The notes beneath the pieces were generated by a model. It did not search any database and had not been told where the DNA came from. It saw nothing but the letters and a program-made list of their open reading frames with translations. Positions 1 through 64,000 of a stretch of 64,000 nucleotides of DNA are shown piece after piece. The stretch covers positions 2,356,001 to 2,420,000 of the forward strand of contig JABTTW010000001.1 in the NCBI GenBank assembly GCA_015075745.1, read 5' to 3'. Both the position numbers and the translations under genes were made by a program. The DNA comes from Planctomycetia bacterium. Its GTDB lineage: Bacteria; Planctomycetota; Phycisphaerae; UBA1845; UTPLA1. Position 1 is the stretch's first letter, and every line of letters starts with the position of its first letter.

Positions 1-21
1 CGACACTACTAGGAGAATTCG

Positions 22-465
22 ATGACAAGAGTAAAGACGATGAAACCCCTGAAGTGCATTGCCATGGTGGTTGTCGCGGCACCGTTCATCCTCGGGACGA
101 CCTGTCCGCTTTTTCCCGGAACCGGTACGCTGCTGAATCAGCAACTGCCGGCAAACCTGGGCGCGACCGGTGAGAACGACATTTGCGCTACAGCCGCCTC
201 GGCGCTGCAGACGACGTTCCAGGCGGATGCCAACAAGGCAGTCACCGCGACGGTCACGGGCCCGGCATCAAACAGTCGCCCGCAGATTCGCATTCTGGAC
301 AACAATAACCAGCCCGTGGCGAACAGCGGGACTGGCCCGACCTCCAAGACGACGACGGCGACATTTACGCCGTCGGCTTCACTGACCTTCACGCTGCAGG
401 TGTTTGAGTGCGCCGGCGCGGTCGCGGGCAACTACGACATTCAGGTCGTGCAGGCGCCGTTCTGA
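22..465 (+). CDS. Small secreted hypothetical protein
   Basis: A 147-residue protein of unknown function. The start is the ATG preceded by AGGAG with six bases between. The N-terminus is basic, then hydrophobic (about residues 9-25), like a Sec signal. A cysteine follows (FILGTTC), but the preceding residues are a poor lipobox, so lipidation is doubtful. The rest is Thr/Ser/Ala-rich and beta-prone, with two cysteines (ICATA, FECAG) that could pair. The C-terminal stretch (LTFTLQVFECAG...GNYDIQV) loosely resembles pre-peptidase/PPC-type beta-sandwiches; this is a guess from pattern only. A strong terminator follows the stop. Confidence 0.7.
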   Translation: MTRVKTMKPLKCIAMVVVAAPFILGTTCPLFPGTGTLLNQQLPANLGATGENDICATAASALQTTFQADANKAVTATVTGPASNSRPQIRILDNNNQPVANSGTGPTSKTTTATFTPSASLTFTLQVFECAGAVAGNYDIQVVQAPF

Positions 466-507
466 TGACGACCGCGAAAGCGTAAGAGAGTCACATGAGT
501 CTCAACG

Positions 508-538
508 ACGCCGCTCCTGACCGGGGCGGCGTTTTTTT
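508..538 (+). terminator. Intrinsic terminator
   Basis: A 10-bp GC-rich stem (ACGCCGCTCC / GGGGCGGCGT, one T-G pair) with a five-base loop is followed directly by seven T residues. It lies 43 bases after the stop of the small secreted protein and works in the plus direction only. There is no T-run on the other side for mutL, which converges from the minus strand. Confidence 0.9.
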
Positions 539-564
539 GCGCACGACTCAATTGCGATGATGTC

Positions 565-2517
565 TCAGGTTCTCTTGAATTGTCTCTCGAGGTCGCGGGT
601 GGAGAGTTGAAGCGTTGTCGGGCGGCCGTGGGGGCAGTTGCTGGATCGATCGACGACGTGCCGCTGATCGAGAAGGGTGAGCATTTCTTCCTGGGTGAGC
701 GGGTCGCCGGCTTTGACCGCGGCTTTGCAGGCCATCATGTCGAGGGCGGCGTGGAGCAGTGTCTCGCGGGCATCGTGGCCCGGCGCGTCGGCGCCGGAGT
801 CGATGCGGTCCTGGTCGGCCAGCTTGTCGAGCAGGTCGCGCACGAAGTCGGCGGGGTCGATCTCGCCCAGGAGGGCCGGGAGACACTGCACGGCGAGCGA
901 TTTGGGCCCAAAGGGAGAGACTTCAACGCCGATGCGCGAAAGCAGCTCTGCATGATCTTCGGCGGCCTGCACCTGGGCCGGGGATGCGTCGAAGGCGGGG
1001 GGGATGAGCAGGCGCTGGCTTTCCAGTGAGCCGGCAAGGATGCGCTCGCGAAACCGCTCGTAGAGAATCCGCTCGTGCAGGGCGTGCTGATCGATGATGA
1101 CGATGCCTTCTTCGGTCTGGGCGACGAGGTAGGTATTGTGAACCTGGATGACCTGCGAACCGGCGGCGGCATCGGGCGGCGCGCCGGCGGAGAGATGGTC
1201 CTGCGGCGCCGCGGTTTCGAGGGAAGCGGGATCATTGGAAGGATGCGCAGGTGGGGCGGCAAGGCCGGACGGGATCGGTGACGACAAGCCATCGCGACTG
1301 GCCGGGGGCGCATTGCCGGACGCCGGGTCGTGCAATCTGCTGGTCGACGAACTGCGAAGCGACGGCCGGACGCTCTGGCTGGGGAACCTCGGCGGCACGA
1401 ACCCCAGCCGGGCCTGGGTGGGGTCGACGGATTTGAGATAGTCGGCCAGCGCCTGGCGACTTCGCGCCTGATGCTCTCCACCGGGGGGGCCCAAGGCCGG
1501 GCGGTCGAAGCCGAGTTGCGGCGTCAGGTCGTGCGACAAGAGCGTCTCACGCAGGACGGCGAGTACCTGCGACTGGATCAGTCCGGCGTCGCGCCAGCGG
1601 ACCTCAATCTTTGTCGGATGTACGTTCACGTCGTAGGCGTCGGGCGGGGTGGTCAGGAAGATGAACACCACCGGGTAGCGACTGTGTTCGACGAGGCCGC
1701 GAAACGCCTCGCGCACGGCGAAGGTAATCCGGCGATCGGTGATGTAGCGGCCGTTGAGGAAGAGATATTGCCACTTAGAAGAGGCGCGAGACTGGGCCGG
1801 GGGGGCGATCAGGGCCTCGATGCGAACGCCGCGCTCGTTCCGATCGATGGGCAAGAGACACGCGGCGAGTTCTGTGCCGTAGAAATCGCCGATGCGCTCG
1901 CGGCGATGCGTCGTGACCGGAAGGGTGCGCGATGAGCGGCCGTTGTGCGAGAGGCTAAAGGCCACTTCGGGATGGGCCAGGGCCAGCCGGGCAAGCTGCT
2001 CGGTGGCGTGGGAAAACTCGGTCGGGCCCTGCTTGAGGAACTTTCGCCGGGCGGGGACGTTGTAGAACAGGTTGCGGATTTCGATGGTCGTGCCGGTCGG
2101 CGCGGCGCAGGCCCGGGGGCCCTGAACCTGGCCGTCGGTAGCGATCAGCTCGCAGCCTTCAGTCTGCCCCTCTGGACGGCTGACGATGCGCAGGTGGCTG
2201 ACGGAGGCGATGGACGCGAGCGCCTCGCCGCGAAAGCCGAGGGTGTTTATGGCGAAGAGGTCGTCGCTGGTGGAAATCTTGCTGGTGGCGTGGGGGGCTA
2301 TGGCCAGGGGGAGGTCTTCGGGCGACATGCCGCGGCCGTTGTCGGTGACGCGGATGAGGCCGACGCCGCCGTCTTCGAGGGCGACGTCGATGCGCGTGGC
2401 GCCGGCGTCGAGGGAATTCTCCAAGAGTTCCTTCACGACGGAGGCAGGGCGCTCGATCACCTCGCCGGCGGCGATCTTGTTGACGAGGGATGGGTCGAGT
2501 TTGCGGATGTGCGGCAT
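565..2517 (-). CDS. mutL: DNA mismatch repair protein MutL
   Basis: MutL ATPase/endonuclease of methyl-independent mismatch repair. The N-terminal GHKL ATPase shows the family motifs KIAAGEVIERPASVVKEL, DNGRGM and TLGFRGEAL, followed by the transducer domain (NVHPTKIEVR). A Pro/Ser-rich linker of about 120 residues leads to the C-terminal dimerisation domain. That domain carries the metal-binding endonuclease motif DQHALHERILYE (from about residue 476), plus ACKAAVKAG and CPHGRP near the end, so it should be a nicking-competent MutL rather than the E. coli type. The start is set at the ATG matching the family N-terminus (MPHIRKLD). An upstream in-frame GTG at 2547 would add ten residues. About 650 residues, normal for the family. 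Confidence 0.95.
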   Translation of the reverse strand: MPHIRKLDPSLVNKIAAGEVIERPASVVKELLENSLDAGATRIDVALEDGGVGLIRVTDNGRGMSPEDLPLAIAPHATSKISTSDDLFAINTLGFRGEALASIASVSHLRIVSRPEGQTEGCELIATDGQVQGPRACAAPTGTTIEIRNLFYNVPARRKFLKQGPTEFSHATEQLARLALAHPEVAFSLSHNGRSSRTLPVTTHRRERIGDFYGTELAACLLPIDRNERGVRIEALIAPPAQSRASSKWQYLFLNGRYITDRRITFAVREAFRGLVEHSRYPVVFIFLTTPPDAYDVNVHPTKIEVRWRDAGLIQSQVLAVLRETLLSHDLTPQLGFDRPALGPPGGEHQARSRQALADYLKSVDPTQARLGFVPPRFPSQSVRPSLRSSSTSRLHDPASGNAPPASRDGLSSPIPSGLAAPPAHPSNDPASLETAAPQDHLSAGAPPDAAAGSQVIQVHNTYLVAQTEEGIVIIDQHALHERILYERFRERILAGSLESQRLLIPPAFDASPAQVQAAEDHAELLSRIGVEVSPFGPKSLAVQCLPALLGEIDPADFVRDLLDKLADQDRIDSGADAPGHDARETLLHAALDMMACKAAVKAGDPLTQEEMLTLLDQRHVVDRSSNCPHGRPTTLQLSTRDLERQFKRT

Positions 2518-2667
2518 GGCGTCCGTGCTGGGTGGTAGGATACTCACATACGAAGGGCACTATTGTGCGTCGTCGAACAAATACCGTCAAAGCGAGTATT
2601 AACGACGACGTGGCGGTCATTCGGCCCGCAGCGTTTAAGGCCCGACGCTCGCGAAAAAGGATTTCAC

Positions 2668-4002
2668 ATGCCAACGAAGATACTGCCGGTTCTCTTTTTG
2701 ATCTTCGCTACGGCCGGAACAGCCGGCGTGGAAGAGCCGCTCAAGATCGTGGCCGGGCCGATGTTTTCCGTGGTGGACACGACACATCTAGCCGTCTGGG
2801 TGCAAACCAATCGGCCTGAGAGATTGGTGTTTTCAATGAATCGAGTATCGCGAGATGCGGCGAAGCTGTTGGCCGAGAATCTTAGCAGGGAGATTCATAC
2901 TTCAGCCGAACGACGAAATATCGCTTGCGTGATCGTGCCGATTCCGCCTCCGGGGGAGTATGAATTCAGCTTCAGCGCAGGGACGAAGCCCCCGGATGAG
3001 TTCAAGATGATCCTGGATGCCCGCTTCAGGCTAAGGACGCCTCCGCTGTATGGCGAATCCGGCCGTTACACGATTGCCTTTGGCTCCTGTTCGCATCAGG
3101 AGAAGTTTGGCGAGCATCAGCCGATCTGGGATGCGATCGTGAGGAAGAAGCCGGATTGCTTTCTCTTTATCGGCGACAACATTTATCTGCCGAACAGGCT
3201 CGAGGAGTTCCCCGGGAAGCGCGACGGGGTGCTCAAGCTCTATTGCGATCGTTACGACCACCAGCGGCAGATGCCCGAGATGCAGGTACTGTTGCGTTCG
3301 ACGATCTCTTTCGCACTTTGGGACGACCACGACTTCGGCGGGAACAACAGCGACCGGACATGGCCGTGGAAGGGTGTCGCCTTCGAGGCACTAAATCTCT
3401 ACTTTCCCAACAACTACGGCCTGCCGGATGCGAAGGGATGCTTTTACAGATTTGCATGGGGCGATATCGATGTCTTCATGACGGACGACCGTACGTTTCG
3501 CGATCCGAATGATGACCCGAATCGCAAGACATTTCTCGGCGAGAAGCAGCTTGCATGGCTGAAGGACGGCCTTGCTCAGTCGAAGGCGAGCTTCAAGTTG
3601 ATTGTGTGCGGCAATCAGATACTTGCTGACACGCATCCGCACGAGTCGTGGGGCGTGCAGTTTCGCCCGGAGCGGGATGCGTTTCTGGACTGGCTCTGGG
3701 AGAAGAAGATCACAGGCGTGATCTTTTTGTCGGGCGATCGTCACTTCGCCGAATTGACGCGAAAGCGCGCCCCCAAGGGCAGGGGCGGCGACCTATGGGA
3801 TCTGACGAGTTCTCCGCTGGCGAATGAGGTGTACAAGGACGGCCCGACGTTTGAAAGCGCTGATCGCGTCGCGGCCTACAGCGACGGCGTGAATTTCGGC
3901 GTCCTGGACTTTGACACGACCGGCAAGCATCGTCACGTTGTTCTGTGCGTTATGGATGTCAATGGCAAAGAAGTGATTCGCCGGCGTGTTGAACTCCCGT
4001 AG
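2668..4002 (+). CDS. PhoD-like alkaline phosphatase/metallophosphoesterase
   Basis: Secreted phosphodiesterase/alkaline phosphatase of the PhoD family (444 residues). It begins with a signal peptide (MPTKILPVLFLIFATAGTAG). A short beta domain precedes the metallophosphatase core, which shows FGSCSHQEK, FIGDNIY, ALWDDHDFGGNNS and FLSGDRHFAEL, the metal-binding Asp/Asn/His blocks expected of PhoD. The chosen ATG has a purine-rich AAAAAGG upstream and places the signal peptide at the N-terminus; an earlier in-frame codon at 2563 would bury it. Probably periplasmic phosphate scavenging; the exact substrate cannot be read. It is transcribed divergently from mutL. Confidence 0.85.
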   Translation: MPTKILPVLFLIFATAGTAGVEEPLKIVAGPMFSVVDTTHLAVWVQTNRPERLVFSMNRVSRDAAKLLAENLSREIHTSAERRNIACVIVPIPPPGEYEFSFSAGTKPPDEFKMILDARFRLRTPPLYGESGRYTIAFGSCSHQEKFGEHQPIWDAIVRKKPDCFLFIGDNIYLPNRLEEFPGKRDGVLKLYCDRYDHQRQMPEMQVLLRSTISFALWDDHDFGGNNSDRTWPWKGVAFEALNLYFPNNYGLPDAKGCFYRFAWGDIDVFMTDDRTFRDPNDDPNRKTFLGEKQLAWLKDGLAQSKASFKLIVCGNQILADTHPHESWGVQFRPERDAFLDWLWEKKITGVIFLSGDRHFAELTRKRAPKGRGGDLWDLTSSPLANEVYKDGPTFESADRVAAYSDGVNFGVLDFDTTGKHRHVVLCVMDVNGKEVIRRRVELP

Positions 4003-4059
4003 CTCGACTGATGTTCGGGTTCACGCCGCAGATCGAAAAGCGGATTCGGCGATCCGTGG

Positions 4060-5760
4060 TTAGATGCCGAGCAGCAAGTCAACGAAGCCCGCGATGTCGG
4101 CGGTGCTCACCAGGCAGTCGTTGTTCAAATCGGCGGCGGGCCTGCCTTGACGATCGACGGGCGTACCAGCCGGCGTGCCGGTACAGAGATCGATGTTATT
4201 CGGGACGCCGTCGGAGTCGGAGTCCGCGATGTTGAATCGATAAGCCGCACCGCAGTCGATCGGGCTCGGCGGGGGATTGTCGAACAATCCCGAAATCAAG
4301 ATGTCTCCGCGACCGTCGCCGGATGCGTCGGTCAGCCCGGCAAGGGCGAAGCCGAAAGCGCCGGCGGGATCCGGCTGAGGAGAAGCCAGTTCCGCGATGA
4401 GCGAACCGGTTGCACCCGAGAAGACATATGCGCGACCGCGCCCATCGGGACTTGGGTTGCCGCCTTCCTGGCTTGCACCGACGATGACGTCTCCGCGACC
4501 GTCCCCGTCGATATCGGCAACGCCTGCGACCGCGTTACCAAATGTTCCGAACTCCAGTTCGATGGGCGAAGTGAGTTCATGAAGCACCAACCCGGAAGCG
4601 CCGGAGAAAATGTATGCCCTGCCGGCGAAATCCGGGCTCGACCCGGAGGATTCCTGTGATGCACCGACGATGATGTCGCCCACTTCGTCGCCATTGACAT
4701 CCGGGACGCCGCTGACCGAACCACCGAAGTTTCCCAACGGCTGCTCGTTGCCTGAAACCAGGGTTCTCAACAACTCGCCGTTCGAGCCGGAAAATACATA
4801 GGCTCTTCCCGCCAGGATGGGGCCCTGCGGCGGATCGCCCGGCGCGCCGACAAGAATGTCTTCAACGCCGTCGGTGTTGATATCGGGGACGCGGGCAACG
4901 GCCACGCCAAAGTATCCCGCCACGGTTTGATTCGGGGAGGACAGCGTGAACAGCAGCAAGCCGGTCGCACCGGAAAAAACATGGACCCGCCCTGCGTCAC
5001 TGGGACTGCCCGACGCGGATTCGTGCCATGCGCCGACGACGACGTCTCCGCTGTCGTCGCCGTTGATATCGGAGATGCCGGTCACGCTGTAACCGAACAG
5101 GGCGCCTTGTGACCCGATCGGTGAGACCAGTGTCTTCAGGAGCATGCCGGTGGCGCCGGAGATGAGGTAGGCGCGACCCGAGTCCGGCATGGAGCCGCCC
5201 GGATTTTCGAGCGGCGCGCCGATGATTACGTCACCGCGACCATCACCGTCAACATCCGGTACGCCGCCGACTCCCCACCCGAATCGACCATCGGACTCCT
5301 GGTTGGGTGAAGCGAATGTGCGGAGCAGTTCGCCCGACTTTCCTGAATAGAGGTGCGCGCGGCCGGCGTCATTGGGAGCGCCCACGGGGTTTTCGAGCTT
5401 TGCGCCGACAAGAAGATCGGTGAGGCCGTCACCGTCGGCGTCCGGCACGCCGGAAACACTAATGCCGAAGTAGCCTGAAGATTCCGGTGCGGGCGAAATC
5501 AGTTGAAGCGTGGTGGAGACCGCGGGGGCCGGCGTTGAAAGAATTTGTTCGACAAATCCGCTGAGATCCAAGCCGTCCAGCGCGCAGTCCATGTTGAAAT
5601 CAGCAGCCGGCCGACCGTGGGCATCGACGACAACACCGGAGGGGGTGAAGGGGCAGACATCGATTTCATCGGGGACGCCATCCCCATCGGTATCCACCGC
5701 CAACACGGGCCGGGCGAAGGCGAAACAAACGACCATAAGACTGGAAAGAAAGACACGCAT
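4060..5760 (-). CDS. Secreted FG-GAP repeat protein with dockerin-like modules at both ends
   Basis: A secreted protein of 566 residues, signal peptide MRVFLSSLMVVCFAFARPVLA. It carries seven integrin-alpha-like FG-GAP units, each with an FG start, a GVPD-type turn, a DxDGDG calcium loop and a D(V/I)IVGA strand; six or seven blades would close one beta-propeller. Unusually, a calcium-binding module of about 50 residues occurs twice: just after the signal (DTDGDGVPDEIDVCPFTP, then GRPAADFNMDCALDGLDLSG) and at the extreme C-terminus (DSDSDGVPNNIDLCTGTP, then GRPAADLNNDCLVSTADIAG). Its thrombospondin-3-like part plus EF-hand-like second half resemble planctomycete dockerin-like tails. Probably extracellular and adhesive. 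The ATG start is two codons inside an upstream GTG. Confidence 0.85.
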   Translation of the reverse strand: MRVFLSSLMVVCFAFARPVLAVDTDGDGVPDEIDVCPFTPSGVVVDAHGRPAADFNMDCALDGLDLSGFVEQILSTPAPAVSTTLQLISPAPESSGYFGISVSGVPDADGDGLTDLLVGAKLENPVGAPNDAGRAHLYSGKSGELLRTFASPNQESDGRFGWGVGGVPDVDGDGRGDVIIGAPLENPGGSMPDSGRAYLISGATGMLLKTLVSPIGSQGALFGYSVTGISDINGDDSGDVVVGAWHESASGSPSDAGRVHVFSGATGLLLFTLSSPNQTVAGYFGVAVARVPDINTDGVEDILVGAPGDPPQGPILAGRAYVFSGSNGELLRTLVSGNEQPLGNFGGSVSGVPDVNGDEVGDIIVGASQESSGSSPDFAGRAYIFSGASGLVLHELTSPIELEFGTFGNAVAGVADIDGDGRGDVIVGASQEGGNPSPDGRGRAYVFSGATGSLIAELASPQPDPAGAFGFALAGLTDASGDGRGDILISGLFDNPPPSPIDCGAAYRFNIADSDSDGVPNNIDLCTGTPAGTPVDRQGRPAADLNNDCLVSTADIAGFVDLLLGI

Positions 5761-6006
5761 GTGCACCCACCCGCGTTGAAGAGAACGTCGACCCGAATTG
5801 GAGGGCTTCAGTATAGCCCAAATTGGAATTGTACCTCCTTCAAACGGCGCAATTCAAGGAAGGCCGGGCCGAAGATGGGCGACTTATCGGGGATGCGCCA
5901 TTGATTTTGCCTCCGACGACGTCACCCGAAGGAGTAATTGGTTGCTTCGCGGCTCAAAAATGTGTATGTTCAGGGGGATCACTTCAGCCGTTTTAGGAAT
6001 GGGAAA

Positions 6007-7821
6007 ATGGCTCGCCGCCGAAAGCCTGAGCTCGGTCAAAGCCCGAAGTCCACGGGTTCCGCTGGGGAATGCCCGGATGTGCTGAGCCATTCCCAACAGG
6101 ATTCCGCACGAAAGGGAGGCGAGGTCTCTCGACGGACATTTCTTGGTGTGACCGCCGCAGCCATTATCACCGGGGAAATTGAGACCGCGCGCTCCGCCGA
6201 ATCCATCAATGTCGGCAGTGTCCCACAACTCGGCGGCGCAACGGATGGCGCTCCAAGGGGTCCGGTCGATGACGCCACGCATCGGGCCGACAAGTCTTAC
6301 ACGATCCGGGCCAAGGCCGCGTGGGCGGAGCGCGACACCGCGATTCCGACGCAGTCATCGAACGGCGACGAGGCCCTCTATTCGAGAAAGATCGCTAATT
6401 ACACAAAAGGCCTTCCGCACAATGCGCGCGGCGAGGTGAGTACGACGGCGTACAACGCGCTGCTCACCGCGCTGGCCAGCGGCAAGCCGTCAGATTTTGA
6501 GGCGATTCCGCTCGGATGTTCGACACCGAGCTTCCGCCGCAAGCTGGTGAATCCGCAATGCGGCCTCGCGTTCGACCTCCAGGGCGCCGACACGCACGCC
6601 CTGGCGCAGCCGCCGGCGCCCGCTTTCGACAGCGCCGAAATCGCGGCCGAGATCATCGAGAACTATTGGATGGCTCTGTGTCGTGACGTGCCGTTCGGGC
6701 AGTACGACAGCAATCCGCTCACGCTTCAGGCATGTGCCGAACTTTCGGGCCTCAGCGACTTTCGCGGGCCTAAAATTGGCAACCAGGTGACACCGCAGAC
6801 ACTTTTCCGAGGTCTGACGCCCGGCGACCTGACCGGGCCTTACATCTCGCAGTTCATGTATAAGCCCTGCCCGTTCGGCGCGAATTACATCGAGCAGCGC
6901 ATTCGAACCCACGTGGCGGGCCTGAGTTTCATGACGCAGTACGCCCAGTGGCTGAGCGTTCAAAACGGATGTGTGCCGTCGCAGGCGGAGCCGTTCGAGA
7001 ACGTGCGACGATTCATTCATAACGGCCGCGACATCGGCCAGTGGGTGCATGTCGACGTGCTGTTTCAGGCGTATTTTCAGGCGTGCCTGATTCTTCTAAC
7101 GCCGGTGGGGACGGGAACGGATCCGCTTTCCAGCGGGATCGGTGCGCCGCTCAGTCCGGGTAATCCTTACCTGACATCGCAAACACAGGAGGGCTTCGCC
7201 ACATTTGGCGAGCCCTTCATTAAGTCGCTGATGTGCGAAGTCGCAACGCGCGCGCTAAAGACGGTCTGGTATCAGAAGTGGTTCGTTCATCGGCGGCTTA
7301 GGCCGGAGGTATTCGGGGCCAGGATTCACAACCATTTGATTGGACTGGCGAGCTATCCGATTCATCCTGAAGCACTCAATTCGGCGGCCATACAGCAATC
7401 GTTCGGCCAGCATGGATCATATCTCCTGCCAATGGAGTTTCCGGAGGGATCGCCACTGCATCCGGCGTACGGCGCAGGCCATGCGACTGTCGCCGGGGCC
7501 TGCATCACGATTCTTAAGGCGATGTTCGACGAAAACTTCGTCATATCGAACCCCGTGATGCCGGACCCCAATGACCCGACGCAGCTTGTCGCGTTCAACG
7601 GGCCGGCCCTGACGGTCGGTGGAGAACTCAACAAGCTGGCGAGCAACATCGCCATCGGCCGGAACATCGCAGGTGTGCATTGGCGGTCGGATGCGACCGA
7701 ATCGCTGAAGCTGGGTGAAGAGGTTGCGATTCGCATCCTTCAGAACCAGGCGGGATGCTACAACGAGAATTTCGGTGGATTCGCATTTACCAGATTCGAC
7801 GGCACGACAATCACGGTCTGA
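6007..7821 (+). CDS. Vanadium-dependent haloperoxidase (algal bromoperoxidase-like)
   Basis: A large PAP2/haloperoxidase-superfamily enzyme (604 residues from this ATG). Three vanadate-site blocks are visible: KWFVHRRLRPE (K-x7-RP), HPAYGAGHAT (AGH in place of PSGH, as in algal bromoperoxidases), and IGRNIAGVHWRSD (R-x5-H-x2-D). This fits the red-algal bromoperoxidase type rather than fungal chloroperoxidase. About 40 residues in is a twin-arginine signal (SRRTFLGVTAAA), so export of the folded enzyme by Tat is likely. The start is uncertain: a TTG at 5938 sits three bases after AAGGAG, and a GTG at 6079 would give a shorter Tat leader. Likely oxidises halides with peroxide; the halide preference cannot be told. 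Confidence 0.85.
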   Translation: MARRRKPELGQSPKSTGSAGECPDVLSHSQQDSARKGGEVSRRTFLGVTAAAIITGEIETARSAESINVGSVPQLGGATDGAPRGPVDDATHRADKSYTIRAKAAWAERDTAIPTQSSNGDEALYSRKIANYTKGLPHNARGEVSTTAYNALLTALASGKPSDFEAIPLGCSTPSFRRKLVNPQCGLAFDLQGADTHALAQPPAPAFDSAEIAAEIIENYWMALCRDVPFGQYDSNPLTLQACAELSGLSDFRGPKIGNQVTPQTLFRGLTPGDLTGPYISQFMYKPCPFGANYIEQRIRTHVAGLSFMTQYAQWLSVQNGCVPSQAEPFENVRRFIHNGRDIGQWVHVDVLFQAYFQACLILLTPVGTGTDPLSSGIGAPLSPGNPYLTSQTQEGFATFGEPFIKSLMCEVATRALKTVWYQKWFVHRRLRPEVFGARIHNHLIGLASYPIHPEALNSAAIQQSFGQHGSYLLPMEFPEGSPLHPAYGAGHATVAGACITILKAMFDENFVISNPVMPDPNDPTQLVAFNGPALTVGGELNKLASNIAIGRNIAGVHWRSDATESLKLGEEVAIRILQNQAGCYNENFGGFAFTRFDGTTITV

Positions 7822-7871
7822 CATCCCCCCTCCAACAGCAGAAACCATTCGGACGCTGCCGTCTCGACGGG

Positions 7872-7893
7872 CCGGCAGGATGCTATCTGCCGG
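7872..7893. terminator. Hairpin between convergent genes
   Basis: A perfect 7-bp stem, CCGGCAG / CTGCCGG, with an eight-base loop, lies between the stop of the haloperoxidase gene and the stop of the acyltransferase gene, overlapping the last codons of the latter. There is no T-run on either side, so a role as a bidirectional, possibly Rho-assisted 3' end is only an inference from position. Confidence 0.3.
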
Positions 7894-8596
7894 GCACGCG
7901 CATGGGGTCGCGGGGATCGATGGAACGGGCGGGGGAGAGCATGGCGGTGAATTCGGCGGCGTTGGGGGCGTCCTTGATTGCGCGGGCCGGAACGCCGACG
8001 ACGGTGGTCATCGGGTCGACATCCTGAATGACGACGGCGCCGGCGCCGACGATGGCCTCGAAGCCGACGCGGACATTCTGCACGACGGTCGCGCCGATGC
8101 CGATGTGGGCGCCGGCCTCCACGACGACGTGGCCGGCGAGTCGAACGCCGGGACAGATGTGGACGCTGGTGCCGATCATCGATTCGTGATCGACGATGCA
8201 ACCGGTATTGAGGATGACATAGTCGCCGATCTGGCAGTGGGCGCAGACGAGCGCGCCGGCAGCGATGACGACGCCTTTTCCGACCGAAGCGTTGGAGGCG
8301 AGCTGGGCCGAGGGGTGAATCGCGCTGACGAGTTCTAAATCGCCCTGCTCAACGGCATCGCCGAGGGCTCGGCGCACGCCGTTGTCGCCGACGGCAACGA
8401 CGGCTCCGCGAACGCCGTGGCTGCGTACGTCGGCGAGGCTTTCGATGCCGCCCAGGACCGGCAGGCCGTCCACGCGGCGGCCGTGCAGGGCTTTGTTGTT
8501 GTCGAGGAACCCGACGGGCTTGAATTTCTTGCCCTGCTGGAGGATGTCGAGGACCACGCGTCCGTGGCCGCCACCACCAAGAATGACGACATCCAT
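7883..8596 (-). CDS. NeuD/PglD-like sugar O-acyltransferase
   Basis: A 237-residue acyltransferase of the sialic acid O-acetyltransferase NeuD/PglD family. The N-terminus is a Rossmann-like nucleotide-sugar-binding fold with the glycine motif VILGGGGHGRVVLDIL. From about residue 90 come hexapeptide repeats of a left-handed beta-helix (for example ASVGKGVVIAAGALV, AHIGIGATVVQNV, AIVGAGAVVIQDV). The likely catalytic His is in the CIVDHES region. The start is the ATG preceded by GAGAAGG; the open frame runs further upstream but lacks family similarity. Lying divergent to the polysaccharide locus, it probably decorates a sugar of the same or a related glycan. Confidence 0.85.
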   Translation of the reverse strand: MDVVILGGGGHGRVVLDILQQGKKFKPVGFLDNNKALHGRRVDGLPVLGGIESLADVRSHGVRGAVVAVGDNGVRRALGDAVEQGDLELVSAIHPSAQLASNASVGKGVVIAAGALVCAHCQIGDYVILNTGCIVDHESMIGTSVHICPGVRLAGHVVVEAGAHIGIGATVVQNVRVGFEAIVGAGAVVIQDVDPMTTVVGVPARAIKDAPNAAEFTAMLSPARSIDPRDPMRVPGR

Positions 8597-8984
8597 CACG
8601 ATACCTTCTCCCAACGGGACAACCCGAGTGAGTATTTCCCCAGAAAGGCTATCGGCGCGTACGGACAGACCGCTGAACTCCGCCGGGGCCGCGGGAAGAA
8701 ATCGTGTGCGGCAGGTCTTGCGCGAACCTGTTTGAGGGGTTTCCTGCTGTATCAGGATTGGCGTGGCGGACAACGGCATTGACCCATGCTCCCGGGAACC
8801 TCGAAGGCGCGTGGTTATCGGCCGAAGCGGTCGATTTGGGCAGGTTGGCGGCCGGAGTTGCCGACCTGGGCGGTGGGCGGAAATGCAAATCCCGCGGCGT
8901 GTATTTGGTGCGCTTCCGGTCGAGGAGTGACGATAACAGCGAACGAGAAGAACTGATTCTCGGTCTGCCACGGAAGGAACCGGC
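8597..8984. other. Intergenic region between divergent transcription units
   Basis: 388 bases between the acyltransferase (minus) and the polysaccharide-export gene (plus), presumably carrying promoters in both directions. An open frame at 8704-9105 is present but its product has an arbitrary composition, resembles nothing I recognise, and runs into the export gene. I see no convincing -10/-35 pair or RNA structure. Confidence 0.4.
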
Positions 8985-10673
8985 ATGCGTCCTTTGTCAC
9001 GGACAACTCAGCGATGGATACGAACGGCTCAACTGCCCGGCAACGTGGGCGGCGGGTCAAGCAGCGGCATCACTCGATTATCGAGTGCCGGAGAGTCGGC
9101 ACTGATGCGAGCTTCGCGTGGTCGCGGCTATGCCCCCAATCGCCGCTGCGCGGTCCTGTTGATTGCGGTGTTCGCCGCGACGGGCTGCAAGCCGGGCGGC
9201 GAAAGCGCCCGGTGGCTTCAGAACGGCCTCGTCGACCCGACACAAGTCGGTCAGTTCCTAGAGCCAAAGCGCAACGAGATTCGCGCGTCGCTGAGTATTC
9301 TGGAGGAGCCGACCGGCATTCAGGATGCACAGGAGCCTCAGGCGGAAGACCTGATCGTGGAGTATCGCGAACATGTCATTCAGCCGGGCGACGGGCTGAA
9401 CATCACGGTGTTTGAGTTGCTGGTGCCGGGACAGGCGACGAATCAGCAGGTCCTGGTCAGTTCGTCCGGCTATGAATCGCTCCCGACAATTGGGCGAGTG
9501 CGAATGGCGGGCCTGACCATCAGTGGACTGGAGTTGGAACTGAAGGAGTTGTTGCGAGAAGCTCAAATCCTGCCGGACCCCGAGGTGCAGGTTGCATTGC
9601 TGAGCACCCGGGCAACACGATTCTCGATCATCGGCAGCGTTTCGCGGCCCGGCAGTTACGAGTTGCCGCAGCCGGACTACAGGTTGTTATCGGCGCTGGC
9701 CGACGCGGGCGGCGTACCGCCCCAAGTGCAAACGATCTACGTATTCCGTCGGGGAGCCCTGGACGAACTTCGGGACGGCGAAATGGGAGGGGGCGCCGCG
9801 CCACAGTCACAACCGACCCGGTCGGACAGCATGGAGCCCACGCCGTTCATGCTCAGTGACACGGCATCGGGACCTTCTTCTTCGCCCGCCAGTGGGCCGG
9901 CCGTCAGCCCCTGGGCCTCGTCTGAGCCCGAGTCGATGACGCCGGTTTCGACACAGGAAGGCAAGATCGATGAGATCGACATTCTCGAGGGAGGTCCGAC
10001 GACCTCGCCCGAAGCGATCATTTGGGACCCGCAGCAGGGTTGGATCATCAAGCCGGCGGAAGACGCGGCCAGCGAGCCGGTCATTGTTGAGGACAGGCCG
10101 AATCGAGACGCGCCCGATCCGCTGACGCAGGAACTGGCCCAGCCGGTTCGGATCATTGAGGTGCCAATCAAGGACCTGTTGGCGGGCGATCCCCGTTACA
10201 ACCTGGTCATTAGGCCTTATGATCTCATCAGCGTTCCGCCGGGTTCGGTGGGCGAGTACTACATGATGGGCAATGTCGCCCGAGCCGGAGCCTATGACAT
10301 CACCGGGCGTCGGTTGACCGTGAAGGAAGCCGTTGCCGCCGCGGGTGGTTTCGGGCCGCTCGCCTGGCCGTCTCGCGCGGACCTCGTGCGTCGCGTCAGT
10401 CAGGATGAAGAACAAATCATTCAGTTGGATCTCGATGCCATCTTCGCGGGAACCGCTCCGGACTTTTATCTTAAACCCAATGACATTCTCAATGTCGGTA
10501 CAACCCCCGCAGCCGTGTTCCTGGCAGTTCTGCGGAATGCCTTCCGCTTCAGCTATGGGTTTGGGTTTGTCTATGATCGAAACTTCGCTGACGCGGACAC
10601 ATTTCAGGCCAAGGAACAGGTTCGGCAGCGTCGCACCCAGGAAGCGGCTCTGCGCGGCATCCCGCTTCAGTAG
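8985..10673 (+). CDS. Polysaccharide export lipoprotein (Wza-like, SLBB)
   Basis: Outer-membrane polysaccharide export protein. A lipoprotein signal (RRCAVLLIAVFAATGC) is followed by a poly_export domain (EHVIQPGDGLNITVFE...) and SLBB-type beta-grasp domains (FSIIGSVSRPGSYELP; later YYMMGNVARAGAYDI). Between the SLBB regions is a Ser/Pro/Glu-rich linker of about 120 residues, longer than usual. Two starts are possible: this ATG has AAGGAA five bases upstream but puts the signal peptide about 50 residues in, while the ATG at 9105 gives a normal lipoprotein leader with weaker GGAG spacing. It heads the exosortase locus, 47 bases before the exosortase gene. Confidence 0.9.
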   Translation: MRPLSRTTQRWIRTAQLPGNVGGGSSSGITRLSSAGESALMRASRGRGYAPNRRCAVLLIAVFAATGCKPGGESARWLQNGLVDPTQVGQFLEPKRNEIRASLSILEEPTGIQDAQEPQAEDLIVEYREHVIQPGDGLNITVFELLVPGQATNQQVLVSSSGYESLPTIGRVRMAGLTISGLELELKELLREAQILPDPEVQVALLSTRATRFSIIGSVSRPGSYELPQPDYRLLSALADAGGVPPQVQTIYVFRRGALDELRDGEMGGGAAPQSQPTRSDSMEPTPFMLSDTASGPSSSPASGPAVSPWASSEPESMTPVSTQEGKIDEIDILEGGPTTSPEAIIWDPQQGWIIKPAEDAASEPVIVEDRPNRDAPDPLTQELAQPVRIIEVPIKDLLAGDPRYNLVIRPYDLISVPPGSVGEYYMMGNVARAGAYDITGRRLTVKEAVAAAGGFGPLAWPSRADLVRRVSQDEEQIIQLDLDAIFAGTAPDFYLKPNDILNVGTTPAAVFLAVLRNAFRFSYGFGFVYDRNFADADTFQAKEQVRQRRTQEAALRGIPLQ

Positions 10674-10720
10674 CCGAAGCGGGCCGGAGCGGTTCCACCG
10701 ATTATGGGAGGCCGACGCGC

Positions 10721-11713
10721 GTGCATAGGACTTCCCTGGACTCGCCCCAGACCGAGAGTAGAGCGCCCGGGCGGGCTTCCGTTGCGGGCCGACGCCGAGG
10801 CCAGCCGCAGCGCGTGGACCCCGGTTGGTTTCAGATTCTGGGGACATCCGGACTGGTCGTGATCGTGGTGATCTGCGCCTTGATGGGGTGGCTTTACAAG
10901 CCCCAATGGCAGCGGCTGTTTCGGATGTGGCAGAACCCCGACTGGTCTCATGGGTATCTGATCCCGATCTTCTGTCTTTACATGATTCACGTCCGAAAGG
11001 CGGCAATCCTCGCGGCGCCGAAAAAGGGCTCGCTGGCGGGCCTGGGCGTCATTTTGCTCGGGATCGCGACCTACGCCTACTTCATCTATGTGAAGATCGG
11101 TTATCCGCAGGACCTGTCGATGCTGCTGGTCGCGATGGGCCTGGTCTTGCTCATGTGCGGTTGGAGAATACTGAAACTCACCCTGTTTCCCATCTGCTTC
11201 TTTGCGCTGGCGATTCCTCCGCCGGACCGGATTTACAAGGGTTTTACGCAGCCGCTTCAGCAGGGGGCCGCCTGGCTGGCGACCAAGATGCTGAATCTTT
11301 TTCCCGGTGCTGAAGTCGAACAAGCCGGCATCAATATTGCGTACTACATAAGGGGCGGCAATCAGGGCATGTTTACGGTGGCGGGGGCATGCAGCGGCAT
11401 GCGGTCGCTGCTGGCCTTCGTGGCCCTGGGACTGGTGATGGCCTATTTCACGCCGCGCCCAACCTGGCACCGTGTGGCCATGGCGGTATGCGTGGTTCCG
11501 GTTGCGTTGGCCTGCAACGTACTGCGAGTGATTATCACGGGGGCGTTTCAAATGTATGGATACGGTAATCTGGCCGCGGGAACCCCTCACACGGTTCTCG
11601 GATTGGTGATGTTCGCCGTCGGTTTCGCGATCTACGGCGCCATTCTGTGGACTCTCGATCATTTGATGGTTGAGGATCCCGACGCCGAAGATGCTTCCGG
11701 AGTGCCTGCCTGA
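10721..11713 (+). CDS. xrt: Exosortase
   Basis: Integral membrane cysteine protease/transpeptidase of the exosortase (EpsH/Xrt) family, 330 residues with about eight hydrophobic segments. The catalytic triad is visible: Cys224 in AGACSGMRSL, Arg269 in CNVLRVI and His290 in GTPHTVLG. It should recognise and process PEP-CTERM tails; one such protein is encoded at 51807-52721. The start is a GTG preceded by GGGAGG. The 40-residue basic N-terminal cytoplasmic extension (SRAPGRASVAGRRRGQ) is longer than in many homologues. The stop codon overlaps the ATG of the next gene by one base, so the two are probably translationally coupled. Confidence 0.93.
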   Translation: MHRTSLDSPQTESRAPGRASVAGRRRGQPQRVDPGWFQILGTSGLVVIVVICALMGWLYKPQWQRLFRMWQNPDWSHGYLIPIFCLYMIHVRKAAILAAPKKGSLAGLGVILLGIATYAYFIYVKIGYPQDLSMLLVAMGLVLLMCGWRILKLTLFPICFFALAIPPPDRIYKGFTQPLQQGAAWLATKMLNLFPGAEVEQAGINIAYYIRGGNQGMFTVAGACSGMRSLLAFVALGLVMAYFTPRPTWHRVAMAVCVVPVALACNVLRVIITGAFQMYGYGNLAAGTPHTVLGLVMFAVGFAIYGAILWTLDHLMVEDPDAEDASGVPA

Positions 11714-12480
11714 TGGCCTGGGGAACACGAGACAAGATCAATGTCGGACTGGGTCTTGCGGTTCTCGGCGCGAGCGCCGCGTTCATGCAGGCCGCGCAGT
11801 CCAAGGGCTGGTTGAGCCTGGTGAAGCAGCGCCTGCCGATCTTGAAGCCGATCAAGGATCTTGATCGGTCGAAACTCGAGCCATTCATGGTCGTCAGTTC
11901 CCAGGAGTTTCCCGCGGAGGTGATCGAGGAACTCGGCACGGATGAGTATTTCAACTGGATGCTGAAGGAGCCGTCGAGGTCGCCGTATAAGGGGAGGGCC
12001 ATCAACCTGACGGTGACCTACTACACGGGGGTCGTCGATCAGGTGCCGCACGTCCCTGAAGAGTGCATGGTGCAGGGCGCCTATACCCAGGCCGGCGATG
12101 ACATCATGCAGATGGAGCTTCCGGCGCTGGGCGAGTCCATCGAGGTCCGCCGGCTTCAGTTTTATCCGCCGCGCGATGTGACAGTTAAGACCTACGTCTA
12201 TTACACCTTTTGCGTCAATGGCGACTATATGGCCACGCGCATGGCAGTACGGTCGCGGATGACAAAGTTCGCGGACACGCACCTCTATTATTCGAAAGTC
12301 GAGGTTGCGTTCAAGGGACGGCCGGACGCCGACCTCAAGGAACTGGACTCGCGGGCGCGAGAGGTACTGGACCGTGTTCTCAGCGAATTGCGGTCATCGC
12401 ATTTCCCGCCCAAGGGCTGGGAACAGGGCGGCCCCCCGGCTGGATCAAGCTCATCGGCGTCCTCGCCCCGGAATCCGTGA
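11713..12480 (+). CDS. Exosortase-associated EpsI-like protein (DUF3485)
   Basis: A 255-residue protein of the EpsI/DUF3485 type that accompanies exosortases, either as a separate gene as here or fused to the exosortase. One membrane-anchor segment lies near the N-terminus (INVGLGLAVLGASAAFM). The family block around the conserved His and Cys is present as DQVPHVPEECMVQGAY, followed by beta strands (TVKTYVYYTFCVNGDYMA). The C-terminal tail is Gly/Pro/Ser-rich. The ATG overlaps the exosortase stop (TGATG). The exact biochemical role of EpsI is not established; partnership with the exosortase follows from gene order. Confidence 0.88.
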   Translation: MAWGTRDKINVGLGLAVLGASAAFMQAAQSKGWLSLVKQRLPILKPIKDLDRSKLEPFMVVSSQEFPAEVIEELGTDEYFNWMLKEPSRSPYKGRAINLTVTYYTGVVDQVPHVPEECMVQGAYTQAGDDIMQMELPALGESIEVRRLQFYPPRDVTVKTYVYYTFCVNGDYMATRMAVRSRMTKFADTHLYYSKVEVAFKGRPDADLKELDSRAREVLDRVLSELRSSHFPPKGWEQGGPPAGSSSSASSPRNP

Positions 12481-12496
12481 CAACCTGTATAATCTG

Positions 12497-12533
12497 AACC
12501 ACTCCGCCGCGGCGCATTCGCGCGGAGGTGGTT
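12497..12533 (+). promoter_or_regulatory. Strong hairpin in the epsI-TPR spacer
   Basis: AACCACTCCGC and GCGGAGGTGGTT form an almost perfect 11-bp stem (one bulged G) in the 96-base gap between the EpsI-like gene and the giant TPR gene. It follows a TATAAT hexamer at 12488-12493 that has no convincing -35. There is no T-run, so it is not a classical terminator. It may stabilise or separate mRNA segments of the operon. Confidence 0.45.
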
Positions 12534-12576
12534 CGCTTGATTGCCGTCAGACTATCAATCGGAAGGCTTGGTCATT

Positions 12577-15500
12577 ATGGCGAAGAAACTGAATCGGAAC
12601 CTGGTTGGCATCCTCACACTGGTCGGAATGGTGCTGCTTGCCGTCGGCGGGTTTGCACTGCTGGCGAGCCTCCCGGGTCAGGATCCGAAGGTCTATGAAG
12701 CGGAAGCGGAAAAGCTCCGCAGCGAAGGCAAGTTTGAGATGGCCGCTGACACGCTGGTCCGGGCCTACCAGCGCGATCCGGCGAAGAACCCAGAATATCT
12801 CGTGAAAGGCGCCAAGTGCGTGCTGGAAGAGGGCAAGATCGGCAAGGCACGGGCGATGCTCCGCGATGCGCTTCAGCGCGATCCCAACTTGAAATCCGCC
12901 CTGGAAGTCACCGCGGACCTTGAGTTCGAAATCGCCCAGAGATTCGGCTCCAGTGCCCAATGGAATCGCGTTCTGACGTCATCCAAGAAGCTGGCTGCGG
13001 CCGATGCGAATTCGGCCCTGGCGCAACACGCGATGGGCATGGCGTATCTCGCACTGCAAGGCGAAGACTCCCGGCACCGCGAGGAGGGTGTCGCGGCGCT
13101 TAAGAAGGCGCTCGAGCTCGACCCGACGAACGCGAAAGCCGTGGATACCCTTGCCAAGCAGTGGTGGAACGAATCCGAGACTGCGAAGCGGGCCGGCAAA
13201 CTGGACGAGTCGGACGCGCTGGTCGTCGCTCGAGACACGTTGATCGCGGACACGATTGAAAAGTGCCGCGCCGCGGCGCCGGAGAAAGTAACGGAACTGC
13301 GTCAGTTGCAGTGCATTTTCAAGATTGTCTCGAAGAAAGTCGACGAGGGCATTCGCGACCTCGAGGAAATCGTCAAGTCTGAGGTGAAAGGCGTTGACGC
13401 CCATCGACTCTTGGGCGGCATCTACATGGGCGTCCTCGGTGACGCGGTGAAGCAAGATCTGGCCAAAGCCGAGGCGCTCTATCTAGAGGCGTTGAGCATT
13501 GAGCCGGATAACGGCGATGTCTATCTGGAGCTGGCTCGGGTCTATCGCCAGCAACGCGAAAAATCCAAAGACCCCGAAGAGCAGAAGAAGCTTCGCGAGA
13601 AGGAACTCGGCCTTTACAAAAAGGGACTGGAAGTCGTTACGCGGACGACCGATTTCCGAAAGCTCAAGAATAACGTTGCCCGGGCACAGTTCTATTCTGA
13701 GTTGGTGCTCGGCGCCCTCGGTGATGCCGATCAGAGCCCGGACGAGGAGGCGCGAGAAAAGGGGATTGCGTCCGCAGAATCCTGGCTGGCGCGGATGAAA
13801 GAGGAGATCGATCCGGGCCAACTGGAAGTCAGGTTCCTCGTGGCCAACATCCTCAACATGAAGGGTGAGATTGTCGAAGCGACCAAGGAGGCTGAAGCCG
13901 CGGAGCGAGCCGCCGGGTCGCGCGGCCACCTGGGACTCCAAGTGTTGCTGGGAGAAGTGTATTCACGGCAGCAGCAATGGGGGGCGGCCGAAAGCGCCAT
14001 CAAGAAGGCGCTGACCATGAACCCCGATTCCCCGGGCCTCATTCTGCGGCTCGCACAGTTGTATCTTCAGCAGAACAAGGCGAACGATGCCCTGACCCTG
14101 CTTAAGCCCATGGACTCGGGCCAGCGCGGCCAGTTTCTCCGAACGAACCCGGCGGCCGCGCGCCTGCGAGCCGATGCGCTGCGCCAGTTGGGCCAATATG
14201 AGCAAGCCTTGGCGGAGAGCGCGCGATCGGGTACCGGCAGCATCGCGGACGAGGTTCGAGAAGCCCAACTCTTGATCCTCAGCGAGAAGACGGCCGAAGC
14301 GGAAAAGAAGCTCAAGACGCTGCTGGCATCCGCTCCAACTGATATTGGCGTCTTGCGAACACTTTGCGGGCTCTATCGGGACACGAACCGGCTGGATGAG
14401 GCGACTGCGGTGGCGAAGGCCGCGCTTCAGAAGGAGCCGGATAATCGGCAGCTTAAGATTCTGGAAATCGACCTCCTTCCGGGAGGTAGTAGTGACGAGC
14501 GTAAGGCCCGAACGTTGAAGGTCATCAACGAGGAGAAGGATGAATTCGTAAAGGCCCTGTCGCTTCACGACTTTTACAATAGCGACAATAACGAATCAGA
14601 GGCCCGAAAGTATTTGGATGAGGCCGAGCGGCTTCGGCCGGACCATTCGGCGGTCATTGAGCGACAATTCCGGCTTGCGGTCATGGCCAAGGACTGGAGT
14701 CGCGCGGAGAAGTATGCCGCGAAGAGCGGCTCGCTGAATATCGACGGCACCGAGGGGCTGCTTTCACAGGGCCGGCTGGCTCTGGCGAAAGGCGCGAGTC
14801 TTGAGGAAGAAGGCAAGGCGGACCAGGCCAAGGAGCAGTTCGAGCGGGCCATCGACCTGATTCGCAGCGGTCTCCAGAAGTATTCGAGTAATTCCCTGGC
14901 ATGGACGGTTCTCGCCGACGCCTACCAGGCCGCCGGTCGCGGCACCGAGGCGAAGGGCGTGCTTCTTGAAGCTCTCAAGATGGATCCGACGAACGGCTTT
15001 GCCAATCGCGCATTGGCGGAGTTGAGCATCCGAGAGGGCAACGAGGCTGAAGCGCAAAAGTACCTGATGGCCGCGAGTCGCACGCTTCCGAACGATGTTT
15101 TTGTTCAGCGTCAGCTTCAGATTCTCAAAGAGAAAGAGAATCCGCGCGAGGGCATCAAGTCGCGCGAGAAGATCCTGCAGGAGAACCCTCACGATCTGCA
15201 GAACCTCGTTCTCCTGGCCAGGCTGTATGCGCTCCCGGAGGTAGCCAAATTTGACAAGGCCGCCGAGGTCTATCGGATGGCCCTGACGGAGTCCAAGAAC
15301 GACCTGGCAATGGCGTTTGAGTTTGCTAATTTCCTGGGGCGAAGCGATGTGAAGCGTCCATCGGAGGGCGATCAAATCCTCGGGGACTTAATGGGCAAGG
15401 AGCAGGACAAGGCGAAAAAGGCACAGATCGCCATCTACCTCGGACGGTTCTACGAGAACCAGAAAGTTCTCGCGACGGCCGACCGGCATTTCCGACTTGC

Positions 15501-17160
15501 CGTCAGCCTCGATCCGTCGGCGACGATTCTGCAGTCGGCCGGCGAGTACTACGCAAGGACAAGCCGATTTAGAGATTCGACTGAATACTACGTCCGCGCC
15601 CTTAAGCAGTTGGACTCGGAAGGCTCCGCCCAGGCGGAACAGGTCCGATCCAAGATCATTGCGCTCTGTCTGGCGGTCGGCGACCTCGAGCGGGCACGAA
15701 CCGCCATCGACGAGTTCCTGACAAAGTACCCGAACAACGATCAGGGCATGATCTTCGAAGGCGCCTATCACCGGATCGCCGGTGACGTTCAGCAGGCGCG
15801 TCAATCGTTCGACGCCCACATTGAGAGGAATCCCGATAACGCCGTCGCACTGTGGCAACGAGGAGAGTTGTTTCGCCTGATGGGGGGCTGGCAGAAGGCA
15901 ATCAGCGACCTTACCAAGGCCAAGACAATCAGTCCCAACGGATTCAGCTTCCAGCATCGCATTTCGCTGGCCGACGTGCTCATGGAGACCGGCAAGGCGG
16001 AGCTCGCCGTTTCCGAGTTACGAACCATTCTCGATGAAAACCCGGACGAAGAGGCCGTCGCCGAGGCGCTGATCGATCTTTACATCCGCATCGGCCCCTC
16101 GCGCTATCCCGATGCCGAAACACTGATCTTCACCTTCGCCCAGAAGCGACCGCGTGACGAGAAGTGGCAGATGATTCTCGGCCGGCTTTATGAAAAGGCG
16201 AGGAATGACGCCAAGGCCATCGCGGCGTACGAAAAGGCGGCGGAGTTGAGTCATTACGGCCGAGCATCGGTTGAGGCCTTGTTCCGGCTGTGCCGGTCGT
16301 CGAACCAGCCCAAGGTCATCAAGGACTACGCCGCCCAGAAGCTGTCGTCGCGACTGCTCAACACCATGCCTGGGGCGCTGTCGACGGTCGCCTGGGCGTA
16401 TCTCCAGTCCGGCGAACAAGACAAGGCCATTGAGTATTACGACATGGCGCTTGCGGCGGCGGCCAACGAATTTGACGTATACACCTCCGTCGTCATGGAG
16501 ATGGTCCAGTCGGCCGGCCGGGAAGAGTGCCTGAAGCGTCAGCAGAAGAGAGTCGAGGCTGATCCTCAGAACATCGAGCAGCTCAAGCTCCTCGTGCAGC
16601 TTCTGCACATCAACGACAAGGTCGATGATGCGATCGCGGTCACCGAGCAGATCGAGAAGCTGGCCGCCCGCAATGAGGACATCCTGTTCGCCCGACTGGC
16701 CCAGGGCATGCTCTCTCAGCGGGCCGGAAAGCTGGATGCGGCGCTGGCCAAGTACGAAGAGGCCCTCAAACTCGATCCGAACAATGCCCTCGCGCTCAAC
16801 AACCTCGCGGCCCTTTTGTGTGAGGAAATGAATCGATGCGCCGAGGGGCTCCCCTACGCCGTTCGTGCCCGGAAGATCCGGCCTAACGATCCCAACGTCC
16901 TGGATACGCTGGGATGGGCCCTGGTCCTCAACGATCGTCTGGGGGAGGCCCTGGGGGTCTTCCTGCGCAGCCTGGAGGTGAATCGGGAGCACGTCATCAC
17001 TCTTTACCACCTGGGGCTGCTGCATGAGCGCAGAAATGAGTACGACGAGGCGCAAAGACGGCTTGAACAGGCAAAAAAGGCAGCGGAATCCCAAGGATCG
17101 TCCGTATATCTACCGAAAATAGTGAAGGCGCTCGAAGACATCGCCGCCAAGGGAAAATAG
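12577..17160 (+). CDS. Giant TPR-repeat protein of the exosortase/EPS locus (PrsT-like)
   Basis: 1,527 residues: one N-terminal membrane anchor (VGILTLVGMVLLAVGGFALLA), then almost entirely tetratricopeptide repeats (for example the block around ALKKALELDPTNAKAV and the one around AKYEEALKLDPNNALA). Position and architecture match the PrsT-type TPR protein of exosortase/PEP-CTERM polysaccharide loci, but it is clearly longer than the usual 900 or so residues. Probably a periplasm-facing scaffold for assembly or secretion of the exopolymer. The start is the ATG with GGAAGG ten bases upstream; a TTG at 12541 in frame would add twelve residues. 184 bases separate it from the kinase gene. Confidence 0.87.
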   Translation: MAKKLNRNLVGILTLVGMVLLAVGGFALLASLPGQDPKVYEAEAEKLRSEGKFEMAADTLVRAYQRDPAKNPEYLVKGAKCVLEEGKIGKARAMLRDALQRDPNLKSALEVTADLEFEIAQRFGSSAQWNRVLTSSKKLAAADANSALAQHAMGMAYLALQGEDSRHREEGVAALKKALELDPTNAKAVDTLAKQWWNESETAKRAGKLDESDALVVARDTLIADTIEKCRAAAPEKVTELRQLQCIFKIVSKKVDEGIRDLEEIVKSEVKGVDAHRLLGGIYMGVLGDAVKQDLAKAEALYLEALSIEPDNGDVYLELARVYRQQREKSKDPEEQKKLREKELGLYKKGLEVVTRTTDFRKLKNNVARAQFYSELVLGALGDADQSPDEEAREKGIASAESWLARMKEEIDPGQLEVRFLVANILNMKGEIVEATKEAEAAERAAGSRGHLGLQVLLGEVYSRQQQWGAAESAIKKALTMNPDSPGLILRLAQLYLQQNKANDALTLLKPMDSGQRGQFLRTNPAAARLRADALRQLGQYEQALAESARSGTGSIADEVREAQLLILSEKTAEAEKKLKTLLASAPTDIGVLRTLCGLYRDTNRLDEATAVAKAALQKEPDNRQLKILEIDLLPGGSSDERKARTLKVINEEKDEFVKALSLHDFYNSDNNESEARKYLDEAERLRPDHSAVIERQFRLAVMAKDWSRAEKYAAKSGSLNIDGTEGLLSQGRLALAKGASLEEEGKADQAKEQFERAIDLIRSGLQKYSSNSLAWTVLADAYQAAGRGTEAKGVLLEALKMDPTNGFANRALAELSIREGNEAEAQKYLMAASRTLPNDVFVQRQLQILKEKENPREGIKSREKILQENPHDLQNLVLLARLYALPEVAKFDKAAEVYRMALTESKNDLAMAFEFANFLGRSDVKRPSEGDQILGDLMGKEQDKAKKAQIAIYLGRFYENQKVLATADRHFRLAVSLDPSATILQSAGEYYARTSRFRDSTEYYVRALKQLDSEGSAQAEQVRSKIIALCLAVGDLERARTAIDEFLTKYPNNDQGMIFEGAYHRIAGDVQQARQSFDAHIERNPDNAVALWQRGELFRLMGGWQKAISDLTKAKTISPNGFSFQHRISLADVLMETGKAELAVSELRTILDENPDEEAVAEALIDLYIRIGPSRYPDAETLIFTFAQKRPRDEKWQMILGRLYEKARNDAKAIAAYEKAAELSHYGRASVEALFRLCRSSNQPKVIKDYAAQKLSSRLLNTMPGALSTVAWAYLQSGEQDKAIEYYDMALAAAANEFDVYTSVVMEMVQSAGREECLKRQQKRVEADPQNIEQLKLLVQLLHINDKVDDAIAVTEQIEKLAARNEDILFARLAQGMLSQRAGKLDAALAKYEEALKLDPNNALALNNLAALLCEEMNRCAEGLPYAVRARKIRPNDPNVLDTLGWALVLNDRLGEALGVFLRSLEVNREHVITLYHLGLLHERRNEYDEAQRRLEQAKKAAESQGSSVYLPKIVKALEDIAAKGK

Positions 17161-17344
17161 CCGCGTAACTCGATCGGAAGGCCGAGTTTAGCCCACGAAA
17201 GCGACGTCTTCCCGGCGTTCCCCTGGTCTTTGAAAACGCGCCACATTGCTTCCTGCTCGTGAACTCGACCGTGCAAGGACGAGTATTAGGAGGTATACAC
17301 TTGCAAGGGGACAAGGCTTTGGCCAAGGCCGTGAGCACGCTCGA

Positions 17345-19897
17345 ATGACGACTCTAACATCAGCACCAAGCAGTCTGCCCAGCCAGGGACCGGGAATGGA
17401 GCCCTATGTCCTTCCGGCCATGGCGGGCCCGCCGGCGACCGGCGGCGCCTTCACCGGCGCCGAGATATATCGCGTCATTCGCCAGCGGCTGGTGATGATT
17501 CTCTTTCTTTGGTTGTTCTTCATTACCGCGACGGCAGTCGGGACATATGTCTGGATTCGATATTGGCCTGTCTATAAGGCCATGGCCCTGGTCCGGGTCC
17601 AGTCGATTACGCCCGCCAATCCGCTCGAGCCGCTCAAGCCTCAGGAGGCGCGCGAGGACGAGGTCACTCGACTTCTTCAGGATCAGGCGCTTCAGGTCAT
17701 GAGTCCGGAGGTATTGGACAATGTGATTGCGGATCCTCTGATTCGCGAGACGACCTGGTTTAAGGAGGCGGAGAAAAAGAAAGCCGAGAAGGACGAGGAC
17801 CCCTTCGACCTGCTCAGCGACATCGTCAAGGCGGACCCGGTTCCCGAATCGAACCTGCTTTCGATTTCAGTCTCATGGAAGGTGCCGTCCGAAACGCCAA
17901 AACTTGTCAATACCGTCGTCGACAAGTACATGGCGGTCATCGAGAACGCCCAGAAGAACAAGATCAGAAAAGCCAGCGACACCCTTGGTGTTGAAGTCAC
18001 CCGTGCCAAGCGTGACTACGACCAGAAGCAGGCCGACCTCGATAGTTTTCGCAGCAATGTGGAAAGCACCGGCACGGGCCGTGACGAGCTCAAGGAGAAA
18101 GTGCTCACCCTCACGGCCATCGAGACGGAGCTTGCCATGGACATGGATGGCAAGCGGACGATCTACGAGCAGTTCGAGAAGGCGAACCCTGAGGATCTTC
18201 CCATCACGCCCGACCTGCAGGCGATCCTGAACAGCGACCCGACCATTGTCCAGCTCGATAATCTGGCACGCGCCGCAGATGCAGACCTGAGCACGGTCCT
18301 TTCCCGATTCGGCCCGAAGCATCGAGTTGTTCAACAGCAGCAGGCGGCCCGCGACGCGGCCATGGACCGGGCCGCCGAAGAGCGCCGGATGAAGACGCTC
18401 CAGTATCAGGTCAATCAACTGGACCAGGCTCGCACGAACTACCTTGAGGCCCAGGCGCAGTTGCTTGCGATTCGCGAGCGCCTCAACGGGGCCCAGGCGG
18501 AACTCCTCGACAAGGACCAGAAGTACGCGTCTTACCTTCGACTGGAGGAGGAAACCAAGACCCTCAAGGAAAACTACCTGCGCCTGGTAGAGCAGCAGCA
18601 ATTCGTGGTCATGACACTGAATCAGGACCACACCGTCCAGATTACTCCGTTGGGGCAGGCCAAAGTACCCAATCGCCGATCAAGCCCCAAATGGGAGATT
18701 CTCCTTCCGATTGGAATTATCTTCGGCTTGGGCCTGAGCGTCGGATTCGCGCTCCTGCTCGAAATGGCCGACAAGTCCGTCCGAACGCCGCGCGATGTAC
18801 AGCGCCAGTCGATGACTGTGCTGGCCACGATTCCGGCGGTTGAAGATGACGAAGTTGAGATTTCCCGGGTAGAGACCGCGAGCCTGGACGCCCCGCAGTC
18901 CATCACCGCCGAGGCGTTCCGAACCCTTCGGGCCAATCTCTTCTTCTGCGCCCCGCCCGAACAGCAGGCGACTCTGCTCGTCACCAGCCCCAGCGGCGGC
19001 AACGGCAAGACGACCGTCGCCGTGAATCTGGCGATCTCCATCGCACTTTCCGGTCGTCGCGTGTTAATTGTTGATGCGAACTTCCGAAGGCCCTGTCTGC
19101 CACGCATTTTCCCGGACATGCGTCCCGACGGATTGAGCAACATTCTCATCGGGCAATCCCACCTGGACGATTGCGTCATGGCCACCTCGGTACCGGGCCT
19201 GGATGTTCTGGGCGCCGGGCCGCTGCCGCCGAATCCCGCGGAGCTCCTGGGCAGCACCTATCTGCGCGACATGCTGGCGGATGCGCGCGCCCGGTACGAT
19301 CAGGTGATCTTCGATGGGCCGCCGGTTCTACTGGTCAGCGATGCGATGGTGCTGTCGGCCGCTGTAGATGGCGTGCTGCTCATCTGCCAGTATCGCTCGA
19401 CGTCGCGCGGCGCTTTACAGCGAACCCAGCAGCAGCTTGAGGCCATCAACGCGAGAATCTTCGGCGCCGTGTTGAATCGCGTGGAGACGCGGGCCGGCGG
19501 ATACTTCCGCGAGGCCTATCGCGAATTCTACGAATACAGCGAGATGCCCGAGGAATCGGGAGGCCAAGCCAAGCAGCTTGACGCGGAGGCCGCCGACCAG
19601 TTGCAGACCGGTGAAGGGGCTTCCGAAGGGGAAGCGCCTCGGGAAGGCGACGATCAGAACCTCCTTGCCACGGACACCGATGGCAAGGACGCCGAAGGCA
19701 GGGACGCCGATGCCACGGAGACGCCCCAGGACACCACCGACGAGGCCCATCCGGCGGACGATGCGCCGATCGATGTGGACGCAGAGATCGCCAGCATTGG
19801 CGGCGAGTCCATCCTTGCCGACGAAGACCTTATCCTGGACGACGATACGCCGTTCATCGACAATGAAACCACCCCTGAAGACCCCCATCGCACCTGA
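17345..19897 (+). CDS. Polysaccharide co-polymerase / tyrosine autokinase (Wzc-like)
   Basis: Chain-length determinant fused to a bacterial tyrosine kinase, 850 residues. Two membrane segments (LVMILFLWLFFITATAVGTY near residue 50, and ILLPIGIIFGLGLSVGFAL near 460) flank a periplasmic coiled-coil region. The cytoplasmic BY-kinase has Walker A (TSPSGGNGKTTVAV, about residue 548), Walker A' (RRVLIVDANFRRP) and Walker B (VIFDGPPVLLVSD). A tyrosine cluster, YFREAYREFYEY, lies near residue 720. It is not at the very end: about 110 acidic, probably disordered residues follow. The start is the ATG after the basic segment; an upstream TTG at 17246 gives an unlikely leader. Controls polymer length and export with the upstream lipoprotein. 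Confidence 0.9.
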   Translation: MTTLTSAPSSLPSQGPGMEPYVLPAMAGPPATGGAFTGAEIYRVIRQRLVMILFLWLFFITATAVGTYVWIRYWPVYKAMALVRVQSITPANPLEPLKPQEAREDEVTRLLQDQALQVMSPEVLDNVIADPLIRETTWFKEAEKKKAEKDEDPFDLLSDIVKADPVPESNLLSISVSWKVPSETPKLVNTVVDKYMAVIENAQKNKIRKASDTLGVEVTRAKRDYDQKQADLDSFRSNVESTGTGRDELKEKVLTLTAIETELAMDMDGKRTIYEQFEKANPEDLPITPDLQAILNSDPTIVQLDNLARAADADLSTVLSRFGPKHRVVQQQQAARDAAMDRAAEERRMKTLQYQVNQLDQARTNYLEAQAQLLAIRERLNGAQAELLDKDQKYASYLRLEEETKTLKENYLRLVEQQQFVVMTLNQDHTVQITPLGQAKVPNRRSSPKWEILLPIGIIFGLGLSVGFALLLEMADKSVRTPRDVQRQSMTVLATIPAVEDDEVEISRVETASLDAPQSITAEAFRTLRANLFFCAPPEQQATLLVTSPSGGNGKTTVAVNLAISIALSGRRVLIVDANFRRPCLPRIFPDMRPDGLSNILIGQSHLDDCVMATSVPGLDVLGAGPLPPNPAELLGSTYLRDMLADARARYDQVIFDGPPVLLVSDAMVLSAAVDGVLLICQYRSTSRGALQRTQQQLEAINARIFGAVLNRVETRAGGYFREAYREFYEYSEMPEESGGQAKQLDAEAADQLQTGEGASEGEAPREGDDQNLLATDTDGKDAEGRDADATETPQDTTDEAHPADDAPIDVDAEIASIGGESILADEDLILDDDTPFIDNETTPEDPHRT

Positions 19898-19961
19898 CCG
19901 TTTCCCGCCACGGCTCCTCGACGTATTCTATTGACCGGTTCGCCAGGCGACGGAGGTTCAG

Positions 19962-20960
19962 GTGCGCAAAGATCCGATCGTACTCGCCCAAGACATGCTC
20001 AAAGAACAGGCCGAGGCCTTGGCCGAACTCGGCAGCTTGATCGGTGAGCCGCTGCGCGAGGCCGTCGAGTTGATCCTGGCGACGCGCGATCAAGTCGTCC
20101 TCACCGGACTCGGAAAGAGCGGCCTAATCGCCCGGAAAATCGCCGCCACGCTCGCCAGCACCGGCACGCCGGCCATCTTCATGCATCCGGTGGAGGGGGT
20201 TCACGGCGACCTCGGCGCCGTCGGCCCCAACGCCGTCCTGGTGGCGCTTTCAAAGAGCGGCCATACCGACGAACTGGTTCGATTCGTCGGGCACTTTCGG
20301 CGGCTGGGGGGAAAAGTCATCGCCGTCTGCGAATCCAACGGCTGCCCGCTGGTTGAGCTTGCGGACGTATTTCTGGCCATCCCGGCGCGCTGCGAGGCCG
20401 GCCCCCTGGCACTGGCTCCGACGACCAGCACCCTGCTGATGCTCGCCCTCGGCGACGCCTTGGCGATGGCCCTCTTGGATGCCCGCGGTTTTTCGGCGGA
20501 AGCTTTTGCCAAGTTTCACCCGGACGGAAGCCTGGGACGCCGCCTGCTGCTCCGGGTCGCGGATTTGATGCATCGCGATACTGAAATGCCCTGCGTGTCG
20601 GACTCGGCCAAGTTCAACGAGCTCCTACTGGAGATGACCGGCAAACGCCTGGGCATGACGTGCATCGTGAATGCGGCCGGCCATCTGCTGGGCGTGTTCA
20701 CCGACGGCGATCTTCGCCGATTGCTCACGCGGTCTGAATCTCCCGGCAAATTGTCCGCCCTGGAGGCGTGGAAAGGCAGTCGTCGCGATCCATCGGAGCC
20801 GGCGGTTCGCTGCTCCACGATTTCTTCGTCGATTCTGGCGGTTGACGCGCTGCGGATGATGCGCGAGAGCGAAATCACGGTGCTGGTTGTTTCCGACGAC
20901 GGCAACGTGCCGATAGGAATCGTGCGGCTACAGGATCTGGTGAAAGCGGGCCTGAGCTGA
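19962..20960 (+). CDS. kdsD: Arabinose-5-phosphate isomerase (KdsD/KpsF family)
   Basis: Interconverts D-ribulose 5-phosphate and D-arabinose 5-phosphate, the first step to Kdo for lipopolysaccharide or capsule. An N-terminal SIS domain shows TGLGKSGLIARKIAATLAS, EGVHGDLG and ALSKSGHTDE; FHPDGSLGRRLL is the family's conserved junction. Two C-terminal CBS domains follow. 332 residues, normal length, with a GTG start. It lies 64 bases after the tyrosine autokinase in the same direction, fitting a role in making sugar for the surface glycan. Kdo use supports a Gram-negative-type envelope. Confidence 0.93.
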   Translation: MRKDPIVLAQDMLKEQAEALAELGSLIGEPLREAVELILATRDQVVLTGLGKSGLIARKIAATLASTGTPAIFMHPVEGVHGDLGAVGPNAVLVALSKSGHTDELVRFVGHFRRLGGKVIAVCESNGCPLVELADVFLAIPARCEAGPLALAPTTSTLLMLALGDALAMALLDARGFSAEAFAKFHPDGSLGRRLLLRVADLMHRDTEMPCVSDSAKFNELLLEMTGKRLGMTCIVNAAGHLLGVFTDGDLRRLLTRSESPGKLSALEAWKGSRRDPSEPAVRCSTISSSILAVDALRMMRESEITVLVVSDDGNVPIGIVRLQDLVKAGLS

Positions 20961-20981
20961 TTTAGCGGAGCGGCAGGCGGC

Positions 20982-21581
20982 ATGAGATTGCGCAATAGCA
21001 CCGGCATTTGCTCGAAGCGGCTCGCGGAAATATTTGCCGAGGCCGTGGGCGATTGGCCGACCGGCAACATCGACGTGGCGGTTCGCCACAGCAGGGGGTC
21101 TGAGTTCTCCGGAAGCTGCTACTATTCGCCGCCTCGCATCTACATCAACCTGGGCCGGGACAACCGCTATCCCTACCATATTCGCACGCACATTGCCCGG
21201 GCCAGCTCCAATGCACGCTGCTGGTGGCGCGAGTTATACACGGTGGAACTGGCCGACGCCTCTCAACTTGCACTGTTCATCTTTCTGCATGAGTTTTATC
21301 ACTGGCTGGTTCGACAGGCTCGCCGCAACAGCCGGCAGAAGGAGGCGCGTTGCGATCGGTTTGCGACGAGGCACCTCGTCGATGTGCATGGCTGCAAGGT
21401 CCGCGACGCGCGTGGGCAGATTGTAAGCCGGCATGCCTGGGATTTTCAGGACCTGGAGGGCTTCGTCGCGGCGGCGAAGCGGAAGACTGGGCATGGCGTC
21501 CATGCGGCCCCCTATCCTCACCCGTTGCAATCCGCTTCGCGCCCCATTGCGCGAGATGATCAATTCCTTTTATTCTCCTGA
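20982..21581 (+). CDS. Small HExxH (zincin-like) protein
   Basis: 199 residues, not assigned to a named family. The key feature is FLHEFYHWLVRQ, an HExxH zinc motif in a predicted helix, followed about 20 residues later by KEARCDRFATRHLV, where an acidic residue or His could be the third ligand. It has no signal peptide, so it is probably cytoplasmic. An ATG start follows a GGCAGGCGG stretch, 21 bases after kdsD, so co-transcription is likely. Its 3' end overlaps the 3' end of the convergent kinase gene by 12 bases. Could be a small SprT- or IrrE-like protease, but the spacing does not prove either. Confidence 0.65.
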   Translation: MRLRNSTGICSKRLAEIFAEAVGDWPTGNIDVAVRHSRGSEFSGSCYYSPPRIYINLGRDNRYPYHIRTHIARASSNARCWWRELYTVELADASQLALFIFLHEFYHWLVRQARRNSRQKEARCDRFATRHLVDVHGCKVRDARGQIVSRHAWDFQDLEGFVAAAKRKTGHGVHAAPYPHPLQSASRPIARDDQFLLFS

Positions 21582-24425
21582 ATTCGCCCGCTCGGCGCGC
21601 GAGGGCTCCCCGTCGTCGCTCAACTGTTTGATCCGTTCGTCGCAGTCGCGGAGCGCCTCATCGGTTCGGCTGATCGCCGCTTCGCTCGCCGGCGGAAGCC
21701 GTCCGCTCGATTTCAATTCGTCGAGAATGCGCTTCGACTTTTCGAAATCCAATCGCGCGGCCTGCCAGTGCGCAAGTCGCGACTCCGCCGAAAGGCCCGG
21801 CGCCTCGCCCATGAGGGCCCGGACATCGCCGACATCGTAGTGGCAGGTGGACAAGTCAAGGGTGAACTGCACGTCCTGTTGTTCTTTTTCCTGCAGGCCC
21901 TGGATCAACTCCAGCGCCGACTTTGATGATTCCATGGCCTCGTCGGCGTTGCCCTGTGCCTTGTAAATCGCGCAAAGCCGCTGGTGGGCCAGCGCCAGGT
22001 CGCGCTGGACGACAACATAGTTCGGGTCGGCGTCGGCCACCTTCTCGATCAGATCGCGATATTTGAGGAAATGGGCCAGAGCCTTGTCGTATTCCTTTTT
22101 CTCCTGAAAGACGTCGCCGATCATGAACTCGGCAACCGCCAGATTGCGCTTGGCGTGAAAATCCGCGGGGTCGATCTCCGCCTGGGCCGATCGCAGCGAG
22201 AGTACTTCCTCGTAGTAAGGCAGCGCGTCGTCGGGCTTGCCCAGTTTGATCTGAATGATTCCCTGGCTCCGCAGCAGGTTCGAGAGGCTGTTCACGATGC
22301 GGACGTTTTCGGGATCGGCGGCAATGATCTGCCGGGCAATTCGCTCGCCCTCCTTGAAGTGGGCGGACGCCTGGTCGTATTGCTTCATGACCAGCCGCAG
22401 CTCGCCCATGCTGCCGTTGATCATCGCCAGATTCGTGAGGATGCCGATATCCGAGGGCTTTTGCGCCAGAAGATTCTGGGTGTACTCCAGATACTTGGCG
22501 TGATTCTCAATGGCCTCGTCGAGTTGCCCCATGGAGGCCTGCAAACGGCCCAGGTTCACATATGCGCCCGCCAGCCCACGCTTGTACTTCGCGCTGGCCG
22601 GGTCCTGCGCAACGAGCTTCTTGGCGATTTCAAGATGCTTTTTTGTATGATCCAATGCGTCCTGCGATCGTCCGACCCGACGCAGGGCTATGCTGACCAG
22701 TTCGTGAGCCGCCCCCAGCGCCGACGTAGACTCAGGATCGTCGGGCCGCAGCGCGCAGAGTTTCTCGACGATGCGCAGGGACTTTTCCTGACTTTCGAGC
22801 GACCCTTTTGTATCGCCGAGATTTGACAGGCTCGCCATACCCTGGACGGACGCGAGCCGGCTGTATCCCTCGGCCAATCCCTTCAGCAGGCCGACATCGT
22901 CTCCGGCCTCGCTTGCCAGCTTGTCGAGATATTCAATGCCGGTGCGCACGATCTGCTCGCGGGCCTTCGTCGCGCCCGGCAGGGCCTGAACCTCGTCGTA
23001 AAGGTCGAACAATACGGTGCGGGCGAGCGACTGGACCTCCTGGAATCGCCGCTCGGCGCGCTGGCGTTCGAGATTCTCGGCGTCGCGGGCCTCTTGCGCC
23101 TCAATCAGGCGCGCCTCGGCGAGCCGGCGCTGACTCGATTCGCGGACGGCGAACCATGCCATGCCGATGACACCCAGGACCAGGGCGAGGAGCGTCGCGG
23201 CGCTGCCGGCCACCATCGCCTTGTTGCGCTTGGCGAATTTCTGGAATTGATAGGCGGCACTGGCGCGGCGGGCGATGATGGGCTCATCTCGAAGGAATCG
23301 CCGAAGGTCGCCGGCCAGCTCCGCCGCCGACTGGTATCGCCGGTCCCTGTCCTTCTCCATGGCCCGCTGGACGATCGTCTCGATGTCGCCCCGAAATGTC
23401 GTGCTGATCGAACTTAGACGCGATGGCTCCTCCTCGCGGATGATCCTCACCGCATCGGGGATTGCGCGATTGCGGACTTCGAGAGGGAGCTTGCCGGCGA
23501 GCAGCTCGTAGAGAATGACGCCCAGAGCGTACACGTCCGAGCGCATGTCCAACTGCGACGGATCACCGGCGACCTGTTCCGGGCTCATGTACGGCACGGT
23601 TCCGATCAACTGGCCGACGTCGGTCTGCAATGTGACGGCGTGAATGTCCGAATCGGTCGCCCGGGCAACGCCGAAGTCGAGAATCTTGGGCTGGCCGATC
23701 GCCTCATTGCGCGTGCCGGCCGACGTTGCGCCCGACTTGCTGACCGGAGTCTCCGCGGCCCCGACGAGAATGTTCGCCGGCTTCAGGTCGCGATGAATGA
23801 CCCCGCGCTGGTGGGCATGGTGAACGGCATCGGCGATCCGCGCGAGCATCTCGATTCGTTCGCGCGTCCCGAGATGGCAGGCGTTGACATGCTCCAGCAG
23901 CGGGCGCCCATGGATAAGCTCCATGGCAAGATAAGGCTGCGTGACCGTGAAGCCGGAGGCGGTTTGCACCTCGGAGACGCCCGCTTCATAGACATGGGCG
24001 ATGCCGGGATGCTGGAGGTGGCCGAGGATTTCGGCTTCAAGCTGAAAGCGGCGCAGCACCTGGCGCGAACCCAGACCCGGGGCGATGACCTTCAGGGCGA
24101 CGGTTCTGCCGGGGTTTTCCTGGCGCGCCTCGTAAACGACGCCCATGCCGCCTTCGCCGATTTTCTGAATGATCTCGTAGCGGCCGATGCGCCTGGGGAG
24201 TTCGTCGGCTTGCGCGGCCGTCGACGACTCGACCCGGAGAGCCGGCGTTTCCAGGAAGCTCTTGGTTCCGTCGGCGTCGCTGCGAAGGAGACCCTCGACG
24301 AAGGCGCGGAGCTCTTCATCGCCTGCGCACTGCGCCGCGAGCGCCGATGCCCGATCAGGTACAGGCAGCGTGACAACCGCCTGAAAAATCTCTTCGGCTC
24401 GTGAAAATTTCTCGCCGCTCAGCAT
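21570..24425 (-). CDS. Ser/Thr protein kinase with TPR sensor domain
   Basis: 951 residues. A 70-residue N-terminal helical segment (EEIFQAVVTLPVPDRASAL), common in planctomycete kinases, precedes a Hanks-type kinase with IGEGGMGVVYEA, VALKVI, HRDLKPANILV, DFGVA and GTVPYMSPEQ. One membrane segment (AATLLALVLGVIGMAWFAV, around residue 410) separates it from a C-terminal coiled coil and tetratricopeptide repeats that would lie outside the membrane. It starts four bases after the ECF sigma gene ends, so the two form an operon. Such pairing is typical of planctomycete ECF groups, where the kinase is thought to control the sigma factor. All catalytic residues appear intact. Confidence 0.93.
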   Translation of the reverse strand: MLSGEKFSRAEEIFQAVVTLPVPDRASALAAQCAGDEELRAFVEGLLRSDADGTKSFLETPALRVESSTAAQADELPRRIGRYEIIQKIGEGGMGVVYEARQENPGRTVALKVIAPGLGSRQVLRRFQLEAEILGHLQHPGIAHVYEAGVSEVQTASGFTVTQPYLAMELIHGRPLLEHVNACHLGTRERIEMLARIADAVHHAHQRGVIHRDLKPANILVGAAETPVSKSGATSAGTRNEAIGQPKILDFGVARATDSDIHAVTLQTDVGQLIGTVPYMSPEQVAGDPSQLDMRSDVYALGVILYELLAGKLPLEVRNRAIPDAVRIIREEEPSRLSSISTTFRGDIETIVQRAMEKDRDRRYQSAAELAGDLRRFLRDEPIIARRASAAYQFQKFAKRNKAMVAGSAATLLALVLGVIGMAWFAVRESSQRRLAEARLIEAQEARDAENLERQRAERRFQEVQSLARTVLFDLYDEVQALPGATKAREQIVRTGIEYLDKLASEAGDDVGLLKGLAEGYSRLASVQGMASLSNLGDTKGSLESQEKSLRIVEKLCALRPDDPESTSALGAAHELVSIALRRVGRSQDALDHTKKHLEIAKKLVAQDPASAKYKRGLAGAYVNLGRLQASMGQLDEAIENHAKYLEYTQNLLAQKPSDIGILTNLAMINGSMGELRLVMKQYDQASAHFKEGERIARQIIAADPENVRIVNSLSNLLRSQGIIQIKLGKPDDALPYYEEVLSLRSAQAEIDPADFHAKRNLAVAEFMIGDVFQEKKEYDKALAHFLKYRDLIEKVADADPNYVVVQRDLALAHQRLCAIYKAQGNADEAMESSKSALELIQGLQEKEQQDVQFTLDLSTCHYDVGDVRALMGEAPGLSAESRLAHWQAARLDFEKSKRILDELKSSGRLPPASEAAISRTDEALRDCDERIKQLSDDGEPSRAERANSGE

Positions 24426-24429
24426 GGGC

Positions 24430-25017
24430 TCATTTCCGGGGCCCGGAGTCTGTTTCCGATAGTTGGGAGTGCAGCAGTGCTTTGACGAATCGCCAATCCC
24501 GCTCCGCGGTGGGAACGGAGATCCCCAGGGCCGCCGCCGCCTCTTCCGTTGTCAGGCCGGCGAAGAATCGAAGATTGACGAGCTGCGCCTTTCGCGGGTC
24601 GCGCTTCTCCAGTTCCTTGAGGGCCTCGTCGAGCGCGAGAATGTCTTCCGAAGGCTCGGCGATCGCCAGTTCTCCGGGATCCACGGCGACGCGGTCGAAT
24701 TCCCCTCCGCGCTTCAGGCTGGCTTTTCTTCGCACCTGCTCAACGAGAATCTGGCGCATGGCTTGTGCAGCAGCCGCGAAGAAGTGGCCGCGACTGTTCC
24801 ACGACGGCGCATCGCTGCCGACCATGCGCATGTACGCCTCATGCACCAGCGCGGTCGGCTGAAGGGTGTTGCCCGGTGGCGTTTTCGTCATACGAGATTG
24901 GGCCAGCTTGCGAAGCTCGGCATAGACCAATGGCAGCAGTTCCGAAGAAGCGCGCGGATCGCCCGCGCTGACCTGCTTCAGCATCTGCGTGACCAGTCCG
25001 GCCTGCTCATCCGCCAT
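24430..25017 (-). CDS. ECF sigma factor (Sigma70_ECF type)
   Basis: 195-residue extracytoplasmic-function sigma factor of the class linked to Ser/Thr kinases in Planctomycetes. Region 2 contains LQPTALVHEAYMRMVG and HFFAAAAQAMRQILVEQVRRKAS. Region 4 is a helix-turn-helix (LRFFAGLTTEEAAAALGISVPTAERDW). No anti-sigma factor is adjacent; the kinase gene follows after four bases. A second pair with the same layout is at 46074-49361. Target promoters cannot be deduced from this window. Confidence 0.93.
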   Translation of the reverse strand: MADEQAGLVTQMLKQVSAGDPRASSELLPLVYAELRKLAQSRMTKTPPGNTLQPTALVHEAYMRMVGSDAPSWNSRGHFFAAAAQAMRQILVEQVRRKASLKRGGEFDRVAVDPGELAIAEPSEDILALDEALKELEKRDPRKAQLVNLRFFAGLTTEEAAAALGISVPTAERDWRFVKALLHSQLSETDSGPRK

Positions 25018-25215
25018 GATCTGCGGTTCTCCGTCTGGATTATCTTAGCTCATCGTACGGCCGGAGGGATATTTCCCGACCCAATCCAAGAATCGGGCAA
25101 CGTCGAGCGCCGGTTTCACGCACGACACTTCGGGTATACCATGGGTAACTGCATCGCATGGGCGGGGGACGGCGATTCGTCCCAGCCCGGCAACATCGGA
25201 AGGAGCAAAATAGAG

Positions 25216-26688
25216 ATGGCCCAATCCATCGAGTCCCTTCAGCCTTCTCTCGTATGGCAGATTTTCGCGGGGATGGCCGCGGTTCCGCGACCCTCCAAGC
25301 AGGAGGAGCGCATCCGTGCGCACGTCAAACAATTTGCCGAGTCGAAGGGCCTCAAGGTCCGCGAAGAGCAGATCGGCAACCTTATCATCGACGTGCCCGC
25401 AACGAAGGGGCACGAGTCCGCTCCGATCACAGTCCTTCAGGGCCACCTCGACATGGTCTGCGAGAAGAACAGCGGGACCGCCCACGACTTCGACAAAGAG
25501 GGCATCAAGCTGCTGATCGACAAGGAGCCGAAGACCGGCGAACCGATCGTCCGCGCGGACGGCACGACCCTTGGCGCGGACAACGGCATGGGCGTTGCGC
25601 TGGCACTGGCCGCCGCGCTCGATCCCGCCGTCGTTCACGGGCCGCTTGAGATTCTGCTCACCATCGACGAAGAGGCCGGAATGAGCGGGGCCAAGGCCCT
25701 GACGCCGCAATCGTTCAAAGGCCGGCGGATGATCAACCTCGATTCCGAGGAGGATGACGCGATCTACATCGGCTGCGCGGGTGGATGCGATACCAATCTT
25801 ACGTGGCGGCTGGGCCTGTCCGCCAAGGGCGAGTCCGCTGAATCTTGTCGCGTGATCGTTGAGGGGCTTCGCGGCGGGCACTCCGGCGGGGACATCCACG
25901 AGGGCCGCGGCAATGCCATCAAGCTGCTGGGGCGCGTGTTGTCGCGGATCGGCTCTGACGGCTTGCGCATCGCGTCGATCGTCGGGGGGAGCAAGCGAAA
26001 CGCGATCCCGCGCGAGGCGCACGCCGAACTTCTCGGGCCCGGCGGCATGACAGCACAGCTTCAAAAGGCCGCCTCGGCGATCGAGCAGGAGGCGAAGGCT
26101 GATTCGTTCGAGCCGCAGGTTCGCATTCGCGTGGAGAAGGCGGAGATCGACAAGGCTGCGAGCGCCGAGCAATCCGCCGCGCTGCTTGCCGCCATCGCCG
26201 CCCTTCCGAGCGGGGTCCTCGGAATGCACCCCAAGGTGCCCGAACTGGTGCAGACGTCGAACAATGTCTCGACCATCGAAACGAAGTCCGCCGGCGGCTC
26301 GATCGATGTCGTGATCGGTTGCCTGTCCCGCAGCTCATCTAACTCGCGCCTGGATGAGACAAAGCGGCAACTCGCCGCGATCGGTTTTCTGGCGGGTGCG
26401 ACGATTGAAATCGGCAATGAGTATCCGGGATGGGAGCCTGACCTGGACTCGCCGACGCTTGCCAAGTGCAAGGGCGTCTACGAACGGCTGTTTGGCCATC
26501 CGCCGAAGGTGCTCGCGATTCACGCGGGCCTGGAATGCGGCATCATCGGGCAGCGCGTCGGGAAGATGGACATGGTCTCTTTCGGACCGCACATCACCGG
26601 CGCGCACAGCCCGGACGAACTGGTATATGTAAACTCCGTCGCCAAGTCATGGAAGTACCTCCAGGCGGTGTTGGCGGAATTAGCCTGA
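25216..26688 (+). CDS. pepD: Aminoacyl-histidine dipeptidase (PepD, M20 family)
   Basis: Cytosolic zinc dipeptidase, 490 residues, the usual length. Motifs in order: GHLDMVCEK (His/Asp ligands), LGADNGMGVALAL, TIDEEAGMSGA (catalytic Glu pair), NLDSEE, and GLRGGHSGGDIHEGRGNA in the lid/dimerisation domain. The C-terminal HAGLECGIIG and GPHITGAHSPDE complete the metal site. The start is the ATG preceded by GGAAGGAG; the reading frame is open for 750 bases upstream but that stretch is antisense to the ECF gene and has no similarity. It stands alone, divergent from the ECF/kinase operon. Confidence 0.93.
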   Translation: MAQSIESLQPSLVWQIFAGMAAVPRPSKQEERIRAHVKQFAESKGLKVREEQIGNLIIDVPATKGHESAPITVLQGHLDMVCEKNSGTAHDFDKEGIKLLIDKEPKTGEPIVRADGTTLGADNGMGVALALAAALDPAVVHGPLEILLTIDEEAGMSGAKALTPQSFKGRRMINLDSEEDDAIYIGCAGGCDTNLTWRLGLSAKGESAESCRVIVEGLRGGHSGGDIHEGRGNAIKLLGRVLSRIGSDGLRIASIVGGSKRNAIPREAHAELLGPGGMTAQLQKAASAIEQEAKADSFEPQVRIRVEKAEIDKAASAEQSAALLAAIAALPSGVLGMHPKVPELVQTSNNVSTIETKSAGGSIDVVIGCLSRSSSNSRLDETKRQLAAIGFLAGATIEIGNEYPGWEPDLDSPTLAKCKGVYERLFGHPPKVLAIHAGLECGIIGQRVGKMDMVSFGPHITGAHSPDELVYVNSVAKSWKYLQAVLAELA

Positions 26689-26724
26689 AACTTATCCACG
26701 CGAGCCAAGCGAGGAATCAACGCG

Positions 26725-27624
26725 ATGAGAGGGTCCGTAATCGAAAGCGTCCTTCGCCGGTCCATCGGAATCCCCTTTTTTCTTCTCGCCGCCGTCACGC
26801 TCGGCTGCTCACAGGGAAGCTGGACGCAATGGGGCGGACCCAACCGAGACTTCTCTGTCGGCGCCGCACCGATCGCGGATAAGTGGCCGGAGGGCGGGCC
26901 GCAGAAGCTGTGGTCTCGCGAGTTGGGAGACGGTTTCAGCACCATTGTTTCCGACGGTCGAACGCTTTTCGCGATGTATCGCGGCGAGCAGGATCAGGAA
27001 TGCATCGCGGCCCTGGATGCCGCCAGCGGCAAGACCCTTTGGGAGCACAAGTACGCTGCGCCGTTTATCGAGTTTGAAGTCGATGAGATCGACAAGGAAA
27101 CCGGCAAGAAGCGAATCGAAAAGCAGGTGACCAAATTCGGCACCGGCCCCAATTCGACGCCACTGCTCGTGGGCGGCCGCCTCTTTACGCTGGGCTACAC
27201 CGGCATCTTCACGTGCCTCGACGCGGCCACCGGCAAGGTGAACTGGTCGCACGATCTCTACAAAGACATGGGCGCGACTTACCTGCGATTCGGCTGGGCC
27301 ACCAGTCCCCTCGCATACGGCGATAACGTGATTGTGCTGACGGGCGGCAAGGGACACGGCGTCACGTCATTCAAGCAGGCAACCGGCGAAGTCGCATGGC
27401 AGGATCGCGCCGCGCCCGGGCCGAAGTGCATCAACGCGGATGGGCGGCTCATCGTGCTGGACGACGACGGGAACCTGATGCTCATTGCCGCCAATCTGGA
27501 GGGAATGAGCGTGCTGAGCCAGACCAAGCTATTGGAAAGCCCAAGCTGGACCGCGCCGACACTGGTCGGCTCGAAGCTCTATCTTCGAGATCGGAAAGTC
27601 ATCATGGCGATGGACTTGAGCTGA
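26725..27624 (+). CDS. PQQ-like beta-propeller lipoprotein
   Basis: 299 residues: a lipoprotein signal (FFLLAAVTLGC) and a WTQWGGPNRDF motif typical of planctomycete PQQ/WD-like propeller proteins. Blades end in TGK/TGE turns (DAASGKTLWEHKY, DAATGKVNWSHDL, ATGEVAWQD). The family is usually nearer 400 residues. Here the sequence jumps from GVTSFKQATGEVAWQD straight to the ADGRLIVLDDDGNLML blade, so about two blades may be missing, perhaps by in-frame deletion between two similar TGxxxWQD sites. That deletion is inference. Function is unknown; likely periplasmic. Starts 36 bases after pepD. Confidence 0.82.
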   Translation: MRGSVIESVLRRSIGIPFFLLAAVTLGCSQGSWTQWGGPNRDFSVGAAPIADKWPEGGPQKLWSRELGDGFSTIVSDGRTLFAMYRGEQDQECIAALDAASGKTLWEHKYAAPFIEFEVDEIDKETGKKRIEKQVTKFGTGPNSTPLLVGGRLFTLGYTGIFTCLDAATGKVNWSHDLYKDMGATYLRFGWATSPLAYGDNVIVLTGGKGHGVTSFKQATGEVAWQDRAAPGPKCINADGRLIVLDDDGNLMLIAANLEGMSVLSQTKLLESPSWTAPTLVGSKLYLRDRKVIMAMDLS

Positions 27625-27635
27625 GTGGTAGCGCG

Positions 27636-28070
27636 CTAATTCGGTCCGTGCATGTATTCGTGAAGCCAGCGGATCGTTTCTTCCTGCTCCTTCAGCTCTC
27701 GGGCAAGGATGTCGCCGCTGGAAATGATGCCGATCAGCTTGCCGTCATTCACGACGGGCAGGTGCCGCATCTTGTTGTTGGTCATCGCTGCTCGGCAGGA
27801 CTCGATCGGCGTGTCCGGCGAGCAAACCGCGACCTTCTTGGTCATCACCTCGAATACTTTGATGTCGGAGGGATCCTTCTTCTCCGCGACGACGCGGTTG
27901 AGCAGGTCGCGCTCGGTGAAGATGCCGATGATGTTCCCGTCGTGCAAGACCACCAACGCGCCGATCCGGCGTGCGTGCATCAGCTCCGCTGCGTCCTGCG
28001 CCGTGGCGTCGCGATCAATGGTCGCGACCCCGCCCTGCTTTTGCTCGATGATGTGTCGGACCAGGGACAT
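27636..28070 (-). CDS. CBS-domain pair protein
   Basis: 144 residues made almost wholly of two CBS motifs (AQDAAELMHARRIGALVVL...GIFTERDLL and ESCRAAMTNNKMRHLPVV...GIISSGDIL), which together form a Bateman module that normally binds adenosine nucleotides. There is no effector domain, so it presumably regulates a partner protein. The start is set at an ATG with GAGGG upstream; a TTG at 28094 would add eight residues. Convergent with the PQQ lipoprotein gene, with 11 bases between the stops. Confidence 0.88.
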   Translation of the reverse strand: MSLVRHIIEQKQGGVATIDRDATAQDAAELMHARRIGALVVLHDGNIIGIFTERDLLNRVVAEKKDPSDIKVFEVMTKKVAVCSPDTPIESCRAAMTNNKMRHLPVVNDGKLIGIISSGDILARELKEQEETIRWLHEYMHGPN

Positions 28071-28175
28071 GAGGGGGCCCTCGCTCTGGGACAACGAGTT
28101 AATTCAGATGCATTATAGCCAACGAATTTGAAAAGCCAGCGTTAATCGGCGGCTGATTCGGAGGCGATTGATCGG

Positions 28176-29855
28176 CTATCTCGGCATCGCCGGGCCATGG
28201 GTCTCAGCGCTGTCGACGCCCGTCGGCGAGTGGATCGGCAGCTTGACCCGAATCAGCGTGCCTTCTCCCGGGGCCGATTGCACTTCGATCTTGCCGCCGT
28301 GCTCGTCGACGATCTTCTTGGCGACCGCCAGCCCCAGCCCTGTTCCGCCGTGCCCCTTGGTTGAGTAGAACGCCTCAAATATTTTCGAGGCAGCGTCCTT
28401 CGGTATTCCGGGCCCGTTGTCGCCGATGGTGAGCGTGACTTGATCCGCCGCGGTATCGACCGATGTGCGGACGGTGACGGCGCCGCTGCCTCGCTCGACC
28501 GCGTCGATGGCGTTGACGACGATATTCAGCGCGACTTGATGAATGCCGTCTTCATCCATGAGCACCGGCGGGACGTGGTCCGACAGCTCGGCCTTCAGCA
28601 TGACGCTCTTGTCCGATGCCCGGCGCTCGACCAGATTGAGAACGTCCTCGACGATCGTATTCAACTGGATCGGCGCGAGTCGCGGCACTCGGCGCTTGGC
28701 GAAGGCGAGCATGTTGACCGACAGGCCGTAGATCTTGTCGAGGTTCCGCCGGACAACCTGCCACCCTTCGTCGACGGTGTCCCAGTTCTTGGATTGGAGC
28801 CCGGTCCGCAACGCGTCGCTTCCGCCCATCATGCCCTGAAGAATGTTCTTGATGTAATGAGACAGCGCCGCCACGGTTTCGCCGACGGCGGCCAGTCGCT
28901 CCGTCCGCATTCGCTGATCGACCAGCCGCACGTCTTCGATCGCCAGTCCGCCCATCTGACCGATGGCCGCCACGAGGCGGAGCTGCTCTTCGGTGTAGAT
29001 GTGCGTAGCCATCGCCGATTCGAGATAAATAATCCCCAGCGCCGTCTCACGGGCCACAAGCGGCACGCAGATGACCGAGTGCAGTCCGACGCCGGAGGCG
29101 ACCTCGTCTTTTTCGCCCTCCTTGAAGCGGGGGTCGGTCGTCGTGTTGGAGCAAAGGATGCCCTCGCGCCGATCGACGACGTGGCTGATGATCATTCGGT
29201 TCGGTCGCATCTTTCCGGCAGCCTGGCCTTCACGCTGTCGCATGACCTGGGTGTCGAACTTGCCGGTGCGCTCGTCGCGGATCAACACCAGTGCCCGATC
29301 GCCGGGCACCTCTTCAAAAAGGAGGTCGAGAATGCGCTCGACGAGTTGCTGGGGCGATAGAATGGCCCCGACGGCATGGAGCAGCGCGGACATCACCCGC
29401 CACGAGCGAACCGCCTCCGCAGCGGCCGGCGAAGCGAGAATCATGCTGTCGTCCGCCGTTGTGACGGAGCCGATGATCGACGCGTCGGTCAGATTGCGGT
29501 CCGCCTCCAGATCGACAAGGTCGGACATCAGCGGGCTCTTGGCCTCGCCGGACAGGGCGGTTTCCTCGGTGGAGTCCCAGATCATCAATGTTGAGCCGAG
29601 CCGGATCTGATCGCCGTGCTTGAGCCGCGTCGGGCGCTCCAGTCGTTTTCCGTTGAGGTAGGTTCCGTTCGCGCTGCGGCTGTCCTCGATGGTCCAGCCA
29701 CGACCGGCGGGCCGGACCTCGGCATGCTTGCGGGAGACGGTGTAGTCAGTCAGCGGCATCTCCGGGCTGGCCCGGCCCAGTTGTAGCGGCTGAGACTCAA
29801 CCAGGTTTTGCCGCAGCCCCTTGTCAGGGCCCTGAAGAACAAGCAGATGGGGCAC
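28176..29855 (-). CDS. FHA-GAF sensor histidine kinase
   Basis: 559 residues. An FHA domain at the N-terminus (LQLGRASPEMPLTDYTVSRKHAEV, SRSANGTYLNGKRL) would bind phosphothreonine proteins. A GAF domain follows (about residues 155-320), then a histidine-kinase core: H-box ALSHYIKNILQG with the phospho-accepting His near residue 332, and an HATPase with DNGPGIP and GGTGLGLAVAKKIVDEHGG. No membrane segments, so it is a soluble kinase. FHA in front suggests cross-talk with Ser/Thr kinases such as those in this window (inference). The start is a GTG with AGGGAG upstream; the longer open frame lacks FHA similarity. No response regulator is adjacent. Confidence 0.9.
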   Translation of the reverse strand: MPHLLVLQGPDKGLRQNLVESQPLQLGRASPEMPLTDYTVSRKHAEVRPAGRGWTIEDSRSANGTYLNGKRLERPTRLKHGDQIRLGSTLMIWDSTEETALSGEAKSPLMSDLVDLEADRNLTDASIIGSVTTADDSMILASPAAAEAVRSWRVMSALLHAVGAILSPQQLVERILDLLFEEVPGDRALVLIRDERTGKFDTQVMRQREGQAAGKMRPNRMIISHVVDRREGILCSNTTTDPRFKEGEKDEVASGVGLHSVICVPLVARETALGIIYLESAMATHIYTEEQLRLVAAIGQMGGLAIEDVRLVDQRMRTERLAAVGETVAALSHYIKNILQGMMGGSDALRTGLQSKNWDTVDEGWQVVRRNLDKIYGLSVNMLAFAKRRVPRLAPIQLNTIVEDVLNLVERRASDKSVMLKAELSDHVPPVLMDEDGIHQVALNIVVNAIDAVERGSGAVTVRTSVDTAADQVTLTIGDNGPGIPKDAASKIFEAFYSTKGHGGTGLGLAVAKKIVDEHGGKIEVQSAPGEGTLIRVKLPIHSPTGVDSAETHGPAMPR

Positions 29856-30222
29856 AATTCTCCCTCTTCGCCGCAGCCCCGGGGGCGCGATCCGGCGGCG
29901 AATCGAAGACGTAAATAGCAGCATCGACGCCGATCCGAGGTGTTCGGCGACACACTGGCGGCACTTGAGCCTCGTCGACGCAATCGCGAATCCCAAAACG
30001 ACGCTTGAGGGCGTTTTAGTCTACGCATTCAGCGAATTGTCGTCAAACAAAGGCTCGTGCAAGTTGCGGCGAAATCGAGGCTTGCGCCTGATCGCCCCCG
30101 CCGGGTCGGTTGCTCGGTCGCACCAAATGACCTATCATGGGTCTCCTGAAGGCGGCCCTTATCGGCCTTCCCCGGCACGATGTTTATCGCCTCGACGCAA
30201 CACCCAATCGAGTTTTCGGCAC
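29856..30222. other. Intergenic region between divergent genes
   Basis: 367 bases between the FHA histidine kinase (minus) and a small conserved-looking gene (plus). It should hold both promoters. The reading frame of the plus-strand gene is open into it, but codon usage deteriorates. No clear promoter hexamers, RNA structure or repeats seen. Confidence 0.4.
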
Positions 30223-30657
30223 ATGCCCCGAATTGACAAGAACGAACAGGCCCGGCTCCTTGAGGCGATTCACGCGCACGACTTCCTCCATCGCATTGTG
30301 CGGACCATCGAGCACCTGCATCGGGTAGTCTTTCACGCGGAGAAGCTGGACCCGATGTTCGTCCGCGCTTCGGCGGAGGAAATCCTCTCAGCCGATATCT
30401 ATACGCGCCACCACGGTCAGATAGACGGCGTGTACTTCGCCCTCCGCAAGGCCGAGGACGGCGGCCGCACATGGGCGCAGGCGATCGCGGAGTACGCCGC
30501 CTACATCCACAACTACTACACCATGCCGCTCGGCGTCGTCATGCGCCGCGATTTATTCGGAGACGCATGCCATTTTGTTACTCCGGCGGCGGGCAAGGAG
30601 TCGGCCCTGAACCGGTCGGCCGAGCCGTCATCCAAAGCAACGGCGGCGCGGTCGTAG
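30223..30657 (+). CDS. Hypothetical protein
   Basis: A 144-residue protein I do not recognise. It begins PRIDKNEQARLLEAIHAHDFLHRIV and is mostly helical, rich in His and Tyr (FLHRIVRTIEHLHRVVFH, YTRHHGQIDGVYF, AYIHNYYTMPLG). No signal peptide or membrane segment. The C-terminal 25 residues are low-complexity Ser/Ala. The ATG start lacks an obvious Shine-Dalgarno sequence. The clustered histidines could bind a metal, but no known motif is complete. Confidence 0.55.
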   Translation: MPRIDKNEQARLLEAIHAHDFLHRIVRTIEHLHRVVFHAEKLDPMFVRASAEEILSADIYTRHHGQIDGVYFALRKAEDGGRTWAQAIAEYAAYIHNYYTMPLGVVMRRDLFGDACHFVTPAAGKESALNRSAEPSSKATAARS

Positions 30658-30698
30658 GGCCACAGCCCTCGTCAGGGGAATCAAAGCGGGCCTCTGAA

Positions 30699-32264
30699 AT
30701 GTCGATGACTTCGCCATTGCACTCCGACGGGACGCCCGGGGCACCTGTCGGAGTCTCGCGGTTGATCTCGACGGCCGGTCAACCGGCGCTCGGCCCAGGT
30801 TCCGTGCCCCAGTTCATTTTTGTCGGGGCATGCGCATTCGGCATCGCATGGCTCAGCTTCTCATTGATCATCAACTCGGCCTTTGGTCGCGCGGATAACG
30901 GTGACTATGGGCGATTTATGGCCCCCTTCGCCGACAAGCCCTACGGTTTTATTGCGAACTGGCCGCCGCCGGATCAACGGTTGCAGGAGGATCGGTTCTT
31001 TCAATGGTGGATTCCCTACTGGGATCCGGCAAAGATCGAAGATGCGCGGTACTTCGGCAGCACGGTCCTGTTCTGGCTCGGCGGTAAATTCCTGAGCCGA
31101 ATCCTATTGGGTGACGATGTTGTCAGCCTTCGCATGTCCGGCGCGATTGCTTGTTTGGTATTGATGGGTGCATATGGCCTCGTACTTTGGAGCGCCCGAA
31201 AATCGGCCTGTTCGGGGAGGCTGCTGATGAGTGTGGTGCCCATGATCCTCGCGTCGGCATTGGTGCTTTCGGAGGTTTGTTACGGCAGCTTCATAAACTC
31301 GTACTTCCAGGAGGGAGGCTCATTCGTATTCCTGGTGTGCCTGTTCTCGGCGTCCGTTTTCGTCTGCGGAGGATCGATTCGTTTTGAGAGGATGCCGATC
31401 CTCGCGGCGGCGGCGTGTCTGTTCGCCACGGCGAAGGTACAGCATGGGTTTGTGGGCCCACTGCTGCTGGTGCTTATCGTTGTCCACGCCTTCCGGATTC
31501 GTCCGCGCGGCCGGTACGAACGGGCGGGGCTGGCGGTTTCCATCTGTGTTATCGTCGGGGCGATGCCGGCCACATTCTGGCTCAACGGCCACCGACCATC
31601 TCGCCGCAACAACGCCTATCACTCGCTCTATTTTGGCATTCTCGGGCATTGCCATGATCCGACAGCGCAGCTAAGGGCCGAAGGCCTGCCTGAGGAAAGC
31701 GTCGCACTGATCGGCCTTCCGGCCTACAGCAACGAGGCGGGCGTGCTCATCGGCCAACTGGGCGCACGTCTGGCTCACAGGTCCACGTTTCGCATCTCGA
31801 TGCGTGAGCCGACGGCGCTGATCAGTCTGCTGCGCGAGGCGGCGATGCACGCGGGAAATATCGAGATGGATTATCTCGGCATGCGTGCCCAGGGTGCGGT
31901 GGACTATCGATCCATCCCCTCCGGCATACACGTCTGGAGCCGATTGCGCCGCGCCGTGATCCCACGAGGCGATGGGCTTCTGCTCCTACTGGGAATTCTG
32001 ATCGTCGGATTTGGTGTGTCATGTATTGTTCCGAAGCGCCTGTCGATTAGGTCCTGGGCATTTCTTGGCCTGCTATTCACCCTGATCTCAGGGTTGGAAC
32101 TGTGCGCGTCAACGCTCGGCGACGGACTTTACGAAATCGACCGGCACCTGTTCGCCTCGAATCTCGCACTGGACCTTACCCTGTGTATATGCCCAACGCT
32201 CGTGATGATCACCGTTCTGGGCAGACGGGATGAGGCTACCTCCAACGTGAACGCAACGAGGTGA
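30699..32264 (+). CDS. Polytopic membrane protein, possibly GT-C glycosyltransferase
   Basis: 521 residues with about ten hydrophobic segments from FIFVGACAFGIAWLSFSLII onward. The first extracytoplasmic loop carries NSAFGRADNGDYGRFM; a short acidic motif at this place is typical of GT-C lipid-linked sugar transferases, and the DNGD-FGR pattern recalls WsfD-like hexose transferases. I cannot establish the family from this alone. A large loop (residues about 300-400) contains RRNNAYHSLYFGILG and ends before four more membrane helices. The start is the ATG at 30699; the frame is open upstream but overlaps the preceding gene antagonistically. Confidence 0.65.
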   Translation: MSMTSPLHSDGTPGAPVGVSRLISTAGQPALGPGSVPQFIFVGACAFGIAWLSFSLIINSAFGRADNGDYGRFMAPFADKPYGFIANWPPPDQRLQEDRFFQWWIPYWDPAKIEDARYFGSTVLFWLGGKFLSRILLGDDVVSLRMSGAIACLVLMGAYGLVLWSARKSACSGRLLMSVVPMILASALVLSEVCYGSFINSYFQEGGSFVFLVCLFSASVFVCGGSIRFERMPILAAAACLFATAKVQHGFVGPLLLVLIVVHAFRIRPRGRYERAGLAVSICVIVGAMPATFWLNGHRPSRRNNAYHSLYFGILGHCHDPTAQLRAEGLPEESVALIGLPAYSNEAGVLIGQLGARLAHRSTFRISMREPTALISLLREAAMHAGNIEMDYLGMRAQGAVDYRSIPSGIHVWSRLRRAVIPRGDGLLLLLGILIVGFGVSCIVPKRLSIRSWAFLGLLFTLISGLELCASTLGDGLYEIDRHLFASNLALDLTLCICPTLVMITVLGRRDEATSNVNATR

Positions 32265-32413
32265 TTGCCGCCCTGCATCCTCCGGTCTGCCGCGCCATCC
32301 GCTATCGCCGCTTCAGCAGTCGCAGCGCGGCGAAAGCCCGGGGCAGCAAGGCCTCGAAATGCCTGGCACATTCGGAGCGATGGACGATCTCGGCCTGTGG
32401 GGCGGAAATTGCG

Positions 32414-32911
32414 CTAACCGAACTTGGGGCTGATTCCCAGACTCTTACGGATGACCGTGAGCTGCCCGGCGTGCAAGCCTTCGTGCCATGCCATCGTCGA
32501 AAGCAGCGTCGCCCTGTTTGGAGCGAAGGTCTTCAGGTCCTCGGGCAGCGCCATGCGAGCGTCCGCCTCATTCATCGAATCGACCCACTGGAGAAATCGC
32601 TGGCGGTTCTCGTCCAGCACCTGCTTGACTTCCGACACCGGCGGATAGTCCGACACATTGGGCGTCGGGGTCGACTTCATGAAGAAGATGCCGTTCCACG
32701 TTTCAAATCGATTGAGCGGCTTTCCTCCGATTTTGTTCATGAAGAATTCGTCGGTGCAGGCCAGATGGCCCAGGATCCACAAGGCGTGATTGGCCCCGGG
32801 GACCGGCTGGTGGCAAACCTTGTTATCAGGAATATCTTCGAAGAGACCGTGTGTGGCTTTTCGGGCGAATTCAAGGGCGGCAATTCCTGACTCAAAAAGT
32901 GCGTGGGCCAT
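32414..32911 (-). CDS. DinB-family protein
   Basis: A four-helix-bundle protein of the DinB/YfiT metal-dependent superfamily, 165 residues. The metal ligands are likely the His of WILGHLACTDEF and those of TMAWHEGLHAGQLTVIRK, the usual H...HxxxH pattern. DinB-like proteins include bacillithiol/mycothiol-linked transferases and damage-inducible proteins; the specific role here is unknown. The start is placed at an ATG with GGAAAGGA upstream; a TTG at 32953 would add 14 residues. Confidence 0.82.
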   Translation of the reverse strand: MAHALFESGIAALEFARKATHGLFEDIPDNKVCHQPVPGANHALWILGHLACTDEFFMNKIGGKPLNRFETWNGIFFMKSTPTPNVSDYPPVSEVKQVLDENRQRFLQWVDSMNEADARMALPEDLKTFAPNRATLLSTMAWHEGLHAGQLTVIRKSLGISPKFG

Positions 32912-33088
32912 ATCGTGCGGGTCCTTTCCGGCTCGCTTGCTCGCAGCCTTCAATAAATGATACCGTCAATCCGATGATTGAAGCCGTTTCCAATCAACGC
33001 GGAATGGCGACGGGTGAGTATAGGCGCCGGCCCTTCGCGGTCGCCCGGCGTTGCCGCGACACCGTCCCGGCCGGATAATTCCAGCCCG

Positions 33089-33547
33089 ATGAGCGGTGTT
33101 GAGATACGCGAGGCCGACGAATCCGATTTGCCGGAGGTGCTTCGGCTTTATGCCCTGCCGGACTTCGACGACGGCCATGCCCTGCGCCTTCAGGACGCCG
33201 TCGAGCGGTTGCGGCAGATGCGGAGCTATCCGGATTACCGCCTGTATGTCGCGCTCATCGATGGCCGGATCGTCGGCACCTTCACATTGCTCATCGCCGA
33301 GAAAATTCTGCACATGGGGGCCAAGGCTGCGATCGTGGATGACGTGATCGTGGACACCCTATGCCGGGGCCGCGCGATCGGAAAGGCCATGATGGCGGCG
33401 GCAATGGACATGGCCAGGGCCCGGGGCTGTTACAAGCTGGCCTTGTCGACGAACGCGAAGCGGATTGAGGCGCATAGATTCTACGAGTCTCTGGGTTTCG
33501 CCAGGCACGGCTACAGCTACGTCATAGAACTCGCGAACAGTTCGTGA
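33089..33547 (+). CDS. GNAT N-acetyltransferase
   Basis: 152 residues with a full GNAT fold: VEIREADESDLPEVLRLY at the start, beta strands YRLYVALIDGRIVGTFTL and AAIVDDVIVDTLCRGRAIGKAM (the acetyl-CoA loop, here RGRAIG in place of Q/RxxGxG/A), and the terminal KLALSTNAKRIEAHRFYESLGF. The substrate is unknown. The start is an ATG in front of the conserved domain; a TTG at 32978 would add a disordered leader. Unlinked functionally to its neighbours. Confidence 0.87.
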   Translation: MSGVEIREADESDLPEVLRLYALPDFDDGHALRLQDAVERLRQMRSYPDYRLYVALIDGRIVGTFTLLIAEKILHMGAKAAIVDDVIVDTLCRGRAIGKAMMAAAMDMARARGCYKLALSTNAKRIEAHRFYESLGFARHGYSYVIELANSS

Positions 33548-33598
33548 CGTGAATAGGGTAAACGGTCCGTAGGCGAATCAGGCGATCGAGGTATTGCG

Positions 33599-33991
33599 AT
33601 GCCAGTGACGAGGGTGTTCTCAAAGGCGGTTTGGGAGGGCAGGGTCGGCTACTGCAGGGCCATCCGCGCCGACCATCATATTTACGTCACCGGCACGGCG
33701 CCGATTGGACCCGATGGCGCCGTCTTCGCGCCGGGCGATGCGTACGCTCAGGCCGCGCGTTGTTTTGAGATCATCAAAAAGGCGCTCGCCGACCTTGGCG
33801 CAACTCCGGCGAACCTCGTTCGCACGCGCATGTTCGTCACCGATATCTCCCGCTGGGAAGAGTTCGGCCGGGCCCATCGAGATTTCTGCGGCGACCATCC
33901 GCCTGCGACGACGATGGTCGAAGTGAAGTCACTGATCGATCCCGCCATGCTGATTGAGATCGAGGCCGACGCCGTAGTCCCGCGCGATTAG
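33599..33991 (+). CDS. RidA/YjgF-family enamine/imine deaminase
   Basis: 130 residues, normal RidA length. Features include the N-terminal block around VGYCRAIRADHHIYVTGTAP, and LVRTRMFVTDIS with the catalytic arginine (RTR), then HPPATTMVEVKSLIDPAMLIEIEADAVV, the classical C-terminal signature. RidA hydrolyses reactive 2-aminoacrylate-type enamines made by PLP enzymes; some RidA-like paralogues act in other catabolic pathways. An ATG start, 51 bases after the GNAT gene. Confidence 0.9.
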   Translation: MPVTRVFSKAVWEGRVGYCRAIRADHHIYVTGTAPIGPDGAVFAPGDAYAQAARCFEIIKKALADLGATPANLVRTRMFVTDISRWEEFGRAHRDFCGDHPPATTMVEVKSLIDPAMLIEIEADAVVPRD

Positions 33992-34128
33992 GCCGCGAGG
34001 CAGCCGCGTTATTTCCGGGCGGCACCTCTTGCGCCTCCGCACCCGATACCGATATCCGCGGGGCGCTGATCGAACCGGGGCCGATCAATGGTCTATAACA
34101 AACATCGCCGCACGATCGGGCCGATTGT

Positions 34129-34767
34129 GTGGACGTGGGTGATTCACCGGAAACATGGCACGGCCTGGTTGAGGGATTGGATGGGCTCGGCGCGGACGCC
34201 TGGCTGGGGGCCGGCTGCGCGATTCTCATTTCCTCCATTGTCGCCGCGATGACCTTGCTGCAATTCCAAGCGCTCAAGCAATGCCGTCGACGGCTGGACG
34301 AACTGGAAGAGCGAGACGCGATGCGCGCCGCCCGCGACACCGGGCCGACGATTCAGGAGTTCTGCCGACAGATCATGTGCGCACTGGGCACAGAGACGCC
34401 GGAGGCGGTGTCCGACCGGCTTTCCGAGGCCGACCCCGCGCGGTTTGCCCGTGTTCTCGCGGTCTATACCCGGGCCCAGCGAAGGCGGCTTGTGACGCTT
34501 TATCAGCAGGCCGAAAACCTGCGCGAAGCCCTGAGCGCGGAGGAGTCCCGTCACACCGAAGAGCGGAGCGACAAAGTTCGCGATCTGGACCTGCGGATCG
34601 AGCGTGCGGCACGTCAAACCGCGGAATTGGATGCGGCGTGCGGTCGCGCGACCAGGCTGCTGGACCAATTCGAAATGAGCCCCACCGCAGTCGCGAAGAA
34701 TAAGAAGCCAGGGGTGGCCGGCAGCCTCGCCCCGGCCCCGTCCGGATGCGCCGCCACGACCGACTAG
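34129..34767 (+). CDS. Membrane-anchored coiled-coil hypothetical protein
   Basis: 212 residues, not recognised. One membrane segment near the N-terminus (LGAGCAILISSIVAAMTLL), then a strongly charged helical region with heptad-like spacing (EESRHTEERSDKVRDLDLRI) predicted to form coiled coil, and a low-complexity Pro/Ala tail. The start is a GTG, without a convincing Shine-Dalgarno sequence. It may anchor an assembly at the inner membrane; there is no evidence for a specific role. It ends 138 bases before the candidate selenoprotein gene. Confidence 0.55.
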   Translation: MDVGDSPETWHGLVEGLDGLGADAWLGAGCAILISSIVAAMTLLQFQALKQCRRRLDELEERDAMRAARDTGPTIQEFCRQIMCALGTETPEAVSDRLSEADPARFARVLAVYTRAQRRRLVTLYQQAENLREALSAEESRHTEERSDKVRDLDLRIERAARQTAELDAACGRATRLLDQFEMSPTAVAKNKKPGVAGSLAPAPSGCAATTD

Positions 34768-34818
34768 CCTCACATCCGGCCCTTGTGGGCCCACTTCCCT
34801 TTCGCGGGGCTTCGCTTG

Positions 34819-34824
34819 TATAAT
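34819..34824 (+). promoter_or_regulatory. Candidate -10 box for the TlpA-like gene
   Basis: A perfect TATAAT lies 82 bases before the start codon of the TlpA-like gene, preceded by TTG in a nearly extended -10 context. The -35 region (TCCCTT at 17-base spacing) is poor. Confidence 0.4.
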
Positions 34825-34905
34825 CCGTGCATGGGCCATGCTTCGTCCGAAGCCTGCCGAAGCGCCGCCCCACTTTGAGGCCGTCATCGAAAGGAGTATG
34901 GGCGT

Positions 34906-35775
34906 ATGCGAAGACACCTAGCAATGCTCTCGATCCTCGCCGCCGGGCTGACCGCACCGGTTATGGCGGGCGTGCAGATCGGCGACAAATCGCCGGCGGT
35001 CTCCGCCGGGTCGTGGTACAACCTGCCCAAGGGAATCAAGAGCCTGACTCCCGCCCACCTCAAGGGGCAGATCGTCATGGTCGAATTCTGGGCCACATGG
35101 TGAGGGCCTTGCCGTTCAGGCATTCCGCATCTGGTTCAGATGCAAAAGAAATTCGAAGACAAGGGTGTCATACTGGTCGCCCTTTCATATGAGGCCTCAA
35201 GCGCCGTAGCGCCTTATGTCTCTCAGCACAAGATCCCTTACATCGTCGGCAGCGACGCAAAGGCCACGCGCGACGCCTTTGGCATTCAGGGATACCCCAC
35301 TGCTTTTCTCGTGGATCCGGACGGCAAGATTGCATGGATCGGGCATCCGATGGAGGCTGACAAGGCCATCGAAGATCTGCTCAAGAAGAAGAAGCCGCGC
35401 GGAGCGGGACTGCTGGCCGAAGAGGCGGGCAAACTGGCCCTCGCCAAGGCGGGCAAGCTCTATAAGCAGAAGAAATACGCCAAGGCCCTGAAGGCGTACC
35501 AGAAGATTGTCAAGGATTATAAGGGTACAAAGGTCGCCAAGACCGCGAAGGCCAAGGTCAAGTCGATCAAGGGCAGCACCGCCGTCATGGCGAGCATTCG
35601 CGCCGAAGAAGCGGATCGGAATGCGAGTCGCTGGCTGGACATGGCCCGCGTATTAGCCAAGAACGGCGCGGAAAACGACGCCATGCGTTACTACGAAAAG
35701 ATCGTCTCGAAATACCCGGAATCCGAGCACGCCGACACGGCCCGCCGGGAAATGGAAAAGCTCCGCGGTAGTTGA
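34906..35775 (+). CDS. TlpA-like thioredoxin with in-frame UGA (candidate selenocysteine) and TPR tail
   Basis: Exported thiol-disulfide protein. ATG with AAGGAG nine bases upstream; signal peptide MRRHLAMLSILAAGLTAPVMA. The thioredoxin domain reads VMVEFWATW, then TGA (35101-35103, residue 66), then GPCRSGIP. The same frame continues without break for 224 codons, through the cis-proline motif GIQGYPTAFLVDPDG (Pro131) to a C-terminal TPR region. The TGA occupies exactly the first Cys of the expected WCGPC, giving WUGPC if read as selenocysteine, with Cys69 as resolving residue. A hairpin with a GGU loop lies 30 bases downstream. Other genes here use TGA as stop, so general reassignment to Trp is unlikely. 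A nonsense mutation or sequencing error (TGC/TGT to TGA) remains possible. Confidence 0.75.
35127..35143 (+). promoter_or_regulatory. Candidate bacterial SECIS hairpin
   Basis: GCATCT and AGATGC form a perfect 6-bp stem around the loop GGTTC; a closing G-C pair could extend it to 7 bp with a three-base GTT loop. The loop begins with GG and contains GGU, as in known bacterial SECIS elements. Its first G is the 30th base after the UGA, inside the range of about 16-37 bases reported for bacterial SECIS loops. The hairpin lies inside the coding region, as bacterial SECIS elements must. Confidence 0.65.
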
Positions 35776-35790
35776 GAGCGGGTTGCCGGT

Positions 35791-36867
35791 TTAGGACGGC
35801 TTTCGCGCCATGCGACACATGCGGATCAGTTCGCGGGTGGTCTTCGCCATGGAGGCTGGGGGCGTATCGGCCGCAAGGAGCGATTCGACATCCTGGGCCA
35901 GTTTTGAGATCGGCTCGAATCCGTAGCTGCCGGCCTGGCCCTTGAGGCTTCGCACGATTCGTTTCATCGCGTCGGTCTCGCCTTTCGCCGTTGCCTTTTC
36001 CAATTCAGAAACCAACGGCGCCAAACCGTCCACGAACTGATTGATCAACTCAAGCATCTCTTCATTGTCGGCCATCGTACTGAAGAGCGGTTCGTCTTCG
36101 ATTTCCACAAGTGCCTGAGTCAAAGACTCACGCGTCACGGGCTTGGCAAGATACTGATCGAAACCCGCCTGGAGCAGGCGCTCACGGTCGCCCTCGGCAC
36201 TGAGTGCGGTTAGTGCAATGGTGTTTCCGCCATATCCGCTTTCCCGCAATTGCTTGATGGCGGCGACCCCGTCGAGCTTCGGCATTTCGATGTCCATGAG
36301 AATCACGTCGAAGGCGCCCGCCCCAACCGCCGCGATCGCTTCTTCGCCGTTCTCCGCCTCGGTGATTTCGACATTCAGTTGCTTGAGGTGCACCCCCACC
36401 AGTTTTCGCATGCCGGCGTCGTCGTCCACCATCAGGATGCGCTTGGGGGTGGTGTTGCAGCAGAAACTGGAAATGTCGATGGCGTGCTTGAACTGCATGC
36501 AGACCAGGTGGATACCGCCCTCGACGTACTCGCACCGGACGACGGTCCCATCGACAAATTGCCAACTGTTGCGCGTCGTGACGAGTTGCACCCGGCCCTT
36601 GGTCCCCACGTGGATAAATCCGTGGTAAAGAAACGCCATTCCGCCGCGGCTCAGGTCTCCCACGGGGGCCTTTATGGACATCACGGTTCCGCTGGGTTGA
36701 GTCAGTTCGATCAAACACGTCTTGTGAAATGAGAATCGCTCGTGGGCGCGGCGATCCGCGTCGGCGCTGTTGGCCCGAAGATCATCCAGCTTGCTCAGGA
36801 TGCGCTTCGCGGTTGCGTCGTCGATTCGTACGTTGACGGCCTTCGCTGCAGCTTGTTGGCTCGACAT
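35791..36867 (-). CDS. PilZ-REC-HPt response regulator with degenerate HPt
   Basis: 358 residues in three modules. The PilZ domain begins RRAHERFSFHKTCLIEL and contains DLSRGGMAFLY, the c-di-GMP-binding RxxxR and D/NxSxxG signatures. The receiver domain has MVDDDAG, DVILMDIEMP (phospho-Asp) and KPVTRESL. The C-terminal HPt-like domain reads RIVRSLKGQAGSYGFEP; the position of the phospho-accepting His (HxLKGxA) is Arg, so phosphotransfer there seems lost. Suggests c-di-GMP input joined to a phosphorelay-like output. The start is an ATG four codons inside a TTG. It lies 33 bases after cheY in the same direction. Confidence 0.9.
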   Translation of the reverse strand: MSSQQAAAKAVNVRIDDATAKRILSKLDDLRANSADADRRAHERFSFHKTCLIELTQPSGTVMSIKAPVGDLSRGGMAFLYHGFIHVGTKGRVQLVTTRNSWQFVDGTVVRCEYVEGGIHLVCMQFKHAIDISSFCCNTTPKRILMVDDDAGMRKLVGVHLKQLNVEITEAENGEEAIAAVGAGAFDVILMDIEMPKLDGVAAIKQLRESGYGGNTIALTALSAEGDRERLLQAGFDQYLAKPVTRESLTQALVEIEDEPLFSTMADNEEMLELINQFVDGLAPLVSELEKATAKGETDAMKRIVRSLKGQAGSYGFEPISKLAQDVESLLAADTPPASMAKTTRELIRMCRMARKPS

Positions 36868-36900
36868 ATCGTTGCTCAACTCTCGGCCCTGGCGCTCCGG

Positions 36901-37281
36901 TTACGACGCTGCCGCGGCAGCCACCTTGGACAGGGTTTGTTTAATTTTCTCCGCGAGCGTATCCGCGGTGAACGGCTTGACGACATAGTTGTTCACGCCT
37001 GCCTTCACGGCCTCGATGACCCGCGACTTTTCCGCCTCCGTGGTCACCATGATGATGGGCAGGTTCTTGTCGGCTTCGCGGACTTTTTTGATCAGGGCGA
37101 TGCCGTCCATGTTGGGCATGTTCCAATCCATCAGAATCAGCCCCGGCCGCTCCTTCGAAAGGAAGTTGAGCGCTTCTACGCCGTCCGAGGCTTCCAGAAT
37201 GTCAACGTAGCCCAGCGATTTGAGCGTGTTCTTCTGGATGTTCCGAATGGTCCGCGAATCGTCGACCAATAAGATTTTCAT
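36901..37281 (-). CDS. cheY: CheY-like response regulator
   Basis: 126-residue single receiver domain: KILLVDDSRTIRNIQKNTL (acidic pocket), GLILMDWNMPNMDG (phospho-Asp), IMVTTEAEKS and NNYVVKPFTADTL (conserved Lys). MDWNMPNMDG and the T-E-A spacing are typical of CheY. Its start overlaps the end of cheX by four bases (ATGA), so the two are translationally coupled; cheX encodes the matching phosphatase. No CheA or chemoreceptor is in the window. Confidence 0.92.
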   Translation of the reverse strand: MKILLVDDSRTIRNIQKNTLKSLGYVDILEASDGVEALNFLSKERPGLILMDWNMPNMDGIALIKKVREADKNLPIIMVTTEAEKSRVIEAVKAGVNNYVVKPFTADTLAEKIKQTLSKVAAAAAS

Positions 37282-37784
37282 GCGCCGGCTCCTGCTGTGG
37301 CCCGGACGGCAGAACCGGCCGGGGATGAGACGGTGGCCAGGGCGATCTCGACTTCGAATCGGCCGAACTCCGTCTCACAAGGGATAGTGATAAATGGCGA
37401 CGCCTTCGATTGAGGCTCCGCGTGGTTGCTGCCGACGACGACGCTCGGCAGCGAGATTTTTGTGTTGTAACCCACGAAACCCTTTCTGGCGTTACCCGCG
37501 ACCATGTTTGCCAACTCGCCGATCGCATCGGTGAAATCGGGGTGCTGAGTCGTCAAATCAGCCCCCGCGAATTTCGACGCCGCCTGCTCGGCAACGGACC
37601 CGGGGAAACTCAAAACCACACACCCCTGCACGTCGCCGGATAGTCCGATGATGCCTGACACTTCCGCCGAGGGGCCGCCATTCTGCTTTAGAACCGGCCT
37701 TCCGACCTCGACATCCGCATGAACCATCGTCTTGAAGACATTGACGATCGATCCAACGAAGGCATTTACGAACCTGACATCCAT
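37278..37784 (-). CDS. cheX: CheX-type CheY-phosphate phosphatase
   Basis: 168 residues of the CheC/CheX/FliY phosphatase superfamily. The start MDVRFVNAFVGSIVNVFKTM is typical of CheX. The single phosphatase signature DAIGELANMVAGNARK carries the Glu and Asn that attack CheY-P. GIIGLSGDVQGCVVLSFP forms the central sheet. It is the first gene of a three-gene run with cheY and the PilZ-REC-HPt protein, so CheX probably dephosphorylates one or both. Could be chemotaxis, twitching or a non-motility output. Confidence 0.9.
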   Translation of the reverse strand: MDVRFVNAFVGSIVNVFKTMVHADVEVGRPVLKQNGGPSAEVSGIIGLSGDVQGCVVLSFPGSVAEQAASKFAGADLTTQHPDFTDAIGELANMVAGNARKGFVGYNTKISLPSVVVGSNHAEPQSKASPFITIPCETEFGRFEVEIALATVSSPAGSAVRATAGAGA

Positions 37785-38038
37785 GGGCGGCTTCCCCCTG
37801 GCACGAGCGCAGCCCGGGCATTTGCGTCGCGATGCCGGAGGGCGAAAAGGCGCTCTTCTACATGGACTTTCGGGCCGCGAGACCTCTTACTGAAGTTCTG
37901 GATGTCCCGAGCGTTACGGAAGGCCCTGGTGGGTCGTCGCGAACCGCGCCCTCGCATCTCGGGCGAGTGTATCGGACGCGCTGGATTGATTGGGACGCTG
38001 CCACATGGCCGGAAATGTGCGGCCGAGAAAATTGGGGA

Positions 38039-39175
38039 TTAGTGAACCGGTCGCGGGAACTGGTCGTCGAGCGGCTGAACCGGCAGATCGAAATACGCCC
38101 GCAATCGCGCGGGAACAACTTCGCGTCGAATTTCTGCCCTCTCAAGGCCTTGAAGATGGTGATATGTGTTCCAGAATAAATGAACTTTGTGATTAAGCGC
38201 GCGATCGCGAATGAACCCGAACATTCCCGACAGCGCCTTGGCCGCGTAGGTGCCGTCAGTAATGACGCCCTCCAGCGCATGAAGTTCCGCCGCGGCCCTC
38301 GCGGCCTCCGGCGTAAACTCGCCATAGCCTTTGCCCAAATCCCGGCCGACAATCTCAACGCCTTCTGAATTTAGTCGCGCACTGGGGATCGTCGGGTCGT
38401 ATCGGCGCAACCGCCGCAGGGTCCGCCGCGCAAGCCGCAATGTTCTGCCGCGCGTGCAGTACCAACGATGCGATACCACGATCCCTACGACCCTGGCCCG
38501 CAGGCCCGCCAGCTTGCAGCCCAGGACCAATCCCGCCGCCGTACCCAGGCTTCCCATGGGCACATAAATAAAATCCGGTTCAGACATTTCGTCGCGCTCG
38601 ATCTGCCGTTGAAGTTCGAACGCCGCATTTACGTGGCCGATGCACGCAAGACTGTTCGTTCCGCCCGGCGCGATGTAGTACGGCGGCTTGCCGGCTCGCC
38701 GATTCAGCGGTCGAAGCCGTTCGAAAACAAGTCGTGGCAATGCCGACGCGTAATCCGCGAGGACATACCGCGCACCGGATGAAAGCCCAAGCCCCAGATT
38801 CGCGCAAACGTAGCAGGCTCGCGGCTGGTCAACGACGACCGCCGTCGTGTCGATGCCCAGTTGTTTCGCATGATACGCCGTTCGGGCGATGTGATGACTT
38901 CCCACGGAACTGAGCGTCACAATGCGCGTCGCTCCACGAGCTACCATGTCGGCCAGGAGGAACTCGAGCCCGCGCAGCTTGTTGCCGCCGACGATGGGGT
39001 GGCTCAGGTCCTCGCGCTTGATGAAAAGTTGTGAAAGCCCGTGAGCCGCGCCCAATCGCTCGGCCCTTTGTATCGGCGTCGGCCACGATGCGATGGATCG
39101 CCACGGCACCGATTCCGCCAGGCGAGGAAACGCTTCAAAAATCGGCAGCGTCTTGTCTGTCTCGCTCTTCAGCAT
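38039..39175 (-). CDS. PLP-dependent ACC deaminase/D-cysteine desulfhydrase-like enzyme
   Basis: 378 residues, fold-type II PLP enzyme. PTPIQRAERL and FIKREDLSHPIVGGNKLRGL carry the Schiff-base Lys; VTLSSVGSHHIARTAYHAKQ and YVPMGSLGTAAGLVLG form the phosphate-binding loops. A short basic stretch (RGRTLRLARRTLRRLRRYDP) interrupts the usual fold and is somewhat unusual. It belongs to the ACC-deaminase/D-cysteine desulfhydrase branch; the substrate is uncertain. The start is an ATG that overlaps the end of the GMC oxidoreductase gene by seven bases, so the two are probably co-translated. Confidence 0.85.
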   Translation of the reverse strand: MLKSETDKTLPIFEAFPRLAESVPWRSIASWPTPIQRAERLGAAHGLSQLFIKREDLSHPIVGGNKLRGLEFLLADMVARGATRIVTLSSVGSHHIARTAYHAKQLGIDTTAVVVDQPRACYVCANLGLGLSSGARYVLADYASALPRLVFERLRPLNRRAGKPPYYIAPGGTNSLACIGHVNAAFELQRQIERDEMSEPDFIYVPMGSLGTAAGLVLGCKLAGLRARVVGIVVSHRWYCTRGRTLRLARRTLRRLRRYDPTIPSARLNSEGVEIVGRDLGKGYGEFTPEAARAAAELHALEGVITDGTYAAKALSGMFGFIRDRALNHKVHLFWNTYHHLQGLERAEIRREVVPARLRAYFDLPVQPLDDQFPRPVH

Positions 39176-40620
39176 CTTTGATTCACGCGCTCGGCGACCC
39201 GTTCCGCGAGGGCCGCGATGGTCATGGAGGGCGGACGCCCGATCGGCGTCGGCAACAGGCTTCCATCGGCGACAAACAGGCCTGGACAGCCAAACACCTC
39301 CCCGTGCGAATCTGTCACGCCTTGTTCGGGAGAATCCGCCATCGCCGCCCCGCCCAATGGATGCACCGTGACGGCGAACCGGTCGAGAAACCATCTCGGC
39401 GGCATAACAAGTCGCCCGCCCGTTGCCGCCGCAAGCTCGCGCAGTCTCTCTTGTGCCCGATCACTGAAGACCGATTGCACCCGCTCATGTCTGATGCAGG
39501 CGAATCCGCCATTGAGTTTTCTGATGATCTGATGTTCCGTCTCGTCGAACCCCATCACGCCGAAGGCCCAATGCCCATCGCGCCCGGCGCCGACCGCCGG
39601 GCTCAGCCATCCCAGGACACGATCTAACATCGGCGGCAGCGGCAATCGCCCGAGCTCCATCACATAGAGCCGGTCGCTGTCCCAGTGATCGATCCATGCA
39701 GTCGTCGGGGGCCCGTCGTCCGCCGGCGCGCCATCGAGAGGATTCACAAGTACGCCGCCCAGGTCGCCATTGGTGAAGAAGCGACGCCCCAAAAGATCAC
39801 TCAACCCCGCCAGTGACCGCAGCTCATCTCGGCACTTAAAGAGCAGGCGAATCGTCCCCAGTGTGCCGGCCGCGATGACCACTTGCCGCGCGCGAATCGC
39901 ACCGGGGATTGTTCCCGCGTCACTGCGATTCAAATACTCAATGCGATAGCCGTCGCCCTCCGAGATGATCGAGCTCGCCTCATGCATCGAGCGAACTTCC
40001 GCGCCGGCCTGCTGGGCCTTTGCAAGATAGGTCGCATCGAGCGTCCGCTTCGGGGCCAATGTCCCGCCGCGAAGCCAGGAGACAATTCGTTTTCTCGTGT
40101 CGAGTTCGTCACCCCGCGCGGCGGGGGCGGCGCTTTCGCTTTGCCAGCGAATCGAGAGCGGCAGCCGCGTCACCTTCGATCCGATCGCCGCGCCGATCCG
40201 CTCGAGTGTCGTCGTGCGCGGCAATGCAATCGGCACAGGCGCCGGGTCAATGATCCGCTCAACCCGATCGAAATAGCCCGCCAATTTTGCCGCGTTGATG
40301 TCGCTTGGCCAGCCGCGGTCGAAGATTTCATCCGGCGCGCGAACGGTGACGGCCGTATAGACATGCGACCCGCCGCCCACGGCGCATCCAGCCAGGCAAA
40401 GCAGTCCGGCGATCTTCGGGACTTCGACCAGCCCGGTCCGGTGGGTCGAATGAACCAGCGGCAAAAGACCGTCGGCGATCGCCGCGTAGGCGTTTTCGTC
40501 CATTCGGCGGCCGCGCTCCAGCACGATCACCCGCTGTCGTGCCTCCGCCGCACGCAGCGCGCAGACCGATCCGCCGAAGCCCGAGCCGATGATCGCCAAA
40601 TCGCAGTCAAACCGATTCAC
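39169..40620 (-). CDS. GMC-family FAD oxidoreductase
   Basis: 483 residues. The FAD dinucleotide fold is at the N-terminus (LAIIGSGFGGSVCALRAAEA) and LCLAGCAVGGGSHVYT marks the GMC substrate loop. The C-terminal block VTVHPLGGAAMADSPEQG and the PSMTIAALAERVAERV helix contain the catalytic His/Asn region of glucose-methanol-choline oxidoreductases; it resembles the cholesterol-oxidase-like branch. No signal peptide. Upstream of, and overlapping, the PLP enzyme gene on the same strand. Confidence 0.87.
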   Translation of the reverse strand: MNRFDCDLAIIGSGFGGSVCALRAAEARQRVIVLERGRRMDENAYAAIADGLLPLVHSTHRTGLVEVPKIAGLLCLAGCAVGGGSHVYTAVTVRAPDEIFDRGWPSDINAAKLAGYFDRVERIIDPAPVPIALPRTTTLERIGAAIGSKVTRLPLSIRWQSESAAPAARGDELDTRKRIVSWLRGGTLAPKRTLDATYLAKAQQAGAEVRSMHEASSIISEGDGYRIEYLNRSDAGTIPGAIRARQVVIAAGTLGTIRLLFKCRDELRSLAGLSDLLGRRFFTNGDLGGVLVNPLDGAPADDGPPTTAWIDHWDSDRLYVMELGRLPLPPMLDRVLGWLSPAVGAGRDGHWAFGVMGFDETEHQIIRKLNGGFACIRHERVQSVFSDRAQERLRELAAATGGRLVMPPRWFLDRFAVTVHPLGGAAMADSPEQGVTDSHGEVFGCPGLFVADGSLLPTPIGRPPSMTIAALAERVAERVNQRC

Positions 40621-40728
40621 GACTAAACGTTATAGCCACAATTCGGCGGAGCCGGTGCAACCGCAATCCCACGCGGATTTCCGGATTACCCATTCTCAGC
40701 CGTTGATTGCCCATTCATAATCATTGTC

Positions 40729-41805
40729 ATGGTCATCGACGTCCATTGCCATGCCGGCCTCTCCGCACGCCGGGTTGACTCGTCCATCCCGCGATTCTCA
40801 TTCGAGGCCCATGGCGCGGAAGGCTCGCCCGGTTATGACAGCTTTCTGTCTCCCCGGCTGCTGCGTCGTCCGGCGTGGTTCTTCGTCAAGCGGTGGATGA
40901 AGATTGACCCGGCCCTGCCGCGCGGTGACGCCCTCGATCAGCGGATCGAGGCAGTCAACGAAATGCACTGGTCGAACATGCCGAGCGTCGATCGGCTGGT
41001 GCTGCTCGCCTTCGATGAATATCGCACCGACGAGGGCCAGGCCCTGGGCGCCGCCGAAAAAGGGGAGCGCCGCGGCAGCGATCTGTACACTTCAAACAGT
41101 CTCGTCAAAGCGATGTGCGTTGCCCGACCGGACCGCTACATGTTCGGCGCTTCGATCCATCCCTATCGCCCAGGAGCGATTGAGATGCTCGCGGAAGTCG
41201 CGGCGGCCGGGGCCGTTCTCATCAAGTGGCTGCCCATTCACCAGAACATCCGCGCTGAAGACCCCCGCACCGTCGCGTTTCTTCGGGCTGCCGCGCGACT
41301 GAACGTCCCGATGTTGATTCACTACGGCGGCGAGATGTCGCTCTCCCGGCAGCACATGGAGTTTGAGCATCCGGGGCCCATGCTCGACACACTGCGTGCC
41401 CTTCGCCGCGAGGACGCATTGCCCTGCGTGATCGTCGCTCACGCGGCGACCCCCTCCTTCCCATGGCAAAGTTCCGCCGGGTTTCATGCGCTTATGTCCG
41501 CGCTGCTGGGGGAATTCTCCGCGGAGCCGATCTATGCGGATATCTCCGCCCTCGCGGCATTTGGCCGGACCGGCTGGCTCCGCCGTCTTGCGGCCAGCCC
41601 CCAGGCCCACCGGAAGCTCGTATGGGGCAGCGACTATCCCATCCCCGTGCTCACATGGCCATTTTGGCGCGTACTGGATCGGGACACGCGCCGTCGCATT
41701 GCCGCGATCCCCTCGTGGATTGAAAAGGACCTTCAACTCAAGCGGGCCCTGGGATTCGACGATGGCGTATTTAACCGGGCAGCCCAACTTCTGGCCCGGC
41801 ACTAG
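40729..41805 (+). CDS. Amidohydrolase-family (amidohydrolase_2) protein
   Basis: 358 residues of a TIM-barrel metal hydrolase. Motifs in order: DVHCHAGL (HxH), IKWLPIHQN (Lys/His), MLIHYGGEMS, CVIVAHAATP and LVWGSDYPIP (terminal Asp). This pattern is the amidohydrolase_2/decarboxylase-like subfamily, which includes hydrolases and decarboxylases of small ring compounds. The substrate is unknown. An ATG start; divergent from the GMC/PLP operon, which may share its pathway. Confidence 0.87.
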   Translation: MVIDVHCHAGLSARRVDSSIPRFSFEAHGAEGSPGYDSFLSPRLLRRPAWFFVKRWMKIDPALPRGDALDQRIEAVNEMHWSNMPSVDRLVLLAFDEYRTDEGQALGAAEKGERRGSDLYTSNSLVKAMCVARPDRYMFGASIHPYRPGAIEMLAEVAAAGAVLIKWLPIHQNIRAEDPRTVAFLRAAARLNVPMLIHYGGEMSLSRQHMEFEHPGPMLDTLRALRREDALPCVIVAHAATPSFPWQSSAGFHALMSALLGEFSAEPIYADISALAAFGRTGWLRRLAASPQAHRKLVWGSDYPIPVLTWPFWRVLDRDTRRRIAAIPSWIEKDLQLKRALGFDDGVFNRAAQLLARH

Positions 41806-42134
41806 AATCCCCATGATCCGTTCCCCTCGCCGAAGTGTGAAATTTCGAAGAGTTGGGCAGTTGTAAGGAGTCTCAAAGACCCTAAAAAAAAACGTGACAA
41901 GCCCTCGGACACGCGATATAATACCATCAGTAGTCGCGTTTCTTGGGGCATAATCCGCTTTTCGCACACAGTTCGCGGTCCTCAACAGACACGAAATTTC
42001 CAAGGGATATGATCATTTCGGGCTTGGGCAAGCAGTTTACGCTCAAGCGATTCCTGAGCCTTTTGTTAATCGGGCACCCAGATGTGCCTCCGAATAAGCG
42101 TCCATCGGGACGAGAATGTGTGCCGGTTTAGGAG
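41806..42134. other. Intergenic region with promoter and a short leader ORF
   Basis: 329 bases upstream of coaE. It contains an excellent sigma-70-type promoter (listed separately). Beyond it is an open frame that begins at an ATG at 42009 and ends with TAG at 42131, immediately before the coaE start. Its product ends PNKRPSGRECVPV and resembles nothing known; it could be a leader peptide or spurious. A small hairpin, GGCAC/GTGCC, lies near 42075-42090. Confidence 0.5.
41894..41922 (+). promoter_or_regulatory. Sigma-70-type promoter for coaE-rho
   Basis: GTGACA at 41894-41899, spacer of exactly 17 bases, then a perfect TATAAT at 41917-41922. An A-tract (nine A's) sits just upstream and may act as an UP-like element. 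Transcription would start near 41929, about 200 bases before coaE, leaving a long leader. Confidence 0.75.
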
Positions 42135-42800
42135 TTGATCGGAGATCGTCTCACGGCTCACAAGAATAGTAGATCGGGATCCGGCAAACCGATCGTCGGC
42201 TTGGCCGGCGGAATCGGCTCAGGCAAGAGTAGTGTTGCCAAAATCCTGAGCGAACTCGGCGCGGCGGTGATCGATTCCGACGAGCTGAGTCATCGCGAGC
42301 TTAACCATCCTGATGTTCAAGAGACACTGGTGCAATGGTGGGGCGGCCAGATTTTGGCCGCAGATGGTACCGTAGATCGAAAGAAGATTGGGGCCATCGT
42401 CTTTGCTGATCCGACGCAGCGCCACAGATTAGAGGCGCTGATTCACCCTCGCATCGACGTGCGACGTCAATGCCTCATCGAGGCCTACGAGGCGCAACCG
42501 CGCATCAATATGATTGTCCTGGACAGTCCGCTGCTTTACGAGTCCGACCTTGATCTCACCTGCGACGCGGTGATATTTGTGGATACCCCGCTGGAAGATC
42601 GCATCGCCCGGACCAGGCAGACTCGGCACTGGCCGGACGGAGAGCTGCAAAGAAGAGAAAAACTTCACCAACCCCTGGACATGAAGCGAGCCAGGGCCGA
42701 TTATATTTGTAAGAACAACTCCAGCCTCGCGGACCTGCGGTTGCAGGTCGAACGCATTCACGATCAAATCGTATCGGAGTCGAGTCCCAGTCAGCCATAG
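42135..42800 (+). CDS. coaE: Dephospho-CoA kinase
   Basis: Final step of coenzyme A synthesis: phosphorylates dephospho-CoA. 221 residues with P-loop GLAGGIGSGKSSVAKILSE, DSDELSHREL, VLDSPLLYESDLDLTCD (Walker B/LID region) and VDTPLEDRIARTRQTRHW. An in-frame stop (TAG 42129-42131) fixes the upstream limit; the first available start is the TTG at 42135, only one base after GGAG, so the true start may be an atypical codon slightly downstream. The extra 20 N-terminal residues before the P-loop are not typical. Followed by rho. Confidence 0.88.
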   Translation: MIGDRLTAHKNSRSGSGKPIVGLAGGIGSGKSSVAKILSELGAAVIDSDELSHRELNHPDVQETLVQWWGGQILAADGTVDRKKIGAIVFADPTQRHRLEALIHPRIDVRRQCLIEAYEAQPRINMIVLDSPLLYESDLDLTCDAVIFVDTPLEDRIARTRQTRHWPDGELQRREKLHQPLDMKRARADYICKNNSSLADLRLQVERIHDQIVSESSPSQP

Positions 42801-42955
42801 GCCGCCAACCGACAGGTCGGATACACATTTGCCCCGCGATCAGTCGGTCCCAAAACCATCAGTTAATTTTTCAATAGTCTGTTTTTCAAAAGATACACGC
42901 TCAATAGGTACACAACACATGCTACATGACCATTCTCGAATCGGAGGCCACAATC

Positions 42956-44512
<1,557 letters not shown>

Positions 44513-44555
44513 CCCGCCGGACAATCCATATGGCTAGTTCAACGCGCGGCCGATG

Positions 44556-44559
44556 CGGA
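44556..44559. repeat. Target-site duplication CGGA (left copy)
   Basis: CGGA here is identical to CGGA at 45894-45897 immediately after the right end of the insertion sequence. A 4-bp duplication is normal for IS407-like IS3 elements. Confidence 0.85.
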
Positions 44560-44600
44560 TGACCTGCTCCCCGAGACTTGATCCAGTTCTTATGAGAGTC
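44560..44600 (+). repeat. IS left terminal inverted repeat
   Basis: 41 bases, TGACCTGCTCCCC then a variable part and CCAGTTCTTATGAGAGTC. Pairs with the inverted right end at 45854-45893; the two differ mainly in a six-base segment after the C-run. Confidence 0.85.
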
Positions 44601-44631
44601 TTAACTGCCCGGATGGGCAAGGAGATTCTTG

Positions 44632-44907
44632 ATGAAGCGAAGACGACATGGCCCGGAGCAGATCATCGCCAAGCTGCGTGAGGCGGACGCGATGCTGACG
44701 GCCGGGGCGAGCATCGGTCAGGTGTGCCAGCGGCTGGAAGTCAGCGAGCCGACCCTTCACCGCTGGCGGAACCAGTACGGCGGGATGAAGGCCGAGGCGG
44801 CCAAGCAGCTCAAGGAGCTGGAGATCGAGAACCGCCGGCTAAAGAAGGCGGTGGCCGACCTGATTCTGGACAAGCAGATCCTGGAGGAAGTGCTGAAGGG
44901 AAAATAG
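44632..44907 (+). CDS. IS3-family transposase OrfA
   Basis: 91 residues: a helix-turn-helix DNA-binding protein (EQIIAKLREADAMLTAG, SIGQVCQRLEVSEPTLHRWR) followed by a leucine-zipper-like helix (LKELEIENRRLKKAVADLIL). ATG with AAGGAG seven bases upstream. It ends with TAG just after a GGGAAAA slippery heptamer, where a -1 shift would fuse it to OrfB. Confidence 0.9.
   Translation: MKRRRHGPEQIIAKLREADAMLTAGASIGQVCQRLEVSEPTLHRWRNQYGGMKAEAAKQLKELEIENRRLKKAVADLILDKQILEEVLKGK
44898..44904 (+). promoter_or_regulatory. -1 ribosomal frameshift heptamer
   Basis: G GGA AAA (reading frame of OrfA) fits the X XXY YYZ slippery pattern and lies directly before the OrfA stop. After a -1 slip the frame reads ATA GCG AGC, entering OrfB as expected. 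Confidence 0.75.
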
Positions 44908-45878
44908 CGAGCCCGGCGCGCCGCAGGGAGGCGGTGCAGGAGGCGCAGACGGCATGCGAGGTGTCGGAGCGTCGGGCGTGTGAGGTGGTTGGTCAGCCGC
45001 GAAGCACTCAGCGGTACGAGCCGCTCGTGGTGGAGGATGAGCCGATGCTGGTGCGCGCGATGCATGAGCAGGTACGACACCATCCCCGGTATGGCTACCG
45101 TCGGGTCTGGGCGCTCTTGCGGGGTGAGGGCTGGAAGGTGAACCGCAAGCGAGTTTATCGCTTGTGGCGGAAGGAAGGGTTTCGAGTGCCTCGAAGGCAG
45201 CACAAGAAGCGCAGATTGGGCCATAGCGACGGGGGGATTCTGCGTCATCGCCCGGAACACCCCAACCACGTCTGGGCCTGGGATTTCATCCATGACCGGG
45301 ATGAGGGCCATCGGTCGCTGAAGTGGTTGACGCTGGTCGACGAGTACACCCGGGAGTGCCTGGCGTTGGAAGTCGAGCGCGGCATGACCGCCTCGGTGAT
45401 CATCGACATCGTCGCCCAGGTGATCCTCATTCGCGGGGCGCCGCGGTTCCTCCGCAGTGACAACGGTCCGGAGTTCATCGCCCAGGCGCTGCGAAGCTAC
45501 TTGGAGGCGGCGCAGATTGGCACGCTCTACATCGAGCCGGGCAGCCCCTGGGAGAACGGCTACTCCGAGAGCTTCAATGGCAAGCTGCGCGATGAACTGC
45601 TCAATGCCGAGTCCTTCGCCGATCTGCGCGAGGCCAAGGTCCTGGCGGCCACCTGGCAAAATGATTACAACCACCATCGGCCGCATTCGTCGCTGGGCTA
45701 TCAGACGCCGGCGGCGTATGCGGCCCAGTGTAGATCGGAAGCCTGGGGGGCCCTGCCCCCAAACCCCCGCCAAGGGCTCAGCCCCTGGACCCCGGCTTCT
45801 TCCCCTCCTGCCGGTTCGCTATCAGCGCCTGCGCAGGATCGAAAAGTGGACTCGACTCTCATAGCAACTGGTACATAA
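44904..45878 (+). CDS. IS3-family transposase OrfB (frameshift product)
   Basis: About 325 residues in the -1 frame, made as an OrfAB fusion. It begins ASPARRREAVQEAQ, the usual IS3 link, then HHPRYGYRRVWALLRGEG (DNA-binding) and the integrase catalytic core with the DDE residues: WAWDFIHDRDEG (D), LRSDNGPEFIAQAL (D) and PWENGYSESFNGKLRDELL (E). The core ends at PHSSLGYQTPAAYAA. A non-homologous tail of about 50 residues follows, encoded by a GC-rich inverted repeat; family members normally stop near here. It appears intact, so probably active. The stop is 15 bases before the right end. Confidence 0.9.
   Translation: MASPARRREAVQEAQTACEVSERRACEVVGQPRSTQRYEPLVVEDEPMLVRAMHEQVRHHPRYGYRRVWALLRGEGWKVNRKRVYRLWRKEGFRVPRRQHKKRRLGHSDGGILRHRPEHPNHVWAWDFIHDRDEGHRSLKWLTLVDEYTRECLALEVERGMTASVIIDIVAQVILIRGAPRFLRSDNGPEFIAQALRSYLEAAQIGTLYIEPGSPWENGYSESFNGKLRDELLNAESFADLREAKVLAATWQNDYNHHRPHSSLGYQTPAAYAAQCRSEAWGALPPNPRQGLSPWTPASSPPAGSLSAPAQDRKVDSTLIATGT
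45738..45799. repeat. GC-rich inverted repeat inside orfB 3' end
   Basis: GAAGCC at one end and GGCTTC at the other flank nested C- and G-runs (GGGGGG...CCCCC, CCCCC...GGGG-like blocks), forming a likely compound hairpin of REP-like appearance. It encodes the Pro-rich tail of OrfB and looks like a separate palindromic repeat that has become part of the element. Confidence 0.5.
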
Positions 45879-45893
45879 ATTGGGGGCAGGTCA
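45854..45893 (-). repeat. IS right terminal inverted repeat
   Basis: 40 bases whose reverse complement begins TGACCTGCCCCC and ends CCAGTTGCTATGAGAGTC, matching the left end. It overlaps the last codons and stop of orfB. Confidence 0.85.
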
Positions 45894-45897
45894 CGGA
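45894..45897. repeat. Target-site duplication CGGA (right copy)
   Basis: Identical to 44556-44559. Joining the flanks without the element restores a GCGGCCGA...TCGGCCGC hairpin downstream of rho. Confidence 0.85.
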
Positions 45898-46024
45898 CAC
45901 ACCGTGTCGGCCGCCGTTCGTTTTACACTTCCGTTACGCCGCACCAACGCCCGCCCGCCGTCGAACCCGAAAATTGTTCAATATCGGAACCGGCGAACTT
46001 CACCGAACACGGCCCCGTGTCGGC

Positions 46025-46030
46025 TATAAT
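46025..46030 (+). promoter_or_regulatory. Candidate -10 box before the second ECF gene
   Basis: A perfect TATAAT 44 bases before the preferred GTG start of the ECF sigma gene. Just upstream is the inverted repeat ACACGGCCCCGTGT (46007-46020), which could be an operator. No matching -35 was found. Confidence 0.4.
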
Positions 46031-46073
46031 GAGCGATTCGGTGCCGATCGTCGGACCATTGCCGGGAGTGACC

Positions 46074-46679
46074 GTGGCACAAGAGGGCTTCGCAAGCACG
46101 GGCGATATAACCGCCGGGCACGATCCCGCGCCGGTGACCAAACTGCTGCACGCAGCCGCCGGGGGCGAGAAGCAGGCCGCCGATCAACTCCTGCGCGCCG
46201 TTTACGATCAGCTCCTCGCCATCGCGCGCAACCGGATGAGCCGCGAGAACCCCGACCACACTCTGCAACCTACCGCCCTGGTCCACGAAGCCTATCTCAA
46301 GCTCGTCGGCAGCCAGGCGATCAACTGGTCCAGTCGGGCACATTTCTTCCACGCCTCCGCCCAGGCGATGCGCCGGATACTGATCGACCACGCCCGAAGC
46401 TGCGGCCGCGTGAAGCGCGGCGGCAACATGCGCCGCAAATCGCTGGATGCCATAGATATGGCCCTTTCGACCGACGGCGACGACATTCTCGCGCTCGACG
46501 CGGCCGTCACACAGTTGGCCGAACGCGATGAACGGGCCGCGACGATTGTGCAATTTCGGTTCTACGCCGGCCTGAGCGTGGAGGACACCGCCGCCGCCAT
46601 GAACCTGTCCGAGCGGACAGTCAAGCGCGAGTGGGCCTTTGCCCGGGCCTGGCTGTACAAGCAAATCGAATCAGAATAA
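46074..46679 (+). CDS. ECF sigma factor (Sigma70_ECF type), second copy
   Basis: 201 residues from this GTG, which has GGGAG five bases upstream; GTG at 46017 or ATG at 46029 would lengthen the N-terminus, but the ATG overlaps a TATAAT box. Region 2 contains HTLQPTALVHEAYLKLVGS and FFHASAQAMRRILIDHARS. Region 4: FRFYAGLSVEDTAAAMNLSERTVKREW. The same class as the sigma factor at 24430-25017, sharing the LQPTALVHEAY core but otherwise divergent, so an old duplication or separate group. The kinase gene follows after 51 bases. Confidence 0.92.
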   Translation: MAQEGFASTGDITAGHDPAPVTKLLHAAAGGEKQAADQLLRAVYDQLLAIARNRMSRENPDHTLQPTALVHEAYLKLVGSQAINWSSRAHFFHASAQAMRRILIDHARSCGRVKRGGNMRRKSLDAIDMALSTDGDDILALDAAVTQLAERDERAATIVQFRFYAGLSVEDTAAAMNLSERTVKREWAFARAWLYKQIESE

Positions 46680-46730
46680 AAATGTTTCACCTGTTTCGTT
46701 TGCGCCGGCAATAAATCACCGAGGGCCCGC

Positions 46731-49361
46731 ATGTCAGATTGGCAGCGCGTCAAGTCAGTCTTCGAGGAAGTCATCGAGCTGCCGGAGGAGGGCAGGGTTG
46801 ACGCCCTGCGCCGCATCTGCGACGGCGATTCGCAGTTGCGCGTCGCCGTGCAGGACCTGCTCGCGGCCCACGACGGCGCAGGAGACTTTCTCGACGCGCC
46901 GACTCTCAATCCGCTGAACCTGAGGGGCGAGGGCCCTCAAAATGTCGAGCCTGCCGCACTACCCGAGCGAATTGGCCCCTACGTTCCGCTCGACGTGACA
47001 GGTGAAGGCGGCTTCGGCATCGTCTACCGCGCGCGCCAGGATGAGCCCGTCCGCCGCATCGTCGCCGTCAAGGTCATCAAGCTCGGCATGGACTCGCGCG
47101 AGGTCATCGCCCGCTTCGAGGGCGAGCGACAGGCCCTGGCCATGATGAGCCATCCCAATATCGCCGCCGTGCTCGACGCCGGGACAACCGCCGAAGGCCG
47201 GCCGTACTTCGTCATGGAGTTCGTCTCCGGCGAGCCAATCACAACTTATTGCCGAAACCATAAGTCGTCGCTGCGCAATCGACTGCTCATGTTCATGCAG
47301 GTCTGCCACGCCGTTCAGCACGCCCACCAGAAGGGGATCATTCACCGCGACCTCAAGCCGAGCAATGTCCTCGTCGTATCTCACGACGCCGACGCGCAAG
47401 CCGACTTGCCGCAAGCCTCGAACGACGCGGCGAACAGCGTGACTCTGGGCGCCGTCGTCAAGGTCATCGATTTCGGCGTCGCCAAGGCCATCCATCAACC
47501 CCTCACCGATCATTCGCTTCACACCCGCCAGGGAATGCTCATCGGCACGCCCGCATACATGAGCCCCGAGCAGGCGGACATGAATCAACTCGACATCGAC
47601 ACGCGAACGGATATCTATTCGCTCGGCGTCCTGCTCTACGAATTGCTCGCCGGTTCGCCGCCCTTCGATCCCCGAAGCCTGCTGAGCCAAAGCTACAGCG
47701 AAATCCAGCGGATCATCCGCGAGGTCGAGCCTCCCCGGCCCAGTACCCGACTCATCGAAAAATCCGCCAGGGATTCCGGCGCGCTCGCAGGCCAGCCGAT
47801 GGCACACCGCAGAATCCTCGCCCGGCAATTGCGCGGAGACCTCGACTGGATCGTGATGAAGTGCCTTGAGAAAGACCGGGCACGGCGCTACGAGACGGCA
47901 AGGGACATCGCGCTCGACATCGAGCGATATCTGAACAACTGCCCGATCCTCGCCGGTCCGCCGACCCTCGCCTATCGATTCCGCAAGTTCGCCCGGCGAA
48001 ATCGCGCCGCGCTGCTGGCTCTAAGCGGCATCGCCGCCGCCCTGATCATTGGCATGGGCCTTGCGGTCGCCGGATTCATGGAGGCCCTCCAACAGCGCGA
48101 TGTCGCCCAGGAGCAGCGAACACTTGCGCTCAAGAGCGCGGCCGACGCGCATGCCGCCGCCCGGAAAGCCGAGGCCGTCAACCGCTTCATGCTCGACATG
48201 CTGGCCGTCGCCGATCCCATGGTCGGCGCACAACGCGACATCACCGCCAGAGAAGCCGTTGAAAAGGCCGTCGCCAAGCTCGATGCGGGCTCCATGAAAG
48301 ACCAGCCGGTCGTCGAGGCCGGCGTTCGATTGACGATCAGCCGCACATTCATGGGGCTGGCACAGTATGCGGCAGCAATGGACCAGGCGAATCGCGCGAT
48401 CAATGCCTATCGCGACCTCGTCGGCGAGCAGTCCGCCGAGTACGCCGAAGCCCTTCAGCTCCGCGGCAGCATCCAGTCTTTCTCCGGAAAAGTCGAACTG
48501 GCCGAGCCGGACTTCCGCACCGCGCTTGCCATCCAGCGGACCATTCGCGACCCCGACGACCCGGCTATCGCCGCATGTCTCAATGATTTGGCGACGACGC
48601 TTAACTCATTGGAGCGATATGACGAGGCGATGGCGCTGCTCTCCGAGGCGGAACGCATCGCGCGATCTCCACGAAATGCATCCCTGTCCGTCCTCCCCGA
48701 AATCGTCAACAACGTCGGAATGGTCTACCGTCAGCTCGCCAACTGGAAAGAGGCCGAGCCCCGATTCCGCGAGGCGGCGGGACTCAACCAGGCCGTCCTC
48801 GGACGGCTCCACCCGAACGTAGCCACAAATCTCGACAATCTCGCACAGGCGCTGCACCAGTTGGGTAATCTGGACGGCGCGCAGAAGGCCTACGACGAAG
48901 CCCTGGACATCCGCCGCAAAATCTACGGCTCAGATCATCCCGACGTCGCTACGACGCTGCACAACATGGCCACCCTGCTCTGGGCCCGCGGTGATCAAAA
49001 GGGCTGCGAAATTGCCCTCAGGGAATCCTTCGCCATCTTCCGCCGCATCCACGGCCTTGCACATCCCGACACCATAACCGCCATGCACAGTCTCGTCAGC
49101 ACGATCGGCGGCGTAGGCAAGCTGGACGAAGCGGAACAGCTTCTTACCGAGTCGTATCAGGCCATCATCGACTCTTCCGATTTCCGCTTCGAAGACAAGC
49201 TCGCCATCGCCCAGCGCCTGGTTGGTCTGAACACCGCCCGCCAGTCTTCCGAAAGGGTCGCCCGATGGAATCAAGAAATCGACCGCCTCAAGGCAACCAC
49301 CCGGCCGGCAGACGATGCAAACGCGTCAGATGCCTCGGCCGATGTCCATAAAGTGAAGTGA
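46731..49361 (+). CDS. Ser/Thr protein kinase with TPR sensor domain, second copy
   Basis: 876 residues. N-terminal VKSVFEEVIELPEEGRVDAL segment, then the kinase: VTGEGGFGIVYRAR, VAVKVI, IHRDLKPSNVLVV, VIDFGVAKAI and GTPAYMSPEQ. A membrane segment (LALSGIAAALIIGMGLAVAGF, about residue 430) is followed by a coiled coil and NB-ARC-associated-type TPRs (for example the repeats around AYDEALDIRRKIYGSDHPDV and LNQAVLGRLHPNVATNL). Same architecture as the kinase at 21570-24425 but on the opposite strand and with different repeats. It probably relays an external cue to the upstream ECF factor. Confidence 0.93.
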   Translation: MSDWQRVKSVFEEVIELPEEGRVDALRRICDGDSQLRVAVQDLLAAHDGAGDFLDAPTLNPLNLRGEGPQNVEPAALPERIGPYVPLDVTGEGGFGIVYRARQDEPVRRIVAVKVIKLGMDSREVIARFEGERQALAMMSHPNIAAVLDAGTTAEGRPYFVMEFVSGEPITTYCRNHKSSLRNRLLMFMQVCHAVQHAHQKGIIHRDLKPSNVLVVSHDADAQADLPQASNDAANSVTLGAVVKVIDFGVAKAIHQPLTDHSLHTRQGMLIGTPAYMSPEQADMNQLDIDTRTDIYSLGVLLYELLAGSPPFDPRSLLSQSYSEIQRIIREVEPPRPSTRLIEKSARDSGALAGQPMAHRRILARQLRGDLDWIVMKCLEKDRARRYETARDIALDIERYLNNCPILAGPPTLAYRFRKFARRNRAALLALSGIAAALIIGMGLAVAGFMEALQQRDVAQEQRTLALKSAADAHAAARKAEAVNRFMLDMLAVADPMVGAQRDITAREAVEKAVAKLDAGSMKDQPVVEAGVRLTISRTFMGLAQYAAAMDQANRAINAYRDLVGEQSAEYAEALQLRGSIQSFSGKVELAEPDFRTALAIQRTIRDPDDPAIAACLNDLATTLNSLERYDEAMALLSEAERIARSPRNASLSVLPEIVNNVGMVYRQLANWKEAEPRFREAAGLNQAVLGRLHPNVATNLDNLAQALHQLGNLDGAQKAYDEALDIRRKIYGSDHPDVATTLHNMATLLWARGDQKGCEIALRESFAIFRRIHGLAHPDTITAMHSLVSTIGGVGKLDEAEQLLTESYQAIIDSSDFRFEDKLAIAQRLVGLNTARQSSERVARWNQEIDRLKATTRPADDANASDASADVHKVK

Positions 49362-49507
49362 ACCGGCGCGGACAAGACTTTTCCAGGCAGGTAATCAATG
49401 AGCGCCGCAAGACGACTCGCAACGGGTCTTAAGATCCCCTTGCAATAATCCAGGACCGGTGCAACCTTAGGCCCTTTAGCGAACCAAGTATTGGGGAGCG
49501 GAAATTC

Positions 49508-49846
49508 ATGCGCGCAACAGTCCTTATTGCGATGATTTTCCTCGCGATCATCGGCGTATCACCCGCTACAGTTCAGGTCCTGCCCAATTTCAGCAATGTC
49601 CCCGTCGGTGTCATTCCCTTGGCCGCCGGGGGCGCGGTGACCCGGATGATGGACATCTATCTGCCGCCGGTCGGGCAGCCGCTCTTATCGACGGTGCTCC
49701 GGATTCACGGCGGCGGCTGGCAAAGCGGGACGTACAACAGCGTGCCCGCCTCGGCGCTTCGGCTTCGCGACGACGGCGTGGTGGGCGGCCGCGACATCGC
49801 CGGATTCGTCGATCTCTTTCTACCCCGGCCAGTCACTCTCGGTTGA
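49508..49846 (+). pseudogene. Remnant: esterase N-terminus joined to dockerin-like C-terminus
   Basis: 112 residues: a signal peptide (MRATVLIAMIFLAIIGVSPATV), then the start of an alpha/beta-hydrolase (DIYLPPVGQPLLSTVLRIHGGGWQSG, with the HGGGW oxyanion motif), which stops after ASALRLRDDG and passes directly into GRDIAGFVDLFL, the end of the dockerin-like module seen in the FG-GAP protein. The catalytic Ser, Asp and His are absent. Best explained as an in-frame internal deletion of a longer secreted esterase; the stop is followed at once by the transporter gene. Confidence 0.6.
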
Positions 49847-49878
49847 CGACATCCCCGTCCGTCGGATTGAATAAGCCG

Positions 49879-50637
49879 ATGCCGCAGCCCCCCCAGACAA
49901 TCTCGGCCCCTTCCGTTCACGCGCGGCACTACAAGTACTACGACCTCGTCATGGCCGTCTTTGTCACCGTCCTGCTCTGCTCCAATCTCATCGGTCCCGG
50001 CAAGACGTGCATCATGCCGCTCCCCTTCAGCCTGCCCGGCATCGGAAGCTCACTCACCTTCGGCGCAGGCAACATCTTCTTTCCCATCAGTTATATCTTC
50101 GGCGACGTTCTCACCGAGGTGTACGGTTACGCCCGAACGCGCAAGGTCATCTGGGCCGGCTTCGGGGCGATGATCTTCGCCACCATCATGGGATTCGCGG
50201 TCATCCACTTCCCGGCAGACCCTAACGAGCCCTTCAACGAGGTCATGCAGCCGGCACTGGAGACCGTCTTCGGCAACACATGGCGAATTGTGGTCGGCTC
50301 GATGATCGCCTTCTGGTCCGGCGACTTCGCCAATAGCTATGTCATGGCCAAGATGAAGATTTGGACAAAAGGCAAGCTGCTCTGGACGCGCACCATCGGC
50401 TCAACCATGGTCGGCCAGCTCGTCGACAGCGCCCTCTTTTACCCGATCGCCTTCTACGCCATATGGCAGCCAGGCACCATGATCCGCGTCATTGCCTTCA
50501 ACTGGGTCTTCAAAGTATCGGTGGAAGCGCTTTTCACGCCGGCCACCTACGCCATCGTCGGCTGGCTCAAACGCGCCGAGAACGAAGACTACTACGACCA
50601 CGATACAAATTTCACGCCCTTCTCGCTGAGCGATTAG
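49879..50637 (+). CDS. Queuosine precursor transporter (QPTR/YhhQ family)
   Basis: 252 residues, about six membrane segments (YYDLVMAVFVTVLLCSNLI, ISYIFGDVLTEVYGYAR, VIWAGFGAMIFATIMGFAV). The SYIFGDVLTEVYGY and FWSGDFANSYVMAKMK blocks are the hallmark of the VUT/YhhQ family that imports 7-cyano-7-deazaguanine or 7-aminomethyl-7-deazaguanine. It converges with a QueD gene, supporting a queuosine role. The start is an ATG without a good Shine-Dalgarno sequence; a TTG at 49843 would add twelve residues and overlap the preceding stop. Confidence 0.88.
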   Translation: MPQPPQTISAPSVHARHYKYYDLVMAVFVTVLLCSNLIGPGKTCIMPLPFSLPGIGSSLTFGAGNIFFPISYIFGDVLTEVYGYARTRKVIWAGFGAMIFATIMGFAVIHFPADPNEPFNEVMQPALETVFGNTWRIVVGSMIAFWSGDFANSYVMAKMKIWTKGKLLWTRTIGSTMVGQLVDSALFYPIAFYAIWQPGTMIRVIAFNWVFKVSVEALFTPATYAIVGWLKRAENEDYYDHDTNFTPFSLSD

Positions 50638-50683
50638 GCGCGGCCCCCGGCGACGTCTGTTTCATTTGAATTGAGAGCGCTCG

Positions 50684-51565
50684 CTAACTGACATACTCCG
50701 CATACGTCTTCGCCGTCTCCCACACCCGTACCCGCCGCAGCTTCGCCGGAGAAACCTTCGCCTCCAGAATCTCCCAGATCACTCGGGCGATATTCTCCAC
50801 CGACGGGTTGAGCTCCGCGAACTCCGCCGTGTCGCTGTTGAGATGCTTGTGGTCGAAGCGATCGATCACCTCTGATTTCACCACTGACTCGAAACGCGGC
50901 AGCGGCAAGACCGCGCCCGTCTTCGCGTCAATCGGCCCGGCGACCGTCACCTCAATCTGATAATTGTGGCCGTGCCCATTGGGGTTGTTGCACTTGCCGA
51001 ACGCGCGGCGGTTCTCTTCGTCCGAAAGGGCGGCGACGTGCAACCGGTGCGCGGCGGAAAACTCAAAGCATTGCGTCAGTTCAATCATCTCGGCGTCTCC
51101 CGGTCTCATGCGATACGACAGAAACGGCGTCGCGCACATCTGCAGCGACTCAAAGTGACAATTCGCCGGCACCAGCGGCGTGATCTTCTCGACGATGCCC
51201 GCCAGCAACTGTTCGCCGGTCAGCCGAACGCCCGCTGCAAACAGGCGCTGCGCCGCCTCCGGTATGGCGTGTCGCCGCAGAATCGCATCGAGTTCCTGAA
51301 TGTTGACCAGATACCCCGTCACCGGGTCCGGCGTCCCCGACACGACAATTCGCAGCACCAGGTGCGGCGCGATCCCTACCGCCGAAGGCCACCCGCCCCA
51401 CGAATTCGTCACCGGCAGTGCCCCCTCAAAACCGCTCTCCCCATGCGCCGCGTGAACCCAGTCGCGGTCGATGGAGAATCGAATCTCACGCATGAGCCGA
51501 ACGGCCGGACGTGTGCGCGGCACCGCGCCGGCGCGTTTGACTGATTCAGCGGACGCTTGATTCAT
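50684..51565 (-). CDS. queD: 6-carboxytetrahydropterin synthase (QueD), two-domain
   Basis: 293 residues in two T-fold domains. The C-terminal half is a standard PTPS/QueD: TQCFEFSAAHRLHVAAL (zinc His), FGKCNNPNGHGHNYQIEVTV (catalytic Cys and HxH zinc pair), FDHKHLN and ENIARVIWEIL. The N-terminal half (MREIRFSIDRDWVHAAHG onward) resembles the same fold but lacks the Cys and HxH, so it is probably structural. Makes the precursor of 7-deazaguanine for queuosine. Start is the ATG at 51565; an internal ATG at 51493 is possible. Convergent with the transporter gene. Confidence 0.88.
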   Translation of the reverse strand: MNQASAESVKRAGAVPRTRPAVRLMREIRFSIDRDWVHAAHGESGFEGALPVTNSWGGWPSAVGIAPHLVLRIVVSGTPDPVTGYLVNIQELDAILRRHAIPEAAQRLFAAGVRLTGEQLLAGIVEKITPLVPANCHFESLQMCATPFLSYRMRPGDAEMIELTQCFEFSAAHRLHVAALSDEENRRAFGKCNNPNGHGHNYQIEVTVAGPIDAKTGAVLPLPRFESVVKSEVIDRFDHKHLNSDTAEFAELNPSVENIARVIWEILEAKVSPAKLRRVRVWETAKTYAEYVS

Positions 51566-51806
51566 CACTGGAATTGTAATTCGCCCCGACCATCGCGTCA
51601 TTTTTCCTCGCACACAGTGCCGCCGGCCATGCACACAAAAGGGCAAAATACCGCCGATTGCCACCAAAAACGCTTGGTTTGGCTGCCCCCAGCAATTACA
51701 CTGACTTAATTGGATTTCAGGACCGGCCCAGTGCCGAGCCCGATAGAGTTGTTCGATTTTTCTGACGCGAGCGGTCATTGCCGCCGCAATCCCGGGAGGA
51801 AAGAAG

Positions 51807-52721
51807 ATGATTCGCTTTGCCAGACGTTCCGCGTTCTTGTTGATACTCAGCCTGGGCCTGGCGGTCACCCCCGCCTCGGCAAGCCTCTTCGTCTCCAGCG
51901 ACGTCTTCAACTTCGTCGGTGAATACAACGCAACCACCGGCGCATTCGGCGGGCCGTTCGCCGCGTCCGTCGGCGCGCAGGGGCAACTCGGCGTCAAGCT
52001 CAATGCGGCGGGCGATCGCATGCTTGTCGGCCACTTCGGCGGCGGCGTCAATGAGTTCGACGCCAACACCGGCGCGTACATCAAGACTTACAATGGCGGC
52101 CCCGGCGTCGGCACCCAGTGGGCCGGCCTCTACGCCCCGACCGGCGGCGTCTACATCGGCAGTTGGAATACGGACGACGTCCGCGAATACGACGCCACCA
52201 CCGGCGCATTCATCCGCGTCGTCACGACCTTGCAGGACCCCTCCGACATGCGCATCGGGCCCAACGGCAATCTCTTCGTCTGCAGCTATAGCGCCAGCGG
52301 CGTCAAAGAAGTGGACGCAATCACCGGCGCATTCGTCAACCAGTGGACCATCCCGGTCGGCGCAAGGGCGAATGACATTGAGTTCCTGCCGAACGGTGAG
52401 CCGCTCGTCAGCGCCCTGGGATTTAACCAGGTCTACCACTACGACACGTCGTACAACCTGCTCGGCAGCTTCTCGGGCACCGGCTGGGGCAACACCCACG
52501 GCATTGAGATCAGCCCCTTCGACGGGAATATCTACGTCGTCGACGGCGTCACGGCGCAAGTGCACATCTTTGACCCGGTGACGTTCAACGAGATTGATTC
52601 GATGTTCCTGACGCCCGGCCCGCAGGGCAAGATCGTGGACCTGGCGTTCCGAGTCCCTGAACCAGCAACGCTCAGCCTGCTGATTCCGGCGCTGCTGCTC
52701 ATGCGCCGCAAGCGCTCATAA
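51807..52721 (+). CDS. PEP-CTERM surface protein with beta-propeller-like repeats
   Basis: 304 residues: signal peptide (SAFLLILSLGLAVTPASA), then strand-rich repeats built on YDATTGAF/DAITGAF units (vGEYNATTGAFGGPF, EFDANTGAYIKTY, EYDATTGAFIRVV), an SMP-30/NHL-like propeller. The C-terminus is a textbook PEP-CTERM: VPEPATLSLLIPALLLMRRKRS, that is PEP motif, hydrophobic helix and basic tail. It should be a substrate of the exosortase encoded at 10721-11713. ATG with GGGAGGAAAG upstream. Its 3' end lies six bases from the convergent phage-like operon. Confidence 0.92.
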   Translation: MIRFARRSAFLLILSLGLAVTPASASLFVSSDVFNFVGEYNATTGAFGGPFAASVGAQGQLGVKLNAAGDRMLVGHFGGGVNEFDANTGAYIKTYNGGPGVGTQWAGLYAPTGGVYIGSWNTDDVREYDATTGAFIRVVTTLQDPSDMRIGPNGNLFVCSYSASGVKEVDAITGAFVNQWTIPVGARANDIEFLPNGEPLVSALGFNQVYHYDTSYNLLGSFSGTGWGNTHGIEISPFDGNIYVVDGVTAQVHIFDPVTFNEIDSMFLTPGPQGKIVDLAFRVPEPATLSLLIPALLLMRRKRS

Positions 52722-52727
52722 GGTGAA

Positions 52728-53804
52728 TCACAGCCGCACGCGCCGAAAGTTGATCCACCCCATGCGCGCGATCAAAAGATCCTGCGTATACGTATCCGCC
52801 GCGTCGCTTGCCCCCAATCGCTGAACTGCAAACGACACACAATCCCCGGCCGCCAGCGCACTCTTCGCGATCGTGCCGGCAACCAGAAAAGCAATGTCGC
52901 CCGCACCCGTCGGCCCAGCCACGACATTCCCCGCGATGCCCTCGATGACGCCGCTCGCCCCTGCTCGGGCAATGTCCCAGTTCACGCGAAGCGACACATC
53001 CCCGCTCGCGGCGGCCGCCGCTTGCACCGGCACGACAATTTCCGCGACATCATCCACGTCACACCAGTCCTCGATGAGGACCGGCAGCGAGCGCCATCCG
53101 CCGTCGCTGGTACTCGCGATCTGCACCGCGGGAAAACTGCTCGACGCCTCGGCATTGGTGGAAAATTGCGTAGCGATATAGCTCCCGACGTTGTACGAAA
53201 TCACCCCCGCCAGCCCGATGATCGGCAGTTGCCGCGTCGGCCGCGCATCCCCCACAAGTGTGTACGACGCGCTCGCCACATCCAGTCGCAGATAATCCGT
53301 CGCCGTGCCGATCATGCGCGGGGCGATCGCCGGCGGCTCTGCCAGCAACGCCTCAACAAGAAAAATTGGCCACGCCCGATATGCCAGCTCATAGATGACA
53401 ACGCGATCGTCCGCATCGACGAACTTCTCGTGAATACTCTGAAGCTGTGTGTCCCCGCCCGGCTCGTACAGGTCCAGTCGCGCACGAACGAGATCCATCA
53501 GCTCAAACGCGCCCCGTCCATCCGAAGTGCCGTGCCGCGCATTATCGCCGACGCGAAGCATCTTCGCCGCAATCATGATGACAAACTTTGCGCCGCGGCG
53601 GAGGTCCGACGTCTCCGGCGCCGTCAGCTCCTCGGTAAATGAAACATACGCGGCGGGAGCCTGTTCCCGTCGAATCGCCTCGCGCAGCTCCGGTCGATTC
53701 CCCCCGGAAAATCCGCGCACGACCGCGAACGCCGGCGAACCGGAAATCGTCGCCGTCGCCAGCCGTGAAACAATGGTGTTTTCGAGATCGCCCAATCGTG
53801 ACAT
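52728..53804 (-). CDS. Mu gp37-like (DUF1834) protein with extra C-terminal domain
   Basis: 358 residues. The first 150 (LGDLENTIVSRLATATI, AYVSFTEELTAPETSD, GRGAFELMDLVRARLDLYEPG) resemble Mu gp37/DUF1834, a head-tail junction component. About 200 strand-rich residues follow (DYLRLDVASASYTLVGDARP, SGDVSLRVNWDIARAG) that gp37 proteins do not have. GGAGG upstream of the ATG. It is the last gene of the head cluster; no sheath, tube or baseplate gene follows. The added domain could cap the portal vertex or act as an adhesion module; this is conjecture. Confidence 0.6.
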   Translation of the reverse strand: MSRLGDLENTIVSRLATATISGSPAFAVVRGFSGGNRPELREAIRREQAPAAYVSFTEELTAPETSDLRRGAKFVIMIAAKMLRVGDNARHGTSDGRGAFELMDLVRARLDLYEPGGDTQLQSIHEKFVDADDRVVIYELAYRAWPIFLVEALLAEPPAIAPRMIGTATDYLRLDVASASYTLVGDARPTRQLPIIGLAGVISYNVGSYIATQFSTNAEASSSFPAVQIASTSDGGWRSLPVLIEDWCDVDDVAEIVVPVQAAAAASGDVSLRVNWDIARAGASGVIEGIAGNVVAGPTGAGDIAFLVAGTIAKSALAAGDCVSFAVQRLGASDAADTYTQDLLIARMGWINFRRVRL

Positions 53805-53817
53805 CGTCGAGGCCCTC

Positions 53818-54261
53818 CTACAGATTTTCCATGCTCTCGCGCGTCATCAATCGGGCAGGCCCCGTGGCGCGCCCCGCGATACCCAGCGCCGGGTTTTCCG
53901 TCGGCGCGCTGGCCGCCGGAAGCTGAACCAGCCCCGACGCCACGCGCGCCAGCCAGGTCACCGCGTCGTCGCGCCGACGGATAATGTCCTCCGGCACCGG
54001 CGGACGACGCGTGTGAAGCCGATACGCCGCGATGTCCAGGACAAACGACCGAAGCGCCGCCTGCACCTGAGGCTCGCCCGTCAAGTCCACCGGCACCGCA
54101 TACCGCGCTGCAACGTAGCTGTTCGCCTCGCCCTCGGCCCCCAGCCGCGCCTCATCCACCTTCGACGCGTCCGCCGACCCCGTGCCCGCGTCATCCGTCA
54201 ACTGAATGTACGCCGCCGATCCGATTCGAGATTGAATGTCTTCGTTGGTGATATATGCCAT
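53818..54261 (-). CDS. Mu gp36-like (DUF1320) head-completion protein
   Basis: 147 residues. YITNEDIQSRIGSAAYIQLTDDAG at the N-terminus, then a helical region with EANSYVAARYAVPVDL and LRSFVLDIAAYRLHTRR, the classic DUF1320/gp36 pattern of Mu-like phages. Probably a head-tail connector adaptor. ATG preceded by TGGAG. It lies 163 bases after the capsid gene; that gap holds no convincing additional gene. Confidence 0.85.
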   Translation of the reverse strand: MAYITNEDIQSRIGSAAYIQLTDDAGTGSADASKVDEARLGAEGEANSYVAARYAVPVDLTGEPQVQAALRSFVLDIAAYRLHTRRPPVPEDIIRRRDDAVTWLARVASGLVQLPAASAPTENPALGIAGRATGPARLMTRESMENL

Positions 54262-54423
54262 GTCTGCGGCACTCCATTAAGTAGAACGGCCCAGGAATCT
54301 GCGGTCATAATCGCCCCCAAAAAGGGTGCTCGCCGGTGAGGCGGTGTCGTCTCCCGCGCTCACCGGCGAACAGAGCGTCAACAGCCGCACGCGTTGACGG
54401 CCCCCCTTTCCCTCCGGCAAGTG

Positions 54424-55338
54424 TCAGATAAAGTCCGATCGAACCGCGAACTGCCAGTAGCCATAAGCCATTCGGTATCGGGCACGAACGCCGAACAGGA
54501 ACTTCTCCCGGCGGAATCCCTCGTCGGAGTCCTCCGCCAGCGCGTTGAACTCCACCGGCTCGCGATCCTGAAAAATGAACGGGCGGAGAATCCCGTCCGT
54601 CTTGAGCAGATACCACTTGGACTTGTCCGTCAGCCACGGAAACGAGATCACCCGTGCGATGCCCGACAACGTGTTCGCCCCGCCGCCGGACACCGTGGCG
54701 CTGATCGCCTCGTTCGCGGTGAAAAGCATGGTCGGCGGAACGACGCAGACCAGCCCACTGGCGGAAACCAGCATCGGCTCGCCCTGATCATCGACGAACC
54801 CCAGCATCGAGCCGATCGCCTGCTTGAGCGCCTCCTTGAATTCCTCAGCAGTCGGCGCATCCGTCGCGTCAGCGTCGAAAGTGAGCAGGTTGCTCTGATT
54901 GCCGGACGCGCCCGATAGGTGGGCGGCATTGAAGAAACTCACGCCGTCATAGCTGTTGTTGCCCGCCGTCTCCCCGCCGACAAGCAACTGCGAAATCAGG
55001 AAATCCTTGTGCGTTGCGGCGCGCTGAGCCAGTTCCGCGACGCGCAGCCTAATCTGGCCCGTCTGATCGTCGCTGATCTCGTCGCGATCCACCTCGATCG
55101 TCGCCTCATACTTGAGGTTTTCAATCGAGTAACTTTCCACCCGCAGACCCTGGGCCAGCCGGCCCTGCCCCCACTCGCGCACCTTCGGCACCGTACCAAG
55201 CCACCGATAGTCCTCGCGATCGCTCGTCGACACCACACGCGTCGAAAGATCGCCAAAGTGAACAGGCGTCCCGTCAAACCGATTGAAGAATTCGCTTCTC
55301 AGGCCCTTGGTCAAGAGCCCCGTGTTGATCACTGCCAT
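54424..55338 (-). CDS. Mu gpT-like major capsid protein
   Basis: 304 residues of the Mu major head protein gpT fold. INTGLLTKGLRSEFFNRFDG begins the N-arm; YSIENLKYEATIEVDRDEISDDQTGQIR and ATHKDFLISQLLVGGET form the HK97-like core; DKSKWYLLKTDGILRPFIFQDREP and RYRMAYGYWQFAV are the typical C-terminus. Perfect AGGAGG upstream of the ATG. Together with the protease and decoration-like proteins it should form a capsid. Confidence 0.92.
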   Translation of the reverse strand: MAVINTGLLTKGLRSEFFNRFDGTPVHFGDLSTRVVSTSDREDYRWLGTVPKVREWGQGRLAQGLRVESYSIENLKYEATIEVDRDEISDDQTGQIRLRVAELAQRAATHKDFLISQLLVGGETAGNNSYDGVSFFNAAHLSGASGNQSNLLTFDADATDAPTAEEFKEALKQAIGSMLGFVDDQGEPMLVSASGLVCVVPPTMLFTANEAISATVSGGGANTLSGIARVISFPWLTDKSKWYLLKTDGILRPFIFQDREPVEFNALAEDSDEGFRREKFLFGVRARYRMAYGYWQFAVRSDFI

Positions 55339-55439
55339 GTGTAACCTCCTCCTTCTTCGTCATGCGCCGCGCGCATCGCGCGCCCGGCGATCAATGTCTC
55401 TCTTGATCAGGCGGCTCAACGCGACCCGCCTCCCGGCAA

Positions 55440-56195
55440 CTACGGCAATTCGATGTATCGAAGCGAAAGCAATCCACCGACGCCCGCCGTCGATGACGCC
55501 TGCCCGACTTTGGCCCAGACGCGCAGCCCCTTGGCCACGTTCGCGAAGTTGATGGTCAGCGTGGCCGGCGTATTCGCGCTGAGTGACGCGAGATTGAAGC
55601 CCGAGACGACTTCGTTTGGCGTGGAGTTACCGGTCCCCACATCCAGAGCGCCGGAATTCGGAACGGTGTTGAATGAAACCTGGGCGTGCAGCACCTTGAT
55701 CGCCCGCTGAGTAATCAGCACCGGGTTCGTCGTCGCGGCGCTCAGCGAGCTGTCGAGCCGAACATTCGATTCCTGCTCAACCTGCGGAGCAGCCATCGGC
55801 ATGATCCGCACGATCCCGACGTTGGCGCCGGCGATGGCCATCAAAACACCACAATAGCTGCCGCCGACCACCGGCGCGACCGTGGCCAGCTCATTGTCCA
55901 GCGCATACACCGGCCCGCCGACCAGCGTCTGCGTTGCCCCGGAGACGGTGAGAATAAAATCTCCCTGCGTGTAAAGTCGAACAGTGGCATCGCCGTTCTG
56001 CCCCGCGCTGTTGTCGATCTCCTCATAGGCGATTCCCGCGAACACGTCGCCGGCAACGAGATTGCGAACATAGCCGCTCGCCCGATCAACGCCGACGATG
56101 GCGCCCTTGTAAACGCGCGTCGATGCGGCGACCGCAAAGCTGCGCAACTCCTGATCCACATACCTGCTCAATTCACGATTGGCCGAGATAGCCAT
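55440..56195 (-). CDS. Phage capsid-decoration-like protein (DUF2190-like)
   Basis: 251 residues. The N-terminal half (YKGAIVGVDRASGYVRNLVAGDVFAGIA, with VVGGSYCGVLMAIAGANVGIV) matches DUF2190-type decoration proteins found next to capsid genes. The second half has further strands (VLHAQVSFNTVPNSGALDVG) with no clear homologue. AGGAGG precedes three close ATGs; the third (MAISAN) has the best spacing. Lies between the protease and capsid genes. Confidence 0.7.
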   Translation of the reverse strand: MAISANRELSRYVDQELRSFAVAASTRVYKGAIVGVDRASGYVRNLVAGDVFAGIAYEEIDNSAGQNGDATVRLYTQGDFILTVSGATQTLVGGPVYALDNELATVAPVVGGSYCGVLMAIAGANVGIVRIMPMAAPQVEQESNVRLDSSLSAATTNPVLITQRAIKVLHAQVSFNTVPNSGALDVGTGNSTPNEVVSGFNLASLSANTPATLTINFANVAKGLRVWAKVGQASSTAGVGGLLSLRYIELP

Positions 56196-56267
56196 TTCCA
56201 TCATCCTCCTTCTTGATCCTTTTCATCCTTCCCATGTCCGGCATTCACGCAAGGTCGCCGCCGCCGG

Positions 56268-57290
56268 TTAGCTGCTCGCCGACTCCGCCCTTACGGCCTG
56301 CGCGACATAGGCCTCTTCGTTACAAAGCTTTTCAAGAAACGTCCGGTTGTTGCGGTACTCCGCCCGGGCCGCCGACTCCGCCGCCCTATAGGTCGAAGTT
56401 GACGAATCACCTGACACAACAGGCACGATCCGCCCCAGCGGCACCACCACGGGTGCGACCGCCGCCCATCGCTCAAACTCCGCCGGACTGCGCTCGGCGA
56501 GCGAGACAGCCCAATCCCTCTGCGCGGCCGTCAGCTTTCCGGCAGACATCGCCGCCGCCACGCGCTGGCTCGCCGCCTGATTTCGCTCGCGCGACTCGAG
56601 CAACTCGATGCGCTCTGCCGCCGCAAGAAGAATTGCCCCCTCCTCCGCGGAATCCGCAATGCGCAATAGCCCCCGCAATCGCTCGGCGGCACACGCCATC
56701 GGCTGATGACCATCCCGTGCCGCTCCGTCGGCACTTGCGATCAACGGCCTCATCCCGACAATCGCGGGCTTGTTGGTCAGGGCGACGGAATGAAGGCCGA
56801 TTAGCCGCCGGTCGCTTCGGCGCACCAACGCAACTGGAGACAGATAGCGATACTGCCGCGTTCGAAGCTTCTCCGCCGCCTCATCCGTCCACTCCACGCG
56901 CGCCCACAGACCCGGCTGAATGTCGCCGCCACGAGCCGCGGCCTCACTGGGCGTGATCATCGACAGCGCCCGAATCCAGCCCGCGGCAGGCGCCTGACCA
57001 GTCGGCGAGCTGTAGTTGCCGCCGAGAGTTTGGTGTTCGTAGTCGACCGGCACATCAGCGCCGTGCGCGGTGAACGCCTCGATCGTGGCCGTGGCGGCCT
57101 CCTGATCCACGATGAATGATCCCGCCAGGGTCTCCACCTCACCCCACGGCGCAATGAAAATCTGTTCCGGAGGATCTGCCTGCCCCACGGCAGACGACTC
57201 CATCACGAGCCTCTCCACCGCTGCCGCCTGAACCAGGCTTCCTGGCACAGTGCGCCGGGCATTGTCACTGACGATCGCGTTTTCGTTCAT
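56268..57290 (-). CDS. Mu-like prohead protease (gpI)
   Basis: 340 residues. VPVDYEHQTLGGNYSSPTGQAPAAGWI, with the DYEH motif, and LGLHSVALTNKPAIVGM-type ending (IGLHSVALTNKP) are hallmarks of the Mu I protease, and the helical C-terminal scaffold (AAERIELLESRERNQAASQRV) is as in Mu, where the same gene encodes the scaffold. ATG with GGGAGAGG upstream. Processes the capsid during assembly. Confidence 0.88.
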   Translation of the reverse strand: MNENAIVSDNARRTVPGSLVQAAAVERLVMESSAVGQADPPEQIFIAPWGEVETLAGSFIVDQEAATATIEAFTAHGADVPVDYEHQTLGGNYSSPTGQAPAAGWIRALSMITPSEAAARGGDIQPGLWARVEWTDEAAEKLRTRQYRYLSPVALVRRSDRRLIGLHSVALTNKPAIVGMRPLIASADGAARDGHQPMACAAERLRGLLRIADSAEEGAILLAAAERIELLESRERNQAASQRVAAAMSAGKLTAAQRDWAVSLAERSPAEFERWAAVAPVVVPLGRIVPVVSGDSSTSTYRAAESAARAEYRNNRTFLEKLCNEEAYVAQAVRAESASS

Positions 57291-57368
57291 CGGCCTCTCC
57301 CTTCCTGATAGGTTGTTGTCCGGGTCCTTGGTGCAGCCCGCGCTTCAAATCGCCGCACATCTTTCCCA

Positions 57369-58700
57369 CTAACCTTGCTCCCCGTTCGCGCCTCTCGCGC
57401 CACTTGCAGTCGGGACTCCGGGAAGCGCCGCCTCCTGCTCACCGGCTTCGGGTATCCCCAGCGCTGCATGTGCCCACCGCGTCGGAACCTTCGCCCCCAG
57501 TCGGTTCACGGCGATATCGAGTGTGTTGCCCAACTGCAGGGGGTCGAACCGCTGCTCCATGATGCGGCGGAAGTGCGGAACCGGAGCGCCAGGCCCAAAC
57601 TGCATTCGTGTCATCGGGGCCAATAGATCGCGCCGCAGCGTCACCGCTTCTTTGCGCAAGTCATCATCGCGCAAGTCGCGCCGCACCTGATCGTGAACTT
57701 TCGCCGCCCCCGCACTGGCCAGCATGCGCGCCGTGTCAGTGGTCAGTGTTTGCCCCAGCCACGCCTTGCTCATCTCTCGGTCAAAGTAGAGACACAGGTT
57801 CTCGTACAAGTTCACTTCACCGGGCGTGCGCGATTGCACGATCTGAAGCTCCACCGCCTTGGAGAAAATCCCGGTCGCATCGGCACCCAACTTGCTCAAC
57901 ATCCCCAGCAGCTCGCGCTTCTCCTCCGGCGTCGCGTTCGGCGCATATCGGGCAATCCGCACCGGCATCCCAAACACCTCCGCGAATACCAGCCAGTCCT
58001 TGACTGCAAAGTGCTTGCCGAGATAGGCAATCGCCGTCGCGCGAAGAATTCCGCCGCGCAGGGGATGCCCGCTCGACACGTGCGGCACATGCATGATGAA
58101 CTTGTCCGGCGGCAGCTCGATCCCCTCAAACGCCGCCGCGTCCGTCAAAACGCGCACCTGTCCGTTCCCGTCGAGCGTGATGCGGCCAAACGGAACCGGC
58201 TCAAGGGCCGCCAGACGATGGCCGGACTCCGACGCCTCCCAAATCAACTCAACCAGTGAAATATTGCGCCCAACGGCGAGCGAGATATGGTCCAGCGCTG
58301 CCTCAAACCCCGGTAAGTCGCGCAGTGTTGCATCGCAGTAAGCGGCCGCCTCGTCAGCAAGGGCTCGGCTTGCGGAAACACTTCGCGCCGATCCCCATCC
58401 AGGCATCTCCGCGGCCGACACAACCTCCCACGCCAACCCCGTCACCGCCAGGCGGCGAGTCCTCGCAACACTAAACAAATGGGCGTCCTTCTCCTCCATC
58501 TGCTCGAAGAGTGAAAGCTGCGCGGATGGATCGCCCGCGTCAGCCTCGCGGATGATAGAAATCAATCGCTGGGGCGTCAGACCATCGGCAGGGTAGTCTT
58601 GCCAGACATCCTCGCGGCCTCGACGCACAATCGCGCCGGGCCTCGGCAGCGCTCGCCCGCGCCCCATGATCGAATTGACAATTCTTCCAACGATATTCAT
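57369..58700 (-). CDS. Mu-like portal protein (DUF935, gp29)
   Basis: 443 residues: DGLTPQRLISIIREADAGDP, LFEQMEEKDAHLFSVARTRR and FAVKDWLVFAEVFGMPVRIARY are the defining DUF935/gp29 blocks; the C-terminus is Pro/Ala-rich. ATG with GAGGAG eight bases upstream; a much longer frame upstream is antisense to the terminase and rejected. It forms the portal vertex through which DNA enters. Follows terminase by 35 bases. Confidence 0.92.
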   Translation of the reverse strand: MNIVGRIVNSIMGRGRALPRPGAIVRRGREDVWQDYPADGLTPQRLISIIREADAGDPSAQLSLFEQMEEKDAHLFSVARTRRLAVTGLAWEVVSAAEMPGWGSARSVSASRALADEAAAYCDATLRDLPGFEAALDHISLAVGRNISLVELIWEASESGHRLAALEPVPFGRITLDGNGQVRVLTDAAAFEGIELPPDKFIMHVPHVSSGHPLRGGILRATAIAYLGKHFAVKDWLVFAEVFGMPVRIARYAPNATPEEKRELLGMLSKLGADATGIFSKAVELQIVQSRTPGEVNLYENLCLYFDREMSKAWLGQTLTTDTARMLASAGAAKVHDQVRRDLRDDDLRKEAVTLRRDLLAPMTRMQFGPGAPVPHFRRIMEQRFDPLQLGNTLDIAVNRLGAKVPTRWAHAALGIPEAGEQEAALPGVPTASGARGANGEQG

Positions 58701-58735
58701 ATGCGACTCCTCATGTTTTCTTCGCGTGTGATCTC

Positions 58736-60022
58736 TTACCAGACGCCGTCTCTGGCGAATCTGGGTGGATATGCTGTCGTGAATTCGGCCTCGCCGCGCG
58801 GGCCGGCCGTCGCCGCGTGAATCCCCAGCGCAGCCGCCCAGAAGCGGTCCGCGTGCGCGCCTTCCGATCGCGCCGCGTCGAATCGCACTCCGCCCGATGA
58901 AGTGACGGCTCGTGTCAGACTGTGCCAGTCTTCGACAATGCGATCGTCCACGGGAATACTGAGCAGCCCGCGCTCCGCGCTGACCCGAAGCCGGCCCGCC
59001 AGCTCTCCCTTGAGCGCCGCCGTAAAGACAACGCGCTGAATACGATCGTCGCCGTATCGGGCAGTAAGCCGCTCCGCCAGATGCAGACCCATTCCGGTGG
59101 CGTCGATGCAAACTCGCCGAACCGACCGGTGACGAAGCAGCCGATCGAGGGCCGCCTCCTGCTCGTCGAACGGTGCATCGCGGAGCACTTCGAGTCCGCG
59201 CGTGACGAGCGACTCTCCCATGCGCTGCCACAACCAGATGGCAGTGAGGTCTCGATGTCGGCCCACGTCCACGCCGATGTAGAGCTCCGCGTCGCGCGAG
59301 TTGAGCAGGTTCCAATCCACGTCAGTCTTGCACGTGTCGTCCTGACATGATCGAATCAGTTCGTAAGTCAGAAAGCTGGTGGCCTCGTCGAGAAACTCGC
59401 AGCAGAATTCCTGCCGCCACGCCCATTCGTCGCCGATGCTCCGCCGCATCAGCTCCGCGTCTACCGACAATCCACGCGAAACCGCATCCGCCAGCGTGAT
59501 GGTCCGCTTCGCAAAATCTTTCCGATCCTTGAGCTGAAAGAACTCGTTCTTCTGCCCGCGCGGAGTCGATGCAACGTCGATTTCCCCCTCTCCGCGAAGC
59601 ACCGTCGGAAAAAGCGCCGCCCAGATCTCTTCCGCGTCCCGGTGCATCGCGAACTCATCCAGGAACACGTCGCCCGAAAACCCCCGTGCGGTCGTCGGGT
59701 TCGCCGGCAACCCGATGATCCTCACGCCCCCGGAAAGGCGAAGCTCCAATTGGCGAAACTGCGTGCCCTTGAAGTAGCTCTCCTCACACCACTCGTAATA
59801 GATGGACAGCGAGCGGCAGTGATGACGAATCTTCTCCATCACCTCGCGACTCTGTCTTTCGCCCGCCGACAAAATGACCTGCAAGCGCTTTCGTTCGACC
59901 GCCCGCATCAGCCGCCGAAGACCAAGCGTCGTGCTCTTCCCCGTCTGCCGCGCCCAGCAGTTCCACGTAAAGCGCGCGGCGTCCGAAACAAGACTCTGTT
60001 GATAGGGCAGCAACTCAAGCAA
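58736..60022 (-). CDS. Phage terminase large subunit (Mu gp28-like)
   Basis: 428 residues. ATPase: CWARQTGKSTTLGLRRLM (Walker A), VFLDEFAMHRDAEE (Walker B), VASTPRGQKNEFF (coupling motif). Nuclease domain: YIGVDVGRHRDLTAIWLW and VCIDATGMGLHLAERL (metal-binding Asp), and ADRFWAAALGIHA at the end. All catalytic residues look intact. The start is a TTG with GCGGAG nine bases upstream. No small terminase gene precedes it; it heads the minus-strand cluster. Confidence 0.9.
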   Translation of the reverse strand: MLELLPYQQSLVSDAARFTWNCWARQTGKSTTLGLRRLMRAVERKRLQVILSAGERQSREVMEKIRHHCRSLSIYYEWCEESYFKGTQFRQLELRLSGGVRIIGLPANPTTARGFSGDVFLDEFAMHRDAEEIWAALFPTVLRGEGEIDVASTPRGQKNEFFQLKDRKDFAKRTITLADAVSRGLSVDAELMRRSIGDEWAWRQEFCCEFLDEATSFLTYELIRSCQDDTCKTDVDWNLLNSRDAELYIGVDVGRHRDLTAIWLWQRMGESLVTRGLEVLRDAPFDEQEAALDRLLRHRSVRRVCIDATGMGLHLAERLTARYGDDRIQRVVFTAALKGELAGRLRVSAERGLLSIPVDDRIVEDWHSLTRAVTSSGGVRFDAARSEGAHADRFWAAALGIHAATAGPRGEAEFTTAYPPRFARDGVW

Positions 60023-60226
60023 GTGACGTGCTCCGCCGAGCCCGACCGATCGGAAGGGCGCCCGCCCCTCTCGATCGCGTCACCCTCGACACTTGCTCCC
60101 CGTGCGCGCCCGCCGCCGCCCCACATACCCTTTCCGGCCCGGCCATCATGAATGCCCGAGAAAATCGCCGACCAGCGTGTATACTCCGAAATAGGCGGTG
60201 CCGGCTTCCGTTTTCAGGCGGCCGAA

Positions 60227-60232
60227 CTATAA
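60227..60232 (+). promoter_or_regulatory. Candidate -10 box for the PPi-phosphofructokinase
   Basis: A perfect TATAAT 34 bases upstream of the start. At 17-base spacing the -35 is only CTTCCG, so weak. Confidence 0.35.
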
Positions 60233-60266
60233 TAGGAAAAACGTTTTAGCTATCTGGATTTGCATC

Positions 60267-61616
60267 ATGGCACTGAATCGTCCCAAGCTCGCAATCGTCG
60301 TCGGAGGCGGTCCCGCGCCCGGCATTAACGCCGTCATCGGCGCGGCTGCCATCGAAGCCATCAACCGCGGCCTCTCCGTCGTCGGTATCTACGACGGCTT
60401 CAAGCATCTCGCCTCCGACAAGTTCGTCCAGGAGCGGCACTGCATCGACCTGCACATCAAAGATGTCGCCCGCATTCACTTTGACGGCGGCTCCATTCTC
60501 CGCACCGCCCGCACAACCCTCCTCGACGAAGGCTCGATCGAAGTCGAAGGCCACGTCCGGCCCGACGAAAAAAAAGTGGGCCGCGTCATCCAGCACTTAA
60601 CCGAGCTCGGCGTGACATGCATCATCACCATCGGCGGCGATGACACCGCCTTGTCAGCGCGCTTCGTCGCCGAGCGAACCGGCGGCCGCATCCGCGTCGT
60701 CCATGTCCCCAAGACCATCGATAATGACCTACCGCTCGCCGGCGACATCCCCACCTTCGGTTACAACACCGCCCGGCACCTGGGCAGCGAGCTTGTCGCC
60801 AACCTCATGGAAGACGCCAAAACCACCGGCCGCTGGTATGTCGTCGTCGCCATGGGACGACACGCCGGCTTCCTCGCCATGGGCATGGGCAAGGCCGCCG
60901 GCGCGACCGTCACCCTCATCCCCGAGGAATTCGGCGAGACCACCACCATCCAGGGCATCGCCGATGTCCTCGAAGGCTCCCTCCTCAAACGCAAGGCAAT
61001 GGGCCGCTCCGACGGCGTCGCCATCGTCGCCGAGGGCCTCGCCTACAGGCTCGGCGATCGTGAAGAACTGGAGCGCCTGCTCCACAAGAAAGTGCCCGTC
61101 GACGCCGCAGGCCACATGCGCCTCGCCGAAGTGCCCCTCGCCCGAATGCTGACCGAGGAGCTCATGCGCCGCTCCGAGGAGCGCGACGAGAAAATCACCG
61201 TTATTCCGCAGACCATCGGTTATATGCTCCGCTGCGCACCACCTACCCCGCTCGACATGGCCTACTGCCGCGACCTCGGCAACGGCGCCGTCACCCTCAT
61301 CCTCGACGAAACACGCGACCTCACCGGCGGCATCATGGTCACCATCCAGGGCAGCAATCTCTTCCCCGTCACCTTCGCCGAAATGGTTGACCCCAGGACC
61401 AACCGCACGCGCATTCGCCAGGTCGACGTCCACAGCGACAGCTACAAAGTCGCCCGCGCCTACATGATCCGCCTCGAATCCACCGACTTCAATGACCCCG
61501 TCATGCTCGCCAAGCTCGCCGCCGCAGCCAAAACCACCGAGCATGAATTCATCAAACGCTACACCCGCGCCGCCACCCGCCTCTTCGAACAACCCGGCTT
61601 CACCCCGGTCGTTTGA
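60267..61616 (+). CDS. pfp: 6-phosphofructokinase, probably PPi-dependent
   Basis: 449 residues. VVGGGPAPGINAVIG forms the nucleotide/PPi loop; IITIGGDDTALSA has GGDD, with Asp rather than the Gly of ATP enzymes (GGDG), a mark of PPi dependence; VPKTIDNDLPLAGDIPTFGYNTA carries the Lys and catalytic Asp typical of PPi-PFK; VVVAMGRHAGFLA and LIPEEF complete the active site. The ATG start is unambiguous. Catalyses reversible phosphorylation of fructose 6-phosphate. Overlaps the 3' end of the convergent membrane gene by 17 bases. Confidence 0.9.
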   Translation: MALNRPKLAIVVGGGPAPGINAVIGAAAIEAINRGLSVVGIYDGFKHLASDKFVQERHCIDLHIKDVARIHFDGGSILRTARTTLLDEGSIEVEGHVRPDEKKVGRVIQHLTELGVTCIITIGGDDTALSARFVAERTGGRIRVVHVPKTIDNDLPLAGDIPTFGYNTARHLGSELVANLMEDAKTTGRWYVVVAMGRHAGFLAMGMGKAAGATVTLIPEEFGETTTIQGIADVLEGSLLKRKAMGRSDGVAIVAEGLAYRLGDREELERLLHKKVPVDAAGHMRLAEVPLARMLTEELMRRSEERDEKITVIPQTIGYMLRCAPPTPLDMAYCRDLGNGAVTLILDETRDLTGGIMVTIQGSNLFPVTFAEMVDPRTNRTRIRQVDVHSDSYKVARAYMIRLESTDFNDPVMLAKLAAAAKTTEHEFIKRYTRAATRLFEQPGFTPVV

Positions 61617-63351
61617 TGGCGCCGTCTCCCAGCCTATTCGCCGGGCTCCACTCTTCCGGCACGCCATCAGGCCGCACTTTGAAAAACTGGTAGTTGTCCG
61701 AACTGATTGGCTCATCAAACCGAAGCTCGACGCTGCGCAGCCCAGCGCCCGTCTTAACCACCTTCGCCTCAAACCCCAGCCCGCGCATCGTTTCGCCTTC
61801 CGCCCGTGCATGCCCGCGCGTCGTTCCCATCTGCCCCAAAAATCCACTCAGCATTGGATCGTCCGCTCCAGACCAAATCACAATCGTATGGTCATCACCT
61901 ACCGCCGCTTCAGTATCCCCGCTGTCCGAGAGAATCGTCGCCGTCCCCGCCGCCCCCGGCATCGACATGAAACGGTCCTGCATGAAAAGCCCTTCAAACG
62001 CATACCGATTATTGATCACAAAGATGTGATCGCCCTCCCTCATCGGCCGACCAAACGCATCCGCCATCATCTTGAGATGCAACCGCGATTGCGACTCCAG
62101 ATACGAAAGCAACCATCCCGTCGTCCACACCGTCGTTACCTGAACAACAACAAACAAGAAAAGCGGAATCAGCCGCAATCGCGGCGAACCATCTTTCCTC
62201 GGCCGCGTCATCCACGCCGCCCCCAAAAACGCCAGCCCGATGCTCGGCAGCACCATCACCCGATCGTCCGGCGGCGTGCAAACCAGAATCGGCAGAAACG
62301 CGACCGCCCAAAGCGCCATCCATCCGACACCGCGCTGCCCCCGATCTCGGGCAACAAACAGGAGTGCAATGCACCCAATCGCCGCGCCTCCGATGGCCGC
62401 ATACACCCACCGATAGGCCATCAGCCCTGGCGTCAATTCAAAGAGAAACGGATTAACCGGAATGACCCATGACGAAAGCAGCAGCAGCGCCCGAAGCGGC
62501 ACCGCCGCCAAATAGTCGCCGAACGCCCGAACAGGATCGAGCATCACCGATGTATTCGAGCCGTAACCGCCCTTCGAGTAATACAGGAGCCACGCCAGCG
62601 CCATCACCGCCGAAACCGCCAGCGCCGCGAGAACCCGCCTGCCCGCGGCCGCCTCTCCTCGGCGAATGCGCCACACCAACAGCGGCGCCGCCGCCACCGG
62701 CAACATCGCCTCCTTCATTCCCAGGCCGATGACAAGGCTCAGCGCAAACAACACAAGCCCCGCCGCGCTTCCCGTCCCGACAAACCGATCGACCGCGATC
62801 ACCGCCCCCGCCGCGCAGACCAGCGCAATCACGTCCCCCTGCGCGGAAATAAAAAGCACCGGCACCGCATGGCTCGCCGCCGCCGCGAAGATCAGCGCCC
62901 CCCATCGTGCCACACGCTCGTCACCGCCGACAACCCGCAGCAGCCGCAACACCAGCAGCACGCCCGCCGCATAGAGCGCAAGACCCGCCACCCGATACCC
63001 CAGCGGCCGATCGCCAAAGACAACGTACTGCCCGTACAAAGCCCACTCCGCCAACGGCCGCATATGCTGGTACTTAAGGTCGTCGTCCATCCACCACGGA
63101 TACCACCCCGCATCCCGCTCGGCCCGGTTGCGCCCGACGTCGCCCGACAGGAATCGGTAAACGTCCGGCGAAGGCCGCTCCCCCGCATGATGCTCGCGCA
63201 AAACGCGCATCGCCCGATGATCGTCGAGGATGAATCCGTCGCCCACCGATGGCGCATACAAGGCAATAACTAAGAGTATGAGCACAATGCCCGGCCGCCG
63301 CGTCGCCTCAAACCAGACCGCGACTCGATTGCGTGAATGGGGTGCCTTCAT
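61600..63351 (-). CDS. Polytopic membrane protein, GT-C (GT39-like) candidate
   Basis: 583 residues with about ten hydrophobic segments (VLILLVIALYAPSV, LGLALYAAGVLLVLRLL-like stretch, LVLFALSLVIGLGM). After the first helix comes APSVGDGFILDDHRAM; an acidic DD in this loop is characteristic of GT-C transferases. A soluble C-terminal domain (about residues 430-583) with SDSGDTEAAVGDDHTIVIW follows. Function unproven; could transfer a sugar from a lipid carrier. No Shine-Dalgarno sequence precedes the ATG; a G10/C10 tract lies 45-54 bases upstream. Confidence 0.65.
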   Translation of the reverse strand: MKAPHSRNRVAVWFEATRRPGIVLILLVIALYAPSVGDGFILDDHRAMRVLREHHAGERPSPDVYRFLSGDVGRNRAERDAGWYPWWMDDDLKYQHMRPLAEWALYGQYVVFGDRPLGYRVAGLALYAAGVLLVLRLLRVVGGDERVARWGALIFAAAASHAVPVLFISAQGDVIALVCAAGAVIAVDRFVGTGSAAGLVLFALSLVIGLGMKEAMLPVAAAPLLVWRIRRGEAAAGRRVLAALAVSAVMALAWLLYYSKGGYGSNTSVMLDPVRAFGDYLAAVPLRALLLLSSWVIPVNPFLFELTPGLMAYRWVYAAIGGAAIGCIALLFVARDRGQRGVGWMALWAVAFLPILVCTPPDDRVMVLPSIGLAFLGAAWMTRPRKDGSPRLRLIPLFLFVVVQVTTVWTTGWLLSYLESQSRLHLKMMADAFGRPMREGDHIFVINNRYAFEGLFMQDRFMSMPGAAGTATILSDSGDTEAAVGDDHTIVIWSGADDPMLSGFLGQMGTTRGHARAEGETMRGLGFEAKVVKTGAGLRSVELRFDEPISSDNYQFFKVRPDGVPEEWSPANRLGDGAIKRPG

Positions 63352-63395
63352 GATCGAAGGAGAGTGTATCGCCGAATGATGTGTTCACGCGAGAA

Positions 63396-63405
63396 GGGGG
63401 GGGGG
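63396..63405. repeat. Ten-base G homopolymer tract
   Basis: Ten consecutive G's (C10 on the minus strand) between the gyrB stop and the start of the membrane-protein gene. In a promoter region such a tract may be slippage-prone. Confidence 0.8.
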
Positions 63406-63420
63406 AATCGAATCGGCGCG

Positions 63421-64000
63421 TCAGACGTCCAGATCCTTCACATGAATCGCATTCGTCTCGATGAAGCCGCGGCGTACTTCCACGTCGTCGCCCATGAGAA
63501 TGGAGAAAATTCGATCCGCCGCGCGCCAGTCCATTTCCATCTGCTCAAGATCATCCTTGCCGGCCTCGCTGATGACCACCTGTAGCAGTTGCCGCTTGGC
63601 CGGGTCGAGCGTCGTCTCCCAGAGCTCGTCAGGATTCATTTCGCCCAGACCTTTGAAGCGCTTGATCGTCGCGCCCTGCTGGCCGATCTTTCGCACCCCG
63701 TCAGCAACACCGCCCAGGCCTTCCAGCTCTGCCGGCTCGCGGTCGTCCGGCACGAGAACATACTTGGCCGGGGTCAGTTCGCCCGTGACCAGCTCCTCGC
63801 GCACCATGAAGTAGTCGTCGAGGTCGATCCCCTGTTCGTCGAGCCAGCCAATGGCCTTCTCCAGGCGACGGCATTCGGTAAGCTCATATCGAACCAGCTG
63901 CGCCGGCGCGCCCTCCTCATCCCTCGCCGCCGGAAGGCTCACGCCGCCCTCAACCACCTCAACCGCCCCGAGCTTCTCCTGCATCTCGCGTCGAAATCGA
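63421..64000 (-). CDS. gyrB: DNA gyrase subunit B, C-terminal part (runs off window)
   Basis: The last 190 or so residues of a type IIA topoisomerase B subunit; the 5' part lies beyond the window. [22 protein letters not shown] is the conserved Toprim-following block, and the end ([17 protein letters not shown]) is typical of GyrB. The segment [23 protein letters not shown] before it is an insertion seen in many GyrB; ParE is less likely but not fully excluded. Supercoiling enzyme. Confidence 0.88.

Follow-up and report, generated by a model that had tools for sequence, protein, structure and literature searches.

Selenoproteins that combine a TlpA-like thioredoxin domain with selenocysteine (Sec) in a UxxC motif have already been catalogued. 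The "Trx-like 1" group (COG0526, UxxC) was among the most abundant in a survey of the GOS marine metagenome (PMC2398784, Table 2), and a 2026 catalogue contains both UxxC thiol-disulfide isomerase-like selenoproteins of the cd02966 type and UGC-TlpA selenoproteins (PMC13188914). Planctomycetes are mentioned in the text of neither paper. Sec use in planctomycetes has already been reported (PMC4807772), and the candidates of that study may include the family described here. The gene at 34906–35775 of the window, by which we mean the whole 64,000-nt stretch of DNA that was analyzed, almost certainly encodes a further UxxC TlpA-like selenoprotein.

The reading frame at 34906–35775 translates as MRRHLAMLSILAAGLTAPVMAG...VEFWATW-TGA-GPCRSGIPHLVQMQ...GYPTAFLVDPDGK... 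and closes with a terminal TGA (35773–35775). Its internal TGA, codon 66, occupies the exact position of the attacking Cys in WCGPC and is followed by 223 sense codons. A sequence-only reading of this DNA had placed the TGA at the nucleophilic Cys, noted that the frame stays open far beyond it, and predicted that a gene caller would split the gene; translation agrees with it throughout, and under table 11 the gene is broken into ORFs of 65 and 211 aa. Mechanical filters left about 30 in-frame TGAs across the window, of which only the one at 35101–35103 lies within a coherent homologous protein. When the mechanical search covered the window together with the surroundings of selAB and selC, about 45 places were returned, and a recognizable protein was found only at 35101–35103. 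The features of the locus are as follows.

34892..34896, + strand: Shine-Dalgarno-like AGGAG, 9 nt 5' of the ATG (sequence, by eye)
34906..35775, + strand: predicted Sec-containing TlpA/ResA-like thioredoxin with a TPR-like tail, 289 aa with UGA as Sec (translation, Pfam, structure matches)
34906..34968, + strand: signal-peptide-like N-terminus, MRRHLAMLSILAAGLTAPVMA (by eye; hydrophobic leader in UGA homologues)
35101..35103, + strand: UGA codon, predicted Sec, residue 66, N-terminal position of UGPC (sequence; same column in homologues)
35110..35112, + strand: TGC, resolving Cys, residue 69 (sequence; invariant in homologues)
35127..35143, + strand: predicted bacterial SECIS hairpin GCATCT-GGTTC-AGATGC, loop 35133–35137, −7.8 kcal/mol (register conservation, compensatory change, bSECIS constraints)
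35296..35298, + strand: cis-proline codon of the thioredoxin fold, GYPT, residue 131 (sequence; invariant in homologues)
35431..35766, + strand: helical TPR-like tail (Pfam TPR_6/TPR_14/YfiO; model helices with pLDDT of about 87–96)

The encoded protein matched the Pfam families AhpC-TSA (5.5e-18), Redoxin (1.5e-15), and TPR_6 (2.1e-7), as well as Thioredoxin_8. A TlpA-like or ResA-like thioredoxin is recognized by an AhpC-TSA/Redoxin/Thioredoxin_8 domain, an active-site motif, and the cis-Pro, and this protein has all of them. Its closest solved structures were DsbE/ResA by sequence and ResA/DsbE by fold, the latter from a moderate model. This AlphaFold model was built from three sequences, had a mean pLDDT of 71.5 that fell below 50 at residues 64–70 (the active site), and was used solely as support for the domain plan. 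A PHROG search returned no match. The N-terminus, read by eye, resembles a signal peptide, from which we infer a periplasmic or otherwise exported location.

The sequence-only reading had proposed a search for selA, selB, selC, and selD; all four are present in the genome, an assembly of 5.0 Mb in 4 contigs that is 97% complete. SelA (533 bits) adjoins SelB, which was found as a 659-aa frame (296 bits) plus a separate C-terminal match. The tRNA-Sec scored 68.9 bits, over the cut-off, and was also called by ARAGORN as tRNA-SeC with anticodon tca (TCA). SelD (356 bits) has an in-frame UGA of its own, in the motif CAG-U-AGK. SelA, SelB, SelD, and tRNA-Sec, the set by which a bacterial selenoprotein system is recognized, are therefore found together in this genome. 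The same reading had called the genome planctomycete-like, and its closest named relatives, Planctomycetota bacterium PLA2 and a Phycisphaerales MAG, agree with this.

The selD gene (L048, G000:C2:592115-593038) also has a hairpin after its in-frame UGA and is a second predicted selenoprotein of the genome. A genome search with a covariance model of the UGA plus hairpin gave a strong match only at the 34906–35775 gene (81.6 bits; all others 18 or less), so the model revealed no further selenoproteins. The formate dehydrogenase-like genes of this genome had no in-frame stop and scored under the family cut-off. One DsbD_TM protein, an 860-aa frame, is present.

Conservation across relatives supports the reading of UGA-66 as Sec, which we regard as almost certain. 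This codon is UGA in eight family copies, from G000 (the window's genome), G001, G008 (two copies), G009, G010, G005, and the more distant G004. Relatives at 65% identity (same genus) and at about 50% thus keep the UGA rather than an intact Cys, which was the check that the sequence-only reading had proposed. TGC or TGT occupies the Sec codon in G003, G006, G014, and one G012 copy, with TGC in the first three. The UGA therefore aligns with Sec or Cys, and the frame is conserved on both of its sides, with WATWUGPC, the residues spanning the TGA, being the most conserved of the family. Between G000 and G001, dN was well under dS on either side of the UGA (dN/dS values of 0.21/1.87 before it and 0.28/1.31 after it, with dS near saturation). 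Across the family, selA was present in 16 of 17 genomes, the exception being 75% complete.

The gene order around the G001 copy is conserved as well, comprising a DinB-like gene, a RidA-like gene, the counterpart of the window's 34129–34767 gene, and a response regulator. The gene at 34129–34767 lies upstream of the Sec gene on the same strand and encodes a small coiled-coil-like protein; it is 65% identical over 66 aa to the protein at the same place in G001, and a Pfam search assigned it to no clear family. In G012, two homologues lie in tandem (L057:4878-5990 and L057:3652-4617), one with CGPC and the other with SSRAS. The SSRAS copy has lost both redox residues and kept the fold and tail.

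The sequence-only reading had described a hairpin with its stem beginning at the 24th base past the UGA, with loop GGTTC and its first loop G at base 30; this geometry proved correct. The bSECIS model calls for a loop of 3–9 nt, a stem of 4–16 bp, a G in the first two loop positions, a distance of 16–37 nt from the UGA, and an MFE of −7.5 kcal/mol or lower (PMC13188914). The window copy falls within all of these limits (loop GGTTC/GTT, base 30–31, stem of 6–7 bp, −7.8 kcal/mol). On its own, the window hairpin is weak evidence and within reach of chance, as 35 of 400 synonymous reshuffles (9%) reached its stability. It becomes convincing because its register is conserved in the family and the hairpin is lost where the codon is Cys. 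Seven of the eight family UGA copies share a GCAYCT-[5-nt loop]-AGRTGC hairpin at the same distance downstream of the UGA, starting at base 24, with the loops GGTTC, GGTCG, or CGTCG. The Cys homologues in G003, G006, and G014 encode a near-identical protein in this region, yet their GCAYCT/AGRTGC hairpin cannot form. A compensatory change from T-A to C-G occurs in G008a and G004; covariation rests on this single pair, since the other five of the six pairs are invariant in the family. The remaining UGA copy, in G005 (L058:110-1027), has a hairpin that the other family copies do not share, with AGTT at base 35, and comes from the 75% complete genome with no selA match.

We then searched 392 genomes of the phylum with a profile built from the UGA proteins, and most of the places listed with a "1 TGA" flag were retrieved and inspected. 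Among the matches listed, 74 distinct copies, family copies included, had UGA at the first position of UGPC, with UPPC, UAPC, and UGYC as rare variants of the motif. By our own reading of these matches, the UGA copies outside family f1 came from 62 genomes, 59 of them with selA. With the window's genome added, selA was present in 60 of 63 UGA genomes vs 182 of the 329 others (about 55%; p = 7e-11, relatedness uncorrected). Four UGA genomes had no selA match, three from the scan of the phylum and one from the family; all are drafts of 75–91% completeness. Some "TGA" flags were rejected as Sec sites: those in G044 and G093 mark a stop at the domain end, and G274:C91, G104:C177, and G351 have Cys at the active site. 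The same arrangement recurs in many planctomycetes, so standard gene callers are likely to split the gene wherever it occurs in the phylum.

A model-type hairpin, defined in this count as −5 kcal/mol or better, followed 46 of the 74 UGA copies vs 6 of 44 Cys copies (p = 1.6e-7, relatedness uncorrected), and 28 UGA copies lacked one that fits the model. The register differed by clade: GTT at base 19 (f37; GTT loops at this base in L130, L134, and L143), GGT at base 22 (f71; GGT loops at this base in L101, L110, L123, L145, and L147), GG/GT at base 30–31 (f1 and f69), and AGTT at base 35. These differences give the impression that the SECIS was rebuilt at various sites along the coding sequence. 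In f30-type copies, which carry KWATWUGPC (L086, L089, L093, L106, L108, L109, L114, L119, L120, and L122) and whose genomes have selA, no hairpin fitted the bacterial SECIS model, and the most stable ones had their loop at base 39–41. When mapped onto a tree of 122 copies, the Sec/Cys state requires 11 changes, and well-supported branches force at least 8 of them. It is thus possible, though we rate the combined picture as somewhat less probable than even, that UGPC TlpA proteins are among the commonest selenoproteins of Planctomycetota, that they switched between Sec and Cys at least eight times, that their SECIS was rebuilt with loops at base 18–19, 22, 30–31, or 35, and that the large f30 clade reads its UGA with an out-of-model hairpin.

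Several other explanations of the TGA were weighed against Sec insertion. If the TGA were a true stop, the locus would hold two separate ORFs, a 65-aa stub and a 211-aa protein, and the downstream frame does open at an ATG (35140). That start, however, lies inside the thioredoxin fold, so the product would lack the signal peptide, the first strand, and the active site, and stopping and restarting would not preserve WATWUGPC across the TGA as the best conserved stretch of the family; we consider this very unlikely. A nonsense mutation or an assembly error, with the codon really being TGC or TGT or the gene a fresh pseudogene, draws on the TGC found in some syntenic or close homologues (G003, G006, and G014). 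This is more improbable still, as independent genomes at both levels of identity share the identical TGA, purifying selection persists past it, and the phylum matches listed include 74 distinct copies with UGA at the same codon.

A reassignment of UGA in this genome (e.g. to Trp, Gly, or Cys) would also place an in-frame TGA inside a conserved gene. It is the least probable of the explanations, since the 34906–35775 gene itself terminates with TGA, the SelB/SelC system is present, and the homologous codon is that of Cys, not Trp or Gly. Cys insertion by Sec systems charged with thiophosphate is known in principle, and the tRNA-Sec machinery might insert Cys rather than Sec at this UGA, at least under low selenium; a Cys enzyme would still function, as the many Cys homologues illustrate. 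Nothing points to Cys as the usual product, though, and the SelD of this genome is a predicted Sec enzyme as well, so the selenophosphate supply is probably normal. We give this version about as small a chance as a true stop.

Taking together the UGA, the machinery genes, the conserved hairpin, the thioredoxin-type domain, and the conservation of the whole frame, the best explanation, with a probability of about 95%, is a selenoprotein gene in which SelB and the hairpin would decode UGA-66 to give an exported TlpA/ResA-like U-G-P-C oxidoreductase with a TPR-like tail. The Sec-containing TlpA of the sequence-only reading is supported by the machinery, the UGA of relatives, dN below dS, and a bSECIS-fitting hairpin that is broken in Cys homologues. 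Mechanistically, SelB bound to the hairpin 24–40 nt past UGA-66 would deliver Sec-tRNA(Sec) to the codon. In the exported enzyme, the Sec66 selenolate may attack a disulfide or another oxidized substrate, and Cys69 would then resolve the mixed selenenylsulfide. Re-reduction could come from a membrane donor of the DsbD/CcdA type, a role that the one DsbD_TM protein of the genome may serve. The TPR tail probably holds the enzyme to a partner or substrate.

This gene is a clear and testable addition to the prokaryotic selenoproteome, a putatively exported redox enzyme that standard annotation splits. Its interest beyond the known UxxC kind lies in its breadth in Planctomycetota, the repeated Sec/Cys switches, the several SECIS registers, and the one large UGA clade without a model-type hairpin. 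The family is common in Planctomycetota and has both Sec and Cys forms among closely related members, which makes it a natural series for asking what selenium contributes to an enzyme. The same series suits the question of how a SECIS within coding sequence is gained, lost, or moved, and the clade without a model-type hairpin could probe the reach of the bacterial SECIS rules.

Among described systems, ResA, DsbE, and TlpA (PDB 2f9s, 3gl3, and 1jfu; NF002854 and TIGR00385) share the thioredoxin fold and the spacing of their two-Cys active site with the window protein and are exported, as it is predicted to be; unlike it, they begin the active-site motif with Cys and lack the TPR tail. The window protein stayed below the cut-offs of the curated ResA/DsbE/TlpA models, scoring 79.2 bits against the curated cut-off of 170 for the ResA equivalog NF002854. 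NF041054 (NCBIfam, ResA-like WAxxUGC), the nearest curated selenoprotein model, is likewise a ResA-like thioredoxin selenoprotein and was matched at 9.6e-13; the 48.1 bits obtained lie below its cut-off of 300, and the window motif is UGPC, not UGC. The Cys homologues within the family (G003, G006, and G014) share the whole domain plan, C-terminal tail included, and in G014 the response-regulator gene still adjoins as it does in the window; they differ from the window copy in having TGC at the codon and no hairpin. Further close counterparts are the cd02966 UxxC selenoproteins (MGB1650493.1, compared by domain and motif descriptions only) and "Trx-like 1." They resemble the window protein in the TlpA-like thioredoxin domain, in Sec as the first residue of UxxC, and in the existence of Cys-containing homologues, whereas a TPR-like tail and membership of a planctomycete clade with a hairpin of its own set the window protein apart.
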